DNA of 64,000 nt. It comes from Agathobaculum sp. Marseille-P7918 (lineage in GTDB: Bacteria > Bacillota > Clostridia > Oscillospirales > Butyricicoccaceae). The notes under the pieces are model-generated. The model had not been told where the DNA came from and ran no database searches. It saw only the letters and a program-made list of their open reading frames with translations. Positions 1-64,000 of this stretch are shown piece after piece. The stretch is taken from contig NZ_UYYD01000001.1 in the NCBI RefSeq assembly GCF_900625105.1, forward strand, positions 558,001 through 622,000, in the 5' to 3' direction. The position numbers were made by a program, and so were the translations under genes. Numbering within the stretch: position 1 is the stretch's first letter; each line of letters begins with the position of its first letter.

Positions 1-175
1 CAACGAGGATCACGGCGACAACCACGCCGCCGGCAACGCCGTCATGATCGAACTGCAGGCGCAGATGTGGCGCGCCGAGGACGTCAACGGCACGAACCCG
101 CGCATGACCAGCGACACGCTGTTTATCAGCGTGCCGCGCTACGACAGCATGCCCGGCATCGTGCTCGAACAGTAA
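1..175 (+). CDS. C-terminal end of an unidentified protein (5' partial)
   Basis: An open frame enters from the left edge (codons in phase from base 2) and ends at TAA 173-175, giving the last 57 residues. The fragment ends MPGIVLEQ and is rich in Asn, Asp and Met. No domain can be recognised from so little sequence. It lies 25 bases upstream of the S-layer protein gene on the same strand, so the two may be cotranscribed and the product may also be a surface protein; that is inference. Confidence 0.6.
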   Translation, partial: NEDHGDNHAAGNAVMIELQAQMWRAEDVNGTNPRMTSDTLFISVPRYDSMPGIVLEQ

Positions 176-200
176 CTGAAACCAAGAAACGGAGGACGCG

Positions 201-1466
201 ATGAAGCGTTGGATCAAACACACCTTCTGGGCGCTGACCCTGAGCGCCCTGCTGACAGTCCCTGTGCTGGCAGCCGAGCTTTCCCTTTCCTTTGACAAGC
301 AGGGCACCACGGCCGCCGTGCAGCTGCGGGACGTTGGCACCGACCGCTATGCGGCCGAAGTCACCTTCCCGATCAGCAGCACCCAGTCGGTGCAGTTTCA
401 GGGCAAGGCAGACACCTACGCCATGACCCTCGACAGCGCGGCAGGTACGGTCACGCTGTACGCCGCTTCCAGCAAGCCGCTGCCCATGTCGGGCGGCGCG
501 CTGGATCTGGGCACACTGACGGTGGCGTCCGGCGCCGAAGTAAGCGGCACCGGCAAGGCCATCGTACTGGACCAGTCCCTCAACCGTTACACCTACGCCG
601 ACACGGCGGTGACAGTGACCCGGAACCAAACGCCGGACGCCCCCGACGGCGACTCTTCCGGCGGCGGTACATCCGGCGGCAACTCGTCCAGCGGCACCCC
701 GACCGTGGACCGCACGCCTTCCGTGTCGGTCAACGGTGCGGGCGGCAAGGTCAAGGCCGCAAATGACGGCTCGGTCACCATCACCCCGGATGCCGGCTAC
801 CAAATCGCCCGCATCCTGGTCAACGGCAAAGAAGTCGCCGTGACCACCCGTCTGACCGGGCTGACCGCCGCCGACGTGGTGGTGGTCACCTTCGAGAAGA
901 TCGCTGCTGAAACGCAGCCGACCTTTACCGACGTCCGGCCCACCGACTGGTACGCGGATGCGGTGCAGTTTGCCGTCTCGAAAAATCTGTTCCAGGGCAT
1001 GAGCGCCACCGAATTCGGCCCCAACGTGCAGATGAACCGCGCCATGCTGGTGACCGTGCTGTACCGCCTGTCCGGCGAGACCGCCCAGAGCGGCAGCGGC
1101 TTTGCCGACGTCGATCCGAACGAATGGTACGGCGCAGCGGTGACATGGGCGCAGCAAAACGGCATCGTGCAGGGCATCACGAGCACAACCTTTGCCCCGC
1201 ACAACACCATCACGCGCGAGCAGATGGCGGCGATCCTGTACCGCTACGCCAAGCGGCAAGGGACGGTGCAGGAAGGCGATGCCTCGGTGCTGTCCGGCTT
1301 TGCCGACGCCGATGCCGTCACGCCTTACGCGCTGCCCGCGATGCGCTGGGCAGTGCAGCAGGGTCTGCTCTCCGGTATGGGCGATCAGACCCTTGCGCCG
1401 GGCGGTTTTGCAACCCGCGCGCAGGTGGCGACCATTTTGCAGCGCTTCCTTACCTCAGCGCAGTAA
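201..1466 (+). CDS. S-layer homology domain surface protein
   Basis: A 421-residue exported protein. Residues 1-24 form a signal peptide (basic start, hydrophobic core, cleavage after a VLA-type site). Residues 25-140 form a beta-rich module resembling cohesin-like domains, followed by a Gly/Ser/Pro linker, a small Ig-like module (about 170-230) and three S-layer homology repeats (about 240-421), each opening with an FxDV/FADxD motif and containing the TRxQ/NRA-type segment. SLH triplets bind pyruvylated secondary cell-wall polymer, so the protein is expected on the cell surface. The start is supported by the GGAGG-type site just upstream. Surface anchoring is well supported; the role of the N-terminal module is unknown. 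Confidence 0.88.
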   Translation: MKRWIKHTFWALTLSALLTVPVLAAELSLSFDKQGTTAAVQLRDVGTDRYAAEVTFPISSTQSVQFQGKADTYAMTLDSAAGTVTLYAASSKPLPMSGGALDLGTLTVASGAEVSGTGKAIVLDQSLNRYTYADTAVTVTRNQTPDAPDGDSSGGGTSGGNSSSGTPTVDRTPSVSVNGAGGKVKAANDGSVTITPDAGYQIARILVNGKEVAVTTRLTGLTAADVVVVTFEKIAAETQPTFTDVRPTDWYADAVQFAVSKNLFQGMSATEFGPNVQMNRAMLVTVLYRLSGETAQSGSGFADVDPNEWYGAAVTWAQQNGIVQGITSTTFAPHNTITREQMAAILYRYAKRQGTVQEGDASVLSGFADADAVTPYALPAMRWAVQQGLLSGMGDQTLAPGGFATRAQVATILQRFLTSAQ

Positions 1467-1513
1467 ACTGCCCGACCGTCTTTCGGCGGCAAACCGATCT
1501 TTGCACGGATAAA

Positions 1514-1547
1514 CAAAGCGGCGGAGAGAGCTCTCTCCGCCGCTTTG
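1514..1547 (+). terminator. 34-bp perfect palindrome after the SLH gene
   Basis: Two 17-base arms (CAAAGCGGCGGAGAGAG and its complement) meet without a loop, 48 bases past the SLH stop codon. There is no good T run, so it may act as a weak terminator or an mRNA 3' stabiliser. Confidence 0.55.
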
Positions 1548-1648
1548 CTGCGTCTGTCTATAAACGGTCGTCTTTCTTGTGCGCGCTGATGAGATAGAAT
1601 CTTTTCGCCGCTATCCCGCTGTGGCACATTCGTTTGCTGATCAGACAC

Positions 1649-1683
1649 AAAAGCAGTTGCTGCAACAGGCAGCAACTGCTTTT
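1649..1683. terminator. Bidirectional intrinsic terminator
   Basis: A 15-bp perfect stem (AAAAGCAGTTGCTGC and complement) with a 5-base loop is flanked by A and T runs. It lies between two converging genes, the SLH protein and the AraC regulator. Confidence 0.85.
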
Positions 1684-1696
1684 TATCTGTGTTCTT

Positions 1697-2584
1697 CTAT
1701 TGTGTGATATTGCCGCGCAGCGCCTCCAAATACTGCTTTTTATAACGAATCGGAGGCAGACCCACGACTTTGGTGAAGATGGTGTTAAAATAATTGGTGT
1801 TATCATAGCCGACCAAGGTTGCAATCTGCGCCGCGGTATAGTCACTGCTGATCAAATAGGTCTGCGCCATGCCGATGCGCCGGCGGATCACATACTGAAT
1901 GGGCGAAAAGCCGGTGATCCGTTTGAAAACGTGTGAAATATACGGCTCGCTGCACTGAAATTCCGCCGCGATGCTTTTGAGCGTCAACGGCTCGGTAAAA
2001 TGCTGATCCAGAAAGTCCCGAATTCGGCCGACGATCTCGCCCTCCTGCTCCGAGCAAATCTGCTGGGTTTGCTCGGTCTCGATCTGGCAGGCCAGCAGCA
2101 AAAAGGAAGCTGCCAGGCACTGGGCCGAAGCCTTGGCATAGATGTCCCGGTCGAGCAGCTGGTAGGCCTGTTCACACAGCTGCGCCAGAAATGCAAACCG
2201 TGTGCCGCTCGCCCGCACCGGCGACGTGCCGCGCGGAATGATGTGATTGGCCGGCAAGCCCGGCAATTGCAGCCCGCTCAGGCCAAAGCAGTAGGTTCCG
2301 ATCTCCGCATCCGACATACTGCGCACCTCGTGCAATTCGCCCTGATTGTAAAACAGGATATCGCCCGCCTGAATCGGATAACACTGCTTGCCCACTTCAT
2401 AATACCCAAAGCCGCGATACACCAGCAGGATCTCACACAGCGACTGATGGCTGTGCATCGGACGATCCCGCTTTTTGCCGCCGAACTCCTGTTTGGTGAT
2501 ATAGAGCAGAATCGGCGTCAGGCTGCTGCTGTCATAAGTCGGCTGAAAGACCTGCTGAATATAGTTATCTATCTTTCCGCGCAT
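1697..2584 (-). CDS. AraC-family regulator with cupin sensor domain
   Basis: A one-component regulator with an N-terminal cupin (about residues 20-130, containing the HSHQSLCEILLV metal-site-like segment and a GDILFYNQGELHEV strand pair) and two C-terminal AraC helix-turn-helix units (about 195-290, ending GLPPIRYKKQYL). The start at 2584 is chosen over an upstream codon because GGGAGG sits at correct spacing before it and the longer form would overlap the preceding gene. It lies just downstream of the sugar isomerase gene on the same strand and is a clear paralogue of the regulator at 3799. It probably controls the local carbohydrate genes; the ligand is unknown. Confidence 0.9.
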   Translation of the reverse strand: MRGKIDNYIQQVFQPTYDSSSLTPILLYITKQEFGGKKRDRPMHSHQSLCEILLVYRGFGYYEVGKQCYPIQAGDILFYNQGELHEVRSMSDAEIGTYCFGLSGLQLPGLPANHIIPRGTSPVRASGTRFAFLAQLCEQAYQLLDRDIYAKASAQCLAASFLLLACQIETEQTQQICSEQEGEIVGRIRDFLDQHFTEPLTLKSIAAEFQCSEPYISHVFKRITGFSPIQYVIRRRIGMAQTYLISSDYTAAQIATLVGYDNTNYFNTIFTKVVGLPPIRYKKQYLEALRGNITQ

Positions 2585-2621
2585 CCTGCCGCCTCCCTGC
2601 AACCGCTCTGCTCCGCTGGAA

Positions 2622-3554
2622 TCAGATCTCGTACCCAACGCTTTTCAGATAGTCCACGCTGGCTTTGACGTCGCGCAGGCTGGTATCCGAATTGCGCGGA
2701 TCACGCTCCTGCTCGATGGTGATATAGCCCGCATACCCGATCTCGGCCAGCGCCTGCTTGATGGCTGGATAGTCGAGCGAGCCTGTACCGATCGGACACA
2801 TGGCGCCCTTGCCGCAGCCGTCGAAAAAGCGGATGTGTTCGCCCAGCACCTGCCGGTACACCGTCTCGTTGACGTCCTTGAAATGCACATAATCCAGCCG
2901 GTCGGCATACTTTTTCAGGTACTCAACCGGGTCCATGTGCGAATAATACAGGTGACCGGTGTCCAGACACAGTCCTGCCACGTCATACGGGATATCGCGC
3001 ACGACCTTTTCAATCTCATCGGCAAACTCGATGTAGCCGCCCGCATGCGGATGGATCACCGGGCGCACGCCCCATTTGTTGGCGCGCTCGCACACGGCAC
3101 GCACATTGCCCATGAACCGCGCCCACTCCTCATCCGACAAGCGCGGCGCGGTATCCGGATGACCGGCGGCGTAATCGCGCTCGTCATGGCCCCAGTCCAT
3201 GACCGTCATGTACGGGGTCGGGAACTTTTGTCCGTCGTGCCGCTTGAGCGTCGGCAGCTGCGGGTCAGTGATCAGCGCGCAGATATCATCCACAGCATGC
3301 AGCACGCTTTCCTGATTATCCGCGTCCAGCAGATCGTGGAAAATCGTGCCGGCGACGATTGCCAGTCCGTTTTTCTTAAGTTCGGCGGCAACCAGCCCCG
3401 CGTCGATCGGCAGATAGCCGTACGGCCCGAGTTCGATCGCGCTGTATCCCGCTTTGCCCGCCTCCTCCAACACACGGGTCCAAGGCGGCAGATACGGATT
3501 TTTCGGATCATCCACGCCCCAGCAGCACGGGGCGCCGCAAATTTGAATGCTCAT
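2622..3554 (-). CDS. Sugar phosphate isomerase/epimerase family TIM-barrel protein
   Basis: A 310-residue protein of the xylose-isomerase-like TIM-barrel superfamily (IolE/IolI and tagatose epimerase group). Recognisable barrel segments include an ELGPYGYLP strand near residue 41, HPHAGGY near 165, the metal-site segment LCLDTGHLYYSH near 195, HFKD near 220 and ITIEQERDP near the end. These supply the acidic and His metal ligands used for aldose-ketose isomerisation or keto-inositol dehydration. Substrate cannot be read from sequence. It is divergent from the second AraC gene and likely cotranscribed with the first. Confidence 0.85.
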   Translation of the reverse strand: MSIQICGAPCCWGVDDPKNPYLPPWTRVLEEAGKAGYSAIELGPYGYLPIDAGLVAAELKKNGLAIVAGTIFHDLLDADNQESVLHAVDDICALITDPQLPTLKRHDGQKFPTPYMTVMDWGHDERDYAAGHPDTAPRLSDEEWARFMGNVRAVCERANKWGVRPVIHPHAGGYIEFADEIEKVVRDIPYDVAGLCLDTGHLYYSHMDPVEYLKKYADRLDYVHFKDVNETVYRQVLGEHIRFFDGCGKGAMCPIGTGSLDYPAIKQALAEIGYAGYITIEQERDPRNSDTSLRDVKASVDYLKSVGYEI

Positions 3555-3609
3555 CTATTTTCCTCTCCTTTGATCGAGAACTTCAGCGATTGATATTCCT
3601 GATGATTTT

Positions 3610-3638
3610 ATTATAGTCTGTCATCCAAAACAAGTTTA
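3610..3638 (-). promoter_or_regulatory. Candidate promoter of the isomerase gene
   Basis: A perfect TATAAT (plus-strand 3610-3615) lies about 55 bases upstream of the isomerase start. The matching -35 at 17 bp is poor (TAAACT), as expected for an activator-dependent promoter. Confidence 0.45.
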
Positions 3639-3718
3639 TCGTATCTTGCTTTTCCATATTTGGTTTCCATGAAAAAGTGTACAAATAATGATAATATGAA
3701 TTTAGTTTATATGGATTC

Positions 3719-3747
3719 TTGCGATTCACCTTTCTGCGCGATATAAT
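3719..3747 (+). promoter_or_regulatory. Candidate sigma-A promoter of the second AraC gene
   Basis: TTGCGA (3719-3724), a 17-bp spacer and a perfect TATAAT (3742-3747) lie about 50 bases upstream of the start codon at 3799. Confidence 0.65.
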
Positions 3748-3798
3748 TATTGCAACCCCAGCGGCTCCGCCGCTGTATCCGTACGGAGGTGACTGTCC

Positions 3799-4650
3799 AT
3801 GGACAGAATCGGATTTCAGCAAGGGAAAACGCCGCGCCTTTTGTATGCTACAAGGCAGGTCGTGACCCATTCCACCGTGACCCGCGCCATGCATCGGCAC
3901 GAGGACTGCACCGAACTGCTCTATGTTTATCAAGGCTCCGGCCAATATGAGGTCGAGGGATACCGTTATCCCATCCGCGCGGGAGATCTGCTGCTGTACA
4001 ACCAGGGAGATCTGCACGAAGTTACTTCGTCCTCCCGGCTGGAGATCGGCACCATCTGCTTTGGTTTGGCCGACGTGGCCCTGCGCGGATTACCGGCGGG
4101 CCACCTGACCGCACCGGCACACGGCTTTGTCCGGCCCGCCGAAGAGCAAACCGCACGCTTTCACACGCTCTGCCATCTGGTGTACGAACAGGCCGAACAG
4201 CACAGCGCCTCTTCGTGGGAGCTGATCGGCTATCTTCTGCCGGCGCTCGTATTGATGGCGGTCAATTTGCCGCCCGACCAACGGGCCGCAGAGCAGCCGC
4301 ACAACATGGTCATCGCCAACCGCATCCGCGCCTATATCGGCACGCATTTCACCGAACCGCTGACGCTGGACTCCATCGGGCAGGCGCTCTCCATCTCACC
4401 GTACCATCTGGCACATGTATTCAAAGCGGTCACGGGGCTGTCACCCATGCATTACATGATCCGCTGCCGCATCGGCGAAGCACAAAACCTGCTGATTTCC
4501 ACCGATTACAGCGCCACGCAAATCGCTGCCATCGTCGGCTATACCAGTGTCAATCACTTTAGTGCCATCTTTACCAAGCTGGTCGGCCTGCCGCCGATCC
4601 GCTATCGCAAGCAATACCTAAACAGTTTGCAGGGGCAAAGAACCCAATAA
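3799..4650 (+). CDS. AraC-family regulator with cupin sensor domain
   Basis: A 283-residue paralogue of the regulator at 1697-2584, with the same order: an N-terminal cupin (MHRHEDCTELLYVYQGSG near residue 33, then GDLLLYNQGDLHEV) and a C-terminal double AraC helix-turn-helix ending GLPPIRYRKQYL. GGAGGTGA precedes the start. It is transcribed away from the isomerase and toward the symporter gene. The pair of regulators around one isomerase suggests two related sugar signals or a duplicated control switch; this is inference. Confidence 0.9.
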   Translation: MDRIGFQQGKTPRLLYATRQVVTHSTVTRAMHRHEDCTELLYVYQGSGQYEVEGYRYPIRAGDLLLYNQGDLHEVTSSSRLEIGTICFGLADVALRGLPAGHLTAPAHGFVRPAEEQTARFHTLCHLVYEQAEQHSASSWELIGYLLPALVLMAVNLPPDQRAAEQPHNMVIANRIRAYIGTHFTEPLTLDSIGQALSISPYHLAHVFKAVTGLSPMHYMIRCRIGEAQNLLISTDYSATQIAAIVGYTSVNHFSAIFTKLVGLPPIRYRKQYLNSLQGQRTQ

Positions 4651-4690
4651 GGCAACCGGAACCCGACGGGATATCGGCCAACGATCTGCG

Positions 4691-6322
4691 TTATGCACCG
4701 ATACCCAGCGGCGAGCAGATCACATACATGACCACAACCACACCGGCGCCAACAATCGCCCAGCGTTTGCCGGTTTTCCAGCTGGTCATATCCATGACCT
4801 TCGCATCCGGCATCTCCCACTCAGTCTTGCGCGGGCACACCTTGATGCAGACCGCATAGATCAGGCATTCCAGTACGAACAGCGCAAACACCACATACAG
4901 GTAATGGAACTGGCTGAAGAACGGGATCACCTTGCTCAGGCCATACAGCACCATGTGCAGCGGGATAATAATCTTGGGCGCGATGGACGGGGCGCGCTTG
5001 CTGAGCAAGCCAAACAGCACCGCGGTCAGCAGCGGCATGGAGAAAAAGCCCCAGCACTCATTGATGAAGTTCATGATGCCCGTGCCGAAGTACATGACAA
5101 ACGGCGAAATCACGATGGAAACCACGCCGACGACCGTACCGAAGATCTGGCCGACCTTGACCACCTTTTGGTTGTTGGCCGTCTTGCCCCAAATCGGCTG
5201 CCAGATATTGAGGGTAAAAATGGTCGAAGCAGAGTTGAGCACCGAGTTGAACGAGGACAAAATCGCGCCGAACATGACCGCTGCAAAAAAGCCCATCAGC
5301 GGCTTGGGCAGCACTTTCATGACCAGCAGCGGATACGCCTGATCGGCCGCCATGCCGACCGAGGTATCCATCTGGCCGTTCATCGCCAGCAGCTGGAACG
5401 CGATGATGCCCGGCAGAACGATGACAAATACATCCAGGCATTTGAAGAAACCGGCCCAAATTGCGCCCTTCTGGCTTTCCGCCAGATTTTTGCCGCCTAG
5501 CGAGCGCTGGATGATCGACTGGTTGGTTGCCCAATAGAACAGGTTGTTGACAAACATGCCGGTGAACAGCAGCGGCCACGGCACCTCGGGCGGCAGGGCG
5601 CTCGGTTCAGACCATGCGTTCATCTTTTCCGGCGTAGCGGTGATCAGATGCTTGACGCCTTCCAGAAAACCGCCGCCGTCGAGCTGCCCCAGCGCAAGAA
5701 TACCCAAAATCGGAATCGCAAAACCGCCGATAATCAGGCCCACGCCATTGATGGTATCCGAATACGCAACTGCTTTCAGGCCGCCGAATACCGCATAGCA
5801 CATGCCAACCACACCGGTGCCGACGCAGATGATCGCGATTGCGGTAAAATAATCGATGCCGAACATGGCCTCCAGATCAAAGATCTTGACCAGCGCCACT
5901 GCACCGGAATACAGGATTGTCGGCAGCATGGTGACCACATAGGCAATCAGAAACAGGATGGAAAATAGACGCATGGTGAACGTATCGTACCGCATCTCCA
6001 AAAACTCCGGGATGGTGGCGATGCCGCCCCGCAGCAGTTTGGGCAGGAACACAAACGCCAGTGCAATCAGCGCAAAAGCCGATGTTGCCTCCCATGCCAT
6101 CGTGCTCATGTTGCCGGCAAACGACTGGCCGTTGGTGCCGACCAGCTGCTCCGCCGACAGATTGGTCATCATCAGCGAACCGGCAATGACAATGCCTGGC
6201 AGGCCGCGTCCTGCCAGAAAATACCCTTCCTTGGTGGAAAGATCATCGTCCTTTGTCTTCCACCAGGACAGCACCGCGACGAGTGCGGTAAACGCGACAA
6301 AGGTGACCACCGTAAAAACCAT
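4691..6322 (-). CDS. Sodium:solute symporter (SSS/SGLT family)
   Basis: A 543-residue polytopic membrane protein with 13-15 hydrophobic segments, matching the SSS family length. The N-terminal region contains the NLSAEQLVGTNGQSF segment and further on ATNQSIIQRSLGGKN, both typical of Na+/sugar and Na+/myo-inositol symporters. The start at 6322 is preferred over an upstream codon because AAGGAG lies at correct spacing. It is expected to import a sugar or polyol using the sodium gradient and to serve the neighbouring isomerase and dehydrogenase genes. The substrate is not determined. Confidence 0.9.
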   Translation of the reverse strand: MVFTVVTFVAFTALVAVLSWWKTKDDDLSTKEGYFLAGRGLPGIVIAGSLMMTNLSAEQLVGTNGQSFAGNMSTMAWEATSAFALIALAFVFLPKLLRGGIATIPEFLEMRYDTFTMRLFSILFLIAYVVTMLPTILYSGAVALVKIFDLEAMFGIDYFTAIAIICVGTGVVGMCYAVFGGLKAVAYSDTINGVGLIIGGFAIPILGILALGQLDGGGFLEGVKHLITATPEKMNAWSEPSALPPEVPWPLLFTGMFVNNLFYWATNQSIIQRSLGGKNLAESQKGAIWAGFFKCLDVFVIVLPGIIAFQLLAMNGQMDTSVGMAADQAYPLLVMKVLPKPLMGFFAAVMFGAILSSFNSVLNSASTIFTLNIWQPIWGKTANNQKVVKVGQIFGTVVGVVSIVISPFVMYFGTGIMNFINECWGFFSMPLLTAVLFGLLSKRAPSIAPKIIIPLHMVLYGLSKVIPFFSQFHYLYVVFALFVLECLIYAVCIKVCPRKTEWEMPDAKVMDMTSWKTGKRWAIVGAGVVVVMYVICSPLGIGA

Positions 6323-6396
6323 TTTTATTTCTCCTTTATGTTCATTCTTTCTGTACCAGCGACACATTCGCCTTGTACAGACGTCATGCAGATAAG

Positions 6397-6428
6397 CAGG
6401 ACGGCGCAGTTCTGATTGCGCCGTCCTG
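6397..6428 (-). terminator. Hairpin after the binding-protein gene
   Basis: A 12-bp perfect stem (CAGGACGGCGCA and complement) with an 8-base loop sits between the substrate-binding lipoprotein and the symporter. The T run on the minus side is weak. Confidence 0.6.
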
Positions 6429-6443
6429 TTTTTGCGGCTTACC

Positions 6444-7448
6444 TTACATGCCCAGCCGCTCTTCTACCACTTTGCGGCGTTCCTGCGCGTTCTCCGCCGT
6501 GACGATGGTGGCGTCCGACGCGATGAACTTCTCCAGTGTTTCGCCGCCAAGCGCCTTGACCGCAGCCTCTACGCCCTTGTAACCAACGTCATATCCGTCC
6601 ACTGCGACCGTCATGGTCTCCTGTCCGGCGAGGATCGCGTCAATACCGGCCAGATTGCCGCCGCAGCCGACAAAGATGGTATTTTTATACGCCGGATAGG
6701 CCGATGCAGCACGGGCAGCACCTGCCGCCATATCATCGTTGTTGGCAACGATGACCGCAACGCCTTCCGGATGCGACTGGATGATGCCCTCCATGGCTGC
6801 TACCGCCTTGTCGGCAACGCCATCCGCATACTGGGTCTCATCCGCCAGGAATACGCCGCCGGCCTCTTCCGCGCCCTGCTGGAAGCCTGCAATGCGCGCC
6901 TCGGAAGTGGAGTCGCCCTGCACGCCCATGATGCCGATGACGGTCGGCTTTTCCCAGCCGGCTTCAATCGCGGCTTCCACGGCCGCTTTGCCGCCCATGG
7001 CAGCCATTTCTTCGTTATTGAAGCCGACAAAGCTGACCACCTTGTCCGAAACCACATTGGTATCGATGGCGATGACCGGAATATCGGTCGAGGCAATCTG
7101 ATTGGCGACCGTCTCCGCCTGCAGCGGTGCAACCACCATGGCGTCTGCATTGCCGGCGGAAAGGACGGTTTCAATCATTGCGAGCTGTTCGTCATAGGCG
7201 GTCTCCGAGGATGCGCCGACGATCTCCACATTGACTCCGAGGTCCTTGCCTGCCTGCTCGCAGCCGCTGGCCACATACTTCCAGTATTCGGACGCCAGGG
7301 TCTTGAGCACGACCTTGATGTTATATCCCTCTGCCCCTGCTTCAGTGCCTGTCTCAGATCCTTCCGCTGCGGTCGAACCACAACCGGTCAGTGCCGTCAA
7401 GCTGAATGCGCCTGCCATCAGCATTGCTGCAATTGCTCTCTTTTTCAT
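6444..7448 (-). CDS. Sugar ABC transporter substrate-binding lipoprotein (orphan)
   Basis: A 334-residue periplasmic-binding-protein type 1 (RbsB-like) protein. A lipoprotein signal with lipobox LTGC places the acylated Cys at residue 23. The mature domain has the RbsB-type pattern: AMVVAPLQAETV, VIAIDTNV, GIMGVQGDS, AVIVANNDDMAAGA and FVGCGG. It should bind a monosaccharide outside the membrane. No permease or ATPase gene lies nearby; it stands between a sodium symporter and an oxidoreductase, so it either serves a transporter elsewhere or acts as a sensor. Confidence 0.9.
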   Translation of the reverse strand: MKKRAIAAMLMAGAFSLTALTGCGSTAAEGSETGTEAGAEGYNIKVVLKTLASEYWKYVASGCEQAGKDLGVNVEIVGASSETAYDEQLAMIETVLSAGNADAMVVAPLQAETVANQIASTDIPVIAIDTNVVSDKVVSFVGFNNEEMAAMGGKAAVEAAIEAGWEKPTVIGIMGVQGDSTSEARIAGFQQGAEEAGGVFLADETQYADGVADKAVAAMEGIIQSHPEGVAVIVANNDDMAAGAARAASAYPAYKNTIFVGCGGNLAGIDAILAGQETMTVAVDGYDVGYKGVEAAVKALGGETLEKFIASDATIVTAENAQERRKVVEERLGM

Positions 7449-7524
7449 ATATATCCTCCTGTTCTCTTCTTCGATTCGGCTTCCTTTCGTTTTGACGCGT
7501 TACTTTCGTGTTCTCATGCCTGAT

Positions 7525-8703
7525 TTAGTCGTAATCCACCCACGCTGCACCGTGTTCGGCGGATTCCACGCACTTTTCGATCCACTTGATGCCCTGCGCG
7601 CCCGCCTTGACGTCCGGATACCAGAAGTCGCCGTATACGCCCTTGTCCGCGTCCGCCATGGCAACCGCGAAGCGGGCATACAGATTGCTCCACGCCTCGA
7701 ACAGGCCCTCCGCATGGCCGCCGCCGATGCGGTCCTCGACACGTGCTTCGTCATAGAGGTATCCCGCGCCGCGCTCCAGCACACGGCTCGGCTCGCCCTC
7801 CACCTCGTACAGCATCTGGTTGGGGCGCTCGTCGTCCCACTCGAGCGACGCCTTGGAGCCGACCACACGGATCTTGTGATAATGCCGCGCGCCGCTGTTG
7901 ATCGAGCTGGCCCAGCAGTACACCTGCGCACCCGCCTGGATATGCTCGCTGCCCTTGAGGTTCATGATGACAAACGCGTTATCCTCCAGTTCGCGGCCCT
8001 CCACAAAGGCGCGCTTGGTGCACATCAGGTTGTCGATCTGCAGGTCAGGCATCATCGCCTCGATAATGAACAGCGGGTGCGTGCCAACGTCGCCCAGCGC
8101 AAACGACGGACCGGCCTTTTTCGGGTCAAAGCGCCACTTGGCCGCCGGATTGGTCTCCTCGATCTTGACGTTGTAGCCGCCGAACGCAAAGCTCATGTTG
8201 ATGATACGGATCTCACCCAGATCTCCGTGTTTGATCATCTGGCGCGCCTGCTGGATCAGCTGATGGCCGGAATAGCCGTAGGTCACACCGACCACACGCT
8301 TTTTCTCTTCCGCCAACCGGATCAGATCGTTTGCTTCCGCCGAAGTGAAGCACAGCGGCTTTTCGCACACGACATGCAGCCCGGCCTCCAGCGCTGCCTT
8401 GCAAACCTCATAGTGCATGCTGTTGGGCGTTGCGATGGAAACTGCCTGAATGCCGTCCGGCCGCTTGGCCTCTTCGGCAAACATGGTCTTATAGTCCGGA
8501 TAGCAGCGCTCGGGCGCCACATGCAGGCTTTCGCCGAACGTCTTGCCGCGCGCCGGATCGATATCGAACGCGCCCGCGACCAGCTGGAAGTTGTTGTCCC
8601 GCAGTGCAGCCGAACGATGGATATAGCCGATCTGGCTGCCCTTGCCGCCGCCTACCATACCCCAGCGAATCGGTTCTTCTACTCGTTTTTCACCATAATA
8701 CAT
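7525..8703 (-). CDS. Gfo/Idh/MocA family NAD(P)-dependent oxidoreductase
   Basis: A 392-residue enzyme with an N-terminal Rossmann fold (GMVGGGKGSQIG near residue 16) and the family motif CEKP (VVCEKPLCFTSAEA, about residue 115), followed by the alpha/beta C-terminal domain. Members oxidise sugars, inositols or glycosides at a carbinol carbon. The start at 8703 is chosen because AGGAGG lies directly upstream; the in-phase extension has no ribosome site. It lies upstream of the binding protein on the same strand and fits a carbohydrate locus. The substrate is unknown. Confidence 0.9.
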   Translation of the reverse strand: MYYGEKRVEEPIRWGMVGGGKGSQIGYIHRSAALRDNNFQLVAGAFDIDPARGKTFGESLHVAPERCYPDYKTMFAEEAKRPDGIQAVSIATPNSMHYEVCKAALEAGLHVVCEKPLCFTSAEANDLIRLAEEKKRVVGVTYGYSGHQLIQQARQMIKHGDLGEIRIINMSFAFGGYNVKIEETNPAAKWRFDPKKAGPSFALGDVGTHPLFIIEAMMPDLQIDNLMCTKRAFVEGRELEDNAFVIMNLKGSEHIQAGAQVYCWASSINSGARHYHKIRVVGSKASLEWDDERPNQMLYEVEGEPSRVLERGAGYLYDEARVEDRIGGGHAEGLFEAWSNLYARFAVAMADADKGVYGDFWYPDVKAGAQGIKWIEKCVESAEHGAAWVDYD

Positions 8704-9309
8704 GATAATTCCTCCTTTGAAAACCTTGCTGTACTGCTGTCTGTCTGTGGAAATGGTACATTTTTTTGTTTGCGTTTTCCGATCTTTTTTCTGTATGCGC
8801 AAACTCGTTCTGCAACCATTCGCCGCAATTTCTTTTGTTTACAAGCATAATTATAGTGTTTTTCGAATTTTTGTGTTTTTGATTCCTGCTCGGACTCACA
8901 AGCCGGACCCGGTAATAATTCACAAATTATCGGTTTTCTTTTTGGTTACTTCACATTCTTGTACGGACCCTCTCGCCGGCGTCCCTGCCCCATCTGAAAT
9001 CGCATAGCAGGCCGGATGCAGCACACAAGGCAAATTCTCCAAAGCATTTCAAAATCTCACACAGAGGCGACCCACAAAGTACCGTCAAAACCAGCGCGCC
9101 AATCAAACCGCTACGTCACTGCATCAAAAAGGCTGACTGCCATCCACCCGTCCGATCAGCAAGGCGATGGCAGAATAGGGCAGAAATATAAAACCGGTTT
9201 CCAGCAAAAAAGCGGATATGTTTTCCCTGCAAGGAAAAACATATCCGCTTCTCTTTTGATATCAGGAAGGGGCTTTTGACCTTTCATACCAGTCCCTTAC
9301 CAAAGGCGC
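8704..9309. other. Non-coding stretch upstream of the oxidoreductase
   Basis: No convincing gene is seen on either strand. It holds a TATAAT on the minus strand (plus-strand 8850-8855) that could be the promoter of the oxidoreductase-binding protein unit, and a terminator at its far end. The stretch is AT-rich near 8750-8900. Confidence 0.5.
9210..9250 (-). terminator. Intrinsic terminator of the DUF1349 gene
   Basis: A 17-bp stem (AAGCGGATATGTTTTCC pairing with 9233-9250, one bulge) is followed on the minus strand by a run of T, 60 bases past the stop codon. Confidence 0.8.
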
Positions 9310-9900
9310 TTATAAATGGGCTCGCCACTGACAATCTGTGATTTCCAGATTACTGAACACCGCTTTAAACGAGGAGTCTTCCGGGCTGCACGCATAAATT
9401 CCAAAAGTGATCTCACCGTCCCCGTTCCACAGGTGACAAATGCGCATCTGCTGGAAATGCACGCCGTCCTCGCTGCATTCCACGCAATAATCGCTCTCCC
9501 GGCGGCTGAGCCGGTACCACATCTCCCGTACACCGGCCGAAATATCCGTAGTGGCCCAGTCGGAATACCCATGATTGGTCACTACGCTGCCCAGCCGCTG
9601 AATTCGCTCATTTTCATATTCGATGGATGCTTTCAGCCAGTTCTCACTATCCAGATAAACCGCCACGCCGCACTGGTCGAAGCGATGCTTGCTCTCAAAC
9701 CGGGTTCGAACGGTAAAGGAAAAATACTTCTCGTCCGTCCGGGTCTGGAGCACCGGAGCGTTGTCATTTTGAAAACCATAGTAAGTGCGCTGCCACAGAT
9801 CGGTGTGGGGTTCCGTCACAATTTCCACCGTATCCGGCGTGATCACCGCATTTTGTGGTTTTCTTGTCCAAAGCAGTTCTTGAGATAAAAACTGTGCCAT
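9310..9900 (-). CDS. DUF1349 domain-containing protein
   Basis: A 196-residue cytoplasmic protein of the DUF1349 beta-sandwich family, which has a concanavalin-like fold. Typical segments are HTDLWQRTYYGF, RTRFESKHRFDQCGVAVYLD, WLKASIEYEN and VTNHGYSDWATTD. Members are often linked to carbohydrate utilisation, but no reaction is established. The start at 9900 follows a GGAAGG site; an upstream in-phase codon has none. It is a single-gene unit. Confidence 0.85.
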   Translation of the reverse strand: MAQFLSQELLWTRKPQNAVITPDTVEIVTEPHTDLWQRTYYGFQNDNAPVLQTRTDEKYFSFTVRTRFESKHRFDQCGVAVYLDSENWLKASIEYENERIQRLGSVVTNHGYSDWATTDISAGVREMWYRLSRRESDYCVECSEDGVHFQQMRICHLWNGDGEITFGIYACSPEDSSFKAVFSNLEITDCQWRAHL

Positions 9901-10196
9901 AGAAATATCCTTCCTTTCGTACTGATGCATCACGTTTTTCTCTATCATACCATATATCTCAGCATATTACCATCGAGCCCCCTTTCCATTTCTGCTTTTT
10001 CCAGACATGCATGCAGCTGGTATCGCCCTGCTTGCGAATTCTTTTTGGGAATACGCCCTGATCGGCGTGTTATGCAGTTAATACCACGCCTGCTTTGGAA
10101 ACGCGCAAACCCATCCACGATGGAAAAACCTTAAACCCACCGGAACACTACCAGAAGCGGAAACTTTCCAGCAAAGCCTTTGGTCGAAAAACAACC

Positions 10197-10225
10197 TTGA
10201 CTACACATTTAACCGCAGTTACAAT
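10197..10225 (+). promoter_or_regulatory. Candidate sigma-A promoter in the 9901-10404 gap
   Basis: TTGACT (10197-10202), a 17-bp spacer and TACAAT (10220-10225) give a good match to consensus. It would make a leader of about 170 bases before the acetyltransferase. Nothing else is recognisable in this 500-base gap. Confidence 0.55.
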
Positions 10226-10404
10226 ATTTTCATATCCGGGTGCCGCGCACATGATCGAGTTCACGAGACCAGATGTTCACATTGCCCTGCTCGAATCAAA
10301 ATTTCGCAAAATTGTTTGGTTTTGCTGATTTCCCCCTATTGTCGCACCAAACTTTCCAAATGCGTTCTTTTCCTTTTGTTGCAATTTTGTGGAGGTACTG
10401 AAGC

Positions 10405-10986
10405 ATGATCATTAAAACGGAAAGACTGATCCTGCGTCCGTTTCTGGAGACAGACGCGGCGGATGTCTATGAATATCTGAAAGAGCCTGCGGTCAACTGC
10501 TTTGCCTGCATGAAGCTGAACTCTCTGGATGAGGCCAGGAAAGAAATGAAAAAGCGTCTTGACGAGACGGAGTACTATTTTGCCATTGCTCTGAAAGACG
10601 GCGGCAAGGTGATCGGTGAAATTAGCGCCTACCTGGAAGCAGGCGAGCCGCACGCGGATGAAGCGCCTGTGCGTGACACATTCAGCCCCTGCTGGATGCT
10701 GAACGAAAACTACCAAGGCAAAGGGTACGCCTTTGAGGCGGCCCATGCGTTCTTTGCTTATCTCTTTTCCCAGAAGGGTGCAAGGCGCATTTACGCCTAT
10801 ACCGAGGACTATAATCTTGCCAGTCAGCACCTGTGTGAAAAGCTGGGCATGCGCCGGGAGGGCGTTTTTCTCGAATTCATCTCCTTCGTGACAAACCCCG
10901 ACGGCACACCCAGGTATGAAAACACCGTACAGTATGCCATCCTGAAAAAAGAGTGGGACCAAAAACAGCTTGGTCAGATGCGCTGA
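10405..10986 (+). CDS. GNAT family N-acetyltransferase (RimJ/RimL type)
   Basis: A 193-residue acetyltransferase. It opens with the RimJ/RimL signature MIIKTERLILRPFLETDAAD and carries the acetyl-CoA loop YQGKGYAFEAAHAF near residue 110, then RIYAYTEDYNLASQHLCEKLGMRREG, typical of enzymes that modify protein N-termini or small amines. GGAGG precedes the start. The gene is followed after 15 bases by a DUF3795 gene, probably in one transcript. The acceptor is unknown. Confidence 0.9.
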   Translation: MIIKTERLILRPFLETDAADVYEYLKEPAVNCFACMKLNSLDEARKEMKKRLDETEYYFAIALKDGGKVIGEISAYLEAGEPHADEAPVRDTFSPCWMLNENYQGKGYAFEAAHAFFAYLFSQKGARRIYAYTEDYNLASQHLCEKLGMRREGVFLEFISFVTNPDGTPRYENTVQYAILKKEWDQKQLGQMR

Positions 10987-11001
10987 AGGGAGAACGCCTC
11001 G

Positions 11002-11355
11002 ATGAATGATATAGAGCAAATCGGCTGCTGCGGCGCGTATTGCAGGACCTGCCGCGAATATCAGAGCACCTGCAAGGGCTGCAAAACGGGGTATCTGGAC
11101 GGTTCCCGGAATCTGAGCCGAGCCAAATGCAAGATGAAGAAATGCTGTCTGACCAGAGGCCATATCACCTGCGGGGACTGCACGGAGTACGCGTTCTGCG
11201 AGACCATCCAAGCCTTTGTCAACCACCCCGGCTACAAATACTTCAAATACAAACAGGCGCTGGAGTTCATCCGCGCCCACGGTCACGCCGACTTCTTGAA
11301 AGCGGCAGAACACTGGAAAAATGCTTACGGCAAATACCCCGAACAGGACACCTGA
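11002..11355 (+). CDS. DUF3795 cysteine-rich protein
   Basis: A 117-residue protein of the DUF3795 family. The N-terminal 65 residues hold many cysteines in closely spaced pairs (CCGAYCRTC, CKGC, CKMKKCC, CGDC), which suggests a zinc or Fe-S site, followed by an alpha-helical tail. Function is not established for the family. A second, longer member lies at 42932 and a third is a fragment at 15785. The gene is likely cotranscribed with the acetyltransferase. Confidence 0.85.
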   Translation: MNDIEQIGCCGAYCRTCREYQSTCKGCKTGYLDGSRNLSRAKCKMKKCCLTRGHITCGDCTEYAFCETIQAFVNHPGYKYFKYKQALEFIRAHGHADFLKAAEHWKNAYGKYPEQDT

Positions 11356-11362
11356 AAGAAGC

Positions 11363-11405
11363 AATACCGCCCGCTGAACATCCACGCATTTCAGCGGGCG
11401 GTATT
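11363..11405. terminator. Intrinsic terminator
   Basis: A 16-bp perfect stem (AATACCGCCCGCTGAA and complement) with an 11-base loop lies 8 bases after the DUF3795 stop. It ends the GNAT-DUF3795 unit and could also serve the converging regulator gene. Confidence 0.85.
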
Positions 11406-11466
11406 CTTTGTCTATTACATATTGAAAACTGCTATACCTTGGGGGATTTGCGGTCCTCTGGTGGGA

Positions 11467-12084
11467 TCATTTTTTCAGCCGGTAGTGCCCCCGGCCCGTC
11501 TTGGCGAGCAAGCCCTCGTCGCACAGCTTTTTCAAGACCCGCTGAAGCTGACGGCGGCTGCAATGAAGCGACTGAAGGGCGTGGTTTACCGAAGAGATCT
11601 CGTGGTCTGCTTGTACTTTACGCAGGAAAAACAGCACCTTCTCCTCCAGCGTCTGGGCAGAGGCGGTCATCACGGCGGACAGGGACAGTTTCCCCGCCAG
11701 TTGACTCAGCACGAACCGCAAAAACACCGGATCGTTCTCCAGAACACTCTGGTTTTCCCGGAACGGCATGGCAAGGCAAAGCACCGTCTCCGCAGCTTCG
11801 ATATAGAGCGACTGATTGCCCGCTCCGCTGAATTCCATGTCCCCCAGCAACGTCCCGCTGGCCGCTTTTGAAATGTATCGGATGGAGCCGTCCTCGGTGA
11901 GATGATAGATGGACACGCTGCCCTTTACGATGATATAAAACTGGCTGAGGAACTGGAGCGGGTCGTTGAGGATCTCGCCCTTTTCAAATTCAATCAGCTG
12001 CATCACCGGCGGCCGCTGCCGGAAATGGGCCTGCTGCTCCCCAAAGAAGTGCTCCAGCAGGTCTCTGTCCACGATTTCTTTCAT
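11467..12084 (-). CDS. Crp/Fnr family transcriptional regulator
   Basis: A 205-residue regulator with an N-terminal cyclic-nucleotide-binding-like beta roll (about residues 20-130, containing GSVSIYHLTEDGS and GTLLGDMEF) and a C-terminal winged helix-turn-helix (SRRQLQRVLKKLCDEGLL, about 175-192). There are no FNR-type clustered cysteines, so an oxygen-sensing cluster is unlikely; it resembles the YeiL-like group. It is divergent from the MATE pump gene across a 92-base gap holding an inverted repeat of Crp/Fnr type, so it probably regulates the pump and itself. Confidence 0.88.
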   Translation of the reverse strand: MKEIVDRDLLEHFFGEQQAHFRQRPPVMQLIEFEKGEILNDPLQFLSQFYIIVKGSVSIYHLTEDGSIRYISKAASGTLLGDMEFSGAGNQSLYIEAAETVLCLAMPFRENQSVLENDPVFLRFVLSQLAGKLSLSAVMTASAQTLEEKVLFFLRKVQADHEISSVNHALQSLHCSRRQLQRVLKKLCDEGLLAKTGRGHYRLKK

Positions 12085-12109
12085 CCCAAGGCACCTCTTT
12101 TCGTCTCCA

Positions 12110-12127
12110 TTGTGCCATATGACACAA
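12110..12127. promoter_or_regulatory. Crp/Fnr-type operator between regulator and MATE gene
   Basis: TTGTG-N8-CACAA; the inner bases also pair (CATATG core), giving an 18-bp near-perfect dyad with one mismatched pair. A TATAAT at 12148-12153 for the pump gene lies just downstream. Confidence 0.6.
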
Positions 12128-12176
12128 ACAATTGCAACGGGAATCCATATAATAGAGCCTTGTGGAGGTAGAAAAT

Positions 12177-13511
12177 ATGGATTCTTTTTTCAATACAAAA
12201 CACTTATACCGCAGCTATTTCAAGATGGCGCTCCCTGTGGTGCTGGGGCTTGTGGTCACGCTGGTCTACAACCTGGCGGACACCTTTTTCATTGCGCAGA
12301 CCAACGATACGAACCTGATCGCCGGCGTGTCCCTCTGCGCACCGGTGTTTACCGCCCTGATGGCCTTCGGAAACATCTACGGTCAGGGCGGCAGTTCGCT
12401 GATCTCTCGGCTGCTGGGTGAGCAAGATGAGGATGGCGTGAAGCGGGTCAGTTCCTTCTGTTTTTACATTGCCCTGGCCACCGGCATCGTTCTGGCCGTG
12501 CTCATGACGGCGTTCAACCGCCCGCTCCTGACATTGCTGGGCGCAGACGCCAACACACTGCCCCATGCCTTTCAGTACTATATCGTGCTGGCAGTCTGCG
12601 CGCCTATTATGGTGCTCAGTTTTATTCACTCCAGCCTCGTCCGCTGTGAGGGGATGTCCACCGAGTCCATGATCGGCACTGTACTGGGTGCGGTCATCAA
12701 CATCATCCTAGACCCCATTCTCATCTCCGTGGTGGGCATGGGTGCCATGGGCGCGGCTGTGGCAACAGTGATCGGCTATTTTTGCAGCGTCCTCTATTTC
12801 CTCTGGCTGCTCCATAAAAAGAGCCGCTGCCTGTCTGTCACCCCCTCGCTCTGCCGGGTCAGCAGCAAAGAGCTGCGCCAGATCCTGGGCGTGGGCGTGA
12901 CGGCGGCCTTGAGCAATCTCATGCAAAGCCTGTGCGTCATCGTGGTCAATCAATTTCTTCTGCCATACGGCAATGATAAGATCGCCGCTATGGGGATCGT
13001 GCTGAAGATCAATATGATCGCCCAGCTGGTCCTTACCGGCTTTGCCTTCGGCGGCGTGCCGCTGTTCGGGTATCTGTATGGCGCCCGGCAGCGGGAGGAG
13101 ATGAAAAAGCTGGTACGGTTCTGCCTTGGTTTCATGTCCGCGCTCTCTCTGGTGCTGACGGCTGCCCTGTGCCTCTTCGCGTCGCCTCTCATGGGCGCCT
13201 TTGTAAAGGACGCCGCCATGATTGCCACGGGTGCCGAGATGCTCCGTTGGCAGGCGGCCTCCACGGTATTTGCCGGCATTGTGCTGCTGCTGACAGTGCT
13301 GTTTCAGGCAGTGGGCAAGGTAGGGCCCTCCTTCGTGCTGTCCATCAGCCGCCAGGGCGTAGTCTTTGTGGCGGCGCTGCTGGTGTGTGTGAAGCTCTTT
13401 GCTTACAACGGCGTACTGATGGGACAGGCGGTGGCGGATGTGGTCAGCGCCCTCATCGCTCTGAGCCTGCTGGCGCTCTGTTATCCCATGGCGCCGAACC
13501 GGCCGGAGTAA
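12177..13511 (+). CDS. MATE family multidrug efflux transporter
   Basis: A 444-residue membrane protein with about 12 hydrophobic segments in two related halves, the usual MATE length. The family's opening pattern is present (MALPVVLGLVVTLVYNLADTFFIAQ, then a GQGGSSLISRLLG segment). Such proteins export cationic drugs or metabolites by Na+ or H+ antiport. An earlier in-phase GTG lies inside the GGAGG ribosome site, so the ATG at 12177 is the start. It is divergent from the Crp/Fnr gene, its likely regulator. Confidence 0.92.
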   Translation: MDSFFNTKHLYRSYFKMALPVVLGLVVTLVYNLADTFFIAQTNDTNLIAGVSLCAPVFTALMAFGNIYGQGGSSLISRLLGEQDEDGVKRVSSFCFYIALATGIVLAVLMTAFNRPLLTLLGADANTLPHAFQYYIVLAVCAPIMVLSFIHSSLVRCEGMSTESMIGTVLGAVINIILDPILISVVGMGAMGAAVATVIGYFCSVLYFLWLLHKKSRCLSVTPSLCRVSSKELRQILGVGVTAALSNLMQSLCVIVVNQFLLPYGNDKIAAMGIVLKINMIAQLVLTGFAFGGVPLFGYLYGARQREEMKKLVRFCLGFMSALSLVLTAALCLFASPLMGAFVKDAAMIATGAEMLRWQAASTVFAGIVLLLTVLFQAVGKVGPSFVLSISRQGVVFVAALLVCVKLFAYNGVLMGQAVADVVSALIALSLLALCYPMAPNRPE

Positions 13512-13658
13512 TAAAAGCAAAAGGGCGCGTACCCAAACAAAAAGCGGCGAATTCCGGGGCTTCCGCCCTCCAGCGCGGCAGAGTGTTCCAATTATGTTGA
13601 ACATCATACCAAATAAACACCCATTCCCGATGAATTTTTTCTTAATGCTCCTATAAGA

Positions 13659-13687
13659 TTGACAGGCCTTGATGCTGACGGTATGAT
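13659..13687 (+). promoter_or_regulatory. Sigma-A promoter
   Basis: TTGACA (13659-13664), a 17-bp spacer and TATGAT (13682-13687) lie about 45 bases upstream of the broken ferredoxin-flavodoxin gene. Confidence 0.75.
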
Positions 13688-13732
13688 ACCCTTGTAGTCA
13701 GATAATCACAGCAAGAAAAACGAGCGTAAACG

Positions 13733-14393
13733 ATGATTTTCTATTTTTCCGGAACAGGTAACTCGGCGTGGGCGGCCCGGCAGATCGGCTTTGTATTCCC
13801 GATCTATACCTGGGGTGCGCCGAAGATTATGGCGGACTTTGCGAAAAGGCTGCCCAAGCCCCCGTCATTCACCTTTGGCGTCTGCACCTGCGGCGGGGAT
13901 GCAGGTCTTGCTATGAAGCAATTTTCCAAGCTGTATCCCCTCAACAGCAGCTACAGTCTGGTGATGCCCAACAACTACATCATCGGCTCCGACACCGACG
14001 AGGAGGGGAAGATTCGTCAAAAGATCAGCGCCGCCCGGGCGGAACTGGAGCGGATGGCTCAGGAGATTCAGCAGCAAGAGCCGGTATACCGTGTCCATGA
14101 GGGTGGTCTGGCCAGAGTGAAGTCCCATCTTGTGAGCTTCTGGTGCAATAAATTTGTCCGAAGCGCAAAGCCCTTCTTTTGCGGGGGACAGCTGCAACGG
14201 CTGCGGCCTGTGTGCCGCAAACTGCCCCGTCCACGCCATCGCCATGAAGGATGGCAAGCCCGTCTGGGCGGCACAGTGCTATCAGTGCATGGGCTGCATC
14301 AATGCCTGTCCCCAGCAAGCCATACAATACGGAAAGGCCACCGTCGGGCGGCGCTACACCATCCGGGCCTACCTGCTCCAGGACGAGCAATGA
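13733..14393 (+). pseudogene. EFR1-type flavodoxin-ferredoxin fusion, frameshifted and internally deleted
   Basis: The N-terminus is flavodoxin-like (MIFYFSGTGNSAWAARQI, then FVFPIYTWGAPKIM). The segment normally between these two motifs, some 25-30 residues, is missing. The C-terminus carries two 4Fe-4S motifs (CNGCGLCAANCP and CYQCMGCINACP) but lies in another frame. One extra T in the run at 14176-14179 explains the shift: removing it joins AKPFF to AGDSCNGC. An intact protein would move electrons between FMN and Fe-S centres. It still has a consensus promoter. A sequencing error could explain the shift but not the deletion. Confidence 0.85.
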
Positions 14394-14404
14394 GGTGAGC
14401 GAGC

Positions 14405-15127
14405 ATGAAAACGAAGCGAATATCTCGTCGCAAAAAATGGCTGCTGGCAGGCGGAATTTTTCTGCTAATCCTGGCCATCCTGGCGGGCGCATTTATCTGG
14501 TATGTATCCGATTACTACCGGGCGGAGGATGTGGCCCTGGAGGTGCTGGCGCAGGACAGTACCATCAAAGTGCAGGACAATCTGACCATCCTGTCCCCCA
14601 GCTATCCCACCAATACCGCCATCATTTTCTATCCCGGCGCCAAAGTGGAGGCAGAGGCCTACCTGCCCCTGCTGGAGCAAATCCGACAACTCGGTGTCAC
14701 CTGTATTCTGGTTCATATGCCCTTCCATATGGCGATTTTTGATGCCAACGCGGCGGAAGAAGTGATGGCGCAGTTCCCTGAGTACCAGCACTGGTATATG
14801 GCCGGTCACTCCATGGGTGGGGCCATGGCCTCTCAGTTTGCCGCAGACCACCCGGATGAGGTGGACGGCCTCATCCTGCTTGGGGCCTACCTCTACGGTG
14901 ACTATCCGGAGGAAGATACCCTGACCATTTACGGCTCTCTCAACCAGAGTGTGGAGGACAAAATCGACTATACGGAGAACATTGTGGAGATCGAGGGCGG
15001 CAACCACGCCCAGTTCGGCAACTACGGCCCCCAGAAAGGAGATCTCCCCGCCACCATCTCTGCTGAGGAACAGCAGAAACAGACCGTAGAGGCCATTAGG
15101 AGCTTTCTCACGCAAAGGGATACATAA
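14405..15127 (+). CDS. Membrane-anchored alpha/beta hydrolase
   Basis: A 240-residue protein with an N-terminal membrane anchor (residues 10-30), then an alpha/beta-hydrolase domain with nucleophile elbow GHSMGG (about residue 139) and a late histidine in GGNHAQFGNYG, the catalytic His of this group. FYPGAKVEAEAY supplies the oxyanion region. Family members of this size act as carboxylesterases or lipases at the outer membrane face; the substrate is unknown. It starts 11 bases after the end of the broken flavodoxin gene, in the same orientation. Confidence 0.87.
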   Translation: MKTKRISRRKKWLLAGGIFLLILAILAGAFIWYVSDYYRAEDVALEVLAQDSTIKVQDNLTILSPSYPTNTAIIFYPGAKVEAEAYLPLLEQIRQLGVTCILVHMPFHMAIFDANAAEEVMAQFPEYQHWYMAGHSMGGAMASQFAADHPDEVDGLILLGAYLYGDYPEEDTLTIYGSLNQSVEDKIDYTENIVEIEGGNHAQFGNYGPQKGDLPATISAEEQQKQTVEAIRSFLTQRDT

Positions 15128-15129
15128 CG

Positions 15130-15237
15130 GAACAGGGCTATGCGTTGAATTTCGGTCAAGGCCGGTTCCATCACGAGATTTATTTGAGCGATGTACGACG
15201 GTGCAAGCCGGAAAAGCTGGAGGCCGTCATCCGTTAG
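15130..15237 (+). pseudogene. C-terminal fragment of a GyrI-like domain gene
   Basis: Thirty-five codons without a start encode the end of a GyrI-like small-molecule-binding protein. Residues FHHEIYLSDVRRCKPE are identical to the intact gene at 42300-42935, and the DNA is also close. Everything upstream of this tail is absent, replaced by the hydrolase gene that ends 3 bases earlier. It is the first of three fragments of that operon found here. Confidence 0.85.
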
Positions 15238-15266
15238 CCCATTCAACGAGCAGAGGGAGGAAGAAG

Positions 15267-15776
15267 ATGGTTCCGATCATTCGCAAAATACGCCCCGAAG
15301 AGTACGATCTTTTGCGGGAATTCCTCTATCAGGCCATCTACCTGCCGGAGGGCGTGGAGCCGCCGCCCCGGTCGGTAGTGGATCTGCCGGAGCTGCAGGT
15401 CTATGTTATGGATTTCGGCACACGGCTTGGTGACCATTGTCTGGTCGCCGAGGTTAAAGGCAAAGTGGTGGGGGCAGCGTGGTGCCGCATTATGGAGGAC
15501 TACGGCCACATCGATAACGGCATCCCCTCTCTGGCCATCGCGTTACTGCCTGCGTATCGCGGGCGTGGGATCGGGACGCGGCTATTAAAGGGACTTTTAC
15601 TTCTGCTCCGGGAGAATGGGTATCTGCGGGCATCCCTCTCTGTCCAAAAAGATAACCCGGCCCTGCATCTCTACCAGCAGATAGGATTCAAAGTTGTGAA
15701 GGAAAAGGGCACAGAATATTTGATGCTTTGGGACGACACCGTCCAGAGCTTTGACGGTCTCTCCCCCATTCGCTGA
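15267..15776 (+). CDS. GNAT family N-acetyltransferase
   Basis: A 169-residue acetyltransferase. The start at 15267 follows GGGAGG at correct spacing. The GNAT core shows the conserved acetyl-CoA loop PAYRGRGIGTRLLKGLLLLL (about 103-122) and the late HLYQQIGFKVVKEKG strand-helix. It sits between operon fragments but appears complete itself. The acceptor is unknown. Confidence 0.88.
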   Translation: MVPIIRKIRPEEYDLLREFLYQAIYLPEGVEPPPRSVVDLPELQVYVMDFGTRLGDHCLVAEVKGKVVGAAWCRIMEDYGHIDNGIPSLAIALLPAYRGRGIGTRLLKGLLLLLRENGYLRASLSVQKDNPALHLYQQIGFKVVKEKGTEYLMLWDDTVQSFDGLSPIR

Positions 15777-15784
15777 AACGGGAC

Positions 15785-15867
15785 GAGACCCCGTTTTGCT
15801 GGGAGTGCCCGGAGCAACCCTGTTCCCGGTATAAAGAGTTCGGTGAAGGGGATTCTTTGTCCCCTGC
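15785..15867 (+). pseudogene. Internal fragment of a DUF3795 gene
   Basis: An 83-base piece encodes FCWECPEQPCSRYKEFGEGD, which aligns with FCWECPEYPCSRYEGFDDGD of the intact gene at 42932-43489. No start or stop belongs to it. It runs directly into a fragment of the next gene of the same operon. Confidence 0.8.
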
Positions 15868-15927
15868 TATCTGAAGCGTCGGTAGAAACTGTATCTGGAT
15901 GATTTGCGGAAAGAACTGCAAAAATAG
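15868..15927 (+). pseudogene. C-terminal fragment of an SRPBCC-domain gene
   Basis: Twenty codons encode YLKRR-stop-KLYLDDLRKEL, matching YLKRQQKLYLDDLRKEL at the end of the intact gene at 43494-43919. There is an in-frame TAG where the paralogue has CAG, and a stop after the last residues. It is fused out of frame to the DUF3795 fragment. Confidence 0.8.
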
Positions 15928-16000
15928 GGGCTGTTACTTTGCGTTGCTTGCGGCAACGGGCCATTTTGCCCTACAATGTGAGCGAAAGGAGTGAGCCCAT

Positions 16001-16513
16001 ATGCTCAATGAAAACATCAAAGCACTCCGGAAATCCAAGGGACTTTCCCAGCAGGATCTTGCCGACAAGCTGAATGTGGTACGGCAGACCATTTCCAAAT
16101 GGGAGCAGGGATTGTCCGTCCCAGACGCCGATCTGCTCATCGCCCTGTCGGAGGCTCTGGAGACACCCGTGAGCACCCTGCTGGGCGAGACGGTGACCGA
16201 GACAGAGGCAGATACCGTCAAAGCCCTCTCGGAAAAGCTGGAAATCATCAACCTGCAGTTTTCCCGGAGAAAGGCTTTCCGAAGAACAGCCCTCCACTGG
16301 TCACTGATCACATTCTGCGCGCTCATCGTGGCTGTATTTGCAGCCTTGGCAGTTATCAGCAGCCCTTATCTGGGCTGGGATTTCAGCGACCCGGAGACCG
16401 CTGTGATGGGCACCGTTTTTCACGCCTTCGAGTGGGGCTTTGTCCGTCTGGCGCCCTTCGCCCTGGTGGCAGCCTTGGTCGGTGTTTTTCTGACACGGAA
16501 AAACACCGTCTGA
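16001..16513 (+). CDS. XRE-family regulator with two membrane segments
   Basis: A 170-residue protein: an N-terminal lambda-repressor-like helix-turn-helix (residues 5-60, GLSQQDLADKLNVVRQTISKWE), a linker, and two hydrophobic segments (about 100-122 and 146-165). Such membrane-tethered XRE proteins are common in Clostridia. GAAAGGAG precedes the start. The signal sensed is unknown; a role in envelope stress is a guess. Confidence 0.85.
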   Translation: MLNENIKALRKSKGLSQQDLADKLNVVRQTISKWEQGLSVPDADLLIALSEALETPVSTLLGETVTETEADTVKALSEKLEIINLQFSRRKAFRRTALHWSLITFCALIVAVFAALAVISSPYLGWDFSDPETAVMGTVFHAFEWGFVRLAPFALVAALVGVFLTRKNTV

Positions 16514-16624
16514 ACTCAGCGAAACCATTGCCAACGAATATGCCCCAAGGGCACCTTCAAGGTGGTCGCCCATTTTCTTCCACTTGTAAAAATCTCCTTG
16601 ATGGCATCTTTCCAATGGTTATTC

Positions 16625-17008
16625 TTACGGCTCCGTCTCATAAGGCCAAGTGTTGATGCCGCCAAATTCGTAGATATTGGTGTAGCCGAGTTCGGCCAGT
16701 GTGGAGGATGCGGTCTTGCTGCGGTTCCCGCTGCGGCAATAAACCAAAACCGTAGAGTCCTTCTCTGGGATTACCTCTGCAGCGGTCGTTTCATCAATAG
16801 TGCCCGCCGGCAGCAGCACAGCATCAGGAATATGGCCGCTGTCGTATTCCTCCTGCTCCCGCACGTCCAAGACGATGACCTCCTGCGTGTCCATCATTTC
16901 TTTGGCCGTTTCCTGCGTGATTTGGTGGTAGGACTCGTCTGAAGCATTCCCGCCGCACCCAGTCAGCAGCAAAAGAAAGGAAATCAAAAGCGGTAAAATC
17001 CGTTTCAT
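16625..17008 (-). CDS. Rhodanese-like lipoprotein
   Basis: A 127-residue lipoprotein: signal peptide with lipobox LLTGC (Cys at about residue 18), then one rhodanese domain with VLDVREQEEYDSGHIPDA and the active-site loop CRSGNRS. The catalytic Cys is present, so sulfur transfer or thiol chemistry at the outer membrane face is likely. GGAGG lies upstream of the start. It is a single gene convergent with the XRE gene. Confidence 0.9.
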   Translation of the reverse strand: MKRILPLLISFLLLLTGCGGNASDESYHQITQETAKEMMDTQEVIVLDVREQEEYDSGHIPDAVLLPAGTIDETTAAEVIPEKDSTVLVYCRSGNRSKTASSTLAELGYTNIYEFGGINTWPYETEP

Positions 17009-17233
17009 CTAAGTACCTCCAAAAGACAGCTACAAAGTTCTTGTATATTCCTTTGCCGTGTAATGTATACCGTAATAAGCGAGGGAAATGTTTCAGTCGT
17101 TCAGCGGTCTGCTCCAGACTTCGGCCCTGTAACAGTTCTGCTGATCTCCAAAATGACAACTAAAAGATCAGTGTCGTCTGAAAAAGCAGGAGCTCCTGCA
17201 ATACTTTCTCTTTTGCAGCTTGGGCAATATCCC

Positions 17234-18313
17234 TCACGCGTCAATTCCCCAAACCTTTTTCAAGCGTTCTACCGTATATACCCATTTTTGATCTCTGGGG
17301 CGGCAAACAGAATTCTGGTTTCCGAAGAAGCCAATCTCCTTGACTGCCTGACTCTCCAAAACCGTTTTGATCCAATCCACTTGTACAACGTATTCCGCCT
17401 TCACAGGATCATCACTAGAGTGCAGATAGTCCCCTTGCGTTTCGAGCGACGAAAATCCGACCTGCTGCCCATCCACGGAAAACAGGACATCTTTTGCCTG
17501 TTGGACTTCCTTTCTAACGATACCCACACCGACATAGCCGGTATGCGGAATATTCACCCAGACTCGATCTCCAGGACTAAGCAGCTTCAATGTGTTGGTG
17601 TACCAAGTGCCGCCTCCTGCGGAAATGAACCCATACTTTTTGGCATCAACCCAAGAGCGTCCACCGCTTCCAAATGATACATAGTATTCCTGATTCCACT
17701 GTCGAATCGATTTGGGGTCCGGCCGCTGTTCTTCTACATTTTCCTCAAACCAAGCCCGACTGATCAGGCGCTTGGATCCACACGAAACCACTCTGAAAAA
17801 CACAATATTAATATCAACTTCATACTTATCCCGCAGATAACGAATGATCCGTTCGGTGCTGTCATCCATTTTTGCGGCAACAATGACCATTTTGACATTA
17901 TTATTGATGCTGTCTTCTTCTAAAGCCGTACCATATTTATTCTCGTAGGCTTTATTCAGTGTCACCTGACCACCAGAAAACTGCAGATATTGTTCCGCTA
18001 ATTCCTCCAATGTCAAGTCTGCCATGCAAGAAGCATAATCGATCGCCTGCGCCGTAACCTCCCTTGGTGTCAAATCCTTTTTCAATTCTACGACGACCAA
18101 GTCTCCATCGTGATCCATACAGAGCAGATCAATATATTTCCCCGCAACTGTGCGCACCTGCCGACCAATCAGCAACCAATCCGGATCCAAAATTTCTATA
18201 TGCTCTGCGAGCAAATCTTCCAACTCTTTTTCATTGATTAACTCTGCTGGCCGCAGCTCAACCCTATCATCCAAAGACCATATTGCTTGAGAAATTGCCA
18301 ATGTAACCACCAT
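17234..18313 (-). CDS. NucS/DUF91-like PD-(D/E)XK nuclease with C-terminal reader-like domain
   Basis: A 359-residue protein. The N-terminal half matches the NucS/DUF91 endonuclease group: LLAEHIEILDPDWLLIGRQV, then active-site residues D62, E76 and K78 in the PD-(D/E)XK arrangement (IDLL...VVVELKK), then AQAIDYASC. The C-terminal half (about 195-330) contains KYGFISAGGGTWYTNTLKLL and VWVNIPHTGYVGVG, which resemble PUA/EVE-like folds; that comparison is inference. It is the last cistron of the minus-strand defence-like run and starts 17 bases after the second helicase remnant. It probably cuts DNA; mismatched or modified DNA are possible targets. Confidence 0.82.
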   Translation of the reverse strand: MVVTLAISQAIWSLDDRVELRPAELINEKELEDLLAEHIEILDPDWLLIGRQVRTVAGKYIDLLCMDHDGDLVVVELKKDLTPREVTAQAIDYASCMADLTLEELAEQYLQFSGGQVTLNKAYENKYGTALEEDSINNNVKMVIVAAKMDDSTERIIRYLRDKYEVDINIVFFRVVSCGSKRLISRAWFEENVEEQRPDPKSIRQWNQEYYVSFGSGGRSWVDAKKYGFISAGGGTWYTNTLKLLSPGDRVWVNIPHTGYVGVGIVRKEVQQAKDVLFSVDGQQVGFSSLETQGDYLHSSDDPVKAEYVVQVDWIKTVLESQAVKEIGFFGNQNSVCRPRDQKWVYTVERLKKVWGIDA

Positions 18314-18330
18314 CCAATCATAATACTCAT

Positions 18331-18712
18331 CTATTTCAGACGCTGGGAATACCGCTCCAGCTTCTCATCGCAGATCCGCTCCATCTCCTGTTCTCCTCCA
18401 GCGCCGTCAGCGCCTGTTTTTGGGGCTCCTTTAGCCCCAGTTTGCAGCCGTCCAATGACTTGCCCCTATGAGTGGGAAAATAGTCCTTGAAACCAGCTTG
18501 AGGTTTTGGAATACCTCGTCGTCCATCTCAATGGCCACCTTCCGCTCACCGTTTTCAATTAGAAAATTGGCAAACCGGCTGTTCTAATAGATGTCAGAGA
18601 AAGGATACTGGAAGTAGAGATAGCCGGCCTTCTCGGCACCGAAGGTGTTGGAAAACAGTTTGATAAACAGATCCTCGACACTGCTGCCGGAGACAAAGCG
18701 ATAGGTTGGCAT
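18331..18712 (-). pseudogene. Remnant of a superfamily II helicase N-terminus
   Basis: Reading on the minus strand from an ATG at 18712 gives MPTYRFVSGSSVEDLFIKLF and YLYFQYPFSDIY, then an in-frame TAG, then NSRFANFLIENGERKVAIEM, then (after a deletion and frame change) HRGKSLDGCKLGLKEPQKQALTALEE, and a terminal coiled segment ending at TAG 18331. I recall this order from the N-terminal region of large DEAD/DEAH helicases just before the Walker A motif; no helicase motif remains. It begins 5 bases after the MazG-like gene's stop, so it was the next cistron of the operon. Confidence 0.65.
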
Positions 18713-18717
18713 AGAGA

Positions 18718-19380
18718 TCACCTGGGTTTTCTGCCAAAATATGTATCTGTGATCTTGCCAAGATCCGCCAATCTGGATTCAATTGCGCCCTTACTTCTGC
18801 CATGTTCTTTTGCTATCGCCGATATTTTCATCCCTGAATCAAATTCATCCAACAATTTTTCTTCCTCAATTTCAGTCCATGGTTTTCCTGCATTGCAAGG
18901 TAAACTTTTCTTTTTTGTAGGTGGAAGTGCATTCATTACCTCGTGAAATGCTCTTATCATTTCAGGTTGATTACATACATGGTTTCGCGGCAAAATTTCC
19001 CCTGTGAATGGATCAACGCCATCCGCCAAAGCAGATAATAACTCTTTTGCTCTCTCAATATCCATCCAGTAATCCTCCTTTACTTCCTTTAGCAAGATTT
19101 TTCTTTCAAATCCGCCCCGCTTAGCGGCCTTTTCTGCCCGAACCCGCTCCAATTCTTCCATCGTCCAACCCCGGGCTTTCACAACAGCCTGCATGACCTC
19201 CAAAAGGTCGGCCAATTCTTCCATGGATTTACTCTCCTGGTATTCTGCCAGCTCTTCGCTCATCTTTTGATCCAGGAGAACTATGCAGTCCTCATCAGCA
19301 AGTGTTTCATAGACACAGATTTTCCCATCTGCTTTGATAATTCCCGGAATTCGGTCACGAACCAATTTGTAATACTTCAT
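18718..19380 (-). CDS. MazG-like nucleotide pyrophosphohydrolase fused to a helix-turn-helix domain
   Basis: A 220-residue two-part protein. Residues 1-100 match all-alpha NTP pyrophosphohydrolases (KLVRDRIPGII start; metal-binding E43, E46, E55 and D58 in EELAEY and EELADLLEVMQ). Residues 105-150 form a linker with GVDPFTGEILP. Residues 165-215 look like a Myb/SANT or resolvase-type helix-turn-helix (PWTEIEEEKLLDEF...ISAIAKEHGRSKGAIESRL). The enzyme part would hydrolyse NTPs or dNTPs to monophosphates; the tail suggests DNA binding or a sensor. It starts 3 bases after the PLD-ATPase gene ends, so translation is probably coupled. Confidence 0.82.
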   Translation of the reverse strand: MKYYKLVRDRIPGIIKADGKICVYETLADEDCIVLLDQKMSEELAEYQESKSMEELADLLEVMQAVVKARGWTMEELERVRAEKAAKRGGFERKILLKEVKEDYWMDIERAKELLSALADGVDPFTGEILPRNHVCNQPEMIRAFHEVMNALPPTKKKSLPCNAGKPWTEIEEEKLLDEFDSGMKISAIAKEHGRSKGAIESRLADLGKITDTYFGRKPR

Positions 19381-19383
19381 GCC

Positions 19384-21381
19384 TTACCTCTTCTGAAAAC
19401 GATCCAACCAAGATTTTTTGAACGGGATGCCAAAAAACGCCCGTGCTTCCTCCAAATTCATTACAACCCACTCTCTGGATTTGTGCGCCTCCAGCGTCTC
19501 GGGAAGTTCTTTTAAAATACGGTCCGCTTCCCAAATGGCTCCTGCGTTATACCGAATCTCATTACTTCGCTCAGAAATTTCGAAGGATGCCCGGCTGGTG
19601 TTCCATGCACTGCGAATGGTTTTGATAGCATAACTACCGGTCACTTTTTCGCTGAAATAATCTTCCAGCGTCAGCAGGCGTATGTATGCCGGAAGAGGTG
19701 CATCCGAAAACGCCTGAAAAATTTCGGTCAGCACCTGCGAGGATGTTGCCAGAATATCCGGCGCACTTTCTGATTCGTCACTTTTCATCTCTTCCAGTAA
19801 ATCAGGCACCAGTTCCAGCATTCGCCGCAAATACTCCCGATACAAAGCGGTCCCTACCTCACGCTGCACTATACGCACCACACTGCTGCGCATAACTTCC
19901 GTGTTGGTCAGGCCAGCCTGTACCCGACAAATAACGGTGCGGCGAATCACCTCAGGTGCCACCGCTTTCACATCCTCATTTGCACTAATAACCACTGCAG
20001 GATAATGCAAAAGCCGGTCTGCTACACCGAAATCGTCATTTTTGATTGTTTCAATGGCATGTTGATTGAAACGAGCGTTGGTCAAATCATCAACAATGAT
20101 CGGTGCACCCTTTACCGTGCGTTTGAGCCCTTCAATACTGGAACGAGTGAAATCAGGCGCTGCAATCTTGGTCTTTTGCCCAATCATCATTTTCAAAAGT
20201 GTTTCTAAAAAACTGGTTTTACCCGCCTTACTCTGCCCATATACCAGACCAAATACCGGATAGGGCAATAAGTTCTGATTATAATGCACTGCCATATCAC
20301 GCATACACGCCATAAACGGAGAGCAAAAGAACCAATTGGCAAATTCATAGTACCGCCGCTGCATCCCGGTCACATCGCCATGGAATTTCTCATATCCATC
20401 CATATATTTCAGAAACAAAGCAACGTCTTTCTCAATTTCTGTTTTCGGAGAATATAAGTCCAAATTGGTTCCATTGAGCCGCACCAACATCTCATCCGGA
20501 AAGATTTCAAGCTGTGGATATTCGCTTTGTAGTTCTTTCTCCTGTTTCTGTGTAGCCACTACCTGACGGCGGATGGATTTTATTTTTTCCGGCGAAAGCA
20601 TCAGTTTTCCTTTCTTGTCCGGTTTTGGCACAGAGGGTGCAAATTTCCCTGCCAAATTCTTTACATCCAAAGCAAACCGAACTTCAGCTTTTGCTTCTTC
20701 CGTTGGCTGCAAAACAAGTGCCTTTTTCACTTTGACGGTCCGTGCAATCGGCAATTCTTCCAAATGTTCCCCGTCGTTGGCGCACAGCAGTGTTTCCTTT
20801 GCAATCTGATCCGTACAATCTTCCCGCAGCCGGCAATAACAATCCCTGTACCAGTCATAAGCGGCGTCGCCGTCCACATAGCAGATATTCTCCCGCTGGT
20901 ATCCGCTGAAAGCAGCGCGGGACATATTTGCCGAACCCATAATTACCCGCTTGCGCCCGTCTTTATCCGACAGAAGATAAATCTTCTCGTGGGATAACGC
21001 GTTGCGCGCTACATAAAAATGCAGTGTACCATTTTCGATGCGAGAAACCAAATCCAATTTCCGCTTGCTGGCAGTATCTCGTATCCGCTCCACCATCTTG
21101 CACTGGTAAGCCATCACCTCTTGCAAAGAATAGGAAATCACCTCGTCACAGCCAAACAAAATTTCCACCTGTTCAAAGAGATCGATCAGCTGATAAGCAA
21201 AATCAATGCCGGAAGAATATGTAATCGCATGCAAAGTATCAAACCCGGAAAACAGCGCCTGCCACGAAAGCGTTTCTGCCCCAACATATTCCATCTTGAC
21301 AACATCAAGAGATGTCAACGCTGGAATATCAATCTGTTCCTGCACTTGTTCCGGAATATCAAATAGCGACAAATTTTCCAC
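19384..21381 (-). CDS. PLD-type nuclease fused to a P-loop ATPase
   Basis: A 665-residue protein of uncommon build. Residues about 40-200 form one phospholipase-D-type domain with H131-x-K133 and the GSANMS segment at 149-154, the half-site used by dimeric PLD nucleases. Residues about 320-560 hold a P-loop ATPase: Walker A GQSKAGKTS (382-390), Walker B PIIVDD (427-432), an asparagine after a hydrophobic strand (VVISAN, 463-468) like sensor 1, and arginines 480-481. A basic linker joins them; the tail (560-665) is helical. An ATP-driven nuclease effector is the natural reading. It lies between the Nudix and MazG-like genes with gaps of 21 and 3 bases. No named system is assigned. Confidence 0.8.
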   Translation of the reverse strand: MENLSLFDIPEQVQEQIDIPALTSLDVVKMEYVGAETLSWQALFSGFDTLHAITYSSGIDFAYQLIDLFEQVEILFGCDEVISYSLQEVMAYQCKMVERIRDTASKRKLDLVSRIENGTLHFYVARNALSHEKIYLLSDKDGRKRVIMGSANMSRAAFSGYQRENICYVDGDAAYDWYRDCYCRLREDCTDQIAKETLLCANDGEHLEELPIARTVKVKKALVLQPTEEAKAEVRFALDVKNLAGKFAPSVPKPDKKGKLMLSPEKIKSIRRQVVATQKQEKELQSEYPQLEIFPDEMLVRLNGTNLDLYSPKTEIEKDVALFLKYMDGYEKFHGDVTGMQRRYYEFANWFFCSPFMACMRDMAVHYNQNLLPYPVFGLVYGQSKAGKTSFLETLLKMMIGQKTKIAAPDFTRSSIEGLKRTVKGAPIIVDDLTNARFNQHAIETIKNDDFGVADRLLHYPAVVISANEDVKAVAPEVIRRTVICRVQAGLTNTEVMRSSVVRIVQREVGTALYREYLRRMLELVPDLLEEMKSDESESAPDILATSSQVLTEIFQAFSDAPLPAYIRLLTLEDYFSEKVTGSYAIKTIRSAWNTSRASFEISERSNEIRYNAGAIWEADRILKELPETLEAHKSREWVVMNLEEARAFFGIPFKKSWLDRFQKR

Positions 21382-21402
21382 CGTTATCCCCCTATCTGAT
21401 TG

Positions 21403-21792
21403 TCAATGAAGTCTGCTCTTTTTCAGCCGCTCTAATATCTCCACATCCGCCGGACAAAACGAATACTGATCAATCTCGTCTACCGTAATCCAGCGAATGT
21501 CATTGTGCTCCAGCTTTTGGGGAACACCTTCCCGGATAGTTGCATGAAACAGCGTTAGATGCACCGTTAAATCTGAGTATTCATGCATTACATCCATGAA
21601 TATTTGGCCTACATCCACCGTGACGGCCAGCTCTTCCTGACATTCCCGAATGAGTGCCTGTTCCTTTGTTTCTCCGGGTTCCACCTTGCCACCGACAAAC
21701 TCCCACAGCAGTCCTCTGGCCTTATGGGCTGGACGCTGACAAATCATAAACTTGTCCTGATTCCAGATCAGGGCTGCAACTACCTCTGTCAT
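21403..21792 (-). CDS. Nudix hydrolase (MutT-like)
   Basis: A 129-residue enzyme with a full Nudix box (GGKVEPGETKEQALIRECQEEL, about 34-55) including the REx2EE metal site, and MutT-like segments ALIWNQDKFMICQRP and WEFVGGK. Expected activity is (deoxy)nucleoside triphosphate pyrophosphohydrolysis. Its ATG directly follows the TAA of the helicase pseudogene with no gap, so it was translationally coupled to it. In this setting it may act with the nucleases rather than in general sanitation; that is inference. Confidence 0.9.
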   Translation of the reverse strand: MTEVVAALIWNQDKFMICQRPAHKARGLLWEFVGGKVEPGETKEQALIRECQEELAVTVDVGQIFMDVMHEYSDLTVHLTLFHATIREGVPQKLEHNDIRWITVDEIDQYSFCPADVEILERLKKSRLH

Positions 21793-24753
21793 TTATCCCA
21801 CCACCAATTTATTTGTCTTCCTCAAAAACTTCGCTGGGATCAGACGATCCAACTTCCAGATAATATTCATCGGTTTGCTGCCCTCATGCTTCATATAGTT
21901 GGCAGTACCTAAGAAGGTATAGGCTGCTGCGCCTCCGGTAATCTGATCAGTCTTGAACTCCCGGACGAACAGCAGCACTCTGCTCCCGATGGTGAATGTA
22001 CCGTTGTCCGGTTGGCGAATCCGCCGCTGTGGTGCTCTGGCTTTGCCAGTGAAACAGGCTCTCATTGATGGAGTGGTCGTTATACATGGTGGTAGGCGAG
22101 TAGTCCTTATCGGCCTTATTCAGCGTCACAAAGAACACATCCAGTTGCTTCTCTCGCAGCCACTTGACGCCCTCGCGCACCGTGGCCGGTTTCAGAAAGT
22201 CCAGCGCTACCAGCAGTTAATCACGGGTATAGGTACAATGGAGGTCCAGTGGGCAGTCAAAGCCCAGGTCCACCGGCTCGTCTATGAAGTCGATCTGCTC
22301 ATACCGATAGCGAAACAGCTCCAAAAGTTCACCCAGCAGCACGGGACTGTCCGAGAGAGCATATAACTTATCCTGCACTTCATCGGATGCCCAGCTCTCT
22401 GCCGTCTTGCCCCAAACCGTCACATAGAACATCTGGAGCATCCGCTGTTCCACTTGATGCAGTGCTGCGAAGTTCACATCATCCAAACGAGACAGCAGAT
22501 TGAGCAAAAAGCGTATCCAGTGACGGGAATCTACAACGGCAAATCGTCCGAGTGCTTTCGTAAGTACCTCCTCCAGCGGCTCGCAAAAGTCCGCAATCAC
22601 ATCCGCCCGGGCACAAATGCGGGAGAAGGAAGAAAACTTGTAAATTGCCCTGGGGTCCAGGTGATAATAGTCTAGGAAATTTGCCAGTGTCAGCTCCAGT
22701 CCGCTGTCCTCGGTAAAGCTGGCCACGCGAGACACCAGTCCAGCGGTATTGCCATAGAAGGCGCGAACGTTATCCAAAATGTACTTGGCAGCTTTCTTTT
22801 CCAGCTGTATGTAGCAGCCCTTTGGTGCAGAGACAAATCCGTCCTTGATTTCCCTGGTCACGCTGCGAGTGGTGTTAGACAGCAGAGCTGCAAACTTATC
22901 CTCAAAGTTATACCTCTTGTTGCTCTGACCGATAAAATCCAGCACGGTCAGGCATTCTTTATCCTCCGCAAGGCGCAGACCACGGCCCAGCTACTGAAGG
23001 AAAATCGTCAAGGACTCCGCGGGCCGCAGGAACAGTACCGTATTGACCTCTGGGATGTCCACGCCCTCGTTATAGATGTCCACCACGAAGATGAAGCGCA
23101 CCTCACCACTGACCAGCCGTCCTTTGGCGGTTTTTCTCTCCTCATCGGTGGATTTTCCCGTCAGGAAGATGGACGAAATCCCGTGGTCGTTAAAATAGCG
23201 GCACATAAACTTTGCATGCTCAATGGACACGCAGAAGCCCAGCCCCTTGACCTCATCAGTATCAGTCACATACTTCAAAACCGAGGACACCACCAAATCG
23301 GCGCAGCGATCAGCGACCGCTCCCTGAACAAATATAGATTTTCAAGCTCTTTTGTGTCATACCCTCCCCGGCTCCACTTGAGCGTATTGAGGTCTACGGT
23401 ATCCGTGACGCCGAAATATTGGAACGGACACAAAAGCTTACGATCGATGGCCTCCGGCAGACGAATTTCCGCAGCGATGCGGTTGTTGAAATAAGTCAGA
23501 ACGCTCTTACCGTCCATGCCCTCCGGCCGGTAGCTGCCTACAAACAGCTCTCCGAAGTTGGCATCCTTTAAAACTGCCCGAAAAGTGTACAGACTCTGTT
23601 GCAGAATTTCTTGCCGATGCGCTACAAAGAGCAGCCAACAGAGTTTCCCAGCGTGTTGCTTGCAAAAACGCTTATAGTCCAGAGCAGAGATCACCGTTTT
23701 CCCGGTGCCGGCGGCGGCCACTACCAGGTTGCGGGTATAGCCTTGGACGGTGTGCTCCGCCTCCAGCTTGTCCAGAATCTCCTGCTGATAGGAGTAGGGC
23801 TCAATATCTATGGTATAAATTTCGGCGTTGTTGGCGTCGAAGTATTTTTCCGCCTTCAACGCGCGGGCTAGCCGCTCCCTCTGATCCTCGGATTAGTACT
23901 CAAACTCTCTGGAATTCCAGTAGCTCTCGAAAGTGGCGGCTATCTTGTCGATGGTCTCAGGCAAATCCCGGCGAGTGACTTTCACATTCCATTCCAGACC
24001 GCTGGAGATGGCGGCGTTGGATAGGTTAGAAGAGCCCACATAGGCGATAGTGAAACCGGTATCTCGGTAAAAGACATAGGTCTTGGCGTGGAGGCGAGTA
24101 CGGTTGGTGTCATAGCTGACCTTGATTTTGGTGTTAGGCAGCTTGCGCAGTTCCTCAATAGCCTTTACATCGGTGGCTCCCATATAGGAGGTGGTGATGA
24201 TCCGCAGCTCTCCGCCGTTCTGGGTAAACTCCCGCAGCTCATCTATTAGGAGCCGCAGGCCGCTCCACTTGATAAAGGATACCAACATATCGATGCTGTC
24301 GGCGGAGACGATCTCCTTTTTGAGCTCGGTATACATCTGAGGCTCATGGACGGCCCCGGTGAACAGGCTGCTCTGGGCAATGGAGGTCTCTGGACGGCTC
24401 AGGTCAGCAGCCGTTTTGCCCACCGCCAGCCGTGGGTCTTGCTCCCGTAAAAGCGCAAGAAGCTGCTCTGCCCGCTGGTCAATGCTCAGCGCGGCAAAGT
24501 CAGCCTCTTTGGTTATGTTCTGAATGAGGGCAACGATCTGGTTTGCAAGGCTAACCTGCGCAGAGATATCCCCACCGTTGTCCAGCACATTCTCCAGGCC
24601 CTTTTGCACCACATTCGCCAGATACTGTGCCAACACCTTGGAGGCCTCCGCCTTATCAATGGGCGCAACCGATTTGCGGGCCTCTGGGATTTCCGAAAGC
24701 TCGCAATTCAGGGCAGTATTGATGACTTGCTCGTATAGGCCGGGAAATAACAT
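21793..24753 (-). pseudogene. PLD-SF2 helicase-DUF3427 protein, decayed
   Basis: About 987 codons that once encoded one large protein. Section 1 (24753-23893): PLD-like nuclease with RLHAKTYVF and VGSSNLSNAAI. After an in-frame TAA: SF2 helicase with Walker A-type AAAGTGKT, but GSYRPE runs straight into MDGKSVLTYF, so the segment with the DEAH box is deleted. A frameshift follows near 23290, then the motif V region EGVDIPE, an in-frame TAG at 22991-22993 in FLQ-stop-LGRGLRL (CAG expected), a DUF3427-like part, a TAA near 22217, and a frameshift near 21985. Three stops, two shifts and the loss of motif II make function impossible. Confidence 0.88.
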
Positions 24754-25142
24754 GTATTTTTCACGCTTCTAATGTTTTATTCGTAGATATATACCATATT
24801 TAGTATAGCTGGAATTCCACAATCCGACAAGGACTTATTGGAAAATATCAACAAAGCGATCCTAACTTGTTAATATTTTTACTGTAGATTTGTACCGAAT
24901 AAGCAACCATCAAAAGCATAGCAATGAATTATAAACAAATTACACATGCGACAAATGTCAACTATGCAAGCGGCATCCGTCGCGTTATAATCATAATAAA
25001 CTCAGGTTTTCGTATTTTTTTGTCATCGTATCACCGCCCAGGGGGCAGTCTGCCTTCTGAGCCGTTAAAAATGAAGTTGCTACCAAGAATTGACGCGATA
25101 CCGCAGGTATACGCGCAAAATTCACAGAAAATCAAGAGCTCC
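24754..25142. other. AT-rich intergenic stretch upstream of the defence-like operon
   Basis: No gene is supported on either strand. This is where the promoter of the minus-strand operon starting at 24753 must lie, but no consensus pair stands out. Composition is clearly more AT-rich than the flanking core genes. Confidence 0.5.
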
Positions 25143-25183
25143 AAGGACATAGAACTGCTATGCAGTGCTATGTCCTTTTTTGT
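25143..25183 (+). terminator. Intrinsic terminator
   Basis: A 10-bp perfect stem (AAGGACATAG and complement, 25143-25152 and 25168-25177) is followed by a T run. It stands alone before the uncertain reading frame at 25205, so it could also be an attenuator. Confidence 0.7.
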
Positions 25184-25204
25184 ACCCAGGAAAGGAAAAC
25201 ACGT

Positions 25205-25678
25205 ATGAAAAAGACAAAATTTACAGACCAACGGGAACCGCTTCCGCGCCACAGACGGGTATCGCGCACGCCAGCACGATGCACGTCGGGAAGCCAAAAA
25301 AGCGCCACCTTTGCCCATTCGCATAAGGCGGCCACAAGTGACCACTCACCGGCGCTGCCCATTCGCAGCGTTTTGGTTGAGGACAAACAGATGGAAATTC
25401 TCCGGGCGATCCGCACCGTCGGTGTGGCCGCCAAGAGAGGCTGGCGTACCCTCGCCCGTATCCGGCAGGACGGTTTCTCCCCCGCGCACATCGGCTGCGC
25501 TGCCGGCAGCCAACCAAGAGCGCACACGCTTCGCGTGACCGGCATTTGTCCGGCGCTGCGCTCGCCGCGCACCCATGGTGCAGCCGTTTTAGCGGCGCAC
25601 GCGGCAACCAACGCTAACCAAAAATTCAACAGAGACAGAGCGGACAGCTCGCCGTTCCCCTTCCCCATACCGGCATGA
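25205..25678 (+). CDS. Uncertain reading frame, Ala/Arg/His-rich
   Basis: An ATG at 25205 follows AGGAAAGGA at plausible spacing and opens 157 codons. The product begins MKKTKFTDQREPLP and then becomes rich in Ala, Arg, Ser and His with no recognisable domain. Several overlapping frames are also open here because of the local GC content, so coding is doubtful. It may be eroded mobile-element DNA: a terminator lies before it and an excisionase-type fragment after it. Confidence 0.25.
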   Translation: MKKTKFTDQREPLPRHRRVSRTPARCTSGSQKSATFAHSHKAATSDHSPALPIRSVLVEDKQMEILRAIRTVGVAAKRGWRTLARIRQDGFSPAHIGCAAGSQPRAHTLRVTGICPALRSPRTHGAAVLAAHAATNANQKFNRDRADSSPFPFPIPA

Positions 25679-25737
25679 AAACACACATTGGTGATAGAAA
25701 CAGCGTGGTAACGCACACCTAAAATGTGCATTCTTCT

Positions 25738-25872
25738 GTGCGGTACGGGGAAATCGGGCGGAAATCCGTCCTTTTGCAGACGGGTGAGCTGCCCAGCCGC
25801 CGCATCGGCAAGCGAGGACAAATTCGCGTGCTGAAATATGATCTAATTCGGTATATGGAAGGCGAACTATAA
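25738..25872 (+). pseudogene. Remnant of an excisionase-type helix-turn-helix protein
   Basis: Forty-four codons ending at TAA encode LLQTGELPSRRIGKRG then IRVLKYDLIRYMEGEL, the recognition helix and wing of MerR-like HTH_17 excisionase domains. The N-terminal helix is missing or garbled (IGRKSVLLQ appears two residues short), and only a GTG with no ribosome site could start it. Such proteins accompany tyrosine integrases, so this is likely a relic of a mobile element. No integrase is left beside it. Confidence 0.65.
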
Positions 25873-25884
25873 TCCCATAAAACA

Positions 25885-25918
25885 GCAAAGCGATACGGAG
25901 TGTCCCGTACCGCTTTGC
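25885..25918. terminator. Bidirectional terminator
   Basis: A 14-bp stem with one mismatch (GCAAAGCGATACGG pairing with 25905-25918) and a short loop lies between the excisionase remnant and the converging XRE gene. Confidence 0.65.
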
Positions 25919-25920
25919 AA

Positions 25921-26127
25921 TCACATTGGATCTCGACGGTCACTAATTCCCAGAATGTAATCCGTCGTAGTTTTATAAAACCCGGCCAGTTTGATCAAAA
26001 CCTGTGTCGGAATATCGTTTTCTCCGGTCTCATATTTGGAATATCCGGTTTGTGACATTCCTAAAAATTTAGCAACCTGTGTCTGATTCAGGTCGGCATC
26101 CTCCCGCAAGTCTCGCAATCTGTTCAT
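25921..26127 (-). CDS. XRE-family repressor, small
   Basis: A 68-residue single-domain helix-turn-helix protein (LNQTQVAKFLGMSQTGYSKYE, residues 14-34) with a C-terminal helix containing TTDYILGISD, typical of phage-like Cro/C1 repressors in Bacillota. The ATG at 26127 follows GAGGTG at correct spacing. It is divergent from a 55-residue gene, and the gap holds two identical-type operators, so autoregulation is likely. Confidence 0.9.
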   Translation of the reverse strand: MNRLRDLREDADLNQTQVAKFLGMSQTGYSKYETGENDIPTQVLIKLAGFYKTTTDYILGISDRRDPM

Positions 26128-26155
26128 GGTGTTCACCTCAAGGTGAGTATGCCAT

Positions 26156-26195
26156 AACCTAAAACAGGTTATTTACTTTTAACCTATTTCAGGTT
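26156..26195. promoter_or_regulatory. Tandem operators for the XRE repressor
   Basis: Two 15-bp dyads, AACCT-N5-AGGTT, lie at 26156-26170 and 26181-26195, with centres 25 bp apart. A weaker CACCT-N2-AGGTG copy at 26134-26145 covers the repressor's own ribosome site. Confidence 0.75.
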
Positions 26196-26217
26196 AATAT
26201 AAGTTTGAGGTGATTTT

Positions 26218-26385
26218 ATGCCGGATTACAAGGAAATGTATCTCACTCTATTCCGCGCGACCGAGCAGGCGATCAACACACTGATCGAAGCGCAGCGCGC
26301 ATGTGAGGAATTGTATATCAGCGAGCCGGAGACCGAGTTGCGGGTTGTTCCGCTGCCCGATCGCACAAAGGAGGAAAAGGAATGA
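26218..26385 (+). CDS. Small helical protein divergent from the XRE gene
   Basis: Fifty-five codons starting at an ATG preceded by GAGGTGA. The product (MPDYKEMYLTLFRATEQAIN and an acidic helical remainder ending KEEKE) has the compact amphipathic form of small accessory proteins often found beside XRE repressors in Bacillota; its function is not known. Its promoter region carries the AACCT-N5-AGGTT operators. Confidence 0.7.
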   Translation: MPDYKEMYLTLFRATEQAINTLIEAQRACEELYISEPETELRVVPLPDRTKEEKE

Positions 26386-26513
26386 TCTGCCTACACAAGC
26401 TGCTGCAAGCTATGCCGGAACACCAATCGGAATTGCCAAATCGCCGCGCAGCAATCCGGCCTGCGCATGACTTTATCATCTGCATGCACAAAAAGCGATG
26501 CGCCCGCGTATGA
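26382..26513 (+). CDS. Possible 43-residue protein overlapping the previous gene
   Basis: An ATGA overlap with the previous stop codon and a GGAGGAAAAGG site just upstream suggest translational coupling. The product is basic with two cysteines and resembles nothing I recognise. Its stop lies inside the following terminator stem, which counts against it. Confidence 0.3.
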   Translation: MICLHKLLQAMPEHQSELPNRRAAIRPAHDFIICMHKKRCARV

Positions 26514-26534
26514 TACGCAGGCGCACCGCTTTTG
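26491..26534 (+). terminator. Intrinsic terminator
   Basis: AAAAGCG...TGCGCC...GCGTAT pairs with ATACGC...GGCGCA...CGCTTTT, with small bulges. It ends the short plus-strand unit from 26218. Confidence 0.7.
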
Positions 26535-26597
26535 CATTTTGTGTAAAAATGATTTTCACACTAATGCTATAGAAAGAGAATCACTATGTCGCGCTGA

Positions 26598-27371
26598 TTA
26601 CTTGACCAGATACCCGCCATCGACCGGGATGGTCGCGCCGTTGAGGTAATCCGATGCGGCAGAGGCAAGGAAGAGCACCGGGCCCTTCAGGTCATCCGGC
26701 GTCCCCCAGCGGCCAGCCGGAATACGGACGGTGCACTCGTCCTTGCGCGCCTGCGTCATGTTGGCGCACATTTCGGTATCCATATAGCCGGGGCAGATGC
26801 AGTTGATATTGATGTTGCGGCCCGCACAGTCAACTGCAAGACTCTTGGTCAGCTGCGAAACCGCGCCCTTGGAAGCGGTGTAAGCCGGGACAGTCGTGCC
26901 GCCAAACCAGGTGACCATCGAGCCGATCGTGATGATCTTGCCGCCAGTCGGCTGCTTGAGCATGATGCGCAGCGCCTTCTGGATCATCAGGAACACAGCA
27001 TTGAGGTTGATGTTGAGCACCAGATCCCACTCCTCGACCGGGAACTCCTCGGGCAGATGACGGCGCTGTACGCCGGCCGCCGGGATCAGGATGTCGAGCT
27101 TGCCGTCCAAAATCTCCATCGCCTTGTCAAAGATGGTGTCGATCTGCGCTCGGTCGGCCAGATTGCCGCACACACCATAGGCTTCGTATCCCATCTTGCG
27201 GTATTCCTCGCAGACCGCCTCCAGCTTTTCCTGCTGGATATCGATCAGCACAACCTTACAGCCGTTTTCGAGCAGACCCTCGGCCATGCCGCGGGACAGG
27301 CCCTGCGCGCCACCGGTGACGATTGCATGCTTACCAGAAACATCAAACATCGTTTTGTAATCGTATGCCAT
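26598..27371 (-). CDS. SDR family oxidoreductase
   Basis: A 257-residue classical short-chain dehydrogenase: nucleotide motif TGGAQGLSRG (about 19-28), NAG-type region LIPAAG, catalytic Ser in IGSMVTW and YTASK (Tyr and Lys), and a C-terminal GATIPVDGG. It resembles gluconate 5-dehydrogenase and KduD-like enzymes that act on sugar acids. The ATG at 27371 follows AAGGAG. It is the last gene of the operon; in a gulonate/mannonate pathway it could reduce fructuronate to mannonate, which is inference. Confidence 0.88.
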   Translation of the reverse strand: MAYDYKTMFDVSGKHAIVTGGAQGLSRGMAEGLLENGCKVVLIDIQQEKLEAVCEEYRKMGYEAYGVCGNLADRAQIDTIFDKAMEILDGKLDILIPAAGVQRRHLPEEFPVEEWDLVLNINLNAVFLMIQKALRIMLKQPTGGKIITIGSMVTWFGGTTVPAYTASKGAVSQLTKSLAVDCAGRNININCICPGYMDTEMCANMTQARKDECTVRIPAGRWGTPDDLKGPVLFLASAASDYLNGATIPVDGGYLVK

Positions 27372-27401
27372 TTTCAAACGCTCCTTTTCGCTTTGTATGG
27401 T

Positions 27402-28448
27402 TTATTCGTCAAACAGGATGACCATTTTCTTGGACTCCGCGCACGGATGATCCATGTAGTAGAACACCTTTTCGATCTGGCTGAACGGGATGAACATCGT
27501 GGCGATGCCCTCGGTGTTGAACGCTTTTTTCTCCATGCGCTCGATGGTCGGCTCGAACTGGTAGCAGGACATACGCGAGCCGATCACATCCAGCTCGCGC
27601 TGGTTGATCATGGCCTGCGTGATCTCCTCCTTGGCGGTCGAGAAGCCCATCGGCACCATACGACCGGCATTGCACAGAATACCCGGCTGCATGCACATGG
27701 TCAGCGAACCCGGGAAGCAGGCCGAGTCGAACGCCACCGTGACGCCATGGCCTTCGGTGATCTCAGAAATGCGCAGCAGCACATCCTCGGTCTTGGAATT
27801 AATGACGTAGTCCGCGCCGTATGCCTTGGCGCGCTCCAAAGAAGCGTCGTCGATGTCGCAGCAGATAACGGTCTTGCATCCCTTGGCCTTGCAGGTCTGC
27901 AGGATGATCGAGCCGATCGTGCCCGTGCCGAGGATAAACACCGTGTCATCGGGGACAATTCGCGCACGGGCAGTGCAGTGCGCACCGATCGCGTAGGGCT
28001 CAACCAGCGCCGCGTCCTTCCAATCGACACTGTCGTCGATCTTATACACTTCGGAAGCGGGTGCGGTAAAGTACTCGCGCCAGCCGCCATCCGCGCCCGA
28101 GCCGCGCACCGAAACATGCTCGCACACGTTCTTGCGACCAATCTTGCACTGATAGCAAGTGCCGCAGGTGTGGATCAGGTCAACGATAACATGGTCGCCT
28201 ACCTTGACATTTTTGACATTCGCGCCCACCTTAGCAATCACGCCGGCGTTTTCATGGCCAGGGATGCGCGGATAGGTCGAGCAGGGATTGAGACCGTGAT
28301 AAATGTGATGGTCGCTGCCGCACACACCGGCCGACTTCATCTGGATGAGTACTTCATCCTCGTTTTGCAGTTCGGGCACCGGCACCTCGCGCACTTCAAA
28401 CTTGTGCGGCTCCGGAATCACGACACAGCGCATGGTTTCTTTCATCAT
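27402..28448 (-). CDS. Zinc-dependent dehydrogenase, RspB/L-gulonate 5-dehydrogenase-like
   Basis: A 348-residue medium-chain dehydrogenase. Catalytic zinc ligands lie in AGVCGSDHHIYHG and the GHE motif (PGHENAG); four cysteines for structural zinc lie in CGTCYQCKIGRKNVC; and the NAD site is GTGTIG. Its overall look and its pairing with a mannonate-dehydratase-family gene recall the RspB group, some members of which oxidise L-gulonate to fructuronate. The exact substrate is inferred from context only. AAGGAG precedes the start. Confidence 0.88.
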   Translation of the reverse strand: MMKETMRCVVIPEPHKFEVREVPVPELQNEDEVLIQMKSAGVCGSDHHIYHGLNPCSTYPRIPGHENAGVIAKVGANVKNVKVGDHVIVDLIHTCGTCYQCKIGRKNVCEHVSVRGSGADGGWREYFTAPASEVYKIDDSVDWKDAALVEPYAIGAHCTARARIVPDDTVFILGTGTIGSIILQTCKAKGCKTVICCDIDDASLERAKAYGADYVINSKTEDVLLRISEITEGHGVTVAFDSACFPGSLTMCMQPGILCNAGRMVPMGFSTAKEEITQAMINQRELDVIGSRMSCYQFEPTIERMEKKAFNTEGIATMFIPFSQIEKVFYYMDHPCAESKKMVILFDE

Positions 28449-28477
28449 TCATTACTCCTTTTATGTACAACTTACCG

Positions 28478-29761
28478 TCAGGCAATCAGATTTGGCAAGA
28501 AAGTGGACAGTGCGGGGATCATTGCAAACAAAATACCGCAGCCGATCTCCACCAACACGAACGGCAACACCTGTTTGGAAATGCCGCCGACGGTGCGGCC
28601 GCTTAAGCCGCAGGAAACAAACAAGCAGGTACCGAATGGCGGCGTCGCCTGTCCCATCGCCAGCAAGAACACGAACACCAGACCGAACTGAATCGGGTCG
28701 ATACCAAACGCTACTGCAATCGGAGCGAGGATTGGGGCAAGGATCAGGTTGGTTGCACCGACCTCGAGGAACATACCGCAGATGCACAGCAGCACAATAA
28801 CGATCGCCCAGAACATCGCCACGCTCGATACGTTGGAGACCATGATCTCGGTGACGAACTGCGGGATCTGATAATAGGAGATCAGCCAGCCGAACATCTG
28901 CGCGGTGACGACCAGAATCATCAGATTGGAGGTACCGACGGCCGTGCTCTTGATGATCGACCAAACACTTTTGAGCGTGATCTCACGGTAGATCGCAAGG
29001 CACACTAACAGGCCGTACACCACTGCGACAACAGCAGACTCAGTCGGGGTAAAGATACCGGCATAGATGCCGCCCAAAATGATAATCGGCATAATCAGTG
29101 CCCAGATCGCATCCTTGAACGAGGTCAGGAAGCGCTTGAACGAGAAGTGATCGGCCTTGGGGAAATTGCTGCGCTTTGCCTTGATAAACGCCCACAGGCA
29201 CAGGAACACGCAGCAGATGATGCCCGGGAGCATGCCTGCCATCAGCAGTTCACCGACCGGCACACCGGTGATGTTGCCGTAAATGACCATAACGATGCTG
29301 GGCGGAATGACAATGCCCAGCGTGCCGCCAATGGCCTGCACAGCTGCGGCATAATCCTCAGGATAGCCGCGCTTGACCATTTCGGGGTACATCAGGCCGC
29401 CGATGGCTGCGGTCGTTGCGACCGACGAACCGGAAATCGCGGCAAAGAATGTGCAAGCGACGATCGACACGAGCGAGATGCCGCCCGAGATCCAGCCGAC
29501 CAGCGAGTCAGCAAATGCAACCAGGCGTTTTGACAGACCGCCCTTACTCATTACGTCGCCGGCCAGCATGAACGCCGGGATGGCCAGCATGGAGAAACTG
29601 TTGGAATTTGCGAAGATGCGCTGCGCCAGCACGACAAACGTCAGCTTGGGATCGAGCAGCACAGCCACCGCACACGCCAGACCCAGCGACCAGCTGATCT
29701 CCAGGCCGAGTGCCATTGCAACAATCAAAACAATAACCAATGCAATCGCTGCCGTTTCCAT
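28478..29761 (-). CDS. TRAP transporter large permease (DctM)
   Basis: A 427-residue membrane protein with about 12 hydrophobic segments and the DctM hallmarks (IPAFMLAGDVMSKGGLSKRLV, GGLMYPEMVKRGYPEDYAAAV, PPSIVMVIYG, ATPPFGTCLFV). It is the ion-coupled transport subunit of a tripartite importer and is followed and preceded by the other TRAP parts in standard order. Confidence 0.94.
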   Translation of the reverse strand: METAAIALVIVLIVAMALGLEISWSLGLACAVAVLLDPKLTFVVLAQRIFANSNSFSMLAIPAFMLAGDVMSKGGLSKRLVAFADSLVGWISGGISLVSIVACTFFAAISGSSVATTAAIGGLMYPEMVKRGYPEDYAAAVQAIGGTLGIVIPPSIVMVIYGNITGVPVGELLMAGMLPGIICCVFLCLWAFIKAKRSNFPKADHFSFKRFLTSFKDAIWALIMPIIILGGIYAGIFTPTESAVVAVVYGLLVCLAIYREITLKSVWSIIKSTAVGTSNLMILVVTAQMFGWLISYYQIPQFVTEIMVSNVSSVAMFWAIVIVLLCICGMFLEVGATNLILAPILAPIAVAFGIDPIQFGLVFVFLLAMGQATPPFGTCLFVSCGLSGRTVGGISKQVLPFVLVEIGCGILFAMIPALSTFLPNLIA

Positions 29762-29764
29762 AAA

Positions 29765-30253
29765 TCAGGTCGCCTCCTTTTTCTGTTCCGTGCAGAATTC
29801 ATACACGTCGACAATGCTGGCCAGCACGTTCATCAGGTAACCGACCAGGATAATCGCATACAGAAAATCCATTGGGATACCCATGGCCGGACTGGTCTGA
29901 TAGCTGCCGATCTGCATCAACTTATAGCTGCCGTAAACAAATACGGTGTTGACAAAAATCGCGACAAATTTGCGCACCAGCAGCAGCGCGGTCGCCGCGC
30001 CGCCCTTGAGGTAGTTGTCGATGATCTCAATGCGCACGAACATTTTACGCGTGATCGCCAGATTGGCGCCCAGCACGATCACCGCGACGAACAGGTAGCG
30101 CGACAGCTCCTCCGACCACGGCAGGCTGTAAAAGATCACAAAGCGGCAAAAGGTCTGCAGAAATACCACCGCGATCATGGCGATCAGGCAGATGCTGACC
30201 AGCGCGTCAAACACCTTCTGCACCTTCTGGAATGCGTTACGAAACGTTTTCAT
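29765..30253 (-). CDS. TRAP transporter small permease (DctQ)
   Basis: A 162-residue protein with four hydrophobic segments and the DctQ pattern (FCRFVIFYSLPWSEELSRYLFV, GANLAITRKMFVRIEIID). The ATG at 30253 is preferred because GAGGGGGATGAAG lies in front; it overlaps the end of the binding-protein gene by 17 bases. It starts the coupled DctQ-DctM pair. Confidence 0.92.
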   Translation of the reverse strand: MKTFRNAFQKVQKVFDALVSICLIAMIAVVFLQTFCRFVIFYSLPWSEELSRYLFVAVIVLGANLAITRKMFVRIEIIDNYLKGGAATALLLVRKFVAIFVNTVFVYGSYKLMQIGSYQTSPAMGIPMDFLYAIILVGYLMNVLASIVDVYEFCTEQKKEAT

Positions 30254-31268
30254 CTTCATCCCCCTCGACTGCAAGCGCTTCAATGCGGCTCATGACATCG
30301 CCGAACTGCTCTTCCCACTCTTCATAGAGCGCGGCGCCGGCGTCGATAAAGCCCTGCTTGTCCGGATAGGTCACGGTCATGCCCTGCTCCTGCAGTTCGG
30401 TGATCGCTTCCTTGTCCATCTGCCGGTTGACCTCGCGCTCGTGGATGCCGCATTCCATCGCGGTTTCGGTAAAGATTTGCTTAGTTTCCTCGTCAAAGCT
30501 CGCCCAGGTGCGCGGGCTGACGATCAGAAATACCGTCGAATAGGCGTGCTCGGTGATTGCCAGGCGGTCATTGACCTGCGCAACGTTGTTGGTCAGGATG
30601 ACCGTGCAGGGGTTTTCCTGCCCGTCGAGCGCACCCTGCTGCATGGCGGTGTAGGCCTCGCCCCACGCCATCGGCGTCGCATCCGTGCCCATCTCACGCC
30701 AGAAATTGATGTGGATCATGTTTTCCATCGTGCGGATCTTGAGACCCTGCACGTCGTCAATCGAGTTGACGTCGACCTTGCTGTTGGTCAGGTTGCGGAA
30801 GCCGGACTCCCAGATGCCCAGGCCCTGCAGCTGTACAGTGGACAGCTTGTCGAGGAACTCCTGTCCAATCTCGCCCATGAACACCTTGTCAGCCTGTTCG
30901 TTCGAGGTGATCAGATAGGGGATGTCGAGCGCCTGAAACTCCGGGATGAAGTTGCCCAGCGTTGACTGGTTAACGACCGAAATGTCGATCGAGCCCATCT
31001 GGCAGCCCTCGATCGTGTCGATCTCGGCGCCAAGCTGACCGTTGTGATATACCTCGATCTTATATTTGCCGTCCGTACGTTCGTAAATCAGGTCGGCAAA
31101 CCGGTTCATTTCCTGTCCGATCGCACCGGTTTCTGATGAAGTCTGCGCCATGCGCAGCGTCACGGTGCCCTCCGGCCAATGGATGGGTTTCGCGTCCTGC
31201 CAGATGGCGCCTGCCGCGCAGACCAGCGCGACACAGGTCACAATGGCAGCAATGCCTTTTTTACTCAT
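30237..31268 (-). CDS. TRAP transporter substrate-binding protein (DctP)
   Basis: A 343-residue exported protein: N-terminal hydrophobic signal (residues 5-25), then a DctP domain with the conserved substrate-carboxylate Arg in GLKIRTMEN and the dimer/ligand segment TPMAWGEAYTAMQQGALDGQENP. TRAP binding proteins of this type capture sugar acids or dicarboxylates. No lipobox is present, so the signal may act as an uncleaved anchor. GGAGGGGAG precedes the start. Confidence 0.93.
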   Translation of the reverse strand: MSKKGIAAIVTCVALVCAAGAIWQDAKPIHWPEGTVTLRMAQTSSETGAIGQEMNRFADLIYERTDGKYKIEVYHNGQLGAEIDTIEGCQMGSIDISVVNQSTLGNFIPEFQALDIPYLITSNEQADKVFMGEIGQEFLDKLSTVQLQGLGIWESGFRNLTNSKVDVNSIDDVQGLKIRTMENMIHINFWREMGTDATPMAWGEAYTAMQQGALDGQENPCTVILTNNVAQVNDRLAITEHAYSTVFLIVSPRTWASFDEETKQIFTETAMECGIHEREVNRQMDKEAITELQEQGMTVTYPDKQGFIDAGAALYEEWEEQFGDVMSRIEALAVEGDEDENVS

Positions 31269-31285
31269 CGCAGTCTCCCCTCCTG

Positions 31286-32533
31286 TCAAGGTGTCTGTAA
31301 CGAGCCGTCACGCTTGCGCGTCTGCGTCCAGGTCGTGACAGTGTTCTCACAGGGATACTTTGCCGCTTCCTTTTCATCCAAATCGACGCCCAGACCCGGC
31401 TTATCGTTGGCGTAGACATAGCCGTCGCGGTATTCAGGCAGGCCGGGGAATACCTCAAGCAGCGCACCATGCGGGCCCTTGAGCTCCTGAATGACGAAAT
31501 TGGGCGGTTCGATACCGCTCCACTCCTGCACGCCGAAGTTCTGGGCGGCAAGGTCGATGTGGATGTTGGCGGCATGCGCCAGCGGGGACATATCACCCGG
31601 GCCGTGCCATGCCGTGCGCACGCCGAACTGCTCCGCGAAGATCTGCAGCTTGCGGGCCGGGGTAATGCCGCCAATCTGGCTGATGTGGACACGGATAAAG
31701 TCGATCAGATGCTCGGTAATCAGTGTTTTCCATTCAGCCGGATTGTTGAACAGCTCGCCCTCGGCAATCGGGATCGAGGTCTGGCGGCGCAGTTCGCGCA
31801 GCCAGGCGGTCTGCTCGATCGAGACCGGATCTTCCAGGAAAAACAGGTCGTATGGCTCGAGTGCCCGCGCCAAACGGATCGCTTCCACCGGCGCGATACG
31901 CTCGTGCACATCATGCACCAAGTTGATATCGTAGCCGATCTTGGCGCGGATACCCTCGAACAGCTTGACCGTGTCTCGGATGTACTGCCGCGCGTCCAGA
32001 TAAATGCCCTTGGGCGCGTTTTCCGGCGCAGTGGCCGGGATGACGCCGTAGCTGTCGCCGCCGTAACCGCCGCACTGGCAGCGGATGGTCTGCAGGCCCA
32101 TTTCCTTAAAACGCAGGATGTTGTCGCACAATTCCTCCAGATCGCGGCCGTCCGCATGCCGGTAAACCGGCACGCCCTCGCGGCACTTGCCGCCGAACAG
32201 CTGGTACAGCGGCATGCCGGCCAGTTTGCCCTTGATGTCCCACAGCGCCATATCCACGCCCGAAATCGCGTTGTTGCTGATTGGACCATTGCGCCAGTAG
32301 GCGTTCTGGTGCATCAGCTGCCAGAGTTCTTCAATGGCTTCCGCGTCCCGTCCACGCAGCAGCGGGTCGAGGTACTCTTCCACCACGGTCTTGACCGCCA
32401 GATGCCGGTAGGCAAAGGTCGCGCATCCCAGGCCGTACAGGCCGGGCTGGTTGGTCTCCACCTTGACCACCACCAGATTGATTCCCTCCGGCGCTGTGCA
32501 GATCACACGAACCTTTTCGATTTTTACTACCAT
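31286..32533 (-). CDS. D-mannonate dehydratase family enzyme (ManD/RspA, enolase superfamily)
   Basis: A 415-residue enolase-superfamily protein. Metal ligands and catalytic residues fall at D208, H210 (HDVH), E234 (FLEDP), E260 (AEGE) and H310 (HGPGD), with Y157 in the mobile loop, each two or three residues from the numbering I recall for characterised mannonate dehydratases. The family dehydrates D-mannonate or D-gluconate to 2-keto-3-deoxygluconate, though some members are nearly inactive. It is the first gene of the operon, 17 bases before DctP. GAGAGGAGAA supports the start at 32533. Confidence 0.92.
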   Translation of the reverse strand: MVVKIEKVRVICTAPEGINLVVVKVETNQPGLYGLGCATFAYRHLAVKTVVEEYLDPLLRGRDAEAIEELWQLMHQNAYWRNGPISNNAISGVDMALWDIKGKLAGMPLYQLFGGKCREGVPVYRHADGRDLEELCDNILRFKEMGLQTIRCQCGGYGGDSYGVIPATAPENAPKGIYLDARQYIRDTVKLFEGIRAKIGYDINLVHDVHERIAPVEAIRLARALEPYDLFFLEDPVSIEQTAWLRELRRQTSIPIAEGELFNNPAEWKTLITEHLIDFIRVHISQIGGITPARKLQIFAEQFGVRTAWHGPGDMSPLAHAANIHIDLAAQNFGVQEWSGIEPPNFVIQELKGPHGALLEVFPGLPEYRDGYVYANDKPGLGVDLDEKEAAKYPCENTVTTWTQTRKRDGSLQTP

Positions 32534-32617
32534 CGTGTTCTCCTCTCTTACCGCCTTACTTGTTTGACGTCTAACAAGTTTGGCCACTAAAATAAAGATA
32601 GTCGCTCTTTTTCCTTG

Positions 32618-32634
32618 AACTTGTCGGACAAGTT
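32618..32634. promoter_or_regulatory. FadR-type GntR operator
   Basis: AACTTGT-CGG-ACAAGTT is a perfect 17-bp dyad; its core TTGTCGGACAA fits the FadR-subfamily pattern TnGTnnnACnA. It lies just downstream of the promoter at 32643-32670. A looser copy of the half-sites (CTTGT and ACAAG) surrounds 32560-32580 in the leader. Confidence 0.8.
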
Positions 32635-32642
32635 ATGCTCTT

Positions 32643-32670
32643 AGTATAGTCCGCTTCGACCATTTGTCAA
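32643..32670 (-). promoter_or_regulatory. Sigma-A promoter of the sugar-acid operon
   Basis: On the minus strand, TTGACA (plus-strand 32665-32670), a 16-bp spacer and TATACT (32643-32648). Transcription would begin near 32636, placing the operator at about +2 to +18. Confidence 0.75.
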
Positions 32671-32760
32671 CACCATTTTTGGAAATAAATCGCCCCAAAA
32701 AGCATTTCCTGCGTTTTTCACAACACTTTATCACCACTTATGTCTAATATGCACAAAACA

Positions 32761-32797
32761 GCGCCGCGGCAGGGATCCTTTCCCTGTGCCGCGGCGC
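32761..32797 (-). terminator. Terminator of the GntR gene
   Basis: A GC-rich stem (GCGCCGCGGCAGGG pairing with 32782-32797, one or two bulged bases) lies directly after the GntR stop, followed by TGTTTTG on the minus strand. It separates the regulator from the operon it controls. Confidence 0.7.
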
Positions 32798-32803
32798 CTT
32801 GTC

Positions 32804-33520
32804 TTACTTGTTCGCGGGTTTTTTCTGGCCGTCCCGGCCGGTGCGCGTCTGGAGTTTATCGATCGCGTTCTGCATATGCTCGAACATCAGGTCGTGCGCG
32901 GCATCCGCATCACCCGACCGGATCGCGCTCAGGATCAGCGTGTGGTAATACACACCATCGCGATAGCCGAACAATGAGCGCAACTGCGAGTGGTTGCGCC
33001 GCGTCTCGTCGAACACCTTGGATACGCTTTTTTCAAGAATGGGGTTCTGCGTGGCCGCGCAGATCGCCTCATGAAACTGCATATCGGCGGTAACGAACTC
33101 CTCCTGTGCCTCCGGCCCCTTGTTGGCGGCCATGACGTCCAGATATTCCTGCAGTTTCTCCAGCAGCGCCGGAGTCGCATGCTGCGTGGCCAGCCTTGCT
33201 GCCTCGCTCTCAATGATACGACGGAACTCGAGCACCTTGACAATGTCCTTGCAGTCCTCCGAGGTGATCTTATATTCGCTCTCTGTTTTCTCGTCCACCT
33301 GATTTTCCAGCAGGAACGTGCCCTTGCCGTGTTGGCTCTCGAGCACGCCCAGCCCGATCAGGTGCTGCAGCGCCGTGCGCACGCTTGCGCGGCTGACGCC
33401 GAGGATCTCGGTCAGCTGGTTTTCCGACGGGATCTTCTCGCCGACCTTCCAGTTTCCTGCGTTAATGTTGTCCTTACAATATTGCACAACCTGCTCTGTC
33501 ACATTGCTGCGCGTAATCAT
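32804..33520 (-). CDS. GntR-family regulator, FadR subfamily (FCD domain)
   Basis: A 238-residue repressor: an N-terminal winged helix (residues 5-75, GEKIPSENQLTEILGVSRASVRTALQHLIGLGVLES) and an all-helical FCD ligand domain (about 95-225) with D and H residues placed for a metal site (ADMQFHEAIC, and a late H in YYHTLILSAIRSGDA). Such proteins sense sugar acids or organic acids. It lies directly upstream of the mannonate dehydratase-TRAP operon, whose promoter has a matching operator. Confidence 0.92.
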   Translation of the reverse strand: MITRSNVTEQVVQYCKDNINAGNWKVGEKIPSENQLTEILGVSRASVRTALQHLIGLGVLESQHGKGTFLLENQVDEKTESEYKITSEDCKDIVKVLEFRRIIESEAARLATQHATPALLEKLQEYLDVMAANKGPEAQEEFVTADMQFHEAICAATQNPILEKSVSKVFDETRRNHSQLRSLFGYRDGVYYHTLILSAIRSGDADAAHDLMFEHMQNAIDKLQTRTGRDGQKKPANK

Positions 33521-33851
33521 CCAAAAGCGCCTCCCTGCCTTGGCATTGCTTTCCCCGTATACTGCCGGGATTGGGAAGCACCCACCCGGAAACGCGCTTC
33601 AGCGCGCCGGACGCACGGGTCTCTGTTCGGTGAAAGCTGCCCTAAGCCATCATTTCTTTTGTAATAATTATACGCAGAAACGATTTCTTTGTCAATTTTG
33701 GCGCCGTGTTACATGGCCTCCTGTTTCCCCAATATCATTTTTAGCATAGGGCATTTCCAATATGCAAACCTCTATCTTTTCTCTGCATGCACATGTTTTG
33801 TCACAAAAAGATTGCATACCATTCGACAAACAGCAGTAGTTTCGCCTTGTT
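33521..33851. other. Non-coding stretch upstream of the GntR gene
   Basis: No gene is supported. It becomes AT-rich toward 33660-33850 and must hold the GntR promoter. The adjoining kinase remnant begins at its right edge. Confidence 0.5.
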
Positions 33852-34160
33852 TCATTGTCCGCATGGTTGTCTACAGAACACAAAAAACCGAACCAGCTTA
33901 TCGCCAATCAGCACATAGCGGTCAGCCACAGCTCGCAGCGGTACGACCTGCTTTGCCTCGGCGCGTCCGCCGATGCGGATGGCACAGCCGGTCGCGTTGT
34001 GCCGCACGCAGTTGGTCAGCAGGTTGTTGACCTCGCGCCGCAGCAGGAACTCGTCCGCTTCAATCTTGGGCAGCGCCGCATCTGGCAGATCGACCCCGAC
34101 GAAAAGGCCCTCGGCCAGCCCGCCGTCGAGAAAATCCGCCGTCACGCGGCGCACAAAGGC
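33852..34160 (-). pseudogene. Fragment of a sensor histidine kinase
   Basis: The minus-strand frame encodes VTADFLDGGLAEGLFV then IEADEFLLRREVNNLLTNCV, the stretch that leads into and includes the N-box of a histidine kinase, but the dimerisation domain is cut off at 34160 and the G-boxes after the N-box are lost in unrelated residues. It abuts a permease fragment on the other strand, so a deletion joined the two. Confidence 0.7.
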
Positions 34161-34168
34161 CGTCGGTC

Positions 34169-34670
34169 TGGATCGCGTTCCTGATCCTGCCGCTGTTCCC
34201 CGCCACGCTCGGCATGGGAAAATACCTTGCTAATCTGGACACATTGCAAAGCGGTTGGTACAGCCTATGGACCAGGCACACACTGTTTGCTGCGATGTTT
34301 TTCCTGCCTGCCCAGTTCGGGTGTGTTCTGCACCTGGCAGTGGCGACTGGCGCACACCGACCACAACTGGAACAGTCTGATAACCGCGCCCGTCCCCATC
34401 CGCGACCTGTATCTGGCCAAACTGCTGCTTACGGCGAGCATTTCAGAGCTGGCGCAGGCCTGCATCGGCGAGATTTTCGGCCTGCTGGTTCTCGGACAGG
34501 GCTGGAGCTACGCTTTCCCCTATTCACTGCTCTCCCTCGGCATGCGCGCGAACACCCCGGAGATGACGCTCACGCTTGCGCCCTTCCTGCTCACCTGCGC
34601 GGCATACACCGTGCTGTTTGCAGTGCTTTCCATCCGGTATATGCAGCGGCGGGAAGCGACAGAAGAATAG
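34169..34670 (+). pseudogene. ABC-2 type permease of a lantibiotic-immunity kind, truncated and frameshifted
   Basis: The plus strand reads WIAFLILPLFPATLGMGKYL and SLWTRHTLFAAMFFLPAQFG, then one extra base near 34316-34324 shifts the frame to VFCTWQWRLAHTDHNWNSL and APVPIRDLYLAKLLLTASIS, ending RREATEE-stop. This order is that of MutE/EpiE-like bacteriocin-protection permeases, in which a WRLEH-type motif precedes the DLYLAK segment. The N-terminus and several membrane segments are missing. Confidence 0.7.
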
Positions 34671-34687
34671 CAATGTTATGCGGCAAA

Positions 34688-34720
34688 AAGCCCGTCCGCC
34701 GGGAACCGGCGGACGGGCTT
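34688..34720. terminator. Bidirectional intrinsic terminator
   Basis: A 15-bp perfect stem (AAGCCCGTCCGCCGG and complement) with loop GAA, flanked by A and T runs, separates converging units. Confidence 0.88.
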
Positions 34721-34727
34721 TGTCTGG

Positions 34728-37064
34728 TTATTGCGCGCTGATCGTATCCACGACCGACATCTCCCGGATGCGCCGCGCCGGGCTGCAGATGGCAAGCCAC
34801 GCAGCCAGCAGCATGACCAGTAGGATCACCCCCAGCGCTCCCCACGGCATGTACCATGAGTTACCCCAGTTCGGTGTGATCATATTTTCAAAGCTGAACC
34901 GGTTGAGCGGGATACCGGCGGCGCAGCCCACGACGATGCCGCAGGCCACATAGGTCAGCGTTTCGGCCGCGACCATGCGCAGCAGCTGACGGCTGCTCAT
35001 ACCGATGGCGCGCATCGCGCCGTATTGCTTCATGCGTGCGGACACGCTCATCGAAATGCTGTTGACGATGTTGAGCACGGTAATCAGCGCAATCAGCGCG
35101 AGAAAACCGTAGAAAAACAGCGCGAAGGCGTAATAGGTGCCGCGCACCTCGCTGTTGCTCAGCAGGCGGTTGGAAAAGGCATAGTCGCTGCCCGCGAGCA
35201 GCCGAATCTGCTCGACCTACTCGTCGGTCTTGCCGTGTCGCAGCTGCACATCGATGATCGTGTAATCGCTTTGGCCAGTGATGGCGGTAAACAGGCTTTC
35301 CGAGCAGATGACTGTGTCCGAGCTGGTTGCAAACGGCGTATAGTTCAGCGTCGCAGCGACCGGGAGCGTTTTTTCGCCTTGCGGCGTGTCGAACACGACC
35401 GTATCGCCCGGTTGATAACCGCTGCCCTCTTTGCAAAACAGCAGCACGCCTGTGCCGTCCCGCGCGGCCTGCAAGTCCCCCTCCCTGACCATATCCTCCG
35501 CCCAGCCGAACTGGTTGTCCTCAAAGGAGACCAGCATGATGTTGACCGACTCGCCCGCCACCTGCCCCGGCAGGTCATAGGCAAAGCTGCGGCCGAACGC
35601 TCGCTCGACAAAGGGCAGCTCGCTGATCTGCTGCGCGAGCGCCTTGGGCACGTTGCAGCTGTCGTCCTTGCTCAACACCGACGCATCCGGTGTGTACGGC
35701 TGCAGCGGCTTGACCGCGTTTTGCATGAAGTCGAGCGTCGGGCTGAAGCCCAGAAACAGGATGATACTGAACGCAAACGAACCGGTCATCAGCAGGATGT
35801 TCTTGCGGCTGTGCAGCGCATGGTGCACGCCGAGCCTAACTTCGACCGGCACGCGCCCCGCGCGCACCGCCTTGCCGCAGGCAATGCCAGGCGCGGCGTT
35901 GCCGGAAACCGCCGTCAGCGGCGACACGCGCGACGCCCGGCGCGCCGGGGCGCGCGCAGCGAGCAGCACGGTCACAAGGCCAATCACCGTACCGCATATC
36001 AAGCTGACCCAGCTGACCGCAACCACCGGCATGTCGCCGAAATAGAAGTCGCTGGCCTGCCGCAGCACGGCGCACAGACCCCAGATCGTCACAACGCTGA
36101 GTGCCAACCCCGCCGGGATCGCGCCGACGCATAATTGCAGCGCTTCGCGCCGCACCAGCCGTTTGACCTGTCGGGGCGTCGCGCCGAGGCAGCGCAGCAT
36201 GCCGAAAAACTCAGTCCGCTGCGCGACGTTACTGTTCAAACTGCCCGCGATCATCAAAATGCCCGCCGCGACGACCAGCACCGCAAGCACCGCTGCGATC
36301 AGGTACAGCCGCAGCATGGCAGAGTCATCCGTTTGCAGTGTCAGCGTTAACAGTTCTTTGTTCTGCTGCACCCGCGTTTCGTCCAGCCCATACTCCGCGC
36401 AGATCTCGTCGATCGCCTGTGGAATGCGGCAGTGCGGCGCAAAGGCGACATAGAGCATAAAATCCTCCGGCTTGGTGTCGGGCATAAAGTGCGTCCGATA
36501 CCCCTCGACATTGAAAAACAATGCATACGCCCCGCTTTGCGACAGCAGCGGGTTGTTGCCTGTAAAGCCGGACAGTGTAACCGGCAATGTCCCGGTCGGC
36601 GTTTGCAGCGTAATCGTGTTACCCACCGACAAACCGAGCTGGATTTTCATATCCTTTGTTGCAAGTGCTTCGGTCTCGGTCTGCGGAAACGTGCCGTCCT
36701 CGATCTCGAGCGCGGGATACAGCGTCAGCATATCCTCGTCCATGCCGCAGATCCCGGTTTTGACGCCGCCAACCTGATATTCCAGATCGAGGTTGTAGTT
36801 GGTCACAATATAACGGCTGCTCGTCTCGATTTCAGCGCGCTGGGCGATCAGGCTCTGCTGCCGGTCGTTCAGCCCGGGAAACGCCGCGTGCCACGCGCCC
36901 TGCTCGAGAATCGTCCGCTGCGTCATGCTGCGGACCTCCATATCGGCCATACCGAAAATGCCCGCAATCAGAAAAACAGACAGCACAATGCAGAGTCTTG
37001 TCAATCGGCTCTGCCGCTGGTGTACCCGCGCCGAAACCGGCACCAAATCAAGATAATGCTTCAT
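34728..37064 (-). pseudogene. FtsX-like ABC permease interrupted by one amber codon
   Basis: Apart from TAG at 35217-35219 this is a complete 778-codon permease. It begins [14 protein letters not shown], nearly the same as the paralogue at 52225 ([13 protein letters not shown]), has FtsX membrane blocks near residues 250-380 and 650-770, and the frame stays open after the stop (VEQIRLLAGSDYAFSNRL...), where the paralogue has ordinary codons. CAG to TAG is the simplest cause. The truncated 615-residue product would lack the last membrane bundle. The start overlaps the ATPase gene by 17 bases. Readthrough or a sequencing error cannot be ruled out. Confidence 0.82.
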
Positions 37065-37743
37065 CGGTCGTCCCTCCCAGATCGGTCAGCACGCCGTCGG
37101 ACACCTGCAGGACGCGGTCGACACCGGTTGTCAGATGCCAGTTGTGCGTGATCATCAGAATGGTCTGCTGATAGCGGCGGGACGCCTGCGTCAGCAGCGC
37201 CATCACGTCCTGACTATTGCGGCTGTCCAAATTGCCGGTCGGTTCGTCGGCCAGAATCAGCTTGGGCCGGGTGATGAGCGCGCGGCCAATCGCGACGCGC
37301 TGCTGCTGTCCGCCGGACAACTGGCTGGGCAGGTGGTGCCGCCGATCAGCCAGACCCAGCAGGTCGAGAATCTCGTCGACCGCCGCCGGATCGGGCTTGC
37401 GGTAATCAAGCAGCAGCGGAAATGCAATATTTTGCTCGACGTCAAGCTCGCCGATCAGATGAAACGACTGAAAGATAAAGCCAATACTGCGCCGCCGGAA
37501 AATCGTGCGCGCCTCCTCACGCATAGCGAACAGATCCTGTCCATCCATCTCGATGTGGCCGGACGTCGGTGTGTCCAACGCACCGATGCAGTTGAGCAGC
37601 GTCGATTTGCCCGAACCGGACTCACCCACCACCGCGGCGAACGTACCCTTTTCGAGCGAAAACGAAACATGACGAAGCGCATCCACCCTCGTCTCCCCCT
37701 GCCCATAGGTCTTGCACAAGTCGTCTACTCTCAAAATCTCCAT
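37048..37743 (-). CDS. ABC transporter ATP-binding protein
   Basis: A 231-residue MacB/LolD-type ATPase: Walker [10 protein letters not shown], signature LSGGQQQR, Walker [10 protein letters not shown], then H-loop MITHNWH. It pairs with the FtsX-like permease next to it. Together with the upstream kinase and regulator it forms a peptide-antibiotic response cassette, duplicated at 49.7-54.5 kb. With the permease broken its product may be idle or work with the second permease. Confidence 0.92.
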
Positions 37744-37803
37744 ATCAGAAACCTCCTTGCTTACACTCTACCACGCGCGCTTTACAGGCGGGTGAATTTC
37801 ACC

Positions 37804-39027
37804 TTACGATTGTGTAAGCGGGAAGGAAATCGTGAACGCCGCGCCTTGCCCCGGCTCGCTCTGCACGGAAAGCAATCCGCCCTGCCCCTCTGTGATTGCC
37901 TTGGCAAGCGGCAACCCTAATCCAACGCCGGGCGTGTCCAATGTGCGTTCGCTGCGGTAAAACCGCTTGAAAATATGGTGAATATCCTCAGGCGCAATAC
38001 CGCAACCGTCGTCCTCGACCTTAATTTGCAGCAGTACAGGCGTGCACGACCACGAAACACAGACGCTGCCACCTTGTTCGGTGTGGTCGAGCGCGTTTTT
38101 GACGAGATTGCCGACGGCCTCCGCTGTCCATGCCGGGTCGCAGGCAAACCGCTGTGCCAGCTCCCCCTCCATACGGATGGTCTTACCCTCGCACTGTGCG
38201 CGCGTTGTCAGATCCTGTACCGCACGCTGTACGAGCGCGGCCACTGTGACCTCCTGCCGCACAAACCGGACGCTGCCCGCATCCAGCCGCGCAATCTTGA
38301 GCAGCATCTGGATGAGCCCTTCCATGCGGCGCAGCGATGCACCCATTTTTACGGCAAACTCCCGCACGACGGCGGTGTTTTCCGGCTCATCCGCAAGGAT
38401 CTCCTGATACATCATCATGGCCGCGAGCGGCGTCTTGAGCTGGTGCGAAATGTCTGAAATCGTCGTCTTGAGCTGTTCCTTGGCCTGCCGTTCAGCCTGT
38501 TGCTTGGCCTGCAATACCGTCGCCAGCTGCTCAACCGCCGCGAACAGCTGGAACAAGCTGCCCTCGCGGTTCTGCGGCAGCCAAATGGAAAAGTCACCGT
38601 CCAGATAGCGGCGCACGATTTGCGCCGCGCGGTCATACTGTGCCCGGCGCGTACGCAAAAAGCAAAGCGTCCCGACAAACAGAAAACAAACAAGCGCGGC
38701 ACACACAGCTAGCACCGCGCCGTTCATCATCCACCGAAATGCGCCCAGCGTCGGCAGCAAGGCAGCGGGCGTCTGCTCGGTCATACCAAGTAAGTCGAGC
38801 AAATGTGTACCCTCTTGGGTCGTGCTGTCACTTTGCAGCGCGGTTGCTACGACAGACTCAGACACGCCTTGTTCGAGCAGTGCGGACGCGATCTCGGCGC
38901 TGCGGGTAAGATACAGCGCCCGCGCTGCGTGACTATATGCCGTACCAAGCATCATCCCTACTGCAAGCAGCAGCGCCGCAAACAACAGCAGGAACATCAC
39001 AAACTGCCGTACCTGTCGGTCGCACAT
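37804..39027 (-). CDS. Sensor histidine kinase
   Basis: A 407-residue kinase with two membrane segments (about 10-30 and 95-120), a short extracellular loop, HAMP-like linker, H-box ISDISHQLKTPLAA, N-box NLVKNALDHT, and G-boxes DDGCGIAPED and GVGLGLPLAKAI. The start at 39027 overlaps the regulator's TAA by one base (TAATG) and follows GGAAGGAGG. It should phosphorylate the regulator encoded just upstream. Confidence 0.92.
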   Translation of the reverse strand: MCDRQVRQFVMFLLLFAALLLAVGMMLGTAYSHAARALYLTRSAEIASALLEQGVSESVVATALQSDSTTQEGTHLLDLLGMTEQTPAALLPTLGAFRWMMNGAVLAVCAALVCFLFVGTLCFLRTRRAQYDRAAQIVRRYLDGDFSIWLPQNREGSLFQLFAAVEQLATVLQAKQQAERQAKEQLKTTISDISHQLKTPLAAMMMYQEILADEPENTAVVREFAVKMGASLRRMEGLIQMLLKIARLDAGSVRFVRQEVTVAALVQRAVQDLTTRAQCEGKTIRMEGELAQRFACDPAWTAEAVGNLVKNALDHTEQGGSVCVSWSCTPVLLQIKVEDDGCGIAPEDIHHIFKRFYRSERTLDTPGVGLGLPLAKAITEGQGGLLSVQSEPGQGAAFTISFPLTQS

Positions 39028-39725
39028 TATGTCCCCTCCTCCTTCCACTGGTAGCCGAACCCGCGCACCGTGCGCAGACGGCGCGGTTGGGACGGATCGT
39101 CCTCGACCTTTTCGCGCAGCCGACGCACATAAACCGACAGCGTGTTATCATCCACAAAGTCCCCGCCGTCATCCCACAGCGCACGCAGGATGCTTTCGCG
39201 CGTCATCACGCGCCCGGCATTGCGCACCAGCAGGCAAAGCAGCCGGTATTCCGCGCCGGTCAGCTCGAGCAGTCGGCCATCCAACGTCACACGGCTGCCC
39301 AGCAGGTCGATTTTGAGTGCGCCGCTCTGCAAATACTGCCCCTGCGCCGCTGTCGCCCTGCCCGCCCGGCGCAGTAACGCCCGAATACGCGAGCATAGCT
39401 CGCCCAGCCGGAACGGCTTGGTCAGGTAATCGTCCCCACCGCAGTCCAGCCCGCGGATGATGTTTACCTCCTCATCGGACGCGGTCAAAAACAAAATGGG
39501 TACAGCACTGCCTGCTGCGCGCACCGCTTCGCAGACCGCAAAACCCGTGCCGTCCGGCAGCGTCACATCCAGAATCAGCAGATCGAACCGGCCGATCTCG
39601 GGCAGGCGCGCCCGCGCCTCGGCTACCGTGCGCACCACCTCGACCGCAAAACCGTTCTTTTGCAGCGAATACGTCAGGCCGTCGACCAGACTCCGGTCAT
39701 CCTCCAGCAACAGCAGTTGGTTCAC
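39027..39725 (-). CDS. OmpR-family response regulator
   Basis: A 232-residue regulator with a receiver domain (LLLLEDD start, DLLILDVTLPDGTG phospho-acceptor Asp, LTKPF Lys) and a winged-helix output domain ending VRGFGYQW. Comparison with the paralogue at 49737 and the position of GGAGGGG support a GTG start at 39725, not the upstream ATG that contains the ribosome site. It heads the four-gene cassette. Confidence 0.92.
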   Translation of the reverse strand: MNQLLLLEDDRSLVDGLTYSLQKNGFAVEVVRTVAEARARLPEIGRFDLLILDVTLPDGTGFAVCEAVRAAGSAVPILFLTASDEEVNIIRGLDCGGDDYLTKPFRLGELCSRIRALLRRAGRATAAQGQYLQSGALKIDLLGSRVTLDGRLLELTGAEYRLLCLLVRNAGRVMTRESILRALWDDGGDFVDDNTLSVYVRRLREKVEDDPSQPRRLRTVRGFGYQWKEEGT

Positions 39726-39754
39726 GAAAATCCCCTCCATTCCAGGTTGCTGAC

Positions 39755-39768
39755 GTCATTATAGCATA
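39755..39768 (-). promoter_or_regulatory. Extended -10 promoter of the two-component cassette
   Basis: On the minus strand TATGCTATAAT (TATAAT at plus-strand 39758-39763, TG one base ahead) lies about 33 bases before the regulator's start. No clear -35 is visible. Confidence 0.55.
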
Positions 39769-39849
39769 CCCGGCACCCGTTTTGCGCCGGCTTACGAAAT
39801 TGTAAGGCAAAGGTTTTCCCAAAAGGTGCGGTATCCTCTCATCTTTCTA

Positions 39850-39922
39850 TTGACAACAATCCTTGTCAATGTTACACTATATGTGACAATGATAGTTGTC
39901 ATCCTGACATGGATATTTGTCA
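39850..39922 (+). promoter_or_regulatory. Promoter with three operators for the XRE gene
   Basis: TTGACA (39850-39855), a 17-bp spacer and TACACT (39873-39878). Three 18-bp dyads of form TGACAA-N6-TTGTCA lie at 39851-39868 (over the -35), 39884-39901 and 39905-39922 (the third starts TGACAT). The arrangement predicts tight autorepression by the downstream gene. Confidence 0.8.
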
Positions 39923-39938
39923 GAAAGGAGAGGACGCG

Positions 39939-40154
39939 ATGCCGCTTGGAAATCGCTTGAAGGAACTGCGGGCGGCCAAGGGCCTCAATCAGCAGAGCTT
40001 GGGCTCGCTGGTCGGAGCCTCCCGCCAGACCATCAGCCTGATCGAGCGCGGCGACTATAACCCGTCGATCACGCTGGCGCTGCGCATTGCACAGGTTTTT
40101 GAGACAACCGTGGAGCAGGTGTTTTACCTGACTGAAGAGGAGGAAGAGAAATGA
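39939..40154 (+). CDS. Small XRE-family regulator (YozG-like)
   Basis: A 71-residue helix-turn-helix protein (GLNQQSLGSLVGASRQTISLIE, residues 17-38) with an acidic tail, typical of the short repressors paired with DUF3169 or DUF2178-type membrane proteins. GAAAGGAGAGG precedes the ATG at 39939. The stop overlaps the next start by 4 bases (ATGA). It is expected to bind the three upstream dyads. Confidence 0.9.
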   Translation: MPLGNRLKELRAAKGLNQQSLGSLVGASRQTISLIERGDYNPSITLALRIAQVFETTVEQVFYLTEEEEEK

Positions 40155-40903
40155 CCAAGGAACGCAAAAAATCGACTATTTACATTCGTTTTGCCGTGGG
40201 TATGCTGGTCTGCGCCGCGCTGGGCGCCATCGGCGGCTGGTACGTCGGCGCGGCAGAGAACGATCTGTTTGCCGCCCTGAACGCGTTCAACCGCACCCTT
40301 GCAGCGCCCGGCCTATGGTGGTTTGCCCCCGGCTATCTGCTGCTGGCGGTCGGTACGGTTTATTTTTTCCGTGCGAAGTCGCTGCTGCCGCAGGCCGAAG
40401 CGAACGACCACGCATTTGAAGAAGCCGACCGGCGGCTTTGTCTGGCGCTCATTCTATCCGGCGTCTGCATGGTGCTGCTGTTTATCGCGCTCGGCATCAG
40501 CGGTCACGCCATGCTTGCCGGGCCGGTCGCCATTCTGTTCATGGTACATACCCTCGTGCACTTGGTTTGGATCGTTGCGCTGCAGGCGGTCACGGTCAAA
40601 GCCACCAAGGCCATCCATCCGGAAAAGCGCGGCAACGTGTTCGACACCAAATTTCAGAAGGACTGGTATCAAAGCTGCGACGAAGCTGAACAGCAGAAGA
40701 TCGGCCAGTGCAGCTATTTCTGCTTTCGCCTGATGTCCACCATTTTCCCCATTGCGATGCTACTGTTGTTCTTCCTGTCCAGCAGCAAAATGGTCCAGCC
40801 CGGCTGGGTTCTACTGGTCGGCCTGCTCTGGCTGGCGCAGCAACTCAGCTACCAATGCATGGCCTATCACCTGGATCATGGCAAAAAGAAAGGCGCGCGG
40901 TAA
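40151..40903 (+). CDS. DUF3169 family membrane protein
   Basis: A 250-residue membrane protein with about six hydrophobic segments and a soluble loop carrying HPEKRGNVFDTKFQKDWYQSCDEAEQQ, the family's conserved block. Function is unknown; the near-constant pairing with a small XRE repressor suggests an anti-repressor or a sensor of membrane state (inference). Translation is coupled to the repressor gene. Confidence 0.85.
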   Translation: MTKERKKSTIYIRFAVGMLVCAALGAIGGWYVGAAENDLFAALNAFNRTLAAPGLWWFAPGYLLLAVGTVYFFRAKSLLPQAEANDHAFEEADRRLCLALILSGVCMVLLFIALGISGHAMLAGPVAILFMVHTLVHLVWIVALQAVTVKATKAIHPEKRGNVFDTKFQKDWYQSCDEAEQQKIGQCSYFCFRLMSTIFPIAMLLLFFLSSSKMVQPGWVLLVGLLWLAQQLSYQCMAYHLDHGKKKGAR

Positions 40904-40929
40904 GCCTGCCCCCTGCCCGAACAAAGCCG

Positions 40930-40961
40930 AAGCGGCGGAACCACACCCGGTTCCGCCGCTT
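40930..40961 (+). terminator. Intrinsic terminator
   Basis: A 13-bp stem (AAGCGGCGGAACC and complement) with a 6-base loop, followed by TTCGTTTTGTTT, ends the XRE-DUF3169 unit. Confidence 0.85.
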
Positions 40962-41060
40962 TCGTTTTGTTTCTACTTTCTGCCGCCTTTCTCCGGCAAA
41001 CATGACACACAGCTGTCGCGTTCCTGTGCTATAATACAAGCAAAGAAAGGCGGTGGCGTG

Positions 41061-41972
41061 ATGAAAATGGATCGGCTGATCGGCATTCTGTCCCTGCTGC
41101 TTCAGCGGGACAAGGTCACCGCCCCGGAGCTCGCGGCACACTTCGAGGTGTCCCGCCGGACCATCCAGCGGGACATCGAATCCCTGTGCCGGGCGGGCAT
41201 CCCCATCGCCACCACGCAGGGCGCGGGCGGCGGCATCTCCATTCTGGAAGGCTACCGCGTGGATCGCACCGTACTGACCGCACCGGAGATGCAAGCCATC
41301 CTCGCAGGTTTACGCAGTCTGGACAGCGTCAGCGGAACGCGCCGCTACGCACAGCTGATGGAAAAGCTGTCCGCCGGGACGAGCGGGCTGGTGCCCGGCG
41401 GTGCCCATATGCTCATCGATCTTTCCTCTTGGTATAAGACCAGTTTGCCGCCAAAAATTGAACGCATCCAGCATGCCATCGAACAGCACCGCACCATCCG
41501 CTTTACCTATTTCTCGCCCAAGGGGGAATCTGAGCGCACCGTCGAGCCTTACTATCTGGTGTTCCACTGGTCGGCGTGGTATGTGTGGGGCTGGTGCGGA
41601 CTGCGGCAGGATTTCCGCCTCTTTAAGCTGAACCGCATGACGGACCTTGCCTCTGGTGAGCCCTTTGTTCCTCGTTCCGCCCCCTTGCCCAATCTGGAAC
41701 CGGAGCGCATCTTTCCAGCAAAGTATCAGGTCACTGTCCGCTTTGATCCGGCATGCCGCTGGCGGCTGGTGGAGGAATACGGTGCGGACCGCTTCACCGT
41801 GGCGTCGGACAGCTGGCTGTGTTTTACCGGCGGCTTTCCGGACGCGGACAGCGTCCTCAGCTGGGTCTTGACCTTTGGAGACAATGCAGAGCTGCTGGAG
41901 CCGAAAGAGCTGCGGGACCGGTTGGGGGCGTTGGCCCAAACTTTGGCTGACCGTTACCGAAGGAGGGATTAG
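41061..41972 (+). CDS. WYL-domain transcriptional regulator (YafY family)
   Basis: A 303-residue regulator: N-terminal HTH (KVTAPELAAHFEVSRRTIQRDIESL, about 19-43) and a WYL domain (about 135-215, with RTIRFTYFSPKGESERTVEPYYLVF and WYVWGWC). WYL domains bind nucleic acid or nucleotide ligands. The ATG at 41061 follows AAAGGCGGTGG; a TGCTATAAT extended -10 lies at 41027-41035. It heads a run of six genes with gaps of 4 bases or less or with overlaps, and probably controls them. Confidence 0.9.
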   Translation: MKMDRLIGILSLLLQRDKVTAPELAAHFEVSRRTIQRDIESLCRAGIPIATTQGAGGGISILEGYRVDRTVLTAPEMQAILAGLRSLDSVSGTRRYAQLMEKLSAGTSGLVPGGAHMLIDLSSWYKTSLPPKIERIQHAIEQHRTIRFTYFSPKGESERTVEPYYLVFHWSAWYVWGWCGLRQDFRLFKLNRMTDLASGEPFVPRSAPLPNLEPERIFPAKYQVTVRFDPACRWRLVEEYGADRFTVASDSWLCFTGGFPDADSVLSWVLTFGDNAELLEPKELRDRLGALAQTLADRYRRRD

Positions 41973-41973
41973 C

Positions 41974-42297
41974 ATGGCATCTCATCGGGATTTTGTAAAC
42001 TTTGTGGCCGAACAGCTGCGGGAGGCCGGCGTAATTCGCAGCCGGAAGATGTTCGGCGAATACGGTCTTTACTGCGACGATATGTTCTTCGCCGTTATCT
42101 GTGACGACCAGCTTTTTGTGAAGATTACGCCACAGGGAGAAGCGGCGTTCCCAAGCCTGCCCAAAGCCCCGCCCTACGAGGGAGCAAAGGATTACATCTG
42201 GGTAGAGGATGTGGACGACCGGGACACCTTGACCGCGCTTACTCGTCTCACCTGTCTGGCGCTTCGGGAGCAGCTGCTGAAAAAGCGGAGGAAATGA
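41974..42297 (+). CDS. TfoX/Sxy N-terminal domain protein
   Basis: A 107-residue single-domain protein with the TfoX N-terminal pattern (RSRKMFGEYGLYCDDMFFAVICDDQLFVKIT, about residues 19-49). Stand-alone versions occur in many bacteria without natural competence and their role is unknown. It starts one base after the WYL stop codon. Confidence 0.88.
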   Translation: MASHRDFVNFVAEQLREAGVIRSRKMFGEYGLYCDDMFFAVICDDQLFVKITPQGEAAFPSLPKAPPYEGAKDYIWVEDVDDRDTLTALTRLTCLALREQLLKKRRK

Positions 42298-42299
42298 TC

Positions 42300-42935
42300 A
42301 TGGCTTTTGACTACAAGAAAGAGTACAAGGAATTCTATCTGCCGCCCAAAGCGCCGGGCATTGTCTCCATACCCGTCATAAACTTTCTGGCGGTGCGTGG
42401 GCAAGGCGACCCCAACGAGGAGGGCGGCGCATACAAGCAGGCCATCGGCATGCTCTATGCCGTGGCGTTCACCATCAAGATGAGCAAGATGGGCAAACAC
42501 AAGCTGGAAGGGTACTTTGACTATGTGGTGCCGCCGCTGGAAGGACTGTGGTGGCAGGATGGCATCCAAGGCGTAGACTACGCGCGCAAAAAGGATTTTC
42601 AGTGGATCTCGCTCATCCGGCTGCCGGAGTTTGTGACAAAAGCAGCCTTTGACTGGGCAGTCCGGAAAGCAACGGAGAAAAAGCAGCAGGATTTCTCCTC
42701 GGTAGAGTTTTTCTCGTGGCAGGAAGGACTATGCGTCCAGTGCATGCACATCGGCCCCTATGATGACGAACCCGCCACCGTGGCCGCCATGGAGCAATAC
42801 GCCGAAGCGCAGGGCTACGCGACGGACTTCGGAGAAAACCGCTTTCACCACGAGATTTATTTAAGCGATGTACGGCGGTGCAAGCCGGAGCGGCTGAGAA
42901 CCGTGATCCGGCAGCCGGTCAGGAGGATAACATGA
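42300..42935 (+). CDS. GyrI-like small-molecule-binding domain protein
   Basis: A 211-residue protein of the GyrI/SOUL-like ligand-binding superfamily, the stand-alone cytoplasmic type (start FDYKKEYKEFYLPPK; FLAVRGQGDPN; LCVQCMHIGPYDDEP; end FHHEIYLSDVRRCKPE). Some relatives hydrolyse or sequester electrophilic or cationic compounds. The ATG at 42300 has better spacing to GCGGAGG than the earlier one. A fragment of a second copy lies at 15130. Confidence 0.88.
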   Translation: MAFDYKKEYKEFYLPPKAPGIVSIPVINFLAVRGQGDPNEEGGAYKQAIGMLYAVAFTIKMSKMGKHKLEGYFDYVVPPLEGLWWQDGIQGVDYARKKDFQWISLIRLPEFVTKAAFDWAVRKATEKKQQDFSSVEFFSWQEGLCVQCMHIGPYDDEPATVAAMEQYAEAQGYATDFGENRFHHEIYLSDVRRCKPERLRTVIRQPVRRIT

Positions 42936-43489
42936 AAGGTTTTACACGAACAGAAACCCGTTTTTCGCTGTGTGGGCTGCAATGCGGTCTGTGCACCATG
43001 CACTTGGGCGGCTACTGTCCCGGCTGCGGCGGCGGAGTGGGCAATCAAAGCTGCGCGATTGCCCACTGCTCCCTCGAGCACGGTGAAATACAGTTTTGCT
43101 GGGAATGCCCGGAATACCCCTGCTCCCGCTACGAGGGCTTTGACGACGGTGATTCCTTTGCCCCTCATCGGAACCGACGGCAGGATATCGTTCAGGCCCG
43201 CGAACTAGGGTTGGAGGCCTTCGTTGCGCGGCAAGCCGAAAAGCGGACGATTTTAGATGAACTTCTGGCCCATTACAACGACGGTCGCCGCAAAACGCTT
43301 TTCACCACAGCAGTCTATCTGCTGCCGCTCGAAGAACTGCTCACCGTGATGAATGCGTTGGAAAGCCGGCCAGAGCTGACCGGAAAATCCATCAAAGAAC
43401 GCGCGCTTGCCGCTGTGGACTTGCTGCAGAAAACGGCTGACCGTCAGGGCATCAAACTAAAGCTCAACAAAAAACCGAAAAAGGGGTGA
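42932..43489 (+). CDS. DUF3795 cysteine-rich protein
   Basis: A 185-residue DUF3795 protein. Cysteines cluster in CGLQCGLCTMHLGGYCPGC and FCWECPEYPCSRY, probably binding metal, with a helical C-terminal half. The start overlaps the previous gene's stop (ATGA), so translation is coupled. Its function is unknown. A fragment of a close paralogue lies at 15785. Confidence 0.87.
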   Translation: MKGFTRTETRFSLCGLQCGLCTMHLGGYCPGCGGGVGNQSCAIAHCSLEHGEIQFCWECPEYPCSRYEGFDDGDSFAPHRNRRQDIVQARELGLEAFVARQAEKRTILDELLAHYNDGRRKTLFTTAVYLLPLEELLTVMNALESRPELTGKSIKERALAAVDLLQKTADRQGIKLKLNKKPKKG

Positions 43490-43493
43490 TCGC

Positions 43494-43919
43494 ATGTCAA
43501 CTTCCAAGGTAACAGTCCACTTTTCCTGCTCGGTGGAACGGGTGTGGCAGACGGTAACCGACCTCACCTGCACCGCGTGGCGCAGCGACCTTGAGCGGGT
43601 AGAGGTCGTGGACGAAACCCACTTCATCGAACACACCAAAAGCGGCTATACCACCAATTTTACGGTTATTGCCTTAGAGCCTCCCTACCGTTGGGCCTTT
43701 ACCATGGAGAATAACAACATGTCCGGCTCTTGGGAGGGCATCTTCGAGGCAACAGCGGACGGCGCCCGGCTGACCTGCACCGAAACCGTGAACGCCAAGC
43801 ACTGGTGGATGCGCCCTTTTGTTCCCGGATATCTGAAACGGCAGCAGAAGCTGTATCTGGACGATTTGCGAAAGGAACTTGACCATGGAAATCAGGCTGG
43901 CACAAGCACAGGACATTGA
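43494..43919 (+). CDS. SRPBCC family protein
   Basis: A 141-residue START/Bet v1-like (SRPBCC) protein: VHFSCSVERVWQTVTDL start, a central EPPYRWAFTMEN strand pair, and a final amphipathic helix (RQQKLYLDDLRKEL). Such small proteins bind hydrophobic ligands in a deep pocket. It sits 4 bases after DUF3795 and its 3' end overlaps the acetyltransferase gene by 35 bases. A tail fragment of a paralogue lies at 15868. Confidence 0.85.
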   Translation: MSTSKVTVHFSCSVERVWQTVTDLTCTAWRSDLERVEVVDETHFIEHTKSGYTTNFTVIALEPPYRWAFTMENNNMSGSWEGIFEATADGARLTCTETVNAKHWWMRPFVPGYLKRQQKLYLDDLRKELDHGNQAGTSTGH

Positions 43920-44349
43920 CGCTTGGATGACGCTGGTGGAGCAGGTGCGAGATGTCTTTCCCGGCTTAGAGACCACTGAAGCTATCGCCGAACACCGGGT
44001 AACCGTGCTGCACTTTATTGCGCAGTCCTCAGCTATCTGCGCGATTGATGCAGATCGTATCGTCGGCATCTTACTGTTTTCCAAGGAAACGGGCGAACTG
44101 TGCTTTCTGGCGGTTGACCCAGCCTGCCGACGGCAGCATGTCGCGCAGCAGCTGGTGACCCACATGCTGACACAGCTGGATGCAGACCAAGGCATCACCG
44201 TAACCACCTATCGGGAGGACGACCCGGATGGACAGGCGGCGCGGGCGTTTTACAAGCATTTAGGCTTTACGGAGGGACGGCTGACTGAGGCGTTCGGCCA
44301 TCCCGTCCAAGAACTAATCCTGAAGCGGAAGCCTACCAGACAAGCGTGA
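43885..44349 (+). CDS. GNAT family N-acetyltransferase
   Basis: A 154-residue acetyltransferase (LCFLAVDPACRRQHVAQQLVTHML acetyl-CoA loop, about 74-97; FYKHLGFTEGRLTEA near the end). The ATG at 43885 lies inside the SRPBCC gene, giving strong coupling. It is the last gene of the operon. The acceptor is unknown. Confidence 0.87.
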   Translation: MEIRLAQAQDIDAWMTLVEQVRDVFPGLETTEAIAEHRVTVLHFIAQSSAICAIDADRIVGILLFSKETGELCFLAVDPACRRQHVAQQLVTHMLTQLDADQGITVTTYREDDPDGQAARAFYKHLGFTEGRLTEAFGHPVQELILKRKPTRQA

Positions 44350-44397
44350 ATCAAAGTAAGCCCGGATGAAGATACTTCATCCGGGCTTACTTTGATT
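44349..44397. terminator. Bidirectional terminator with 23-bp stem
   Basis: A perfect 23-bp stem with loop ATA overlaps the acetyltransferase stop codon and ends 12 bases from the converging kinase gene. This is the strongest hairpin in the window. Confidence 0.88.
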
Positions 44398-44408
44398 TGT
44401 CCATCTTT

Positions 44409-45710
44409 TTACCCTATCATCCGGGGGCACTGTCCGGCTTTCGCAACCGGAATACAGATCAGCAGTTCAAACCATCCATCTTTCGCGCCGACCTGCAATG
44501 TACCGCCGTTGCGCAAAGCGACCTCCCGCATACTGGGCAGCCCCAGTCCGTGCGCGGATGAGTCTTCCTTGGTTGTTGGCAATCCGGGCAGCACTTCCCC
44601 ATCCAAAGTATTTTTCACCCGCAGCATGAACAGCCCTTTGTGCACCTTGCACCGAACGATGACCGTTTTCTCTTCTGCCCGCACAGCCGCTTCCATCGCG
44701 TTGTCGAGCGCATTGCCCAGCAAGGCACAGAGATCGGTATCGGAAAGCGGCAGCGGCTCCGGCAGCGCAACGGCAAAATCCGGTGTAATTCCTGCCTGCC
44801 GCATGGCTTCCGCCTTGGCGGTCAGCACAGCATTTGCGATTTCATTCTCGCACATGCGCTGTGCGCCCTGCAAGGCAGGGGACGCCGAAAGCGCATCCAG
44901 ATAATGAAGCGCCCCGTCCGTGTCGCCCTGTTCCAGCCGCACACGGATCACCGTCATATGATTTCGCAGGTCATGGCGCAGCGTGCGCACCTGCTGCACT
45001 TGCCGCTGCAAGCCCTGATAATACACCTCACGCACCGAAGCCAAGCGACTTGCCTGCTCCAGCTTTTCATGGTCTAACATCACCAATACCGCCCGCAGCA
45101 GCATGACCGCGGTCAACAGCACAAAGGGCAGCACAACCAAACCCAGATTCATCGCCTGCGTATAGGCGGCAGAAGAAAGATATTTATTATACGTCAGCAG
45201 CACCACAGCCACCAATGCGCAAAACGGCATCACCGCTAGACCCAGCATCAGCCGCCACAGTCCTGCAGATAAAACCACCGGCTCCTGCGGTAGACGGTGA
45301 CGCAGCGCAAGATACAGTCCGCCGAACGCGACAGACCGCAGCAGCCGTGTCAACACATCATATCCCTGCACATACTGCAAATAGGTGTCCAGCATGGCGC
45401 AAACCGACATCACAAGGCAGAAAAAGATCAGACACATTGTCAGCCGCCCGATGCGGTCGCCGCGGGTGCACACGAAAAACGCCGCCAGAAAAAACGGCAG
45501 CGTATAGAGCAGGTTGGGGTCGCCCACCCAGATCACCATACCGCTGCTGCCGGCAAACAGCAAAAGCAGCAGCGCGCCCCAGCCTTTTCCCCGGATCGAC
45601 AAAAAAGGGCACGCCAGACGGTAGATGAGCCACCCATTGAACAGAATCAGCGCCACCCAAGCCCCATTGCTCACCAGCTGCGTGAGCCACTCCAAAAGCC
45701 GCTCCCCCAT
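44409..45710 (-). CDS. AgrC-like sensor histidine kinase (GHKL type)
   Basis: A 433-residue kinase with six or more N-terminal membrane segments (about 1-200), a coiled linker, an H-box of the HPK10 type (RTLRHDLRNHM, about residue 240), N-box NALDNAMEA and a final G-box HGLGLPSMREV. AgrC-type kinases sense secreted peptides. It is 3 bases downstream of the LytTR regulator gene and divergent, as a pair, from the BceAB-like transporter. Confidence 0.9.
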   Translation of the reverse strand: MGERLLEWLTQLVSNGAWVALILFNGWLIYRLACPFLSIRGKGWGALLLLLFAGSSGMVIWVGDPNLLYTLPFFLAAFFVCTRGDRIGRLTMCLIFFCLVMSVCAMLDTYLQYVQGYDVLTRLLRSVAFGGLYLALRHRLPQEPVVLSAGLWRLMLGLAVMPFCALVAVVLLTYNKYLSSAAYTQAMNLGLVVLPFVLLTAVMLLRAVLVMLDHEKLEQASRLASVREVYYQGLQRQVQQVRTLRHDLRNHMTVIRVRLEQGDTDGALHYLDALSASPALQGAQRMCENEIANAVLTAKAEAMRQAGITPDFAVALPEPLPLSDTDLCALLGNALDNAMEAAVRAEEKTVIVRCKVHKGLFMLRVKNTLDGEVLPGLPTTKEDSSAHGLGLPSMREVALRNGGTLQVGAKDGWFELLICIPVAKAGQCPRMIG

Positions 45711-45713
45711 TGG

Positions 45714-46421
45714 CTATCCCTCCAGTTCCGCACGGGTCAGCGCCAGCAGCGCGTCTGCGAAACAGGCACGGCTGATTGGGAGCCGTGTGCCGTCTGCCAG
45801 CACTGCCTCACTGCCCTCCACCCGCTCGACCGCCGCCGCGCGCGCCAGATAGCGCTGGTGAAGCCGAACAAAGCCGTCGACCTCTGCCGCCACCTGATCG
45901 AGTTTACTGTAAAAGGTGTATTCTCTTTCGGGCGTGACGCAAGTCACCTTGCGCCGGTCGGAGACAAAATACAGAATGCGGCCGACCGGGATGCGGTAAT
46001 GCGTATCTCCATTGCGGCAAACAAAGGTGTGTTCCATGCCCCGGCACAGCGCCGCCTGCGCCCGGTTCAGAATATCCTCGATCTGTTCCGGTTTCGGCGG
46101 CTTGAGCAGATAGCCCAGCGCGCCGACGCTGTACCCGTCGAACACGTACTCGGCATAGCCGGTGACAAACACCAGTTGCAGATCCGGGTCAGCCGCGCGC
46201 AGCCGTCTGGCGGTCTCCATGCCGTCCAGCTGCCCCATCTCGATATCCAAAAACACCAGATCCAGCTCCCCTGCGTGCCGCTCCAGCCATTGCAGCAGCC
46301 CTTCGCCGGACGAAAAAGCAAAAAACTGCGCCTCACACCGCCGCTCCAACACCCGCTCGAGCGCGGACTGGAGCGCCAGTCTGGCATCCGATACATCATC
46401 ACAAATGCCGATCCGCAGCAT
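45714..46421 (-). CDS. LytTR-family response regulator
   Basis: A 235-residue AgrA-like regulator: receiver domain (RIGICDD start; LVFLDIEMGQLDGME phospho-acceptor; LLKPPKPEQIE) and a LytTR DNA-binding domain (RILYFVSDRRKVTCVT and FVRLHQRYLARAAAVE). It would bind repeated direct sites at its target promoters, probably including the transporter on the opposite strand. The ATG at 46421 is preferred; the ribosome site is a G-rich run. Confidence 0.9.
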   Translation of the reverse strand: MLRIGICDDVSDARLALQSALERVLERRCEAQFFAFSSGEGLLQWLERHAGELDLVFLDIEMGQLDGMETARRLRAADPDLQLVFVTGYAEYVFDGYSVGALGYLLKPPKPEQIEDILNRAQAALCRGMEHTFVCRNGDTHYRIPVGRILYFVSDRRKVTCVTPEREYTFYSKLDQVAAEVDGFVRLHQRYLARAAAVERVEGSEAVLADGTRLPISRACFADALLALTRAELEG

Positions 46422-46703
46422 CCCTATACCCCCATTCCCTCTGCCCTGCCGCAAGGCGGGGCTTTTTTCATGCCGTCATGGTCACTGGGGCTATTCTACC
46501 ACGGCTGCCCGTTTTCATCAAACCAAACTTGACAGCAAATCCGCCGATTATGACAAGTTGGAACGAAGCGTCCCTAAACTTTCCCGTTTTGGCGTGGAAA
46601 ATGACGGGGCAGTTTGCCCGCTCCCCTGCCATACGGTACGCTGAAAGCAGAAGTGCCGGACACCAGCCCGGCGATATGCCAATGCAGAAAGGAAGGGGTC
46701 GCT

Positions 46704-47447
<744 letters not shown>

Positions 47448-47452
47448 TTGAT

Positions 47453-49576
47453 ATGCGGACATTTTCTCAAGTCTACGCGGTTCTGCGGCGCAAAAGCATC
47501 GGGCAATATGCTCTTTTAACAGGCTGTATCTTCTTCTCTGCGCTGCTGATGACCGCCTATACATGTATGATGCGCTCGCCCACCATCCTCACGGTGCTGC
47601 CGGAGGGCGGCGACAGCCGCAAACAGGTGATGATGATTTTTGTGCTGGCAGTCATCGGCTGCGCCGTATTCACCACCTACGCCGCCGGGCTTTTCTTCCG
47701 GCAAAAGTCCCGGGAAACCGGCGTGTTCCTCGCCTTGGGCGCCTCGCGCAAGCAGCTGCGCAGCGAACTCTGGAAAGACCTCGCTGTGATTTCACTCGGC
47801 GCCTGCGCGGCCGGTGCGATACTGGGCGGGCCGCTGGCCTGGCTGATCTGGACGCTGTTTCGGCTGTTTCTGGTCGATTCCCAGCAGATGGCGCTCTCCT
47901 TTACGCCCCAGTCCTATCTGCTGCCGCTGGCCTTTGCGGCCTATGTCATCGTCATGCTGTTTTTTCTATGCGCGTGCTTTATCCGCAGAACAAACATCAT
48001 CGACATCGTGCAGGAATCCCACCGCTCCGAACCCATCCGCGCGGTCAAACGCTGGTATGGCCCGGTCGGCATCGTGCTGCTCGTGATCGGCGGCGCGGGC
48101 GGTTACCTGATGCCCTCATTTTTCATCAGATTCTTGCACTGGTATGCACCTGCGGTTGTGAGCGGCATCTTTTACCTGCCCGCCCTGATCGGTATTTATA
48201 TGATCCTGCTGCACACGGTGGTCAACGGCTGGCACGGGAAACGCCAGAAGTATAAGAATATCATCTCCGTCTCCCAGATGCGCTTTCAAGGGCGGCAAAC
48301 CGTCCGCAATATGCTGGTCATGACGCTGCTGATCGCCGGCGCCTACTTTGCCAGCTTCTATGCCCCCATACTCTCGACCAACTCGACCTATGGCATCGAC
48401 CAGCGGCCAGTGGACTTCGCCTATCACTGGCGCAACGACCAGTCTCTACCACAGCAAAGCGAGGTGGAAGAACTGGCCGCAGCGTATCATGTCACGATTA
48501 CCTCGTGGACGCAGCAAACTGCCGCTTATCTGGGTACCGACGGCACCTATTCGGTGGAAAAAGAAAACGGCGCGCTCGGCACGACCTATTCCACCGAATA
48601 CGCCGAACTGCTGGACGGGGCTTGCTTCTTTTCGGAAAGCGCATGGAATGCCCTGACCGGGCAGGAGATCGACCTCGCGCCCAGCACCTGCGCCAATGTG
48701 CTCGATGACGACGGCGGCAGCAACTATCTGTCCGGCGGGGACGTGACCATTGTCACCAACATGGTCACGCGCAAGCAGCTGCATGTCACACCGGCCGAGC
48801 CCCTGCGATACACCATGCTGCTTGGCAGCTATGTGCTGGATGACAGCGATTATGCCGTCATTTCCGCAGGGCTGACCGATCTCTGGCAGGAAACCCATGT
48901 CTTTTTCAATGTTTCCGACGCAGATTCCAGTTATTCCTTTGCCAAGGCGCTGTTCAACGAGATCGTTGACCGCTCGGATCTGGAGGTCATGCAGCTCGAC
49001 GCCTATGATCTGGTCAGTGCTACACTGGCAGCGGAAGCCGGCCAATCCTACACTTACAGCCGCGAGAATGTTGCCGCCAGCGGATTTCCCGTCATCGATC
49101 CAGCAGACCGCAACTCCTCTGATTTCCGCTCCTATTGGCTGTATATGCCGCAGTTCCGCGTGCTGGACAAAAGCGACTTCGTCACAACTATGGCGGTGTT
49201 CCTGATGCTGTTTGTCTTTATCGCGCTGATCTGCTTTGCGGCGGTGTTTGTCATTGCCTATACGCGGTGCATCACCATTGCCCTGACCAGCCGTCAGGTC
49301 TACGACGACCTCCGGCACCTCGGCGCACCGAAAGCCTACCTGTTTCAATCCATCAAAAAGCAGCTGACACGGGTGTTTTTCGTCCCTGCGCTCGTGGGCA
49401 CCAGCCTGATTTTCGCTTTTTACAGCATGATCCTGTACTTCAACGACAACCGGTTCACCGCAGGTGAATTTGCCGGCATGGCGGCCTGCGTGATCGTGGT
49501 CGCGGTGCTGTCCGCCGTGCTGTATGCCATTTACCGTCTAACCCGCCGCGATGTCTGCCGCAGGCTGGGCATCTGA
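47453..49576 (+). CDS. BceB-like ABC transporter permease
   Basis: A 707-residue membrane protein with about ten hydrophobic segments and a large extracellular part (about residues 330-570) between the seventh and eighth, the BceB plan. Family blocks include GLFFRQKSRETGVFLALGASRKQL near residue 80 and DLRHLGAPKAYLFQSIKKQL near 620. It starts 5 bases after the ATPase gene. It should detect and remove antimicrobial peptides at the membrane. Confidence 0.9.
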   Translation: MRTFSQVYAVLRRKSIGQYALLTGCIFFSALLMTAYTCMMRSPTILTVLPEGGDSRKQVMMIFVLAVIGCAVFTTYAAGLFFRQKSRETGVFLALGASRKQLRSELWKDLAVISLGACAAGAILGGPLAWLIWTLFRLFLVDSQQMALSFTPQSYLLPLAFAAYVIVMLFFLCACFIRRTNIIDIVQESHRSEPIRAVKRWYGPVGIVLLVIGGAGGYLMPSFFIRFLHWYAPAVVSGIFYLPALIGIYMILLHTVVNGWHGKRQKYKNIISVSQMRFQGRQTVRNMLVMTLLIAGAYFASFYAPILSTNSTYGIDQRPVDFAYHWRNDQSLPQQSEVEELAAAYHVTITSWTQQTAAYLGTDGTYSVEKENGALGTTYSTEYAELLDGACFFSESAWNALTGQEIDLAPSTCANVLDDDGGSNYLSGGDVTIVTNMVTRKQLHVTPAEPLRYTMLLGSYVLDDSDYAVISAGLTDLWQETHVFFNVSDADSSYSFAKALFNEIVDRSDLEVMQLDAYDLVSATLAAEAGQSYTYSRENVAASGFPVIDPADRNSSDFRSYWLYMPQFRVLDKSDFVTTMAVFLMLFVFIALICFAAVFVIAYTRCITIALTSRQVYDDLRHLGAPKAYLFQSIKKQLTRVFFVPALVGTSLIFAFYSMILYFNDNRFTAGEFAGMAACVIVVAVLSAVLYAIYRLTRRDVCRRLGI

Positions 49577-49615
49577 TGCGTCTCCGCGTACAAAAATGTA
49601 CTGTGCTTCTCCTAC

Positions 49616-49640
49616 AGCCGCCGGGCACTTCCCGGCGGCT
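49616..49640 (+). terminator. Hairpin after the BceB-like gene
   Basis: A 10-bp perfect stem (AGCCGCCGGG and complement) with a 5-base loop. The T run is weak. Confidence 0.6.
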
Positions 49641-49665
49641 GATCTGCTTTGTCCTGCTGCGTCAC

Positions 49666-49693
49666 TTGTAATCTGCGCATAAAGCCCTATAAT
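49666..49693 (+). promoter_or_regulatory. Sigma-A promoter of the second RR-HK-ABC cassette
   Basis: TTGTAA (49666-49671), a 16-bp spacer and TATAAT (49688-49693), 43 bases before the regulator start. Confidence 0.65.
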
Positions 49694-49736
49694 AGAAACG
49701 GTAAAAGCAATCCCACTGCAAGGACGGTGAACGCCC

Positions 49737-50423
49737 ATGAAACGTATCTTTTTTGTCGAAGATGATCTGAGCTTAATCCACGGCTTGTCCTTTGCCCTGC
49801 GGCAACAGGGCTATGAAGTCATTATCGCCCGAACCTGTCTGGAAGCCGAAACCCTTTGGCAGGCAGGCGGCTTTGATTTAGCCATTCTGGATGTGACCCT
49901 GCCCGATGGCTCTGGCTTTGACCTTTGCCGCCGGTTCCGTCAAAGCTCCAAAGTACCTATCCTGTTTCTAACCGCGGCGGACGAGGAGACCGATGTTATC
50001 ATGGGGCTGGACATCGGCGGCGACGATTATATCACCAAGCCGTTCAAACTGGCGATCTTCCTGTCGCGCGTCAACGCCCTGCTGCGTCGCAGCGGGGATT
50101 TCCGCCAGCCGGACGACACGCTCCAATCGGGCGGCATCATCGTGCATCAGCTGACGCGCGAAGTTATCAAGGACGGCGCACCGGTCGAACTGACCGCCAG
50201 CGAATACAAATTGCTGTGCTTTTTTCTGGAACACCCTAACCTTGTGCTATCACCCGAACAGATTCTAAGCAGACTGTGGGACTGTGAGCAAAACTATATC
50301 GACAGCAGCACGCTGACCGTCTACATCCGACGTCTGCGCGCCAAGATCGAGGATGACCCCAGCAATCCCAAGCGCATTATTACCGTGCGCCGCATGGGCT
50401 ACAAATGGAATGCTGCGAAATGA
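49737..50423 (+). CDS. OmpR-family response regulator
   Basis: A 228-residue paralogue of the regulator at 39027-39725: receiver (IFFVEDD; LAILDVTLPDGSG; ITKPFK) and winged helix ending VRRMGYKW. AAGGACGGTGA precedes the start. It heads a cassette in the same order as the one at 37-40 kb: regulator, kinase, ATPase, permease. Confidence 0.93.
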   Translation: MKRIFFVEDDLSLIHGLSFALRQQGYEVIIARTCLEAETLWQAGGFDLAILDVTLPDGSGFDLCRRFRQSSKVPILFLTAADEETDVIMGLDIGGDDYITKPFKLAIFLSRVNALLRRSGDFRQPDDTLQSGGIIVHQLTREVIKDGAPVELTASEYKLLCFFLEHPNLVLSPEQILSRLWDCEQNYIDSSTLTVYIRRLRAKIEDDPSNPKRIITVRRMGYKWNAAK

Positions 50424-50431
50424 GGTGCGCC

Positions 50432-51469
50432 ATGAAAACGCTGGCTGACCGGCACATCAAGCGCCTGTTTTGCCTTGTTCTGACCCTGACGGTTGGGTTT
50501 ACCCTGCTGTCTGCCGTGCTGCTCGCGGCAGGCGGCGAACGAACCGCGCGGTATCTTCCGGTGGCGTTCGCCGGCATGGGGCTTCTGGTGCTGACCGTCA
50601 TGTACCGCTATTTTCAGAAACAACACCAGACTATGGCGCGCGCGATTGAGCAATTGCATGTGTTTCTCGCGGGCAATACCACCGCGCGCATTGAATGCGA
50701 CGACGAGGGCGAACTCAACCGTCTGTTCCACGAGGTCAACTCGCTGGCTGCGATTCTGAATGCCCATGCGGAAAACAAAGGGCGTGCTAAACAGTCTATG
50801 AAGGAAACGCTGTCCGACATCTCGCACCAGCTCAAGACCCCATTGGCAGCACTGAATATCTACAATGGCATTTTGCAGCAGCAGCCGGCCGATCCGGACA
50901 CCGTTCGGGAATTCACCACCCTGTCAGAGCAGGAGCTTGACCGCATCCAAACGCTGGTGCACAATCTGCTGACCATCACCAAGCTAGACGCAGGCACACT
51001 CGTGCTGGACAAATCCGAGCACAACCTGTCCGACCTGATGACGGAGGTCGGGCGGCGCTTTGCTGTGCAGGCTCAGCAGCAGGATATCCTGCTGTCTTGT
51101 TCCGGGGAGGACGATATTTCCCTGTCCTGCGATGCGCACTGGTTGAGCGAAGCCATCGGCAATCTGGTCAAAAACGCGCTCGACCATACCAAGGCAGGCG
51201 ATACGGTCACAGTCACATGGCGCACCTTTGCGTCGATCGTCCAGATCACGGTGCGGGACAGCGGCAGCGGCATCCATCCGGAGGATTTGCCGCACATCTT
51301 CAAGCGGTTTTACCGCAGCCGTTTCTCCAAAGATACACAGGGTGTCGGGTTGGGATTGCCGCTTGCCAAAGCGATCATTGAAGCGCATGGCGGTACGATC
51401 GAGGCGGACAGCGCCTTGGGCTGCGGCACGGTTTTTACAATCAACCTACTGATTCCTACAACATTGTAG
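50432..51469 (+). CDS. Sensor histidine kinase
   Basis: A 345-residue kinase with two membrane segments close together (about 10-30 and 38-58), so almost no extracellular sensor, then HAMP-like linker, H-box LSDISHQLKTPLAAL, N-box NLVKNALDHTK, and G-boxes RDSGSGIHPED and GVGLGLPLAKAI. A minimal sensor of this type commonly depends on the partner ABC transporter for sensing. It starts just after the regulator's stop. Confidence 0.92.
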   Translation: MKTLADRHIKRLFCLVLTLTVGFTLLSAVLLAAGGERTARYLPVAFAGMGLLVLTVMYRYFQKQHQTMARAIEQLHVFLAGNTTARIECDDEGELNRLFHEVNSLAAILNAHAENKGRAKQSMKETLSDISHQLKTPLAALNIYNGILQQQPADPDTVREFTTLSEQELDRIQTLVHNLLTITKLDAGTLVLDKSEHNLSDLMTEVGRRFAVQAQQQDILLSCSGEDDISLSCDAHWLSEAIGNLVKNALDHTKAGDTVTVTWRTFASIVQITVRDSGSGIHPEDLPHIFKRFYRSRFSKDTQGVGLGLPLAKAIIEAHGGTIEADSALGCGTVFTINLLIPTTL

Positions 51470-51544
51470 GCTTCAAGTCATGTAATCGTAGGGTTACCGT
51501 GGTACCCTTTTCCTATCGCAACAGAAAGAAGGTGCCATCACAAC

Positions 51545-52228
51545 ATGGATTTACTGGAAGTCCAAGATCTTTGCAAAACCTACGGCAGCGGCGAGACCGC
51601 CGTGCACGCCTTGCGGCACGCGACGTTTTCCGTCCCCAAAGGCGAATTTGTCGCTGTGGTTGGCGAGTCCGGCTCGGGCAAGTCGACGCTGCTCAACCTG
51701 ATTGGCGCGCTCGACACGCCGACCAGCGGCCGGGTGCAAATCGACGGCAAGGACATTTTCTCGATGAAGGAACGCAATCTGACCGTGTTCCGCCGCCGCA
51801 ACATCGGCTTCATCTTCCAGAGCTTTAACCTCATCCCTGAACTGACCGTTGAGCAAAACATCGTCTTTCCGGTGCTGCTCGATTACCAGAAGCCGGATAA
51901 AACCTATCTGGAGGAATTGCTCACGGTGCTCGGCCTGCGCGAGCGCCGTCACCATTTGCCAAGCCAGCTGTCCGGCGGCCAGCAGCAACGCGTTGCCATC
52001 GGACGCGCCCTGTTCACTCGACCCGCGCTCATTCTGGCCGACGAGCCGACCGGCAATCTGGATACGCAGAACACGAGCGAGGTCATCACCTTGCTCAAAG
52101 AGGCGTCCCGCCGATACGAGCAGACCATTTTGATGATCACTCACAGCCGTGCCCTCTCTCAGACAGCTGATCGTATTTTACAAGTGTCCGACGGCGTGCT
52201 GACCGATTTCGGGAGGTGCCGGTCGTGA
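51545..52228 (+). CDS. ABC transporter ATP-binding protein
   Basis: A 227-residue ATPase with Walker [10 protein letters not shown], signature LSGGQQQR and Walker [10 protein letters not shown]; close paralogue of the one at 37048. It overlaps the permease start by four bases (GTGA). Confidence 0.93.
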
Positions 52229-54546
52229 AACACTATCTGAGCCTGATCCCCATCTCCGCTAAGGTACGGAAACGACAAAATCGGATGACCTTGCTGTGCA
52301 TCATTATCTCGGTTTTGTTGGTCACGACCATTTTCAGCATGGCGGATATGGCCATTCGCATGGAAAAAACACGCGTCATCCAAAGTCATGGCAATTGGCA
52401 TGTGATGCTGAAAGAGCCCTCCGACCAGCAAGTGGAGGAAATTGCCCAGCGACCGGATGTGGTCGCTGCCCAGCGATACGACGGCTTGAACTTTGATTTA
52501 TCCCAAGACTATTCCATTCAGGGAAAAACCTGTGTCATTGTCGGTGCAGATGATCAAATTCTGACGAAGATCTATGACGATCTGACCGAAGGCAGTTGCC
52601 CCTCAAACGAAGGGGAAATTTTGCTCTCCAACCGATCCAAGGAACTGCTCGATGTGAAGGTAGGCGATCAAATCACCTTCCACACCCCTTCGAAAGAGTA
52701 TCACTATACGATTTCCGGTTTTGGCGGAGATGTCACCATCAGCACCGACGCCGATGTGGTGGGAGCGTTTGTCAGCTGGGACGCCTTTCAAAACCTTGCC
52801 AAAGCGGAGGGGTATGAATCCGTGCCGGTTTGTTTTGTGCGATTCTCCGAAAACGCTAATCCCCGCAAGGTGATCACAGAGCTGCGTCAAACCTACGGCT
52901 TTACGGCAGAAAATCTGTCCGAAAATACCGCTCTTCTGGGGCTGACCGGATTCAGCAGCGATCCGTATGTGATGGGACTCTATCTGGTAGCCGCCATCCT
53001 GTTCGTGCTGGTTTTGGCTGCTGGCGTCTTTATGATCGCCGGAAGTCTGAACAGCCGCACCGCGGAGCGGACCCAGTTTTTCGGCATGCTCCGCTGTATC
53101 GGCGCAAGCCGGGCGCAGATCATGCACATCGTCCGGCTGGAGGCGCTCTTCTGGTGCAAAACAGCAGTCCCCGTTGGGGTGGTTTCGGGTATTCTGATCA
53201 CTTGGCTGCTTTGCGCCCTCCTGCGGTTTGGCGCTGGCGCAGAGTTTGTGCAGATTCCACTCTTTGGGGTCAGCATCATCGGCATTTGCAGCGGTGTGGT
53301 TGTAGGCATTTTGACCGTGCTGCTGTCCTCCCTTTCCCCGGCCAGACGGGCAGCGTCTGTCTCCCCGATTGCTGCGGTTACCGGAAACAGTAATCAAGGA
53401 AAGTCCGTGTCCCGTCCGGTGCGAAAGAGTTTTTTTCACATCGAGACAGCTCTTGGCATACACCACGCGGTCTCCTCACCGAAAAATCTGCTGCTGATGA
53501 CCGGCTCCTTTGCACTCAGCATCATCCTGATTCTGAGTTTTTCCGTTCTGGTACAATGGGTTCAACTTGCCCTCAATCCGCTGCAGCCATGGGCGCCGGA
53601 CGTCTTTTACAGCAGCCCGGAAAATCAGTGTGAGATCGATCCATCTTTTGCCGCTGAGGTGGCGCAGCAGCCCTATGTCAAGCGCGCCTTTGGCCGGATG
53701 TATCAAAGTCTCCCCGCAGAATATGAGGGAAAATCAGGAACAATCGATCTCATCTCTTATGATGCGCAGCAATTCCAGTGGGCAGAGGAGGATTTAGTGT
53801 CCGGGGATATGGACGCGGTCCGGAACGGCCGCGGTGTCCTGACGGTTTTTGACAAAAGCAACACCCTGCAAGTCGGTGATGTCATCCAACTGGACAGCAC
53901 TTCCCTCACGGTGGCCGGTGTTCTGGAAGATAGCCCTTTTGACACGTCGGATCAACCCACGGTAATCTGCTCGGAAGCGCTGTTTATCGCCATCACCGGT
54001 GAAAATGCCTATGCCATCCTGGATGTACAGCTGACCAAAGACGCCACACAGCAAGATATCAATCAACTGCAGGCTTTGGCCAATGGGCAGTATGATTTTT
54101 ATGACCGTCTGTCCCTAAACAAGGACACCAAAAGCACCTATTTTATGTTCTGCCTGTTTGTGTACGGTTTTCTGGTGGTTATTACCCTGATCACCATGAT
54201 CCATACCGCGAACAGCATTTCCATGAGTGTGTCGGCCAGAACAAGGCAATACGGCGCCATGCGTGCCGTGGGCATGGACGAACACCAAATCCAGAAGATG
54301 ATCACCACAGAGTCTGCCACCTATACCGTGCTGGGACTAATTGCCGGCTTCGGGCTGGGCCTGCCGCTGCACTACTTTCTCTACGGGCAGATGATTACCA
54401 ACTATTGGGGCACCGCCTGGCGGCTTCCCCTTTCCTCTGTGGGTGGGATTCTGGTGCTGCTGATATGTACCGCTTTGCTTGTTCCTTTGGTCCCCGGAAA
54501 AAGAATCTGTAATATGGCTGTGTCCGAAACAATCAACGAATTATAA
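52225..54546 (+). CDS. FtsX-like ABC permease
   Basis: A 773-residue membrane protein: first segment near residue 20-40, an extracellular domain (about 45-250), membrane segments near 255-380, a second extracellular domain (about 430-640) and the final bundle (650-770) with the FtsX block SVSARTRQYGAMRAVGMDEHQI. GGGAGG eight bases ahead supports a GTG start at 52225, which matches the first residues of the paralogue at 37064. This is the intact copy of the pair. Confidence 0.9.
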   Translation: MKHYLSLIPISAKVRKRQNRMTLLCIIISVLLVTTIFSMADMAIRMEKTRVIQSHGNWHVMLKEPSDQQVEEIAQRPDVVAAQRYDGLNFDLSQDYSIQGKTCVIVGADDQILTKIYDDLTEGSCPSNEGEILLSNRSKELLDVKVGDQITFHTPSKEYHYTISGFGGDVTISTDADVVGAFVSWDAFQNLAKAEGYESVPVCFVRFSENANPRKVITELRQTYGFTAENLSENTALLGLTGFSSDPYVMGLYLVAAILFVLVLAAGVFMIAGSLNSRTAERTQFFGMLRCIGASRAQIMHIVRLEALFWCKTAVPVGVVSGILITWLLCALLRFGAGAEFVQIPLFGVSIIGICSGVVVGILTVLLSSLSPARRAASVSPIAAVTGNSNQGKSVSRPVRKSFFHIETALGIHHAVSSPKNLLLMTGSFALSIILILSFSVLVQWVQLALNPLQPWAPDVFYSSPENQCEIDPSFAAEVAQQPYVKRAFGRMYQSLPAEYEGKSGTIDLISYDAQQFQWAEEDLVSGDMDAVRNGRGVLTVFDKSNTLQVGDVIQLDSTSLTVAGVLEDSPFDTSDQPTVICSEALFIAITGENAYAILDVQLTKDATQQDINQLQALANGQYDFYDRLSLNKDTKSTYFMFCLFVYGFLVVITLITMIHTANSISMSVSARTRQYGAMRAVGMDEHQIQKMITTESATYTVLGLIAGFGLGLPLHYFLYGQMITNYWGTAWRLPLSSVGGILVLLICTALLVPLVPGKRICNMAVSETINEL

Positions 54547-54613
54547 CAATTTTCATGCCGGCACACAGCGAATTCCTTTACAGGCTTGTACACCGCCATG
54601 CCAAACAAAGCAG

Positions 54614-54650
54614 AAAGGCCATGCAGGGCATATCGCCCCGCATGGCCTTT
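54614..54650. terminator. Bidirectional intrinsic terminator
   Basis: An 11-bp stem (AAAGGCCATGC and complement) with a loop that itself pairs, flanked by A and T runs, between the converging permease and peptidase genes. Confidence 0.85.
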
Positions 54651-54691
54651 TACACGAAATGCAATTTTTTGCTACTGTCTTTCGATGATGC

Positions 54692-57600
54692 CTATTCGTT
54701 CGCCAGCCGCTGCAAAATAAGCACTGCCTGCTGGTGAGTGATCGGCGCCTCTGGGCGGAAAGTCCCGTCTCCATACCCTTTCAAAATCCCTTGCGCTGCC
54801 ATGCCAGCAATCACATCATGCGCCCAGTGGCTATCCGATACATCCCGGAATGACTGCTCACCTACTTTCGAGTGATCCTTTGCCAATGCAGACGCAATGA
54901 CACAAAACTCTGCACGGGTGATTTTTTCCTGCGGACGATAGCTGCCGTCCGCATAGCCATTGAGCAGACCGCGATCGTGCAGCTTGGCCAGCGCATCCGC
55001 CTGCGTACTGCCCGGCGTTATGTCGGTAAACCGCGACAGATCCGGTTGCTCCGCCGCGCTCTGGTCTACCAAGCTGTCCGCCAGCAATGCCGCGACTTCG
55101 CCGCGGGTGATCGGCGTTTTATCACTCGACGCCGGAATATCGTTTCGCAGCTGCGGCGTCACCTTGCCCGTATCTGCGTCTACATACGCAGAAAACGGAT
55201 ATTGCACGCTAGCTGCCGCCGACTTGGTTGTCTGCGCAAACACGGCCGCCTGCTGAAGCATATGCTCCAATTCGTCCGCACACGCTTTGAGGTCATCCTC
55301 AGTGACAGCGAGAATGGCGGCGCGTTCCGCTGCGTAATCCGCCTGCGTTCGTCCTGCGCGCGCCAGCCCTAAGCCGCTCGCGCGCTCCCATTCCGCGTTG
55401 CTGTCAAACTCACTGACCGCGCTGACCTTGAATCCCGTCAATTCGCTCGGCGCCAGTTGCAGCGTACGCAGAAATGCCGCTGCACCTCGAAATACCGCGA
55501 CTGCTTCATCCACGCTCACGCCGCCGGAAGACACCATAGTCACGCCGTTTGGTTCAAAGCGCAGCCCCGCACCGTACGCACCGCGCCGATCGCGCAGCTC
55601 GGGCAACATATACTTTGCCGTCAAAGCCGCGCTCAGCACATCGTATACCGCCATATTGTCCGGCTTGTTTTCAAATGCCCCGACCAACATCACATGGTTG
55701 GAAGCCTGCGTATTGGTGGATATCACCAGCGCGCTCGGCCAGCCCTGCGGCAGCCATTGGCACGAAGATGCTCCCGTCCCTGCGGGCAGCGCAGCAAGGT
55801 AAGCCGCAGCGGCTTGCCGGAAATCACTGTAATCCGCACGACTGCCGGTGAACTCAGCTGCAACACCGGTACGCTGCAGTGCGCCATCCAGCAAAGTACG
55901 CATGCTCGTGAGCAGCGCCGCATCGCCGTCCGGATTGGCCGCCGCCGTATCAATGAAAGCCTTATATGACATGGATGCACCGACGAAGCCCGCCGGAATG
56001 CTGTCCATGAACCGGTTGGGCTGAGTGCTAGCCTGCAACATCATACTGTATTCATAGTAGTAGGGGTCACTGTACAGCGCACGCAGCGCGCTCTTCCGCT
56101 CGCTCAGAAAGTCACGCAACGCAGCCGTATCTGTAAGCGGCGGGCTTTGCAGCCACGCGGTAAGTGCCTGCACAGTCTCCCCCATCTTGCCCGCTTCCCC
56201 AGATCCACCGAGGATCAGCGCTGGGTGCAGCGTATCCGGATCGTCATACCGCTCGCCCGAAGTCATCCCCAGATAACCGGACAGACCCGCCGCCTGCATG
56301 CGGTCGTTCAGGAATTCACACAACAGGCACCACAGCGTGGCATCCTCGTTTTTGACCTCAACCGGAAAGTATAACGAAAAGGACGGTGTCTGGCTCTGTG
56401 CTTCCTCGTTAAGATAATACGTCACACCATCTACAGTCTCGTTTATCTGGTTCATCGAGAACGGATCATCCGCAAAATCTTTCAGATCCAGCATCGGCAG
56501 GCGGGCAAGCACAGCCGGATCATCCGGCTGGTCCAGCCACGCGTTAAAATCCTCGGTGTCCCGCTTGACCCGTTCCAGTTCCGACGCGGTCAGCTGCGGG
56601 TCGTAAGTTTTCGATTGCGTCGCGCCGTTACCCGAAACCACAAGGGTCTGATACGAGCTGTCCATCCATTCAGCAGCCAGTGTCTTGAAGTAGTCTGGAT
56701 CGTTCCGCAGGCCGGTGATCACATCCGCACGGCCAACACAGGCCAGCGGTTTCTCCGCATAGGCAAAGCCCGTAAACACTTCCTCGCGTCCGAACTGCTG
56801 CGCCTCTTCCTGTTGGTCGAGCGCGTCGTTCAGCATATCAGACGGGATGCCATTTTGCGCGATATCGGCAAGCACCTGCTGCATCGCCGTGGCTGCCGCA
56901 TCTTTCTGCGCGATCGGCACCTGCGACAGAATGACACCGACATTGTAGACTCCGCCCGCATTGCCGCCTACGGTATAGGCCAATGCGTCCGGAAATTGCG
57001 TGCGAAGCATTTGCTGCATACAGGTTACCAGCGCGCCCCATGCCTCGGACTTTTTGCTGTCCAGCAGACTTGGGCCATGCGCCATAAAACCAATATCGAC
57101 CGTCTGTGTCGTTTCGGTGACATAATACTCCTGCACCAGCTGAGGCGGCGCGATTGGCGCCACGTCAATTTGGATCTTCGGGCGGTTCCGCTCACCCGCT
57201 TGGTCAAGATACTTGTCCAGCATGGCGAGCGTTTTATCAATGTCCTGCTCGCCCGCTGTATAGACCAGCATATTGGAAGGCGTGTAATAAGTATCGTAAA
57301 CCCGCATGACATCCTCATAGGTCAGATCGAGAATGTCCGGGATCGCTCCACCCGAATCAAACGTCGGCGAGGTATCCCCGTACAGGTTTTCGTACAGTTG
57401 ACTGGATACAAAGTTCAGTGAGTTCTGCGCGGTATCCAAATTGCGCAAGCGCAACTCGCTGTACACAATGCCATTATATTGCGCTTTGCCGGTCACCCAT
57501 TCGGTGCGGATGCCCTGCTGCTTGAAAATATTCGGCTCGGTGCGCAGGCGTGGAAACAGCACGCAAGTGGTGTAGATATCTGCAAGGTTGTAGAAATCCT

Positions 57601-58009
57601 GCTCATCCGTAGTGGAGAACACATAAGTCGTATAATCCTCACTTGTATAGGCGTTGATTTCCTGTGCAACCGAGCTATTCTGCAAAATATGCATTAGGTC
57701 GTTTAAGGGATACTGTTCGCTGCCGCACAGCAGCGAATGTTCAAGGACATGGTTCGCACCTTTGCTGTCCTCAGGCGGCGTGCGGAAGCCGACGGCAAAC
57801 TCGCGCGTTTCGCTGCCATTGTCCAGCCACACTACCTGAGCGCCCGTATCTGTGTGCTCGAGCAGATGATAGGTGCCGCCATCCGCTTGCTGCGTCCGAA
57901 GTTCTGTAAAATCATTATCTGGCCCCCTACTAGCTGCAAACGCCCGCGCCGGCCATACCGGCACAAACAATGCTGCCACAAGTACCCATGCTGTCATCTT
58001 TTTGAACAT
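54692..58009 (-). CDS. Exported M16C (PreP/falcilysin-like) zinc metallopeptidase with S-layer domains
   Basis: A 1105-residue protein. Residues 1-27 form a signal peptide (KK start, hydrophobic core, AFAAS end). The M16 peptidase region covers about 30-930: inverted zinc motif H87-V-L-E90-H91 in GANHVLEHSLLCGS, distal glutamate E124 in NAYTSEDYT, then the four-domain M16C layout with FSLYFPVEV and LRDRRGAYGAG. Residues about 950-1105 hold SLH repeats (GLLNGYADGSYRPQEKITRA, GILKGYGDGTFRPEAPITHQ). M16C enzymes degrade peptides in a closed chamber; here the chamber would be tethered to the cell wall. The start at 58009 lies after a GGGGTGG site. Confidence 0.92.
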   Translation of the reverse strand: MFKKMTAWVLVAALFVPVWPARAFAASRGPDNDFTELRTQQADGGTYHLLEHTDTGAQVVWLDNGSETREFAVGFRTPPEDSKGANHVLEHSLLCGSEQYPLNDLMHILQNSSVAQEINAYTSEDYTTYVFSTTDEQDFYNLADIYTTCVLFPRLRTEPNIFKQQGIRTEWVTGKAQYNGIVYSELRLRNLDTAQNSLNFVSSQLYENLYGDTSPTFDSGGAIPDILDLTYEDVMRVYDTYYTPSNMLVYTAGEQDIDKTLAMLDKYLDQAGERNRPKIQIDVAPIAPPQLVQEYYVTETTQTVDIGFMAHGPSLLDSKKSEAWGALVTCMQQMLRTQFPDALAYTVGGNAGGVYNVGVILSQVPIAQKDAAATAMQQVLADIAQNGIPSDMLNDALDQQEEAQQFGREEVFTGFAYAEKPLACVGRADVITGLRNDPDYFKTLAAEWMDSSYQTLVVSGNGATQSKTYDPQLTASELERVKRDTEDFNAWLDQPDDPAVLARLPMLDLKDFADDPFSMNQINETVDGVTYYLNEEAQSQTPSFSLYFPVEVKNEDATLWCLLCEFLNDRMQAAGLSGYLGMTSGERYDDPDTLHPALILGGSGEAGKMGETVQALTAWLQSPPLTDTAALRDFLSERKSALRALYSDPYYYEYSMMLQASTQPNRFMDSIPAGFVGASMSYKAFIDTAAANPDGDAALLTSMRTLLDGALQRTGVAAEFTGSRADYSDFRQAAAAYLAALPAGTGASSCQWLPQGWPSALVISTNTQASNHVMLVGAFENKPDNMAVYDVLSAALTAKYMLPELRDRRGAYGAGLRFEPNGVTMVSSGGVSVDEAVAVFRGAAAFLRTLQLAPSELTGFKVSAVSEFDSNAEWERASGLGLARAGRTQADYAAERAAILAVTEDDLKACADELEHMLQQAAVFAQTTKSAAASVQYPFSAYVDADTGKVTPQLRNDIPASSDKTPITRGEVAALLADSLVDQSAAEQPDLSRFTDITPGSTQADALAKLHDRGLLNGYADGSYRPQEKITRAEFCVIASALAKDHSKVGEQSFRDVSDSHWAHDVIAGMAAQGILKGYGDGTFRPEAPITHQQAVLILQRLANE

Positions 58010-58026
58010 GCAATCCACCCCATTCT

Positions 58027-58088
58027 CTAACTGTATTATTTGTAATAGTACAGTTAGTATATTATCATAAGAGCGTATGCCTGTCAAC
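58027..58088 (-). promoter_or_regulatory. Promoter and operator of the M16C-SLH gene
   Basis: On the minus strand TTGACA (plus-strand 58083-58088), a 16-bp spacer and GATAAT (58061-58066). A 31-bp dyad at 58027-58057 with outer arms CTAACTGTA and TACAGTTAG and inner TATT/AATA overlaps the expected transcription start. A repressor site is the likely meaning; the protein is unknown. Confidence 0.65.
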
Positions 58089-58253
58089 TGCGATAGCCAG
58101 CGTCATCCCGTTTACGGGCCATATCCATGCCGCATACATGCAACGCCTCTGTTTATAAGAGCCGCTACATCAAAAATGGTTCATTGGATCGCTTCCAGGA
58201 AGTATCCTATCATAAGTTCTGTTTACCCATAAAACCAGAATCAACAAAAAGAA

Positions 58254-58269
58254 GGAGCCATCAGGCTCC
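58254..58269 (-). terminator. Terminator of the helicase gene
   Basis: GGAGCC-ATCA-GGCTCC hairpin followed on the minus strand by TTCTTTTTG, 77 bases after the helicase stop. Confidence 0.7.
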
Positions 58270-58345
58270 CTCCTCATCACTGTTTCGTTTCCGGAATCCC
58301 ACGATCTCTAACATTCCTTTTCTTCACATCCTATCTGTTCTTAAT

Positions 58346-60820
58346 TTAAACCTTCGAAATGTCTGACTGCAAAAGACCATCATATCTCTCTGCAACTCCC
58401 AGTAACTGCCCAATCAGTTGAGTATGCTGCATCCCCCAATACTCTGCATCGCACACAAGAATCAAACGCCGTTTTGCGCGACTGACAGCGGTATTGATGA
58501 CACATTTTCCATTGCTCTCCAACCGGTCGGAATCAGTAAACCATTTATCCAGAGTATCTACAACGCTGAATAATACTGTATCCCATTCTCTTCCCTGCGA
58601 GCCATGTACCGTTAAAACCTTATCTTCCCAACCTGACGAACGCGGTAACAAATTCCGTATCGCATCCCGCTGATTTTTGTATGGCGTAATCACCCCGATC
58701 TGTTCATTGGGATGCGATTGGATGTAAGAAGCGATTGCACGGCATTCCGCCGGACTGGTACGCTTTTTCACTTTTTCCTGCGAAGCTGCAGCGTGCAAAA
58801 CGAAAATATCCGTCTTATGCGCAGGGTTGCCATAAAACGAACTGGAATATACCGTTTTGGCCAGAACCTTAGCCAGCGCTTCCCCAAAACGGTAAGTATG
58901 TGTCAAATCAAAACGCTTCAATTGTTCAAACCGCGCAGGCAGATGCATTAAATATGTATTCGCAATCTGTAAAATTGATTGTGTGAAAATTTCCTCTGCA
59001 AACAACGCAGATTGTGCCCACAAGCAAACATTTGGCTCCCCGCCTTCCTGCATATCTGCATCAGGCATTTCACAAACCGGCGGTAGCTGCATATGGTCTC
59101 CCAAAAATGTCACCGGACAAGCGTAAGCAAGCAGTGCAGCACCTTTGATTAGCGAGCAGTACCCTGCCTCGTCCAAAAAGATATGGGCAGGAGCCAATTC
59201 TCCATTCGGCGGCATCCGATATAGACAAGTATCCACAGTTCCCGCCAGCACCAAGCATTCGCGCCAGCGTATGCCATTACCCTGCTCTTCCAAATTTTCT
59301 TTTTGTTGTAGGCAACTGGTTTTTTGCTGCTCTAAGTCTTTTTTGCTCTCCAACAGCGCGGTTTCAGACCACTCACTGCACTCTTCATATTGCGGCCGTT
59401 TGTCCTCCAAAATATTGCGTGCTCGTTCAAGTTGGGTACAAAAAGCCGCCAAATCTGCTGCAAACCATGTTTCCCGCAACTTCTTGGCGGACTGCAGCAA
59501 TGGTTTCCAATACGATGCCCACATCTGCAGTTCTGTTTTGCTATGCGCAATCTCGTTCAGAACCTGCTTCTGTTGCTGCCGGGCATCGGCTTCTTTCTGG
59601 ATATACTCCTTGCGTTCTGCAATCAACTGATGGCTCTGCGCACGCACTTCATCCAACTCGTGCATTTCTGTTTGAAGCGACTGCATCAATTTTTCCCTAC
59701 GCCCAGCGAATAGCCATTTTCGCCAACCGTTGTTGTATAATCGTACCTGTCTTGTGAAATCTACCACATTTGCTGTATGCTTTTTCTCTTTTGTCTGGCA
59801 GGTCTCCAGTTCTGCAAGTGCCAAATATCCTCTTCCCTGCCATTCGATACATTCCTGTTCTAATCTATCGAGTTCCGATATTTGCTGCTGCATTCGTTTC
59901 TGCCAATCCGGCAATGCACGTTCTAGAAAGTCCTGTGCCTTTTCAAAGGATAAAAAATTGCGATATGCTTCTAATTTGTCCAGTTGTTCTTGATTTGCAG
60001 CAATTTCAGCTTCTATCTGCAATAACTGCGCCTGTACTTCCCCATGCAATTTCGCTTTATCCGTTTGTTCGCACACTTCACTGTATTGACTTTTAAACGC
60101 CCGAGAAGGCACTCCTAAGCGAAGCACCTTTCGCAATGAAATTCCAGCTTCCTGTAAAATCGGCAAGACACCATACAACATCTGCTCAACTGCATTATTG
60201 GTCGGTGCCGTAATCCAAATTCGCTTTTGAGCCTGAACATACGCCAGAATACACCGTGCTAAAACAAACTGTGTTTTCCCCGTACCCGGCGCACCCCAAA
60301 TGTAGGAAAATGGCTGCGATAACGCTGCTGCAACAGCATTTTTCTGTTCCTCGGAAGCCTGAGATGACAAAGCTGCATCCTTCGGCATCGGAACCGAACA
60401 GGATTGTGTAGGCAGCGCAATTCGCAGTCCATAACTGCGATACCAGTCTTCCACCCGTTTCACCAAAAACCGCAAATCCGAGATTACAGTTATCTTATGT
60501 ATCGGAGTATCTGCCAACACTTGCCGCAACTCATCCAATGGACGCACGATTAACTCATTGGTTTGCTCACAATATTCTGTTGGCTTGATTTGCTCTTGTG
60601 TGTATATCTTATTCTCGATCCGCACCTGCACCGTATCCGCATATGAAAGCAAAGATCGCAAAGTTAGCACAAAATGCGATCCTTCTTGTCTTATTTTCAA
60701 AACTCGATACTCAATCAATCCGCGCTGATGTTCCGTCAGGTATTGATAATAACTTTTAGAGCCTTGTATCGCAGCTTGCGCATAAGATTTCAAGTATTCC
60801 TGCACACAAAATTCCTCCAC
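58346..60820 (-). CDS. Upf1-like superfamily 1 helicase
   Basis: An 824-residue SF1B helicase. N-terminal 150 residues are helicase-associated; Walker A GAPGTGKT at 176-183; motif Ia-type TAPTNNAVEQ at 205-214; a long coiled coil (about 255-515) inserted between the motifs; Walker B DEAG at 550-553; motif III GDHMQLPPV at 574-582; motif V VHGSQGREWDTV near 740; and motif VI VNTAVSRAKRRL near 775. Such helicases unwind RNA or DNA and are frequent in defence loci. Composition is more AT-rich than the core genes. It stands alone between the S-layer peptidase and the XRE/SLOG pair; no nuclease partner adjoins it. Confidence 0.88.
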   Translation of the reverse strand: MEEFCVQEYLKSYAQAAIQGSKSYYQYLTEHQRGLIEYRVLKIRQEGSHFVLTLRSLLSYADTVQVRIENKIYTQEQIKPTEYCEQTNELIVRPLDELRQVLADTPIHKITVISDLRFLVKRVEDWYRSYGLRIALPTQSCSVPMPKDAALSSQASEEQKNAVAAALSQPFSYIWGAPGTGKTQFVLARCILAYVQAQKRIWITAPTNNAVEQMLYGVLPILQEAGISLRKVLRLGVPSRAFKSQYSEVCEQTDKAKLHGEVQAQLLQIEAEIAANQEQLDKLEAYRNFLSFEKAQDFLERALPDWQKRMQQQISELDRLEQECIEWQGRGYLALAELETCQTKEKKHTANVVDFTRQVRLYNNGWRKWLFAGRREKLMQSLQTEMHELDEVRAQSHQLIAERKEYIQKEADARQQQKQVLNEIAHSKTELQMWASYWKPLLQSAKKLRETWFAADLAAFCTQLERARNILEDKRPQYEECSEWSETALLESKKDLEQQKTSCLQQKENLEEQGNGIRWRECLVLAGTVDTCLYRMPPNGELAPAHIFLDEAGYCSLIKGAALLAYACPVTFLGDHMQLPPVCEMPDADMQEGGEPNVCLWAQSALFAEEIFTQSILQIANTYLMHLPARFEQLKRFDLTHTYRFGEALAKVLAKTVYSSSFYGNPAHKTDIFVLHAAASQEKVKKRTSPAECRAIASYIQSHPNEQIGVITPYKNQRDAIRNLLPRSSGWEDKVLTVHGSQGREWDTVLFSVVDTLDKWFTDSDRLESNGKCVINTAVSRAKRRLILVCDAEYWGMQHTQLIGQLLGVAERYDGLLQSDISKV

Positions 60821-61008
60821 ACCCCGGTCGTTTTAGTAACTTTCTCAGCAAAAATCCGATTGTTGTCGCTATCGACGCATCGCATAATTTACGCGCATCG
60901 GCATTCCTGATGTAATCACGGTTTTAAAAATATGCCCCTTCTCCCAGACAAAGAATTTGTTTTCATTTAGCATAGCATAAACTAGTTGATTTTTCCAGAC
61001 AAAGGCAA

Positions 61009-61038
61009 AGCGGCCTGAACAATCATGTTCAGGCCGCT
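61009..61038 (-). terminator. Intrinsic terminator after the XRE gene
   Basis: A 13-bp perfect stem (AGCGGCCTGAACA and complement) with a 4-base loop; on the minus strand it is followed by a T-rich stretch. Confidence 0.75.
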
Positions 61039-61044
61039 GTTCTT

Positions 61045-61269
61045 TCAGATAAATAAGTCGTCATAAGAAACTGCCAAAATATCCTTCAAGGCTTTCAATT
61101 CATCTGGGTAGATATGCCGTTGCCCAACTTCGATTTTTGCAAAAGCGCTGCGCGTCACATCACAACCATGAATCTGCAGCTGTGCAGCTACTTGTTCCTG
61201 TGAAAGATTGCGCTACATACGCAGTTTACGAATGTTTTGTCCCAAAGCCTTTTCATAGTCCTCATTCAC
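61045..61269 (-). pseudogene. XRE-family regulator with an in-frame amber codon
   Basis: From GTG 61269 (GAGGGG at good spacing) the frame reads NEDYEKALGQNIRKLRM, then TAG at 61213-61215, then RNLSQEQVAAQLQIHGCDV and on through a full helix-turn-helix to TGA at 61045. The stop falls at codon 19 of 74, before the DNA-binding helices. CAG to TAG is the simplest origin. Without it this would be an ordinary repressor. Its operators upstream are still perfect, so inactivation may be recent, or the stop may be a read error. Confidence 0.75.
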
Positions 61270-61281
61270 CGCCAACACCCC

Positions 61282-61301
61282 TCGCACTTATATTGGTGCA
61301 A
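61282..61301. promoter_or_regulatory. Second operator copy near the XRE start
   Basis: This 20-bp site matches 17 of 20 positions of the core of the palindrome at 61331-61362 (GCACTTATAT...GTGCAA). It lies 13 bases ahead of the XRE start codon. Confidence 0.65.
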
Positions 61302-61330
61302 TACATATTGTATTTTATTCGATGAATGCG

Positions 61331-61362
61331 TTAGAATTGCACTTATATAAGTGCAATTCTAA
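61331..61362. promoter_or_regulatory. Perfect 32-bp palindromic operator
   Basis: Arms TTAGAATTGCACTTAT and its exact complement meet with no loop. It lies 20 bases before the SLOG gene start and in the divergent gap with the XRE gene. Confidence 0.85.
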
Positions 61363-61381
61363 AATATAGGGAGACACAGAA

Positions 61382-61855
61382 ATGAATAGATTACACGCCT
61401 GCTGCTTCACCGGTCATCGCGACATCCCACCAGAAATCCTACCAACACTCGCCGCAAAATTGGAAGCTATAGTTCTTGAACTGATTGCAGATGGCATTCG
61501 ATACTTTTACGCTGGCGGAGCACTGGGTTTCGACACACTGGCCGCCGAGACCGTACTGCAACTGCGTGACCAATTTCCGCAAATCCGGCTTATTTTGGCG
61601 ATTCCCTGCCGCGAGCAAACCCGCGGATGGTCTACTACGTCAATCAACCGATATGGACACATCTTGCACCGCGCGAACGAAGTGATTTACACCTCCGAAC
61701 ATTACACCCGCGGCTGCATGCAGCGCCGCAACCGATTTATGGTTGACCACAGTGCTGTTTGCGTGGCATACTGCACCCGCTCGACCGGCGGCAGCGCATA
61801 TACGCCGCAATACGCCCGCAAATTCGGTCTGCGCATCCTGCTGCTCAACATGTAA
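61382..61855 (+). CDS. SLOG-family (DUF1273/YpsA-like) nucleotide-binding protein
   Basis: A 157-residue Rossmann-like protein: CCFTGHRD at 7-14 and GGALGFDTLAAE at 45-56, the SLOG superfamily pattern for a nucleotide or nucleotide-derived ligand, then MQRRNRFMVDHSAVCVAY. The family includes the YpsA protein and stress- or defence-related sensors. GGGAGA precedes the start. It is divergent from the XRE gene across the palindromic operators, so that repressor likely controlled it. Confidence 0.87.
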   Translation: MNRLHACCFTGHRDIPPEILPTLAAKLEAIVLELIADGIRYFYAGGALGFDTLAAETVLQLRDQFPQIRLILAIPCREQTRGWSTTSINRYGHILHRANEVIYTSEHYTRGCMQRRNRFMVDHSAVCVAYCTRSTGGSAYTPQYARKFGLRILLLNM

Positions 61856-61895
61856 AAAAGCAGTCTCCCAACACTGGTTGGAGAGGCTGCTTTTT
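61855..61895. terminator. Bidirectional intrinsic terminator
   Basis: A long stem (AAAAAGCAG and CTCCCAAC parts pairing with GTTGGAGAG and CTGCTTTTT, one bulge) with a 4-base loop lies between the converging SLOG and integrase genes. Confidence 0.85.
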
Positions 61896-61898
61896 GCT

Positions 61899-63068
61899 CT
61901 ATTTCACTTGTTTTCGCTTTTTCCGCCCACCGCCCTGCCGCAGACTCTGCGCGACCGCCTCGATCGTCTGCTCGTGCGTCGTATCCAGCAGATGCGTGTA
62001 GATCATGGACGTTGTCGCGACCGTACTGTGCCCCAGTGAGCGGCTGATGTTGTAGATCGTCGCGCCGGAGTAGTTTGCAAGCGTCGCAAAGGTATGCCGT
62101 AATCCATGCAAGGTCAGCTTGGGCAGATGGTTCCGGCGGATGAACGTGCTGAACGTCTCGGTCAGATAATTCGGCCGATACGGCTCGCCGTTTGGCCAAG
62201 TCAGCACATAGCCCGTATCCTGATACTCCTTGCCAAACAGCAGCCGGTTCTCGCGCTGCCGCCGCCGTTCAGCCTGCAGTACGCGCACGACTTTCTCCGG
62301 CATGTGCAGCAGCCGGGTCGAGGAACGGTTTTTGGTGTCCTTTTCGATCACTTGCGAACCGGCCATGGTGCGGGCGCGGTGCACACACAAGGTTTTGCCC
62401 TGAAAATCCACATCCTTCCACCGCAGGCCGCACATTTCCTCGCGGCGCAGGCCGAGATACCCGGCCAGATACACGACCGGCTCGAGCTTATCGCCCTCAA
62501 CCGCATCCAGCAAGCGACGCAGCGAGGCGACGTCGTAAAACTGCGGTTCGGGCCGCTTGAATTTTGGCGGCTCGACGCGGTCGGTCGGGTTGCGGGCGAG
62601 CACGTCCTGCATGACCGCGATGCGAAGCGCATTGCGCAGCAGATCGTAGTGCTTGCGTGCGGTGTTGGGCGACAGGCCGCAGTCATGGCACAGGTAGGCG
62701 TAATACTGCTGGATGCGCTGCGGCGACAGCGATTGCAGTGGGATCGCGCCCAGCTGCGGGATGATGTGGTTGACGATCATCTGGCTGTACCCATGCACGG
62801 TGGTCGCGGCACGGTTGGGCCGCACAACCGCGTCCATCCAGTAATTCAGCCACTCGGCAACGGTCGTGTCGTTCGGCTTGGTCAGCGCGCCGAAGTCGCG
62901 CTGCACCTCGTGCAGCCGCAGCGCCTTGCGGGCGTCTGTCAGCCGCGCGAATGTGCGGGTCTTTTTGATCTGGTGTCCGTGCGCGTCGCGCCCGAAATCC
63001 AGATTGACATAGTATTTCTTTTTCTCCTCATCGTACGAAATATTGCGCTCGACGCGCGTACGGGACAT
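61899..63068 (-). CDS. Tyrosine site-specific integrase
   Basis: A 389-residue phage/ICE-type integrase: an N-terminal arm-binding domain (about 1-65), SAM-like core-binding domain (66-165) and catalytic domain (175-375) with R208 (GLRREEMCGL), K243/K246 region, H321-x-x-R324 (LHGLRHTFATL), H347 and nucleophile Y357 (MIYTHLL). All catalytic residues are present. It is transcribed away from ssrA, its start 265 bases from the tmRNA 3' end, the usual arrangement for elements inserted in ssrA. Confidence 0.92.
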   Translation of the reverse strand: MSRTRVERNISYDEEKKKYYVNLDFGRDAHGHQIKKTRTFARLTDARKALRLHEVQRDFGALTKPNDTTVAEWLNYWMDAVVRPNRAATTVHGYSQMIVNHIIPQLGAIPLQSLSPQRIQQYYAYLCHDCGLSPNTARKHYDLLRNALRIAVMQDVLARNPTDRVEPPKFKRPEPQFYDVASLRRLLDAVEGDKLEPVVYLAGYLGLRREEMCGLRWKDVDFQGKTLCVHRARTMAGSQVIEKDTKNRSSTRLLHMPEKVVRVLQAERRRQRENRLLFGKEYQDTGYVLTWPNGEPYRPNYLTETFSTFIRRNHLPKLTLHGLRHTFATLANYSGATIYNISRSLGHSTVATTSMIYTHLLDTTHEQTIEAVAQSLRQGGGRKKRKQVK

Positions 63069-63291
63069 ATTGTTTCACCGTGCTTCCCTTATCAAATTGG
63101 GAGCCCGGTGCGGCGGTGCACAGCCGCGCCGGAAAGACGGATACCGGTATCGTCAGGCGCCGGGTTTGTGGCTCTTTCGCCCCGCTCCCCTTGCCTGTTT
63201 ATAGTGTAGCATAAGTTCAAAAAGTAAATCTACCGGAATATCTACCGAAATTTCAAAACAGCGTTTTCTGTTGCAAAAACCGGTTAAAAAC

Positions 63292-63325
63292 AAAAGATAC
63301 CGCCCGGTATCAGGCGGTATCTTTT
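63292..63325 (-). terminator. Intrinsic terminator of ssrA
   Basis: A 13-bp perfect stem (AAAAGATACCGCC and complement) with an 8-base loop, 7 bases past the tmRNA 3' end, followed by T-rich sequence on the minus strand. Confidence 0.85.
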
Positions 63326-63332
63326 GGTATTT

Positions 63333-63687
63333 TGGTGGAGCCGAGGGGAGTTGAACCCCTGTCCGAAAGCACATTCACCGTGACTTCTCCGGGCGCAGTT
63401 TGTCTTTTTGCATTCCCTCCATGACACGCCGGCAAACAGGCTGGTCACTTCAGTAGAGTCATGTTACATGACGGGGGCAACTCTTACCCCGTACACGTTC
63501 ACCACTAATCGACGCCGGGTCTCAAAGCCGTGGTCCTCTCTGAGCCGACGGGCTAAGCCTTAATTAGGCAGCCTGAAGAGTATAATCGTTGTTGTTTAAT
63601 TTATAAACAGTTGGAGCTTTTTACGCAGATCCCCGCTGCGGCCCGCTATCCCGGCTTCAACACCCCCGTCGAACCCGTTACGGCCCC
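63333..63687 (-). ncRNA. ssrA: Transfer-messenger RNA
   Basis: A 355-base tmRNA with encoded CCA. The 5' end GGGGCCG (from 63687) pairs over 7 bp with CGGCTCC at the 3' end; the T arm reads GGTTCAACTCCCC. The tag frame (63596-63564) encodes NNNDYTLQAA followed by TAA; the resume codon upstream is uncertain. With SmpB it rescues stalled ribosomes and marks the products for degradation. The gene is 30 bases downstream of smpB. Its 3' end lies next to an integrase gene yet is intact. Confidence 0.95.
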
Positions 63688-63717
63688 ATTTCGGGTGCAT
63701 CCATCGGATGCGAAAAA

Positions 63718-64000
63718 TCAACGATTCCGTTCCTTCATCGCGCGGTCCATCTCCCGCTTGGCGTCGCGTGCCGCGATGCTGTCGCGCTTGTCATGCAGCT
63801 TTTTGCCCTTGCAAAGGCCAAGCTCGATCTTGACGCGCGAGTTCTTGAAATAGACCGAAAGCGGAATGAGCGAGTATCCGTCCTGCTTGGTCTTGCCAAA
63901 CAGGTTCGCGATCTCCTTTTTATGCATCAGCAGCCGACGCACGCGCAGCGGGTCCTTATTGAAGATATTTCCCTTTTCATAGGGGGAAATATGCATCCCG
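63718..64000 (-). CDS. smpB: SsrA-binding protein SmpB (5' partial)
   Basis: The C-terminal 93 or so residues of Smp[53 protein letters not shown] and the basic tail that reads like mRNA in the decoding site. The gene runs off the right edge. It binds the tRNA-like end of tmRNA encoded just downstream. Confidence 0.95.

Follow-up and report, generated by a model that had tools for sequence, protein, structure and literature searches.

A decayed composite operon of putative defence genes in Agathobaculum, with a SauUSI-like enzyme and a distant relative of AgaP

The closest described counterparts of the locus analysed here belong to separate systems. SauUSI, according to the accessible part of PMC3874153, cleaves DNA containing m5C or hm5C in an ATP-driven reaction. 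In S. suis, the candidate family PDC-S07 co-localizes with type IV restriction in 23/23 occurrences, as reported in the accessible part of PMC12813430, and pairing of type IV restriction with a MutT-type Nudix protein is thus already in print and not new. APAP systems of haloarchaea consist of a long-A Argonaute and the PLD protein AgaP, and NpAgaP is a tested Argonaute-associated PLD nuclease (mLife 2024, PMC11442185). A MazG domain ranks among the predicted, non-validated defence domains in the accessible part of the DefensePredictor study (PMC13092281), in whose main text, to the same extent, helicase, Nudix and DUF3427 yield no match. Literature searches for an operon combining all six genes discussed below returned no description. 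The original prediction that the set matches no named system therefore stands for the whole but fails for its parts, as PDC-S07 and PDC-S11 are candidate defence families already and the type IV restriction architecture is known.

Layout and setting of the operon

The window, i.e. the whole stretch of 64,000 nucleotides from Agathobaculum that was analysed, carries six minus-strand cistrons at 17234-24753 with intergenic gaps of 0, 21, 3, 5 and 17 bases. These and the adjoining features are as follows:

25921..26136, minus strand: XRE-type regulator (HTH_3 5.2e-14), a probable leader gene for this element
21793..24753, minus strand: broken SauUSI-like type IV restriction gene with PLD nuclease, SF2 helicase and DUF3427 (Pfam, PADLOC)
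21403..21792, minus strand: intact Nudix (MutT/NudG-like) hydrolase, PADLOC candidate PDC-S07 (NUDIX_4 2.8e-25; PDC-S07 3.5e-46)
19384..21381, minus strand: intact PLD-ATPase of 665 aa (RE_NgoFVII PLD in Pfam), a distant relative of haloarchaeal AgaP
18718..19380, minus strand: putative MazG-like pyrophosphohydrolase (19075-19380) fused to a small HTH protein (18718-19068)
18331..18712, minus strand: helicase 2 remnant of 382 bases (tblastn; 757-aa relative in locus L022)
17234..18313, minus strand: intact NucS-like nuclease with an additional C-terminal part, PADLOC candidate PDC-S11 (NucS_C 6.6e-9)
16625..17190, minus strand: downstream border, rhodanese lipoprotein and trace of a GDSL/SGNH hydrolase

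Coordinates, strand, gene order and gaps had been predicted correctly: the stop codon of the PLD-helicase ends at 21793 with the Nudix ATG at 21792, while the helicase 2 remnant runs from its ATG at 18712 to a stop codon ending at 18331. Both helicases are indeed dead, the PLD-helicase through stops, frame changes and a deletion and helicase 2 through loss of its middle, and the operon therefore cannot work here as in its relatives. The higher AT content ascribed to the entire operon applies to 17-22 kb (45.5-48.4% GC) but not to the PLD-helicase end at 22-25 kb (49.3-52.9%), the neighbouring kilobases having 53-57%.

Upstream, the region 25883-26357 encompassing the XRE-type gene is 92.6% identical to genome G035, where the copy directly precedes the PLD-ATPase. 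The downstream border comprises the rhodanese lipoprotein at 16625-17008 (Rhodanese 5.5e-20) and, on comparison by eye, the GDSL/SGNH trace at about 17009-17190. A search for tmRNA-end repeats as element borders detected none elsewhere in the window down to 12 bases.

Two linked cassettes

Cassette A consists of the SauUSI-like PLD-helicase and the Nudix gene. The window contains no SauUSI-type open reading frame; the gene is interrupted by stop codons and shifts of frame, and it has lost ~170 bases including the DExH box. Its pieces nevertheless match PLDc_2, ResIII, Helicase_C and DUF3427 in Pfam, and all five are matched by the PADLOC model mREase_IV (PDLC03659). An open relative of 1060 aa is present in locus L009, and the same model covers this protein with 1.1e-235. 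A relative of the PLD-helicase also matches the solved SauUSI chain 7clg at 9.9e-90. The SauUSI order of N-terminal PLD, central SF2 ATPase and C-terminal DUF3427 is found in the L009 and L022 relatives (Pfam) as well as in the window pieces. Cassette A differs from SauUSI in that its enzyme is ~1050 aa long with an extra N-terminal stretch, is followed by a Nudix gene in the operon, and is broken in the window.

The Nudix protein retains its Nudix box and most resembles MutT and NudG, but its scores fall below curated cut-offs (PRK10546 5.2e-31, under the cut-off of that model), so that specificity for modified dCTP would be a guess. Leaving the window aside, 22 PLD-helicase copies could be assessed, of which 13 are followed within 350 bases by a Nudix gene or a trace of one and nine are not; this count leaves out L170 (a remnant), L194 and L154 (both cut) and the distant L201, L202 and L221. 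Among the 13 neighbours, one is a fragment and several are just 31-44% identical. The pairing is the same as that of PDC-S07 with type IV restriction in S. suis, for which the accessible part of PMC12813430 mentions neither MazG nor a second helicase nor a PLD-ATPase.

Cassette B comprises the MazG-like gene, the small HTH gene and helicase 2. Assignment of the first as MazG-like is putative and is based on a single motif, EExxE...ExxD, in which E42, E43, E46 and E55 are present in 67/67 and D58 in 66/67 rows of an alignment that includes overlapping copies from the same loci. Scans against Pfam, PADLOC, NCBIfam and PHROGs gave no match to a MazG family model, and the predicted structure (mean pLDDT 81; three long helices and strands) was matched to no PDB chain by Foldseek. 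The protein may be a counterpart of the MazG domain listed in the accessible part of PMC13092281. The small HTH protein produces weak HTH matches. The fusion of both proteins, noted in the original prediction, exists in the window but is not a general trait: in L022, L165 and L166 they are encoded separately, in the same frame with one stop codon between them, and judging from these sequences the fusion arose by loss of this stop codon.

The helicase 2 remnant retains an N-terminal piece and the C-terminal tail, whereas the middle is gone. Its relative in L022 (757 aa) matches ResIII, Helicase_C and, weakly, the MTES_1575 nuclease in Pfam. The MazG-like gene is located within 500 bases upstream of helicase 2 in 13 of 15 assessable copies, some of them truncated and G253 being left out as it is cut by a contig end. 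Both genes co-occur in 13/394 genomes compared with 1.3 expected, in Fisher sets whose cut-offs were picked after the tables had been seen and which ignore phylogeny; G306 (a fragment) was dropped from the PLD-ATPase set and HTH-only genomes from the MazG set (31/47 kept). The two cassettes are also linked to each other, the PLD-helicase lying within 5 kb of helicase 2 in 6/15 assessable copies plus one remnant.

Kinship of the PLD-ATPase with AgaP

The PLD-ATPase carries HEK at position 131, GSAN at 149, a P-loop (GQSKAGKT) at 382 and a Walker B-like VDD at 430; H131, K133, G149, S150 and N152 are invariant in 41/41 aligned proteins, the window copy included. In the predicted structure the ATPase part has very low confidence, so that structural matching was limited to the PLD part, for which NgoAVII R protein and SauUSI are the top Foldseek matches. 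A profile search of solved chains returned just one, unrelated match (E 0.91).

Profile alignment with NpAgaP extends over 571 columns with a probability of 99.6%. Taken domain by domain, NpAgaP scores significantly in its P-loop part alone (1.6e-6), the PLD part falling short. The relative at L263:4998-7151 has the NpAgaP residues H105, K107, E112, G119, S120, D122, G157, S158 and N160. By these alignments, the PLD-ATPase is a distant, full-length homologue of NpAgaP, HxK, GSxN, the P-loop region and VDD being common to both. The P-loop region is not named in the text of PMC11442185. The proteins differ in the distance between HxK and GSxN, which is 16-18 residues in the measured PLD-ATPase relatives as compared with ~50 in NpAgaP, and in the P-loop, which reads GKT here and GKG in the haloarchaeal proteins. 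A further difference from APAP is the lack of a detected long-A Argonaute neighbour in 60 bacterial PLD-ATPase loci: at E 1, a profile built from four haloarchaeal Argonautes, which a distant Argonaute could escape, matched 0/758 called ORFs.

Mosaic origin, recent decay and a proposed function

All six families occur together, in the same order and in open frames, in only 1/60 PLD-ATPase loci, namely L022 from a Flavonifractor MAG. PLD-helicase, PLD-ATPase, MazG and helicase 2 are combined in 5/60 (L009, L021, L022, L031, L048), and MazG lies within 5 kb of the PLD-ATPase in 8/60 and is absent in 52/60; many contigs in this survey are short and three matches are partial. On the tree, at least 5 changes affect the link of the PLD-ATPase with the module. 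Because the genes for the PLD-ATPase and the NucS-like protein are present in some relatives and missing from others, the idea of one fixed six-gene system was rejected. The closest relatives differ along the operon, 19082-24862 pointing to L009 and 17194-18399 to L260. The operon is a mosaic of cassettes A and B plus the PLD-ATPase and the NucS-like nuclease, and its grouping exceeds chance expectation. The scatter of homologues that would have spoken for chance is not seen for the two cassettes, although it largely describes the NucS-like gene and the PLD-ATPase. The claim of a candidate defence operon is upheld in so far as the parts are of defence type and parts of the grouping recur in relatives.

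The NucS-like protein, in which D and ExK are readable, resembles PDC-S11 over nearly its full length (5.3e-129 over residues 6-357), but here it is encoded by the last gene of a composite operon. Its relatives, at <60% identity, occur on 50 plasmid records, and those of the PLD-ATPase on 12, all under 60%. Relatives of the NucS-like protein were absent from viral_contigs, those of the PLD-ATPase from viral_contigs and phages, and those of helicase 2 from viral_contigs and, at 1e-100, from plasmids; one distant helicase 2 match (29.5%) is found in a human faecal phage record. On these searches, an origin from phage or plasmid was rejected.

Decay of the helicases is recent. For three pieces of the dead PLD-helicase, pairwise dN/dS amounts to 0.060-0.069, values that the intact genes bracket with 0.031-0.125 (dS being saturated for the HTH part); changes confined to the window amount to 80 synonymous versus 13 non-synonymous in the dead pieces and 12 versus 8 in the intact MazG part. 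The notion that the intact small genes are still under selection is thus not borne out, because with equally low values in dead pieces the decay is too recent to tell.

We favour, with moderate confidence, a decayed composite anti-phage operon of two linked cassettes plus two guest genes, located in a variable island of a genome of Agathobaculum type. A possible but doubtful alternative is that unrelated one- or two-gene defences piled up at a recombination-prone rhodanese/GDSL border and share no more than a promoter. The S of the PDC-S families, which we take to denote single-gene candidates, would fit such hitch-hiking. So do the neighbours of the PLD-ATPase outside the module, which among 62 adjacent genes scanned include PDC-S41/Schlafen-type helicases (5), type I methyltransferases (3), CARF-HEPN (2) and ordinary genes. 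Moreover, of the three rhodanese copies in G394, two adjoin different pieces of the operon, one of these standing beside a complete GDSL hydrolase, and the third adjoins none of the six genes. However, gaps below 25 bases in the window and the 13/15 and 13/22 adjacencies show closer packing than a mere island would require.

A reduced, stand-alone system, in which the Nudix, PLD-ATPase, MazG-HTH and NucS-like proteins function without the helicases, is improbable. Their four frames are open with intact motifs and low dN/dS, and the PLD-ATPase is often found without helicases, but the dead pieces indicate that low dN/dS predates the decay, and by tblastn 0/60 loci have just these four genes. 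That the operon is pseudogenized debris with no defence role in any relative is very improbable: two of six genes are dead in the window, L009 likewise has a disrupted helicase 2 and more truncated pieces are present in G035, but open relatives, a known type IV restriction architecture and published co-localization argue otherwise.

For the composite operon, the mechanism we propose is restriction of modified DNA coupled to removal of modified nucleotides; its substrates, sanitation role and gating, like the anti-phage function of the whole, are what we infer. As known for SauUSI, the DUF3427 end of the ATP-driven cassette A enzyme would recognize modified cytosine and the PLD domain would cut. 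The Nudix protein would hydrolyse modified dCTP-type nucleotides and thereby keep phage bases out of host DNA, where they would otherwise draw attack by cassette A. Cassette B joins a MazG-like pyrophosphohydrolase to a small protein of HTH or DUF6998 type and to an SF2 helicase whose N-terminus may hold a nuclease; it is probably another translocating nuclease that brings along an enzyme for the nucleotide pool. Two guests sit between or behind the cassettes, the AgaP-like PLD-ATPase and the NucS-like nuclease. The former is expected to be a DNA nuclease with a toxicity that has to be gated, in APAP systems by the partner and here perhaps by the ATPase that it carries itself. More speculatively, and in our view unlikely, each of the two motor nucleases might have its own hydrolase (Nudix, MazG-like) destroying modified dNTPs for host protection, with Argonaute-free AgaP proteins of bacteria and archaea forming self-gated DNA nucleases in which the ATPase takes over sensing or braking from Argonaute.

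In one recent survey (PMC13092281, accessible part), domains that modify nucleotides, MazG among them, are predicted defence genes without experimental proof. A Nudix gene fixed to a modified-cytosine restriction enzyme would give a directly testable reason for such a gene. The link to NpAgaP provides a tested relative for a family of gut-bacterial PLD-ATPases, in 60 loci of which the haloarchaeal profile detected no Argonaute, and draws attention to a P-loop region in the tested protein itself.

Layout and decay of the operon

Six consecutive cistrons occupy positions 17234-24753 on the minus strand, separated by 0, 21, 3, 5 and 17 bases, which confirms the order and the gaps of the original prediction. 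In the order of transcription, these are:

24753-21793, minus strand: PLD-SF2 helicase-DUF3427 gene, broken (Pfam and PADLOC)
21792-21403, minus strand: Nudix gene (Pfam and PADLOC)
21381-19384, minus strand: PLD-ATPase, 665 codons (PLD part by Pfam)
19380-18718, minus strand: MazG-like/HTH fusion
18712-18331, minus strand: remnant of a second SF2 helicase (helicase 2), 382 bases
18313-17234, minus strand: NucS-like gene (Pfam and PADLOC)

The PLD, helicase, DUF3427, Nudix and NucS assignments are backed by Pfam and PADLOC, and the MazG-HTH fusion reflects local loss of a stop codon. GC content is 45.5-48.4% at 17-22 kb and 49-53% across the PLD-helicase. A second AT-rich stretch (58 to 62 kb; GC 44-50%) holds an 824-aa helicase (AAA_11/AAA_12; 58346-60820), possibly another defence gene.

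All five pieces of the first gene hit PDLC03659, a single PADLOC model for type IV restriction, and can be aligned with a 1060-aa relative in the Agathobaculum MAG locus L009 whose frame is unbroken. The window copy carries several stops and frame changes, and ~170 bases including the DExH box are missing. Helicase 2 retains its first piece and last residues, its relative in locus L022 comprising 757 aa. In L009, helicase 2 is broken too, and a Shedu (SduA) gene (9842-10870) lies beyond the operon relative.

The intact genes had been suggested to be still under selection. Open frames are no proof of continued use, and the dead pieces show the same dN/dS. In pairwise comparison with the nearest relative used, dN/dS was 0.061 for the PLD-ATPase (0.067 versus genome G035), 0.059 for Nudix, 0.125 for MazG, 0.052 for NucS and 0.031 for HTH, the latter unreliable as dS = 2.3; three pieces of the dead PLD-helicase gave 0.069, 0.061 and 0.060. 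Window-only synonymous to non-synonymous changes numbered 80:13 in the dead PLD-helicase pieces, 64:14 in the PLD-ATPase, 17:3 in Nudix, 12:8 in MazG, 35:12 in HTH and 36:8 in NucS. These values do not separate the dead genes from the intact ones; the MazG part is, if anything, the loosest of all. The damage to the operon is recent.

Co-occurrence of the families and two cassettes

A genome scan detected the PLD-ATPase at 60 loci in public genomes, many on short contigs and three as partial matches, which according to record titles span Clostridia to Kiritimatiellae, Verrucomicrobia, Lentisphaeraceae and Chitinispirillia. Eight of the 60 have MazG within 5 kb (L009, L010, L014, L021, L022, L031, L048, L055; the L014 and L031 records are both labelled Gemmiger formicilis), and it is directly downstream of the PLD-ATPase in all except L048, which has helicase 2 directly upstream; L058, with just a distant helicase (30%) on the opposite strand, was left out of this count. 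By tblastn, all six families are present in L022 only, its PLD-helicase being a divergent one.

Among 394 genomes of the order, the PLD-ATPase occurs in 8 (7 full-length), the NucS-like protein in 6 (at ≥90% identity only in the own genome and as a fragment in G035), helicase 2 (≥55% identity) in 16, MazG in 31 and the PLD-helicase in 24. Fisher tests, which ignore phylogeny and use cut-offs picked after the data were seen, gave 13 genomes with helicase 2 and MazG versus 1.3 expected (1e-13), 9 with helicase 2 and PLD-helicase versus 1.0 (2e-8), 4 with PLD-ATPase and MazG versus 0.55 (9e-4) and 3 with PLD-ATPase and PLD-helicase versus 0.43 (6e-3). When the own genome was excluded, all four recomputed pairs stayed below 0.05, the weakest (0.043) being PLD-ATPase with PLD-helicase.

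Adjacency was assessed in 60 fetched stretches annotated by tblastn. Of 15 assessable helicase 2 copies outside the window, 13, some of which are truncated, have MazG no more than 500 bases upstream (the cut G253 copy was left out); tblastn found none within this distance in G384 and G367. The interval holds an HTH gene, a DUF6998 gene, undetected content or nothing. Of 22 assessable PLD-helicase copies, 13 are followed by a Nudix gene within 350 bases; one of the 13 matches is a fragment and several are just 31-44% identical to the window Nudix. Six of the 15 helicase 2 copies have a PLD-helicase no more than 5 kb away, and a PLD-helicase remnant adds one further case. These counts indicate two cassettes, PLD-helicase with Nudix (A) and MazG with helicase 2 (B), frequently but not always joined. 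G013 carries helicase 2, MazG and PLD-helicase a second time (L168, 3426-17254), and there the PLD-helicase does not adjoin MazG but lies ~8 kb away from helicase 2.

Mosaic origin and borders

Among the relatives compared, the closest DNA to 19082-24862 is L009 (85-86%), and 19267-21450 is also 85% identical to G035; for 17194-18399 it is G394 (L260; 89.6%), followed by L022 (84.5%). In G035, the counterpart of the upstream XRE region (25883-26357; 92.6%) directly precedes the PLD-ATPase, followed by MazG and NucS-like scraps. G394 carries three rhodanese genes resembling the one at the downstream border (16625-17008; protein identity 86-90%): one with none of the six operon genes beside it (L259), one with helicase 2, the NucS-like gene and a GDSL hydrolase (L260), and one with a Nudix gene and one end of the PLD-helicase (L261). 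Three differing settings in one genome suggest a recombination-prone border. In a quick tree of 43 PLD-ATPases, module context requires 7 changes, at least 5 of them by well-supported branches; shuffled labels gave a mean of 9.2 changes, and a number as low as the observed one came up in 24 of 500 shuffles, so the label is only weakly clustered.

Elsewhere in the window, a tyrosine integrase (Pfam Phage_integrase) adjoins the tmRNA gene at 61899-63687, an arrangement seen in elements inserted at ssrA, and a YpsA-type SLOG protein (61382-61855) adjoins the integrase. The same integrase/tmRNA block occurs in L259, 2.7 kb from the rhodanese copy.

A proposed restriction-plus-sanitation model

The window Nudix shows similarity to MutT and to PRK10546, a pyrimidine dNTP diphosphatase, both scores being below cut-off. 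PRK10546 is presumably NudG, which hydrolyses 5-methyl-dCTP. According to PMC3874153, SauUSI uses ATP to cleave m5C and hm5C DNA through a catalytic PLD domain, DUF3427 being the proposed reader; PMC12813430 describes co-localisation of the Nudix candidate family PDC-S07 with RM type IV in S. suis in 23 of 23 occurrences. On the strength of this activity, this pairing and the NudG likeness, the Nudix enzyme would remove modified dCTP, which would keep the restriction signal from being incorporated into host DNA. Cassette B may pair a MazG-like clean-up enzyme with a second motor nuclease; at its N terminus, helicase 2 gives a weak match to MTES_1575 (3.5e-4, below the model's cut-off).

The PLD-ATPase is a distant homologue of AgaP, the Argonaute-associated PLD protein of haloarchaea. 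In Natrinema pellirubrum, the annotation in the plasmid collection breaks agaP (L263, 4998-7151) into fragments labelled hypothetical, two of them on the opposite strand, and does not give it as a single gene. In Salinigranum (L229, 8049-13446), genes annotated as UvrD helicase, PD-(D/E)XK nuclease and ATP-dependent DNA helicase follow the Piwi and PLD-ATPase genes, possibly forming a larger system.

Overall, the observed layout is confirmed and its original reading as a defence operon is partly supported. The operon joins known defence parts with candidate ones in a combination that is new. Most useful in the analysis are the link to AgaP and the idea of restriction plus sanitation, which is testable.
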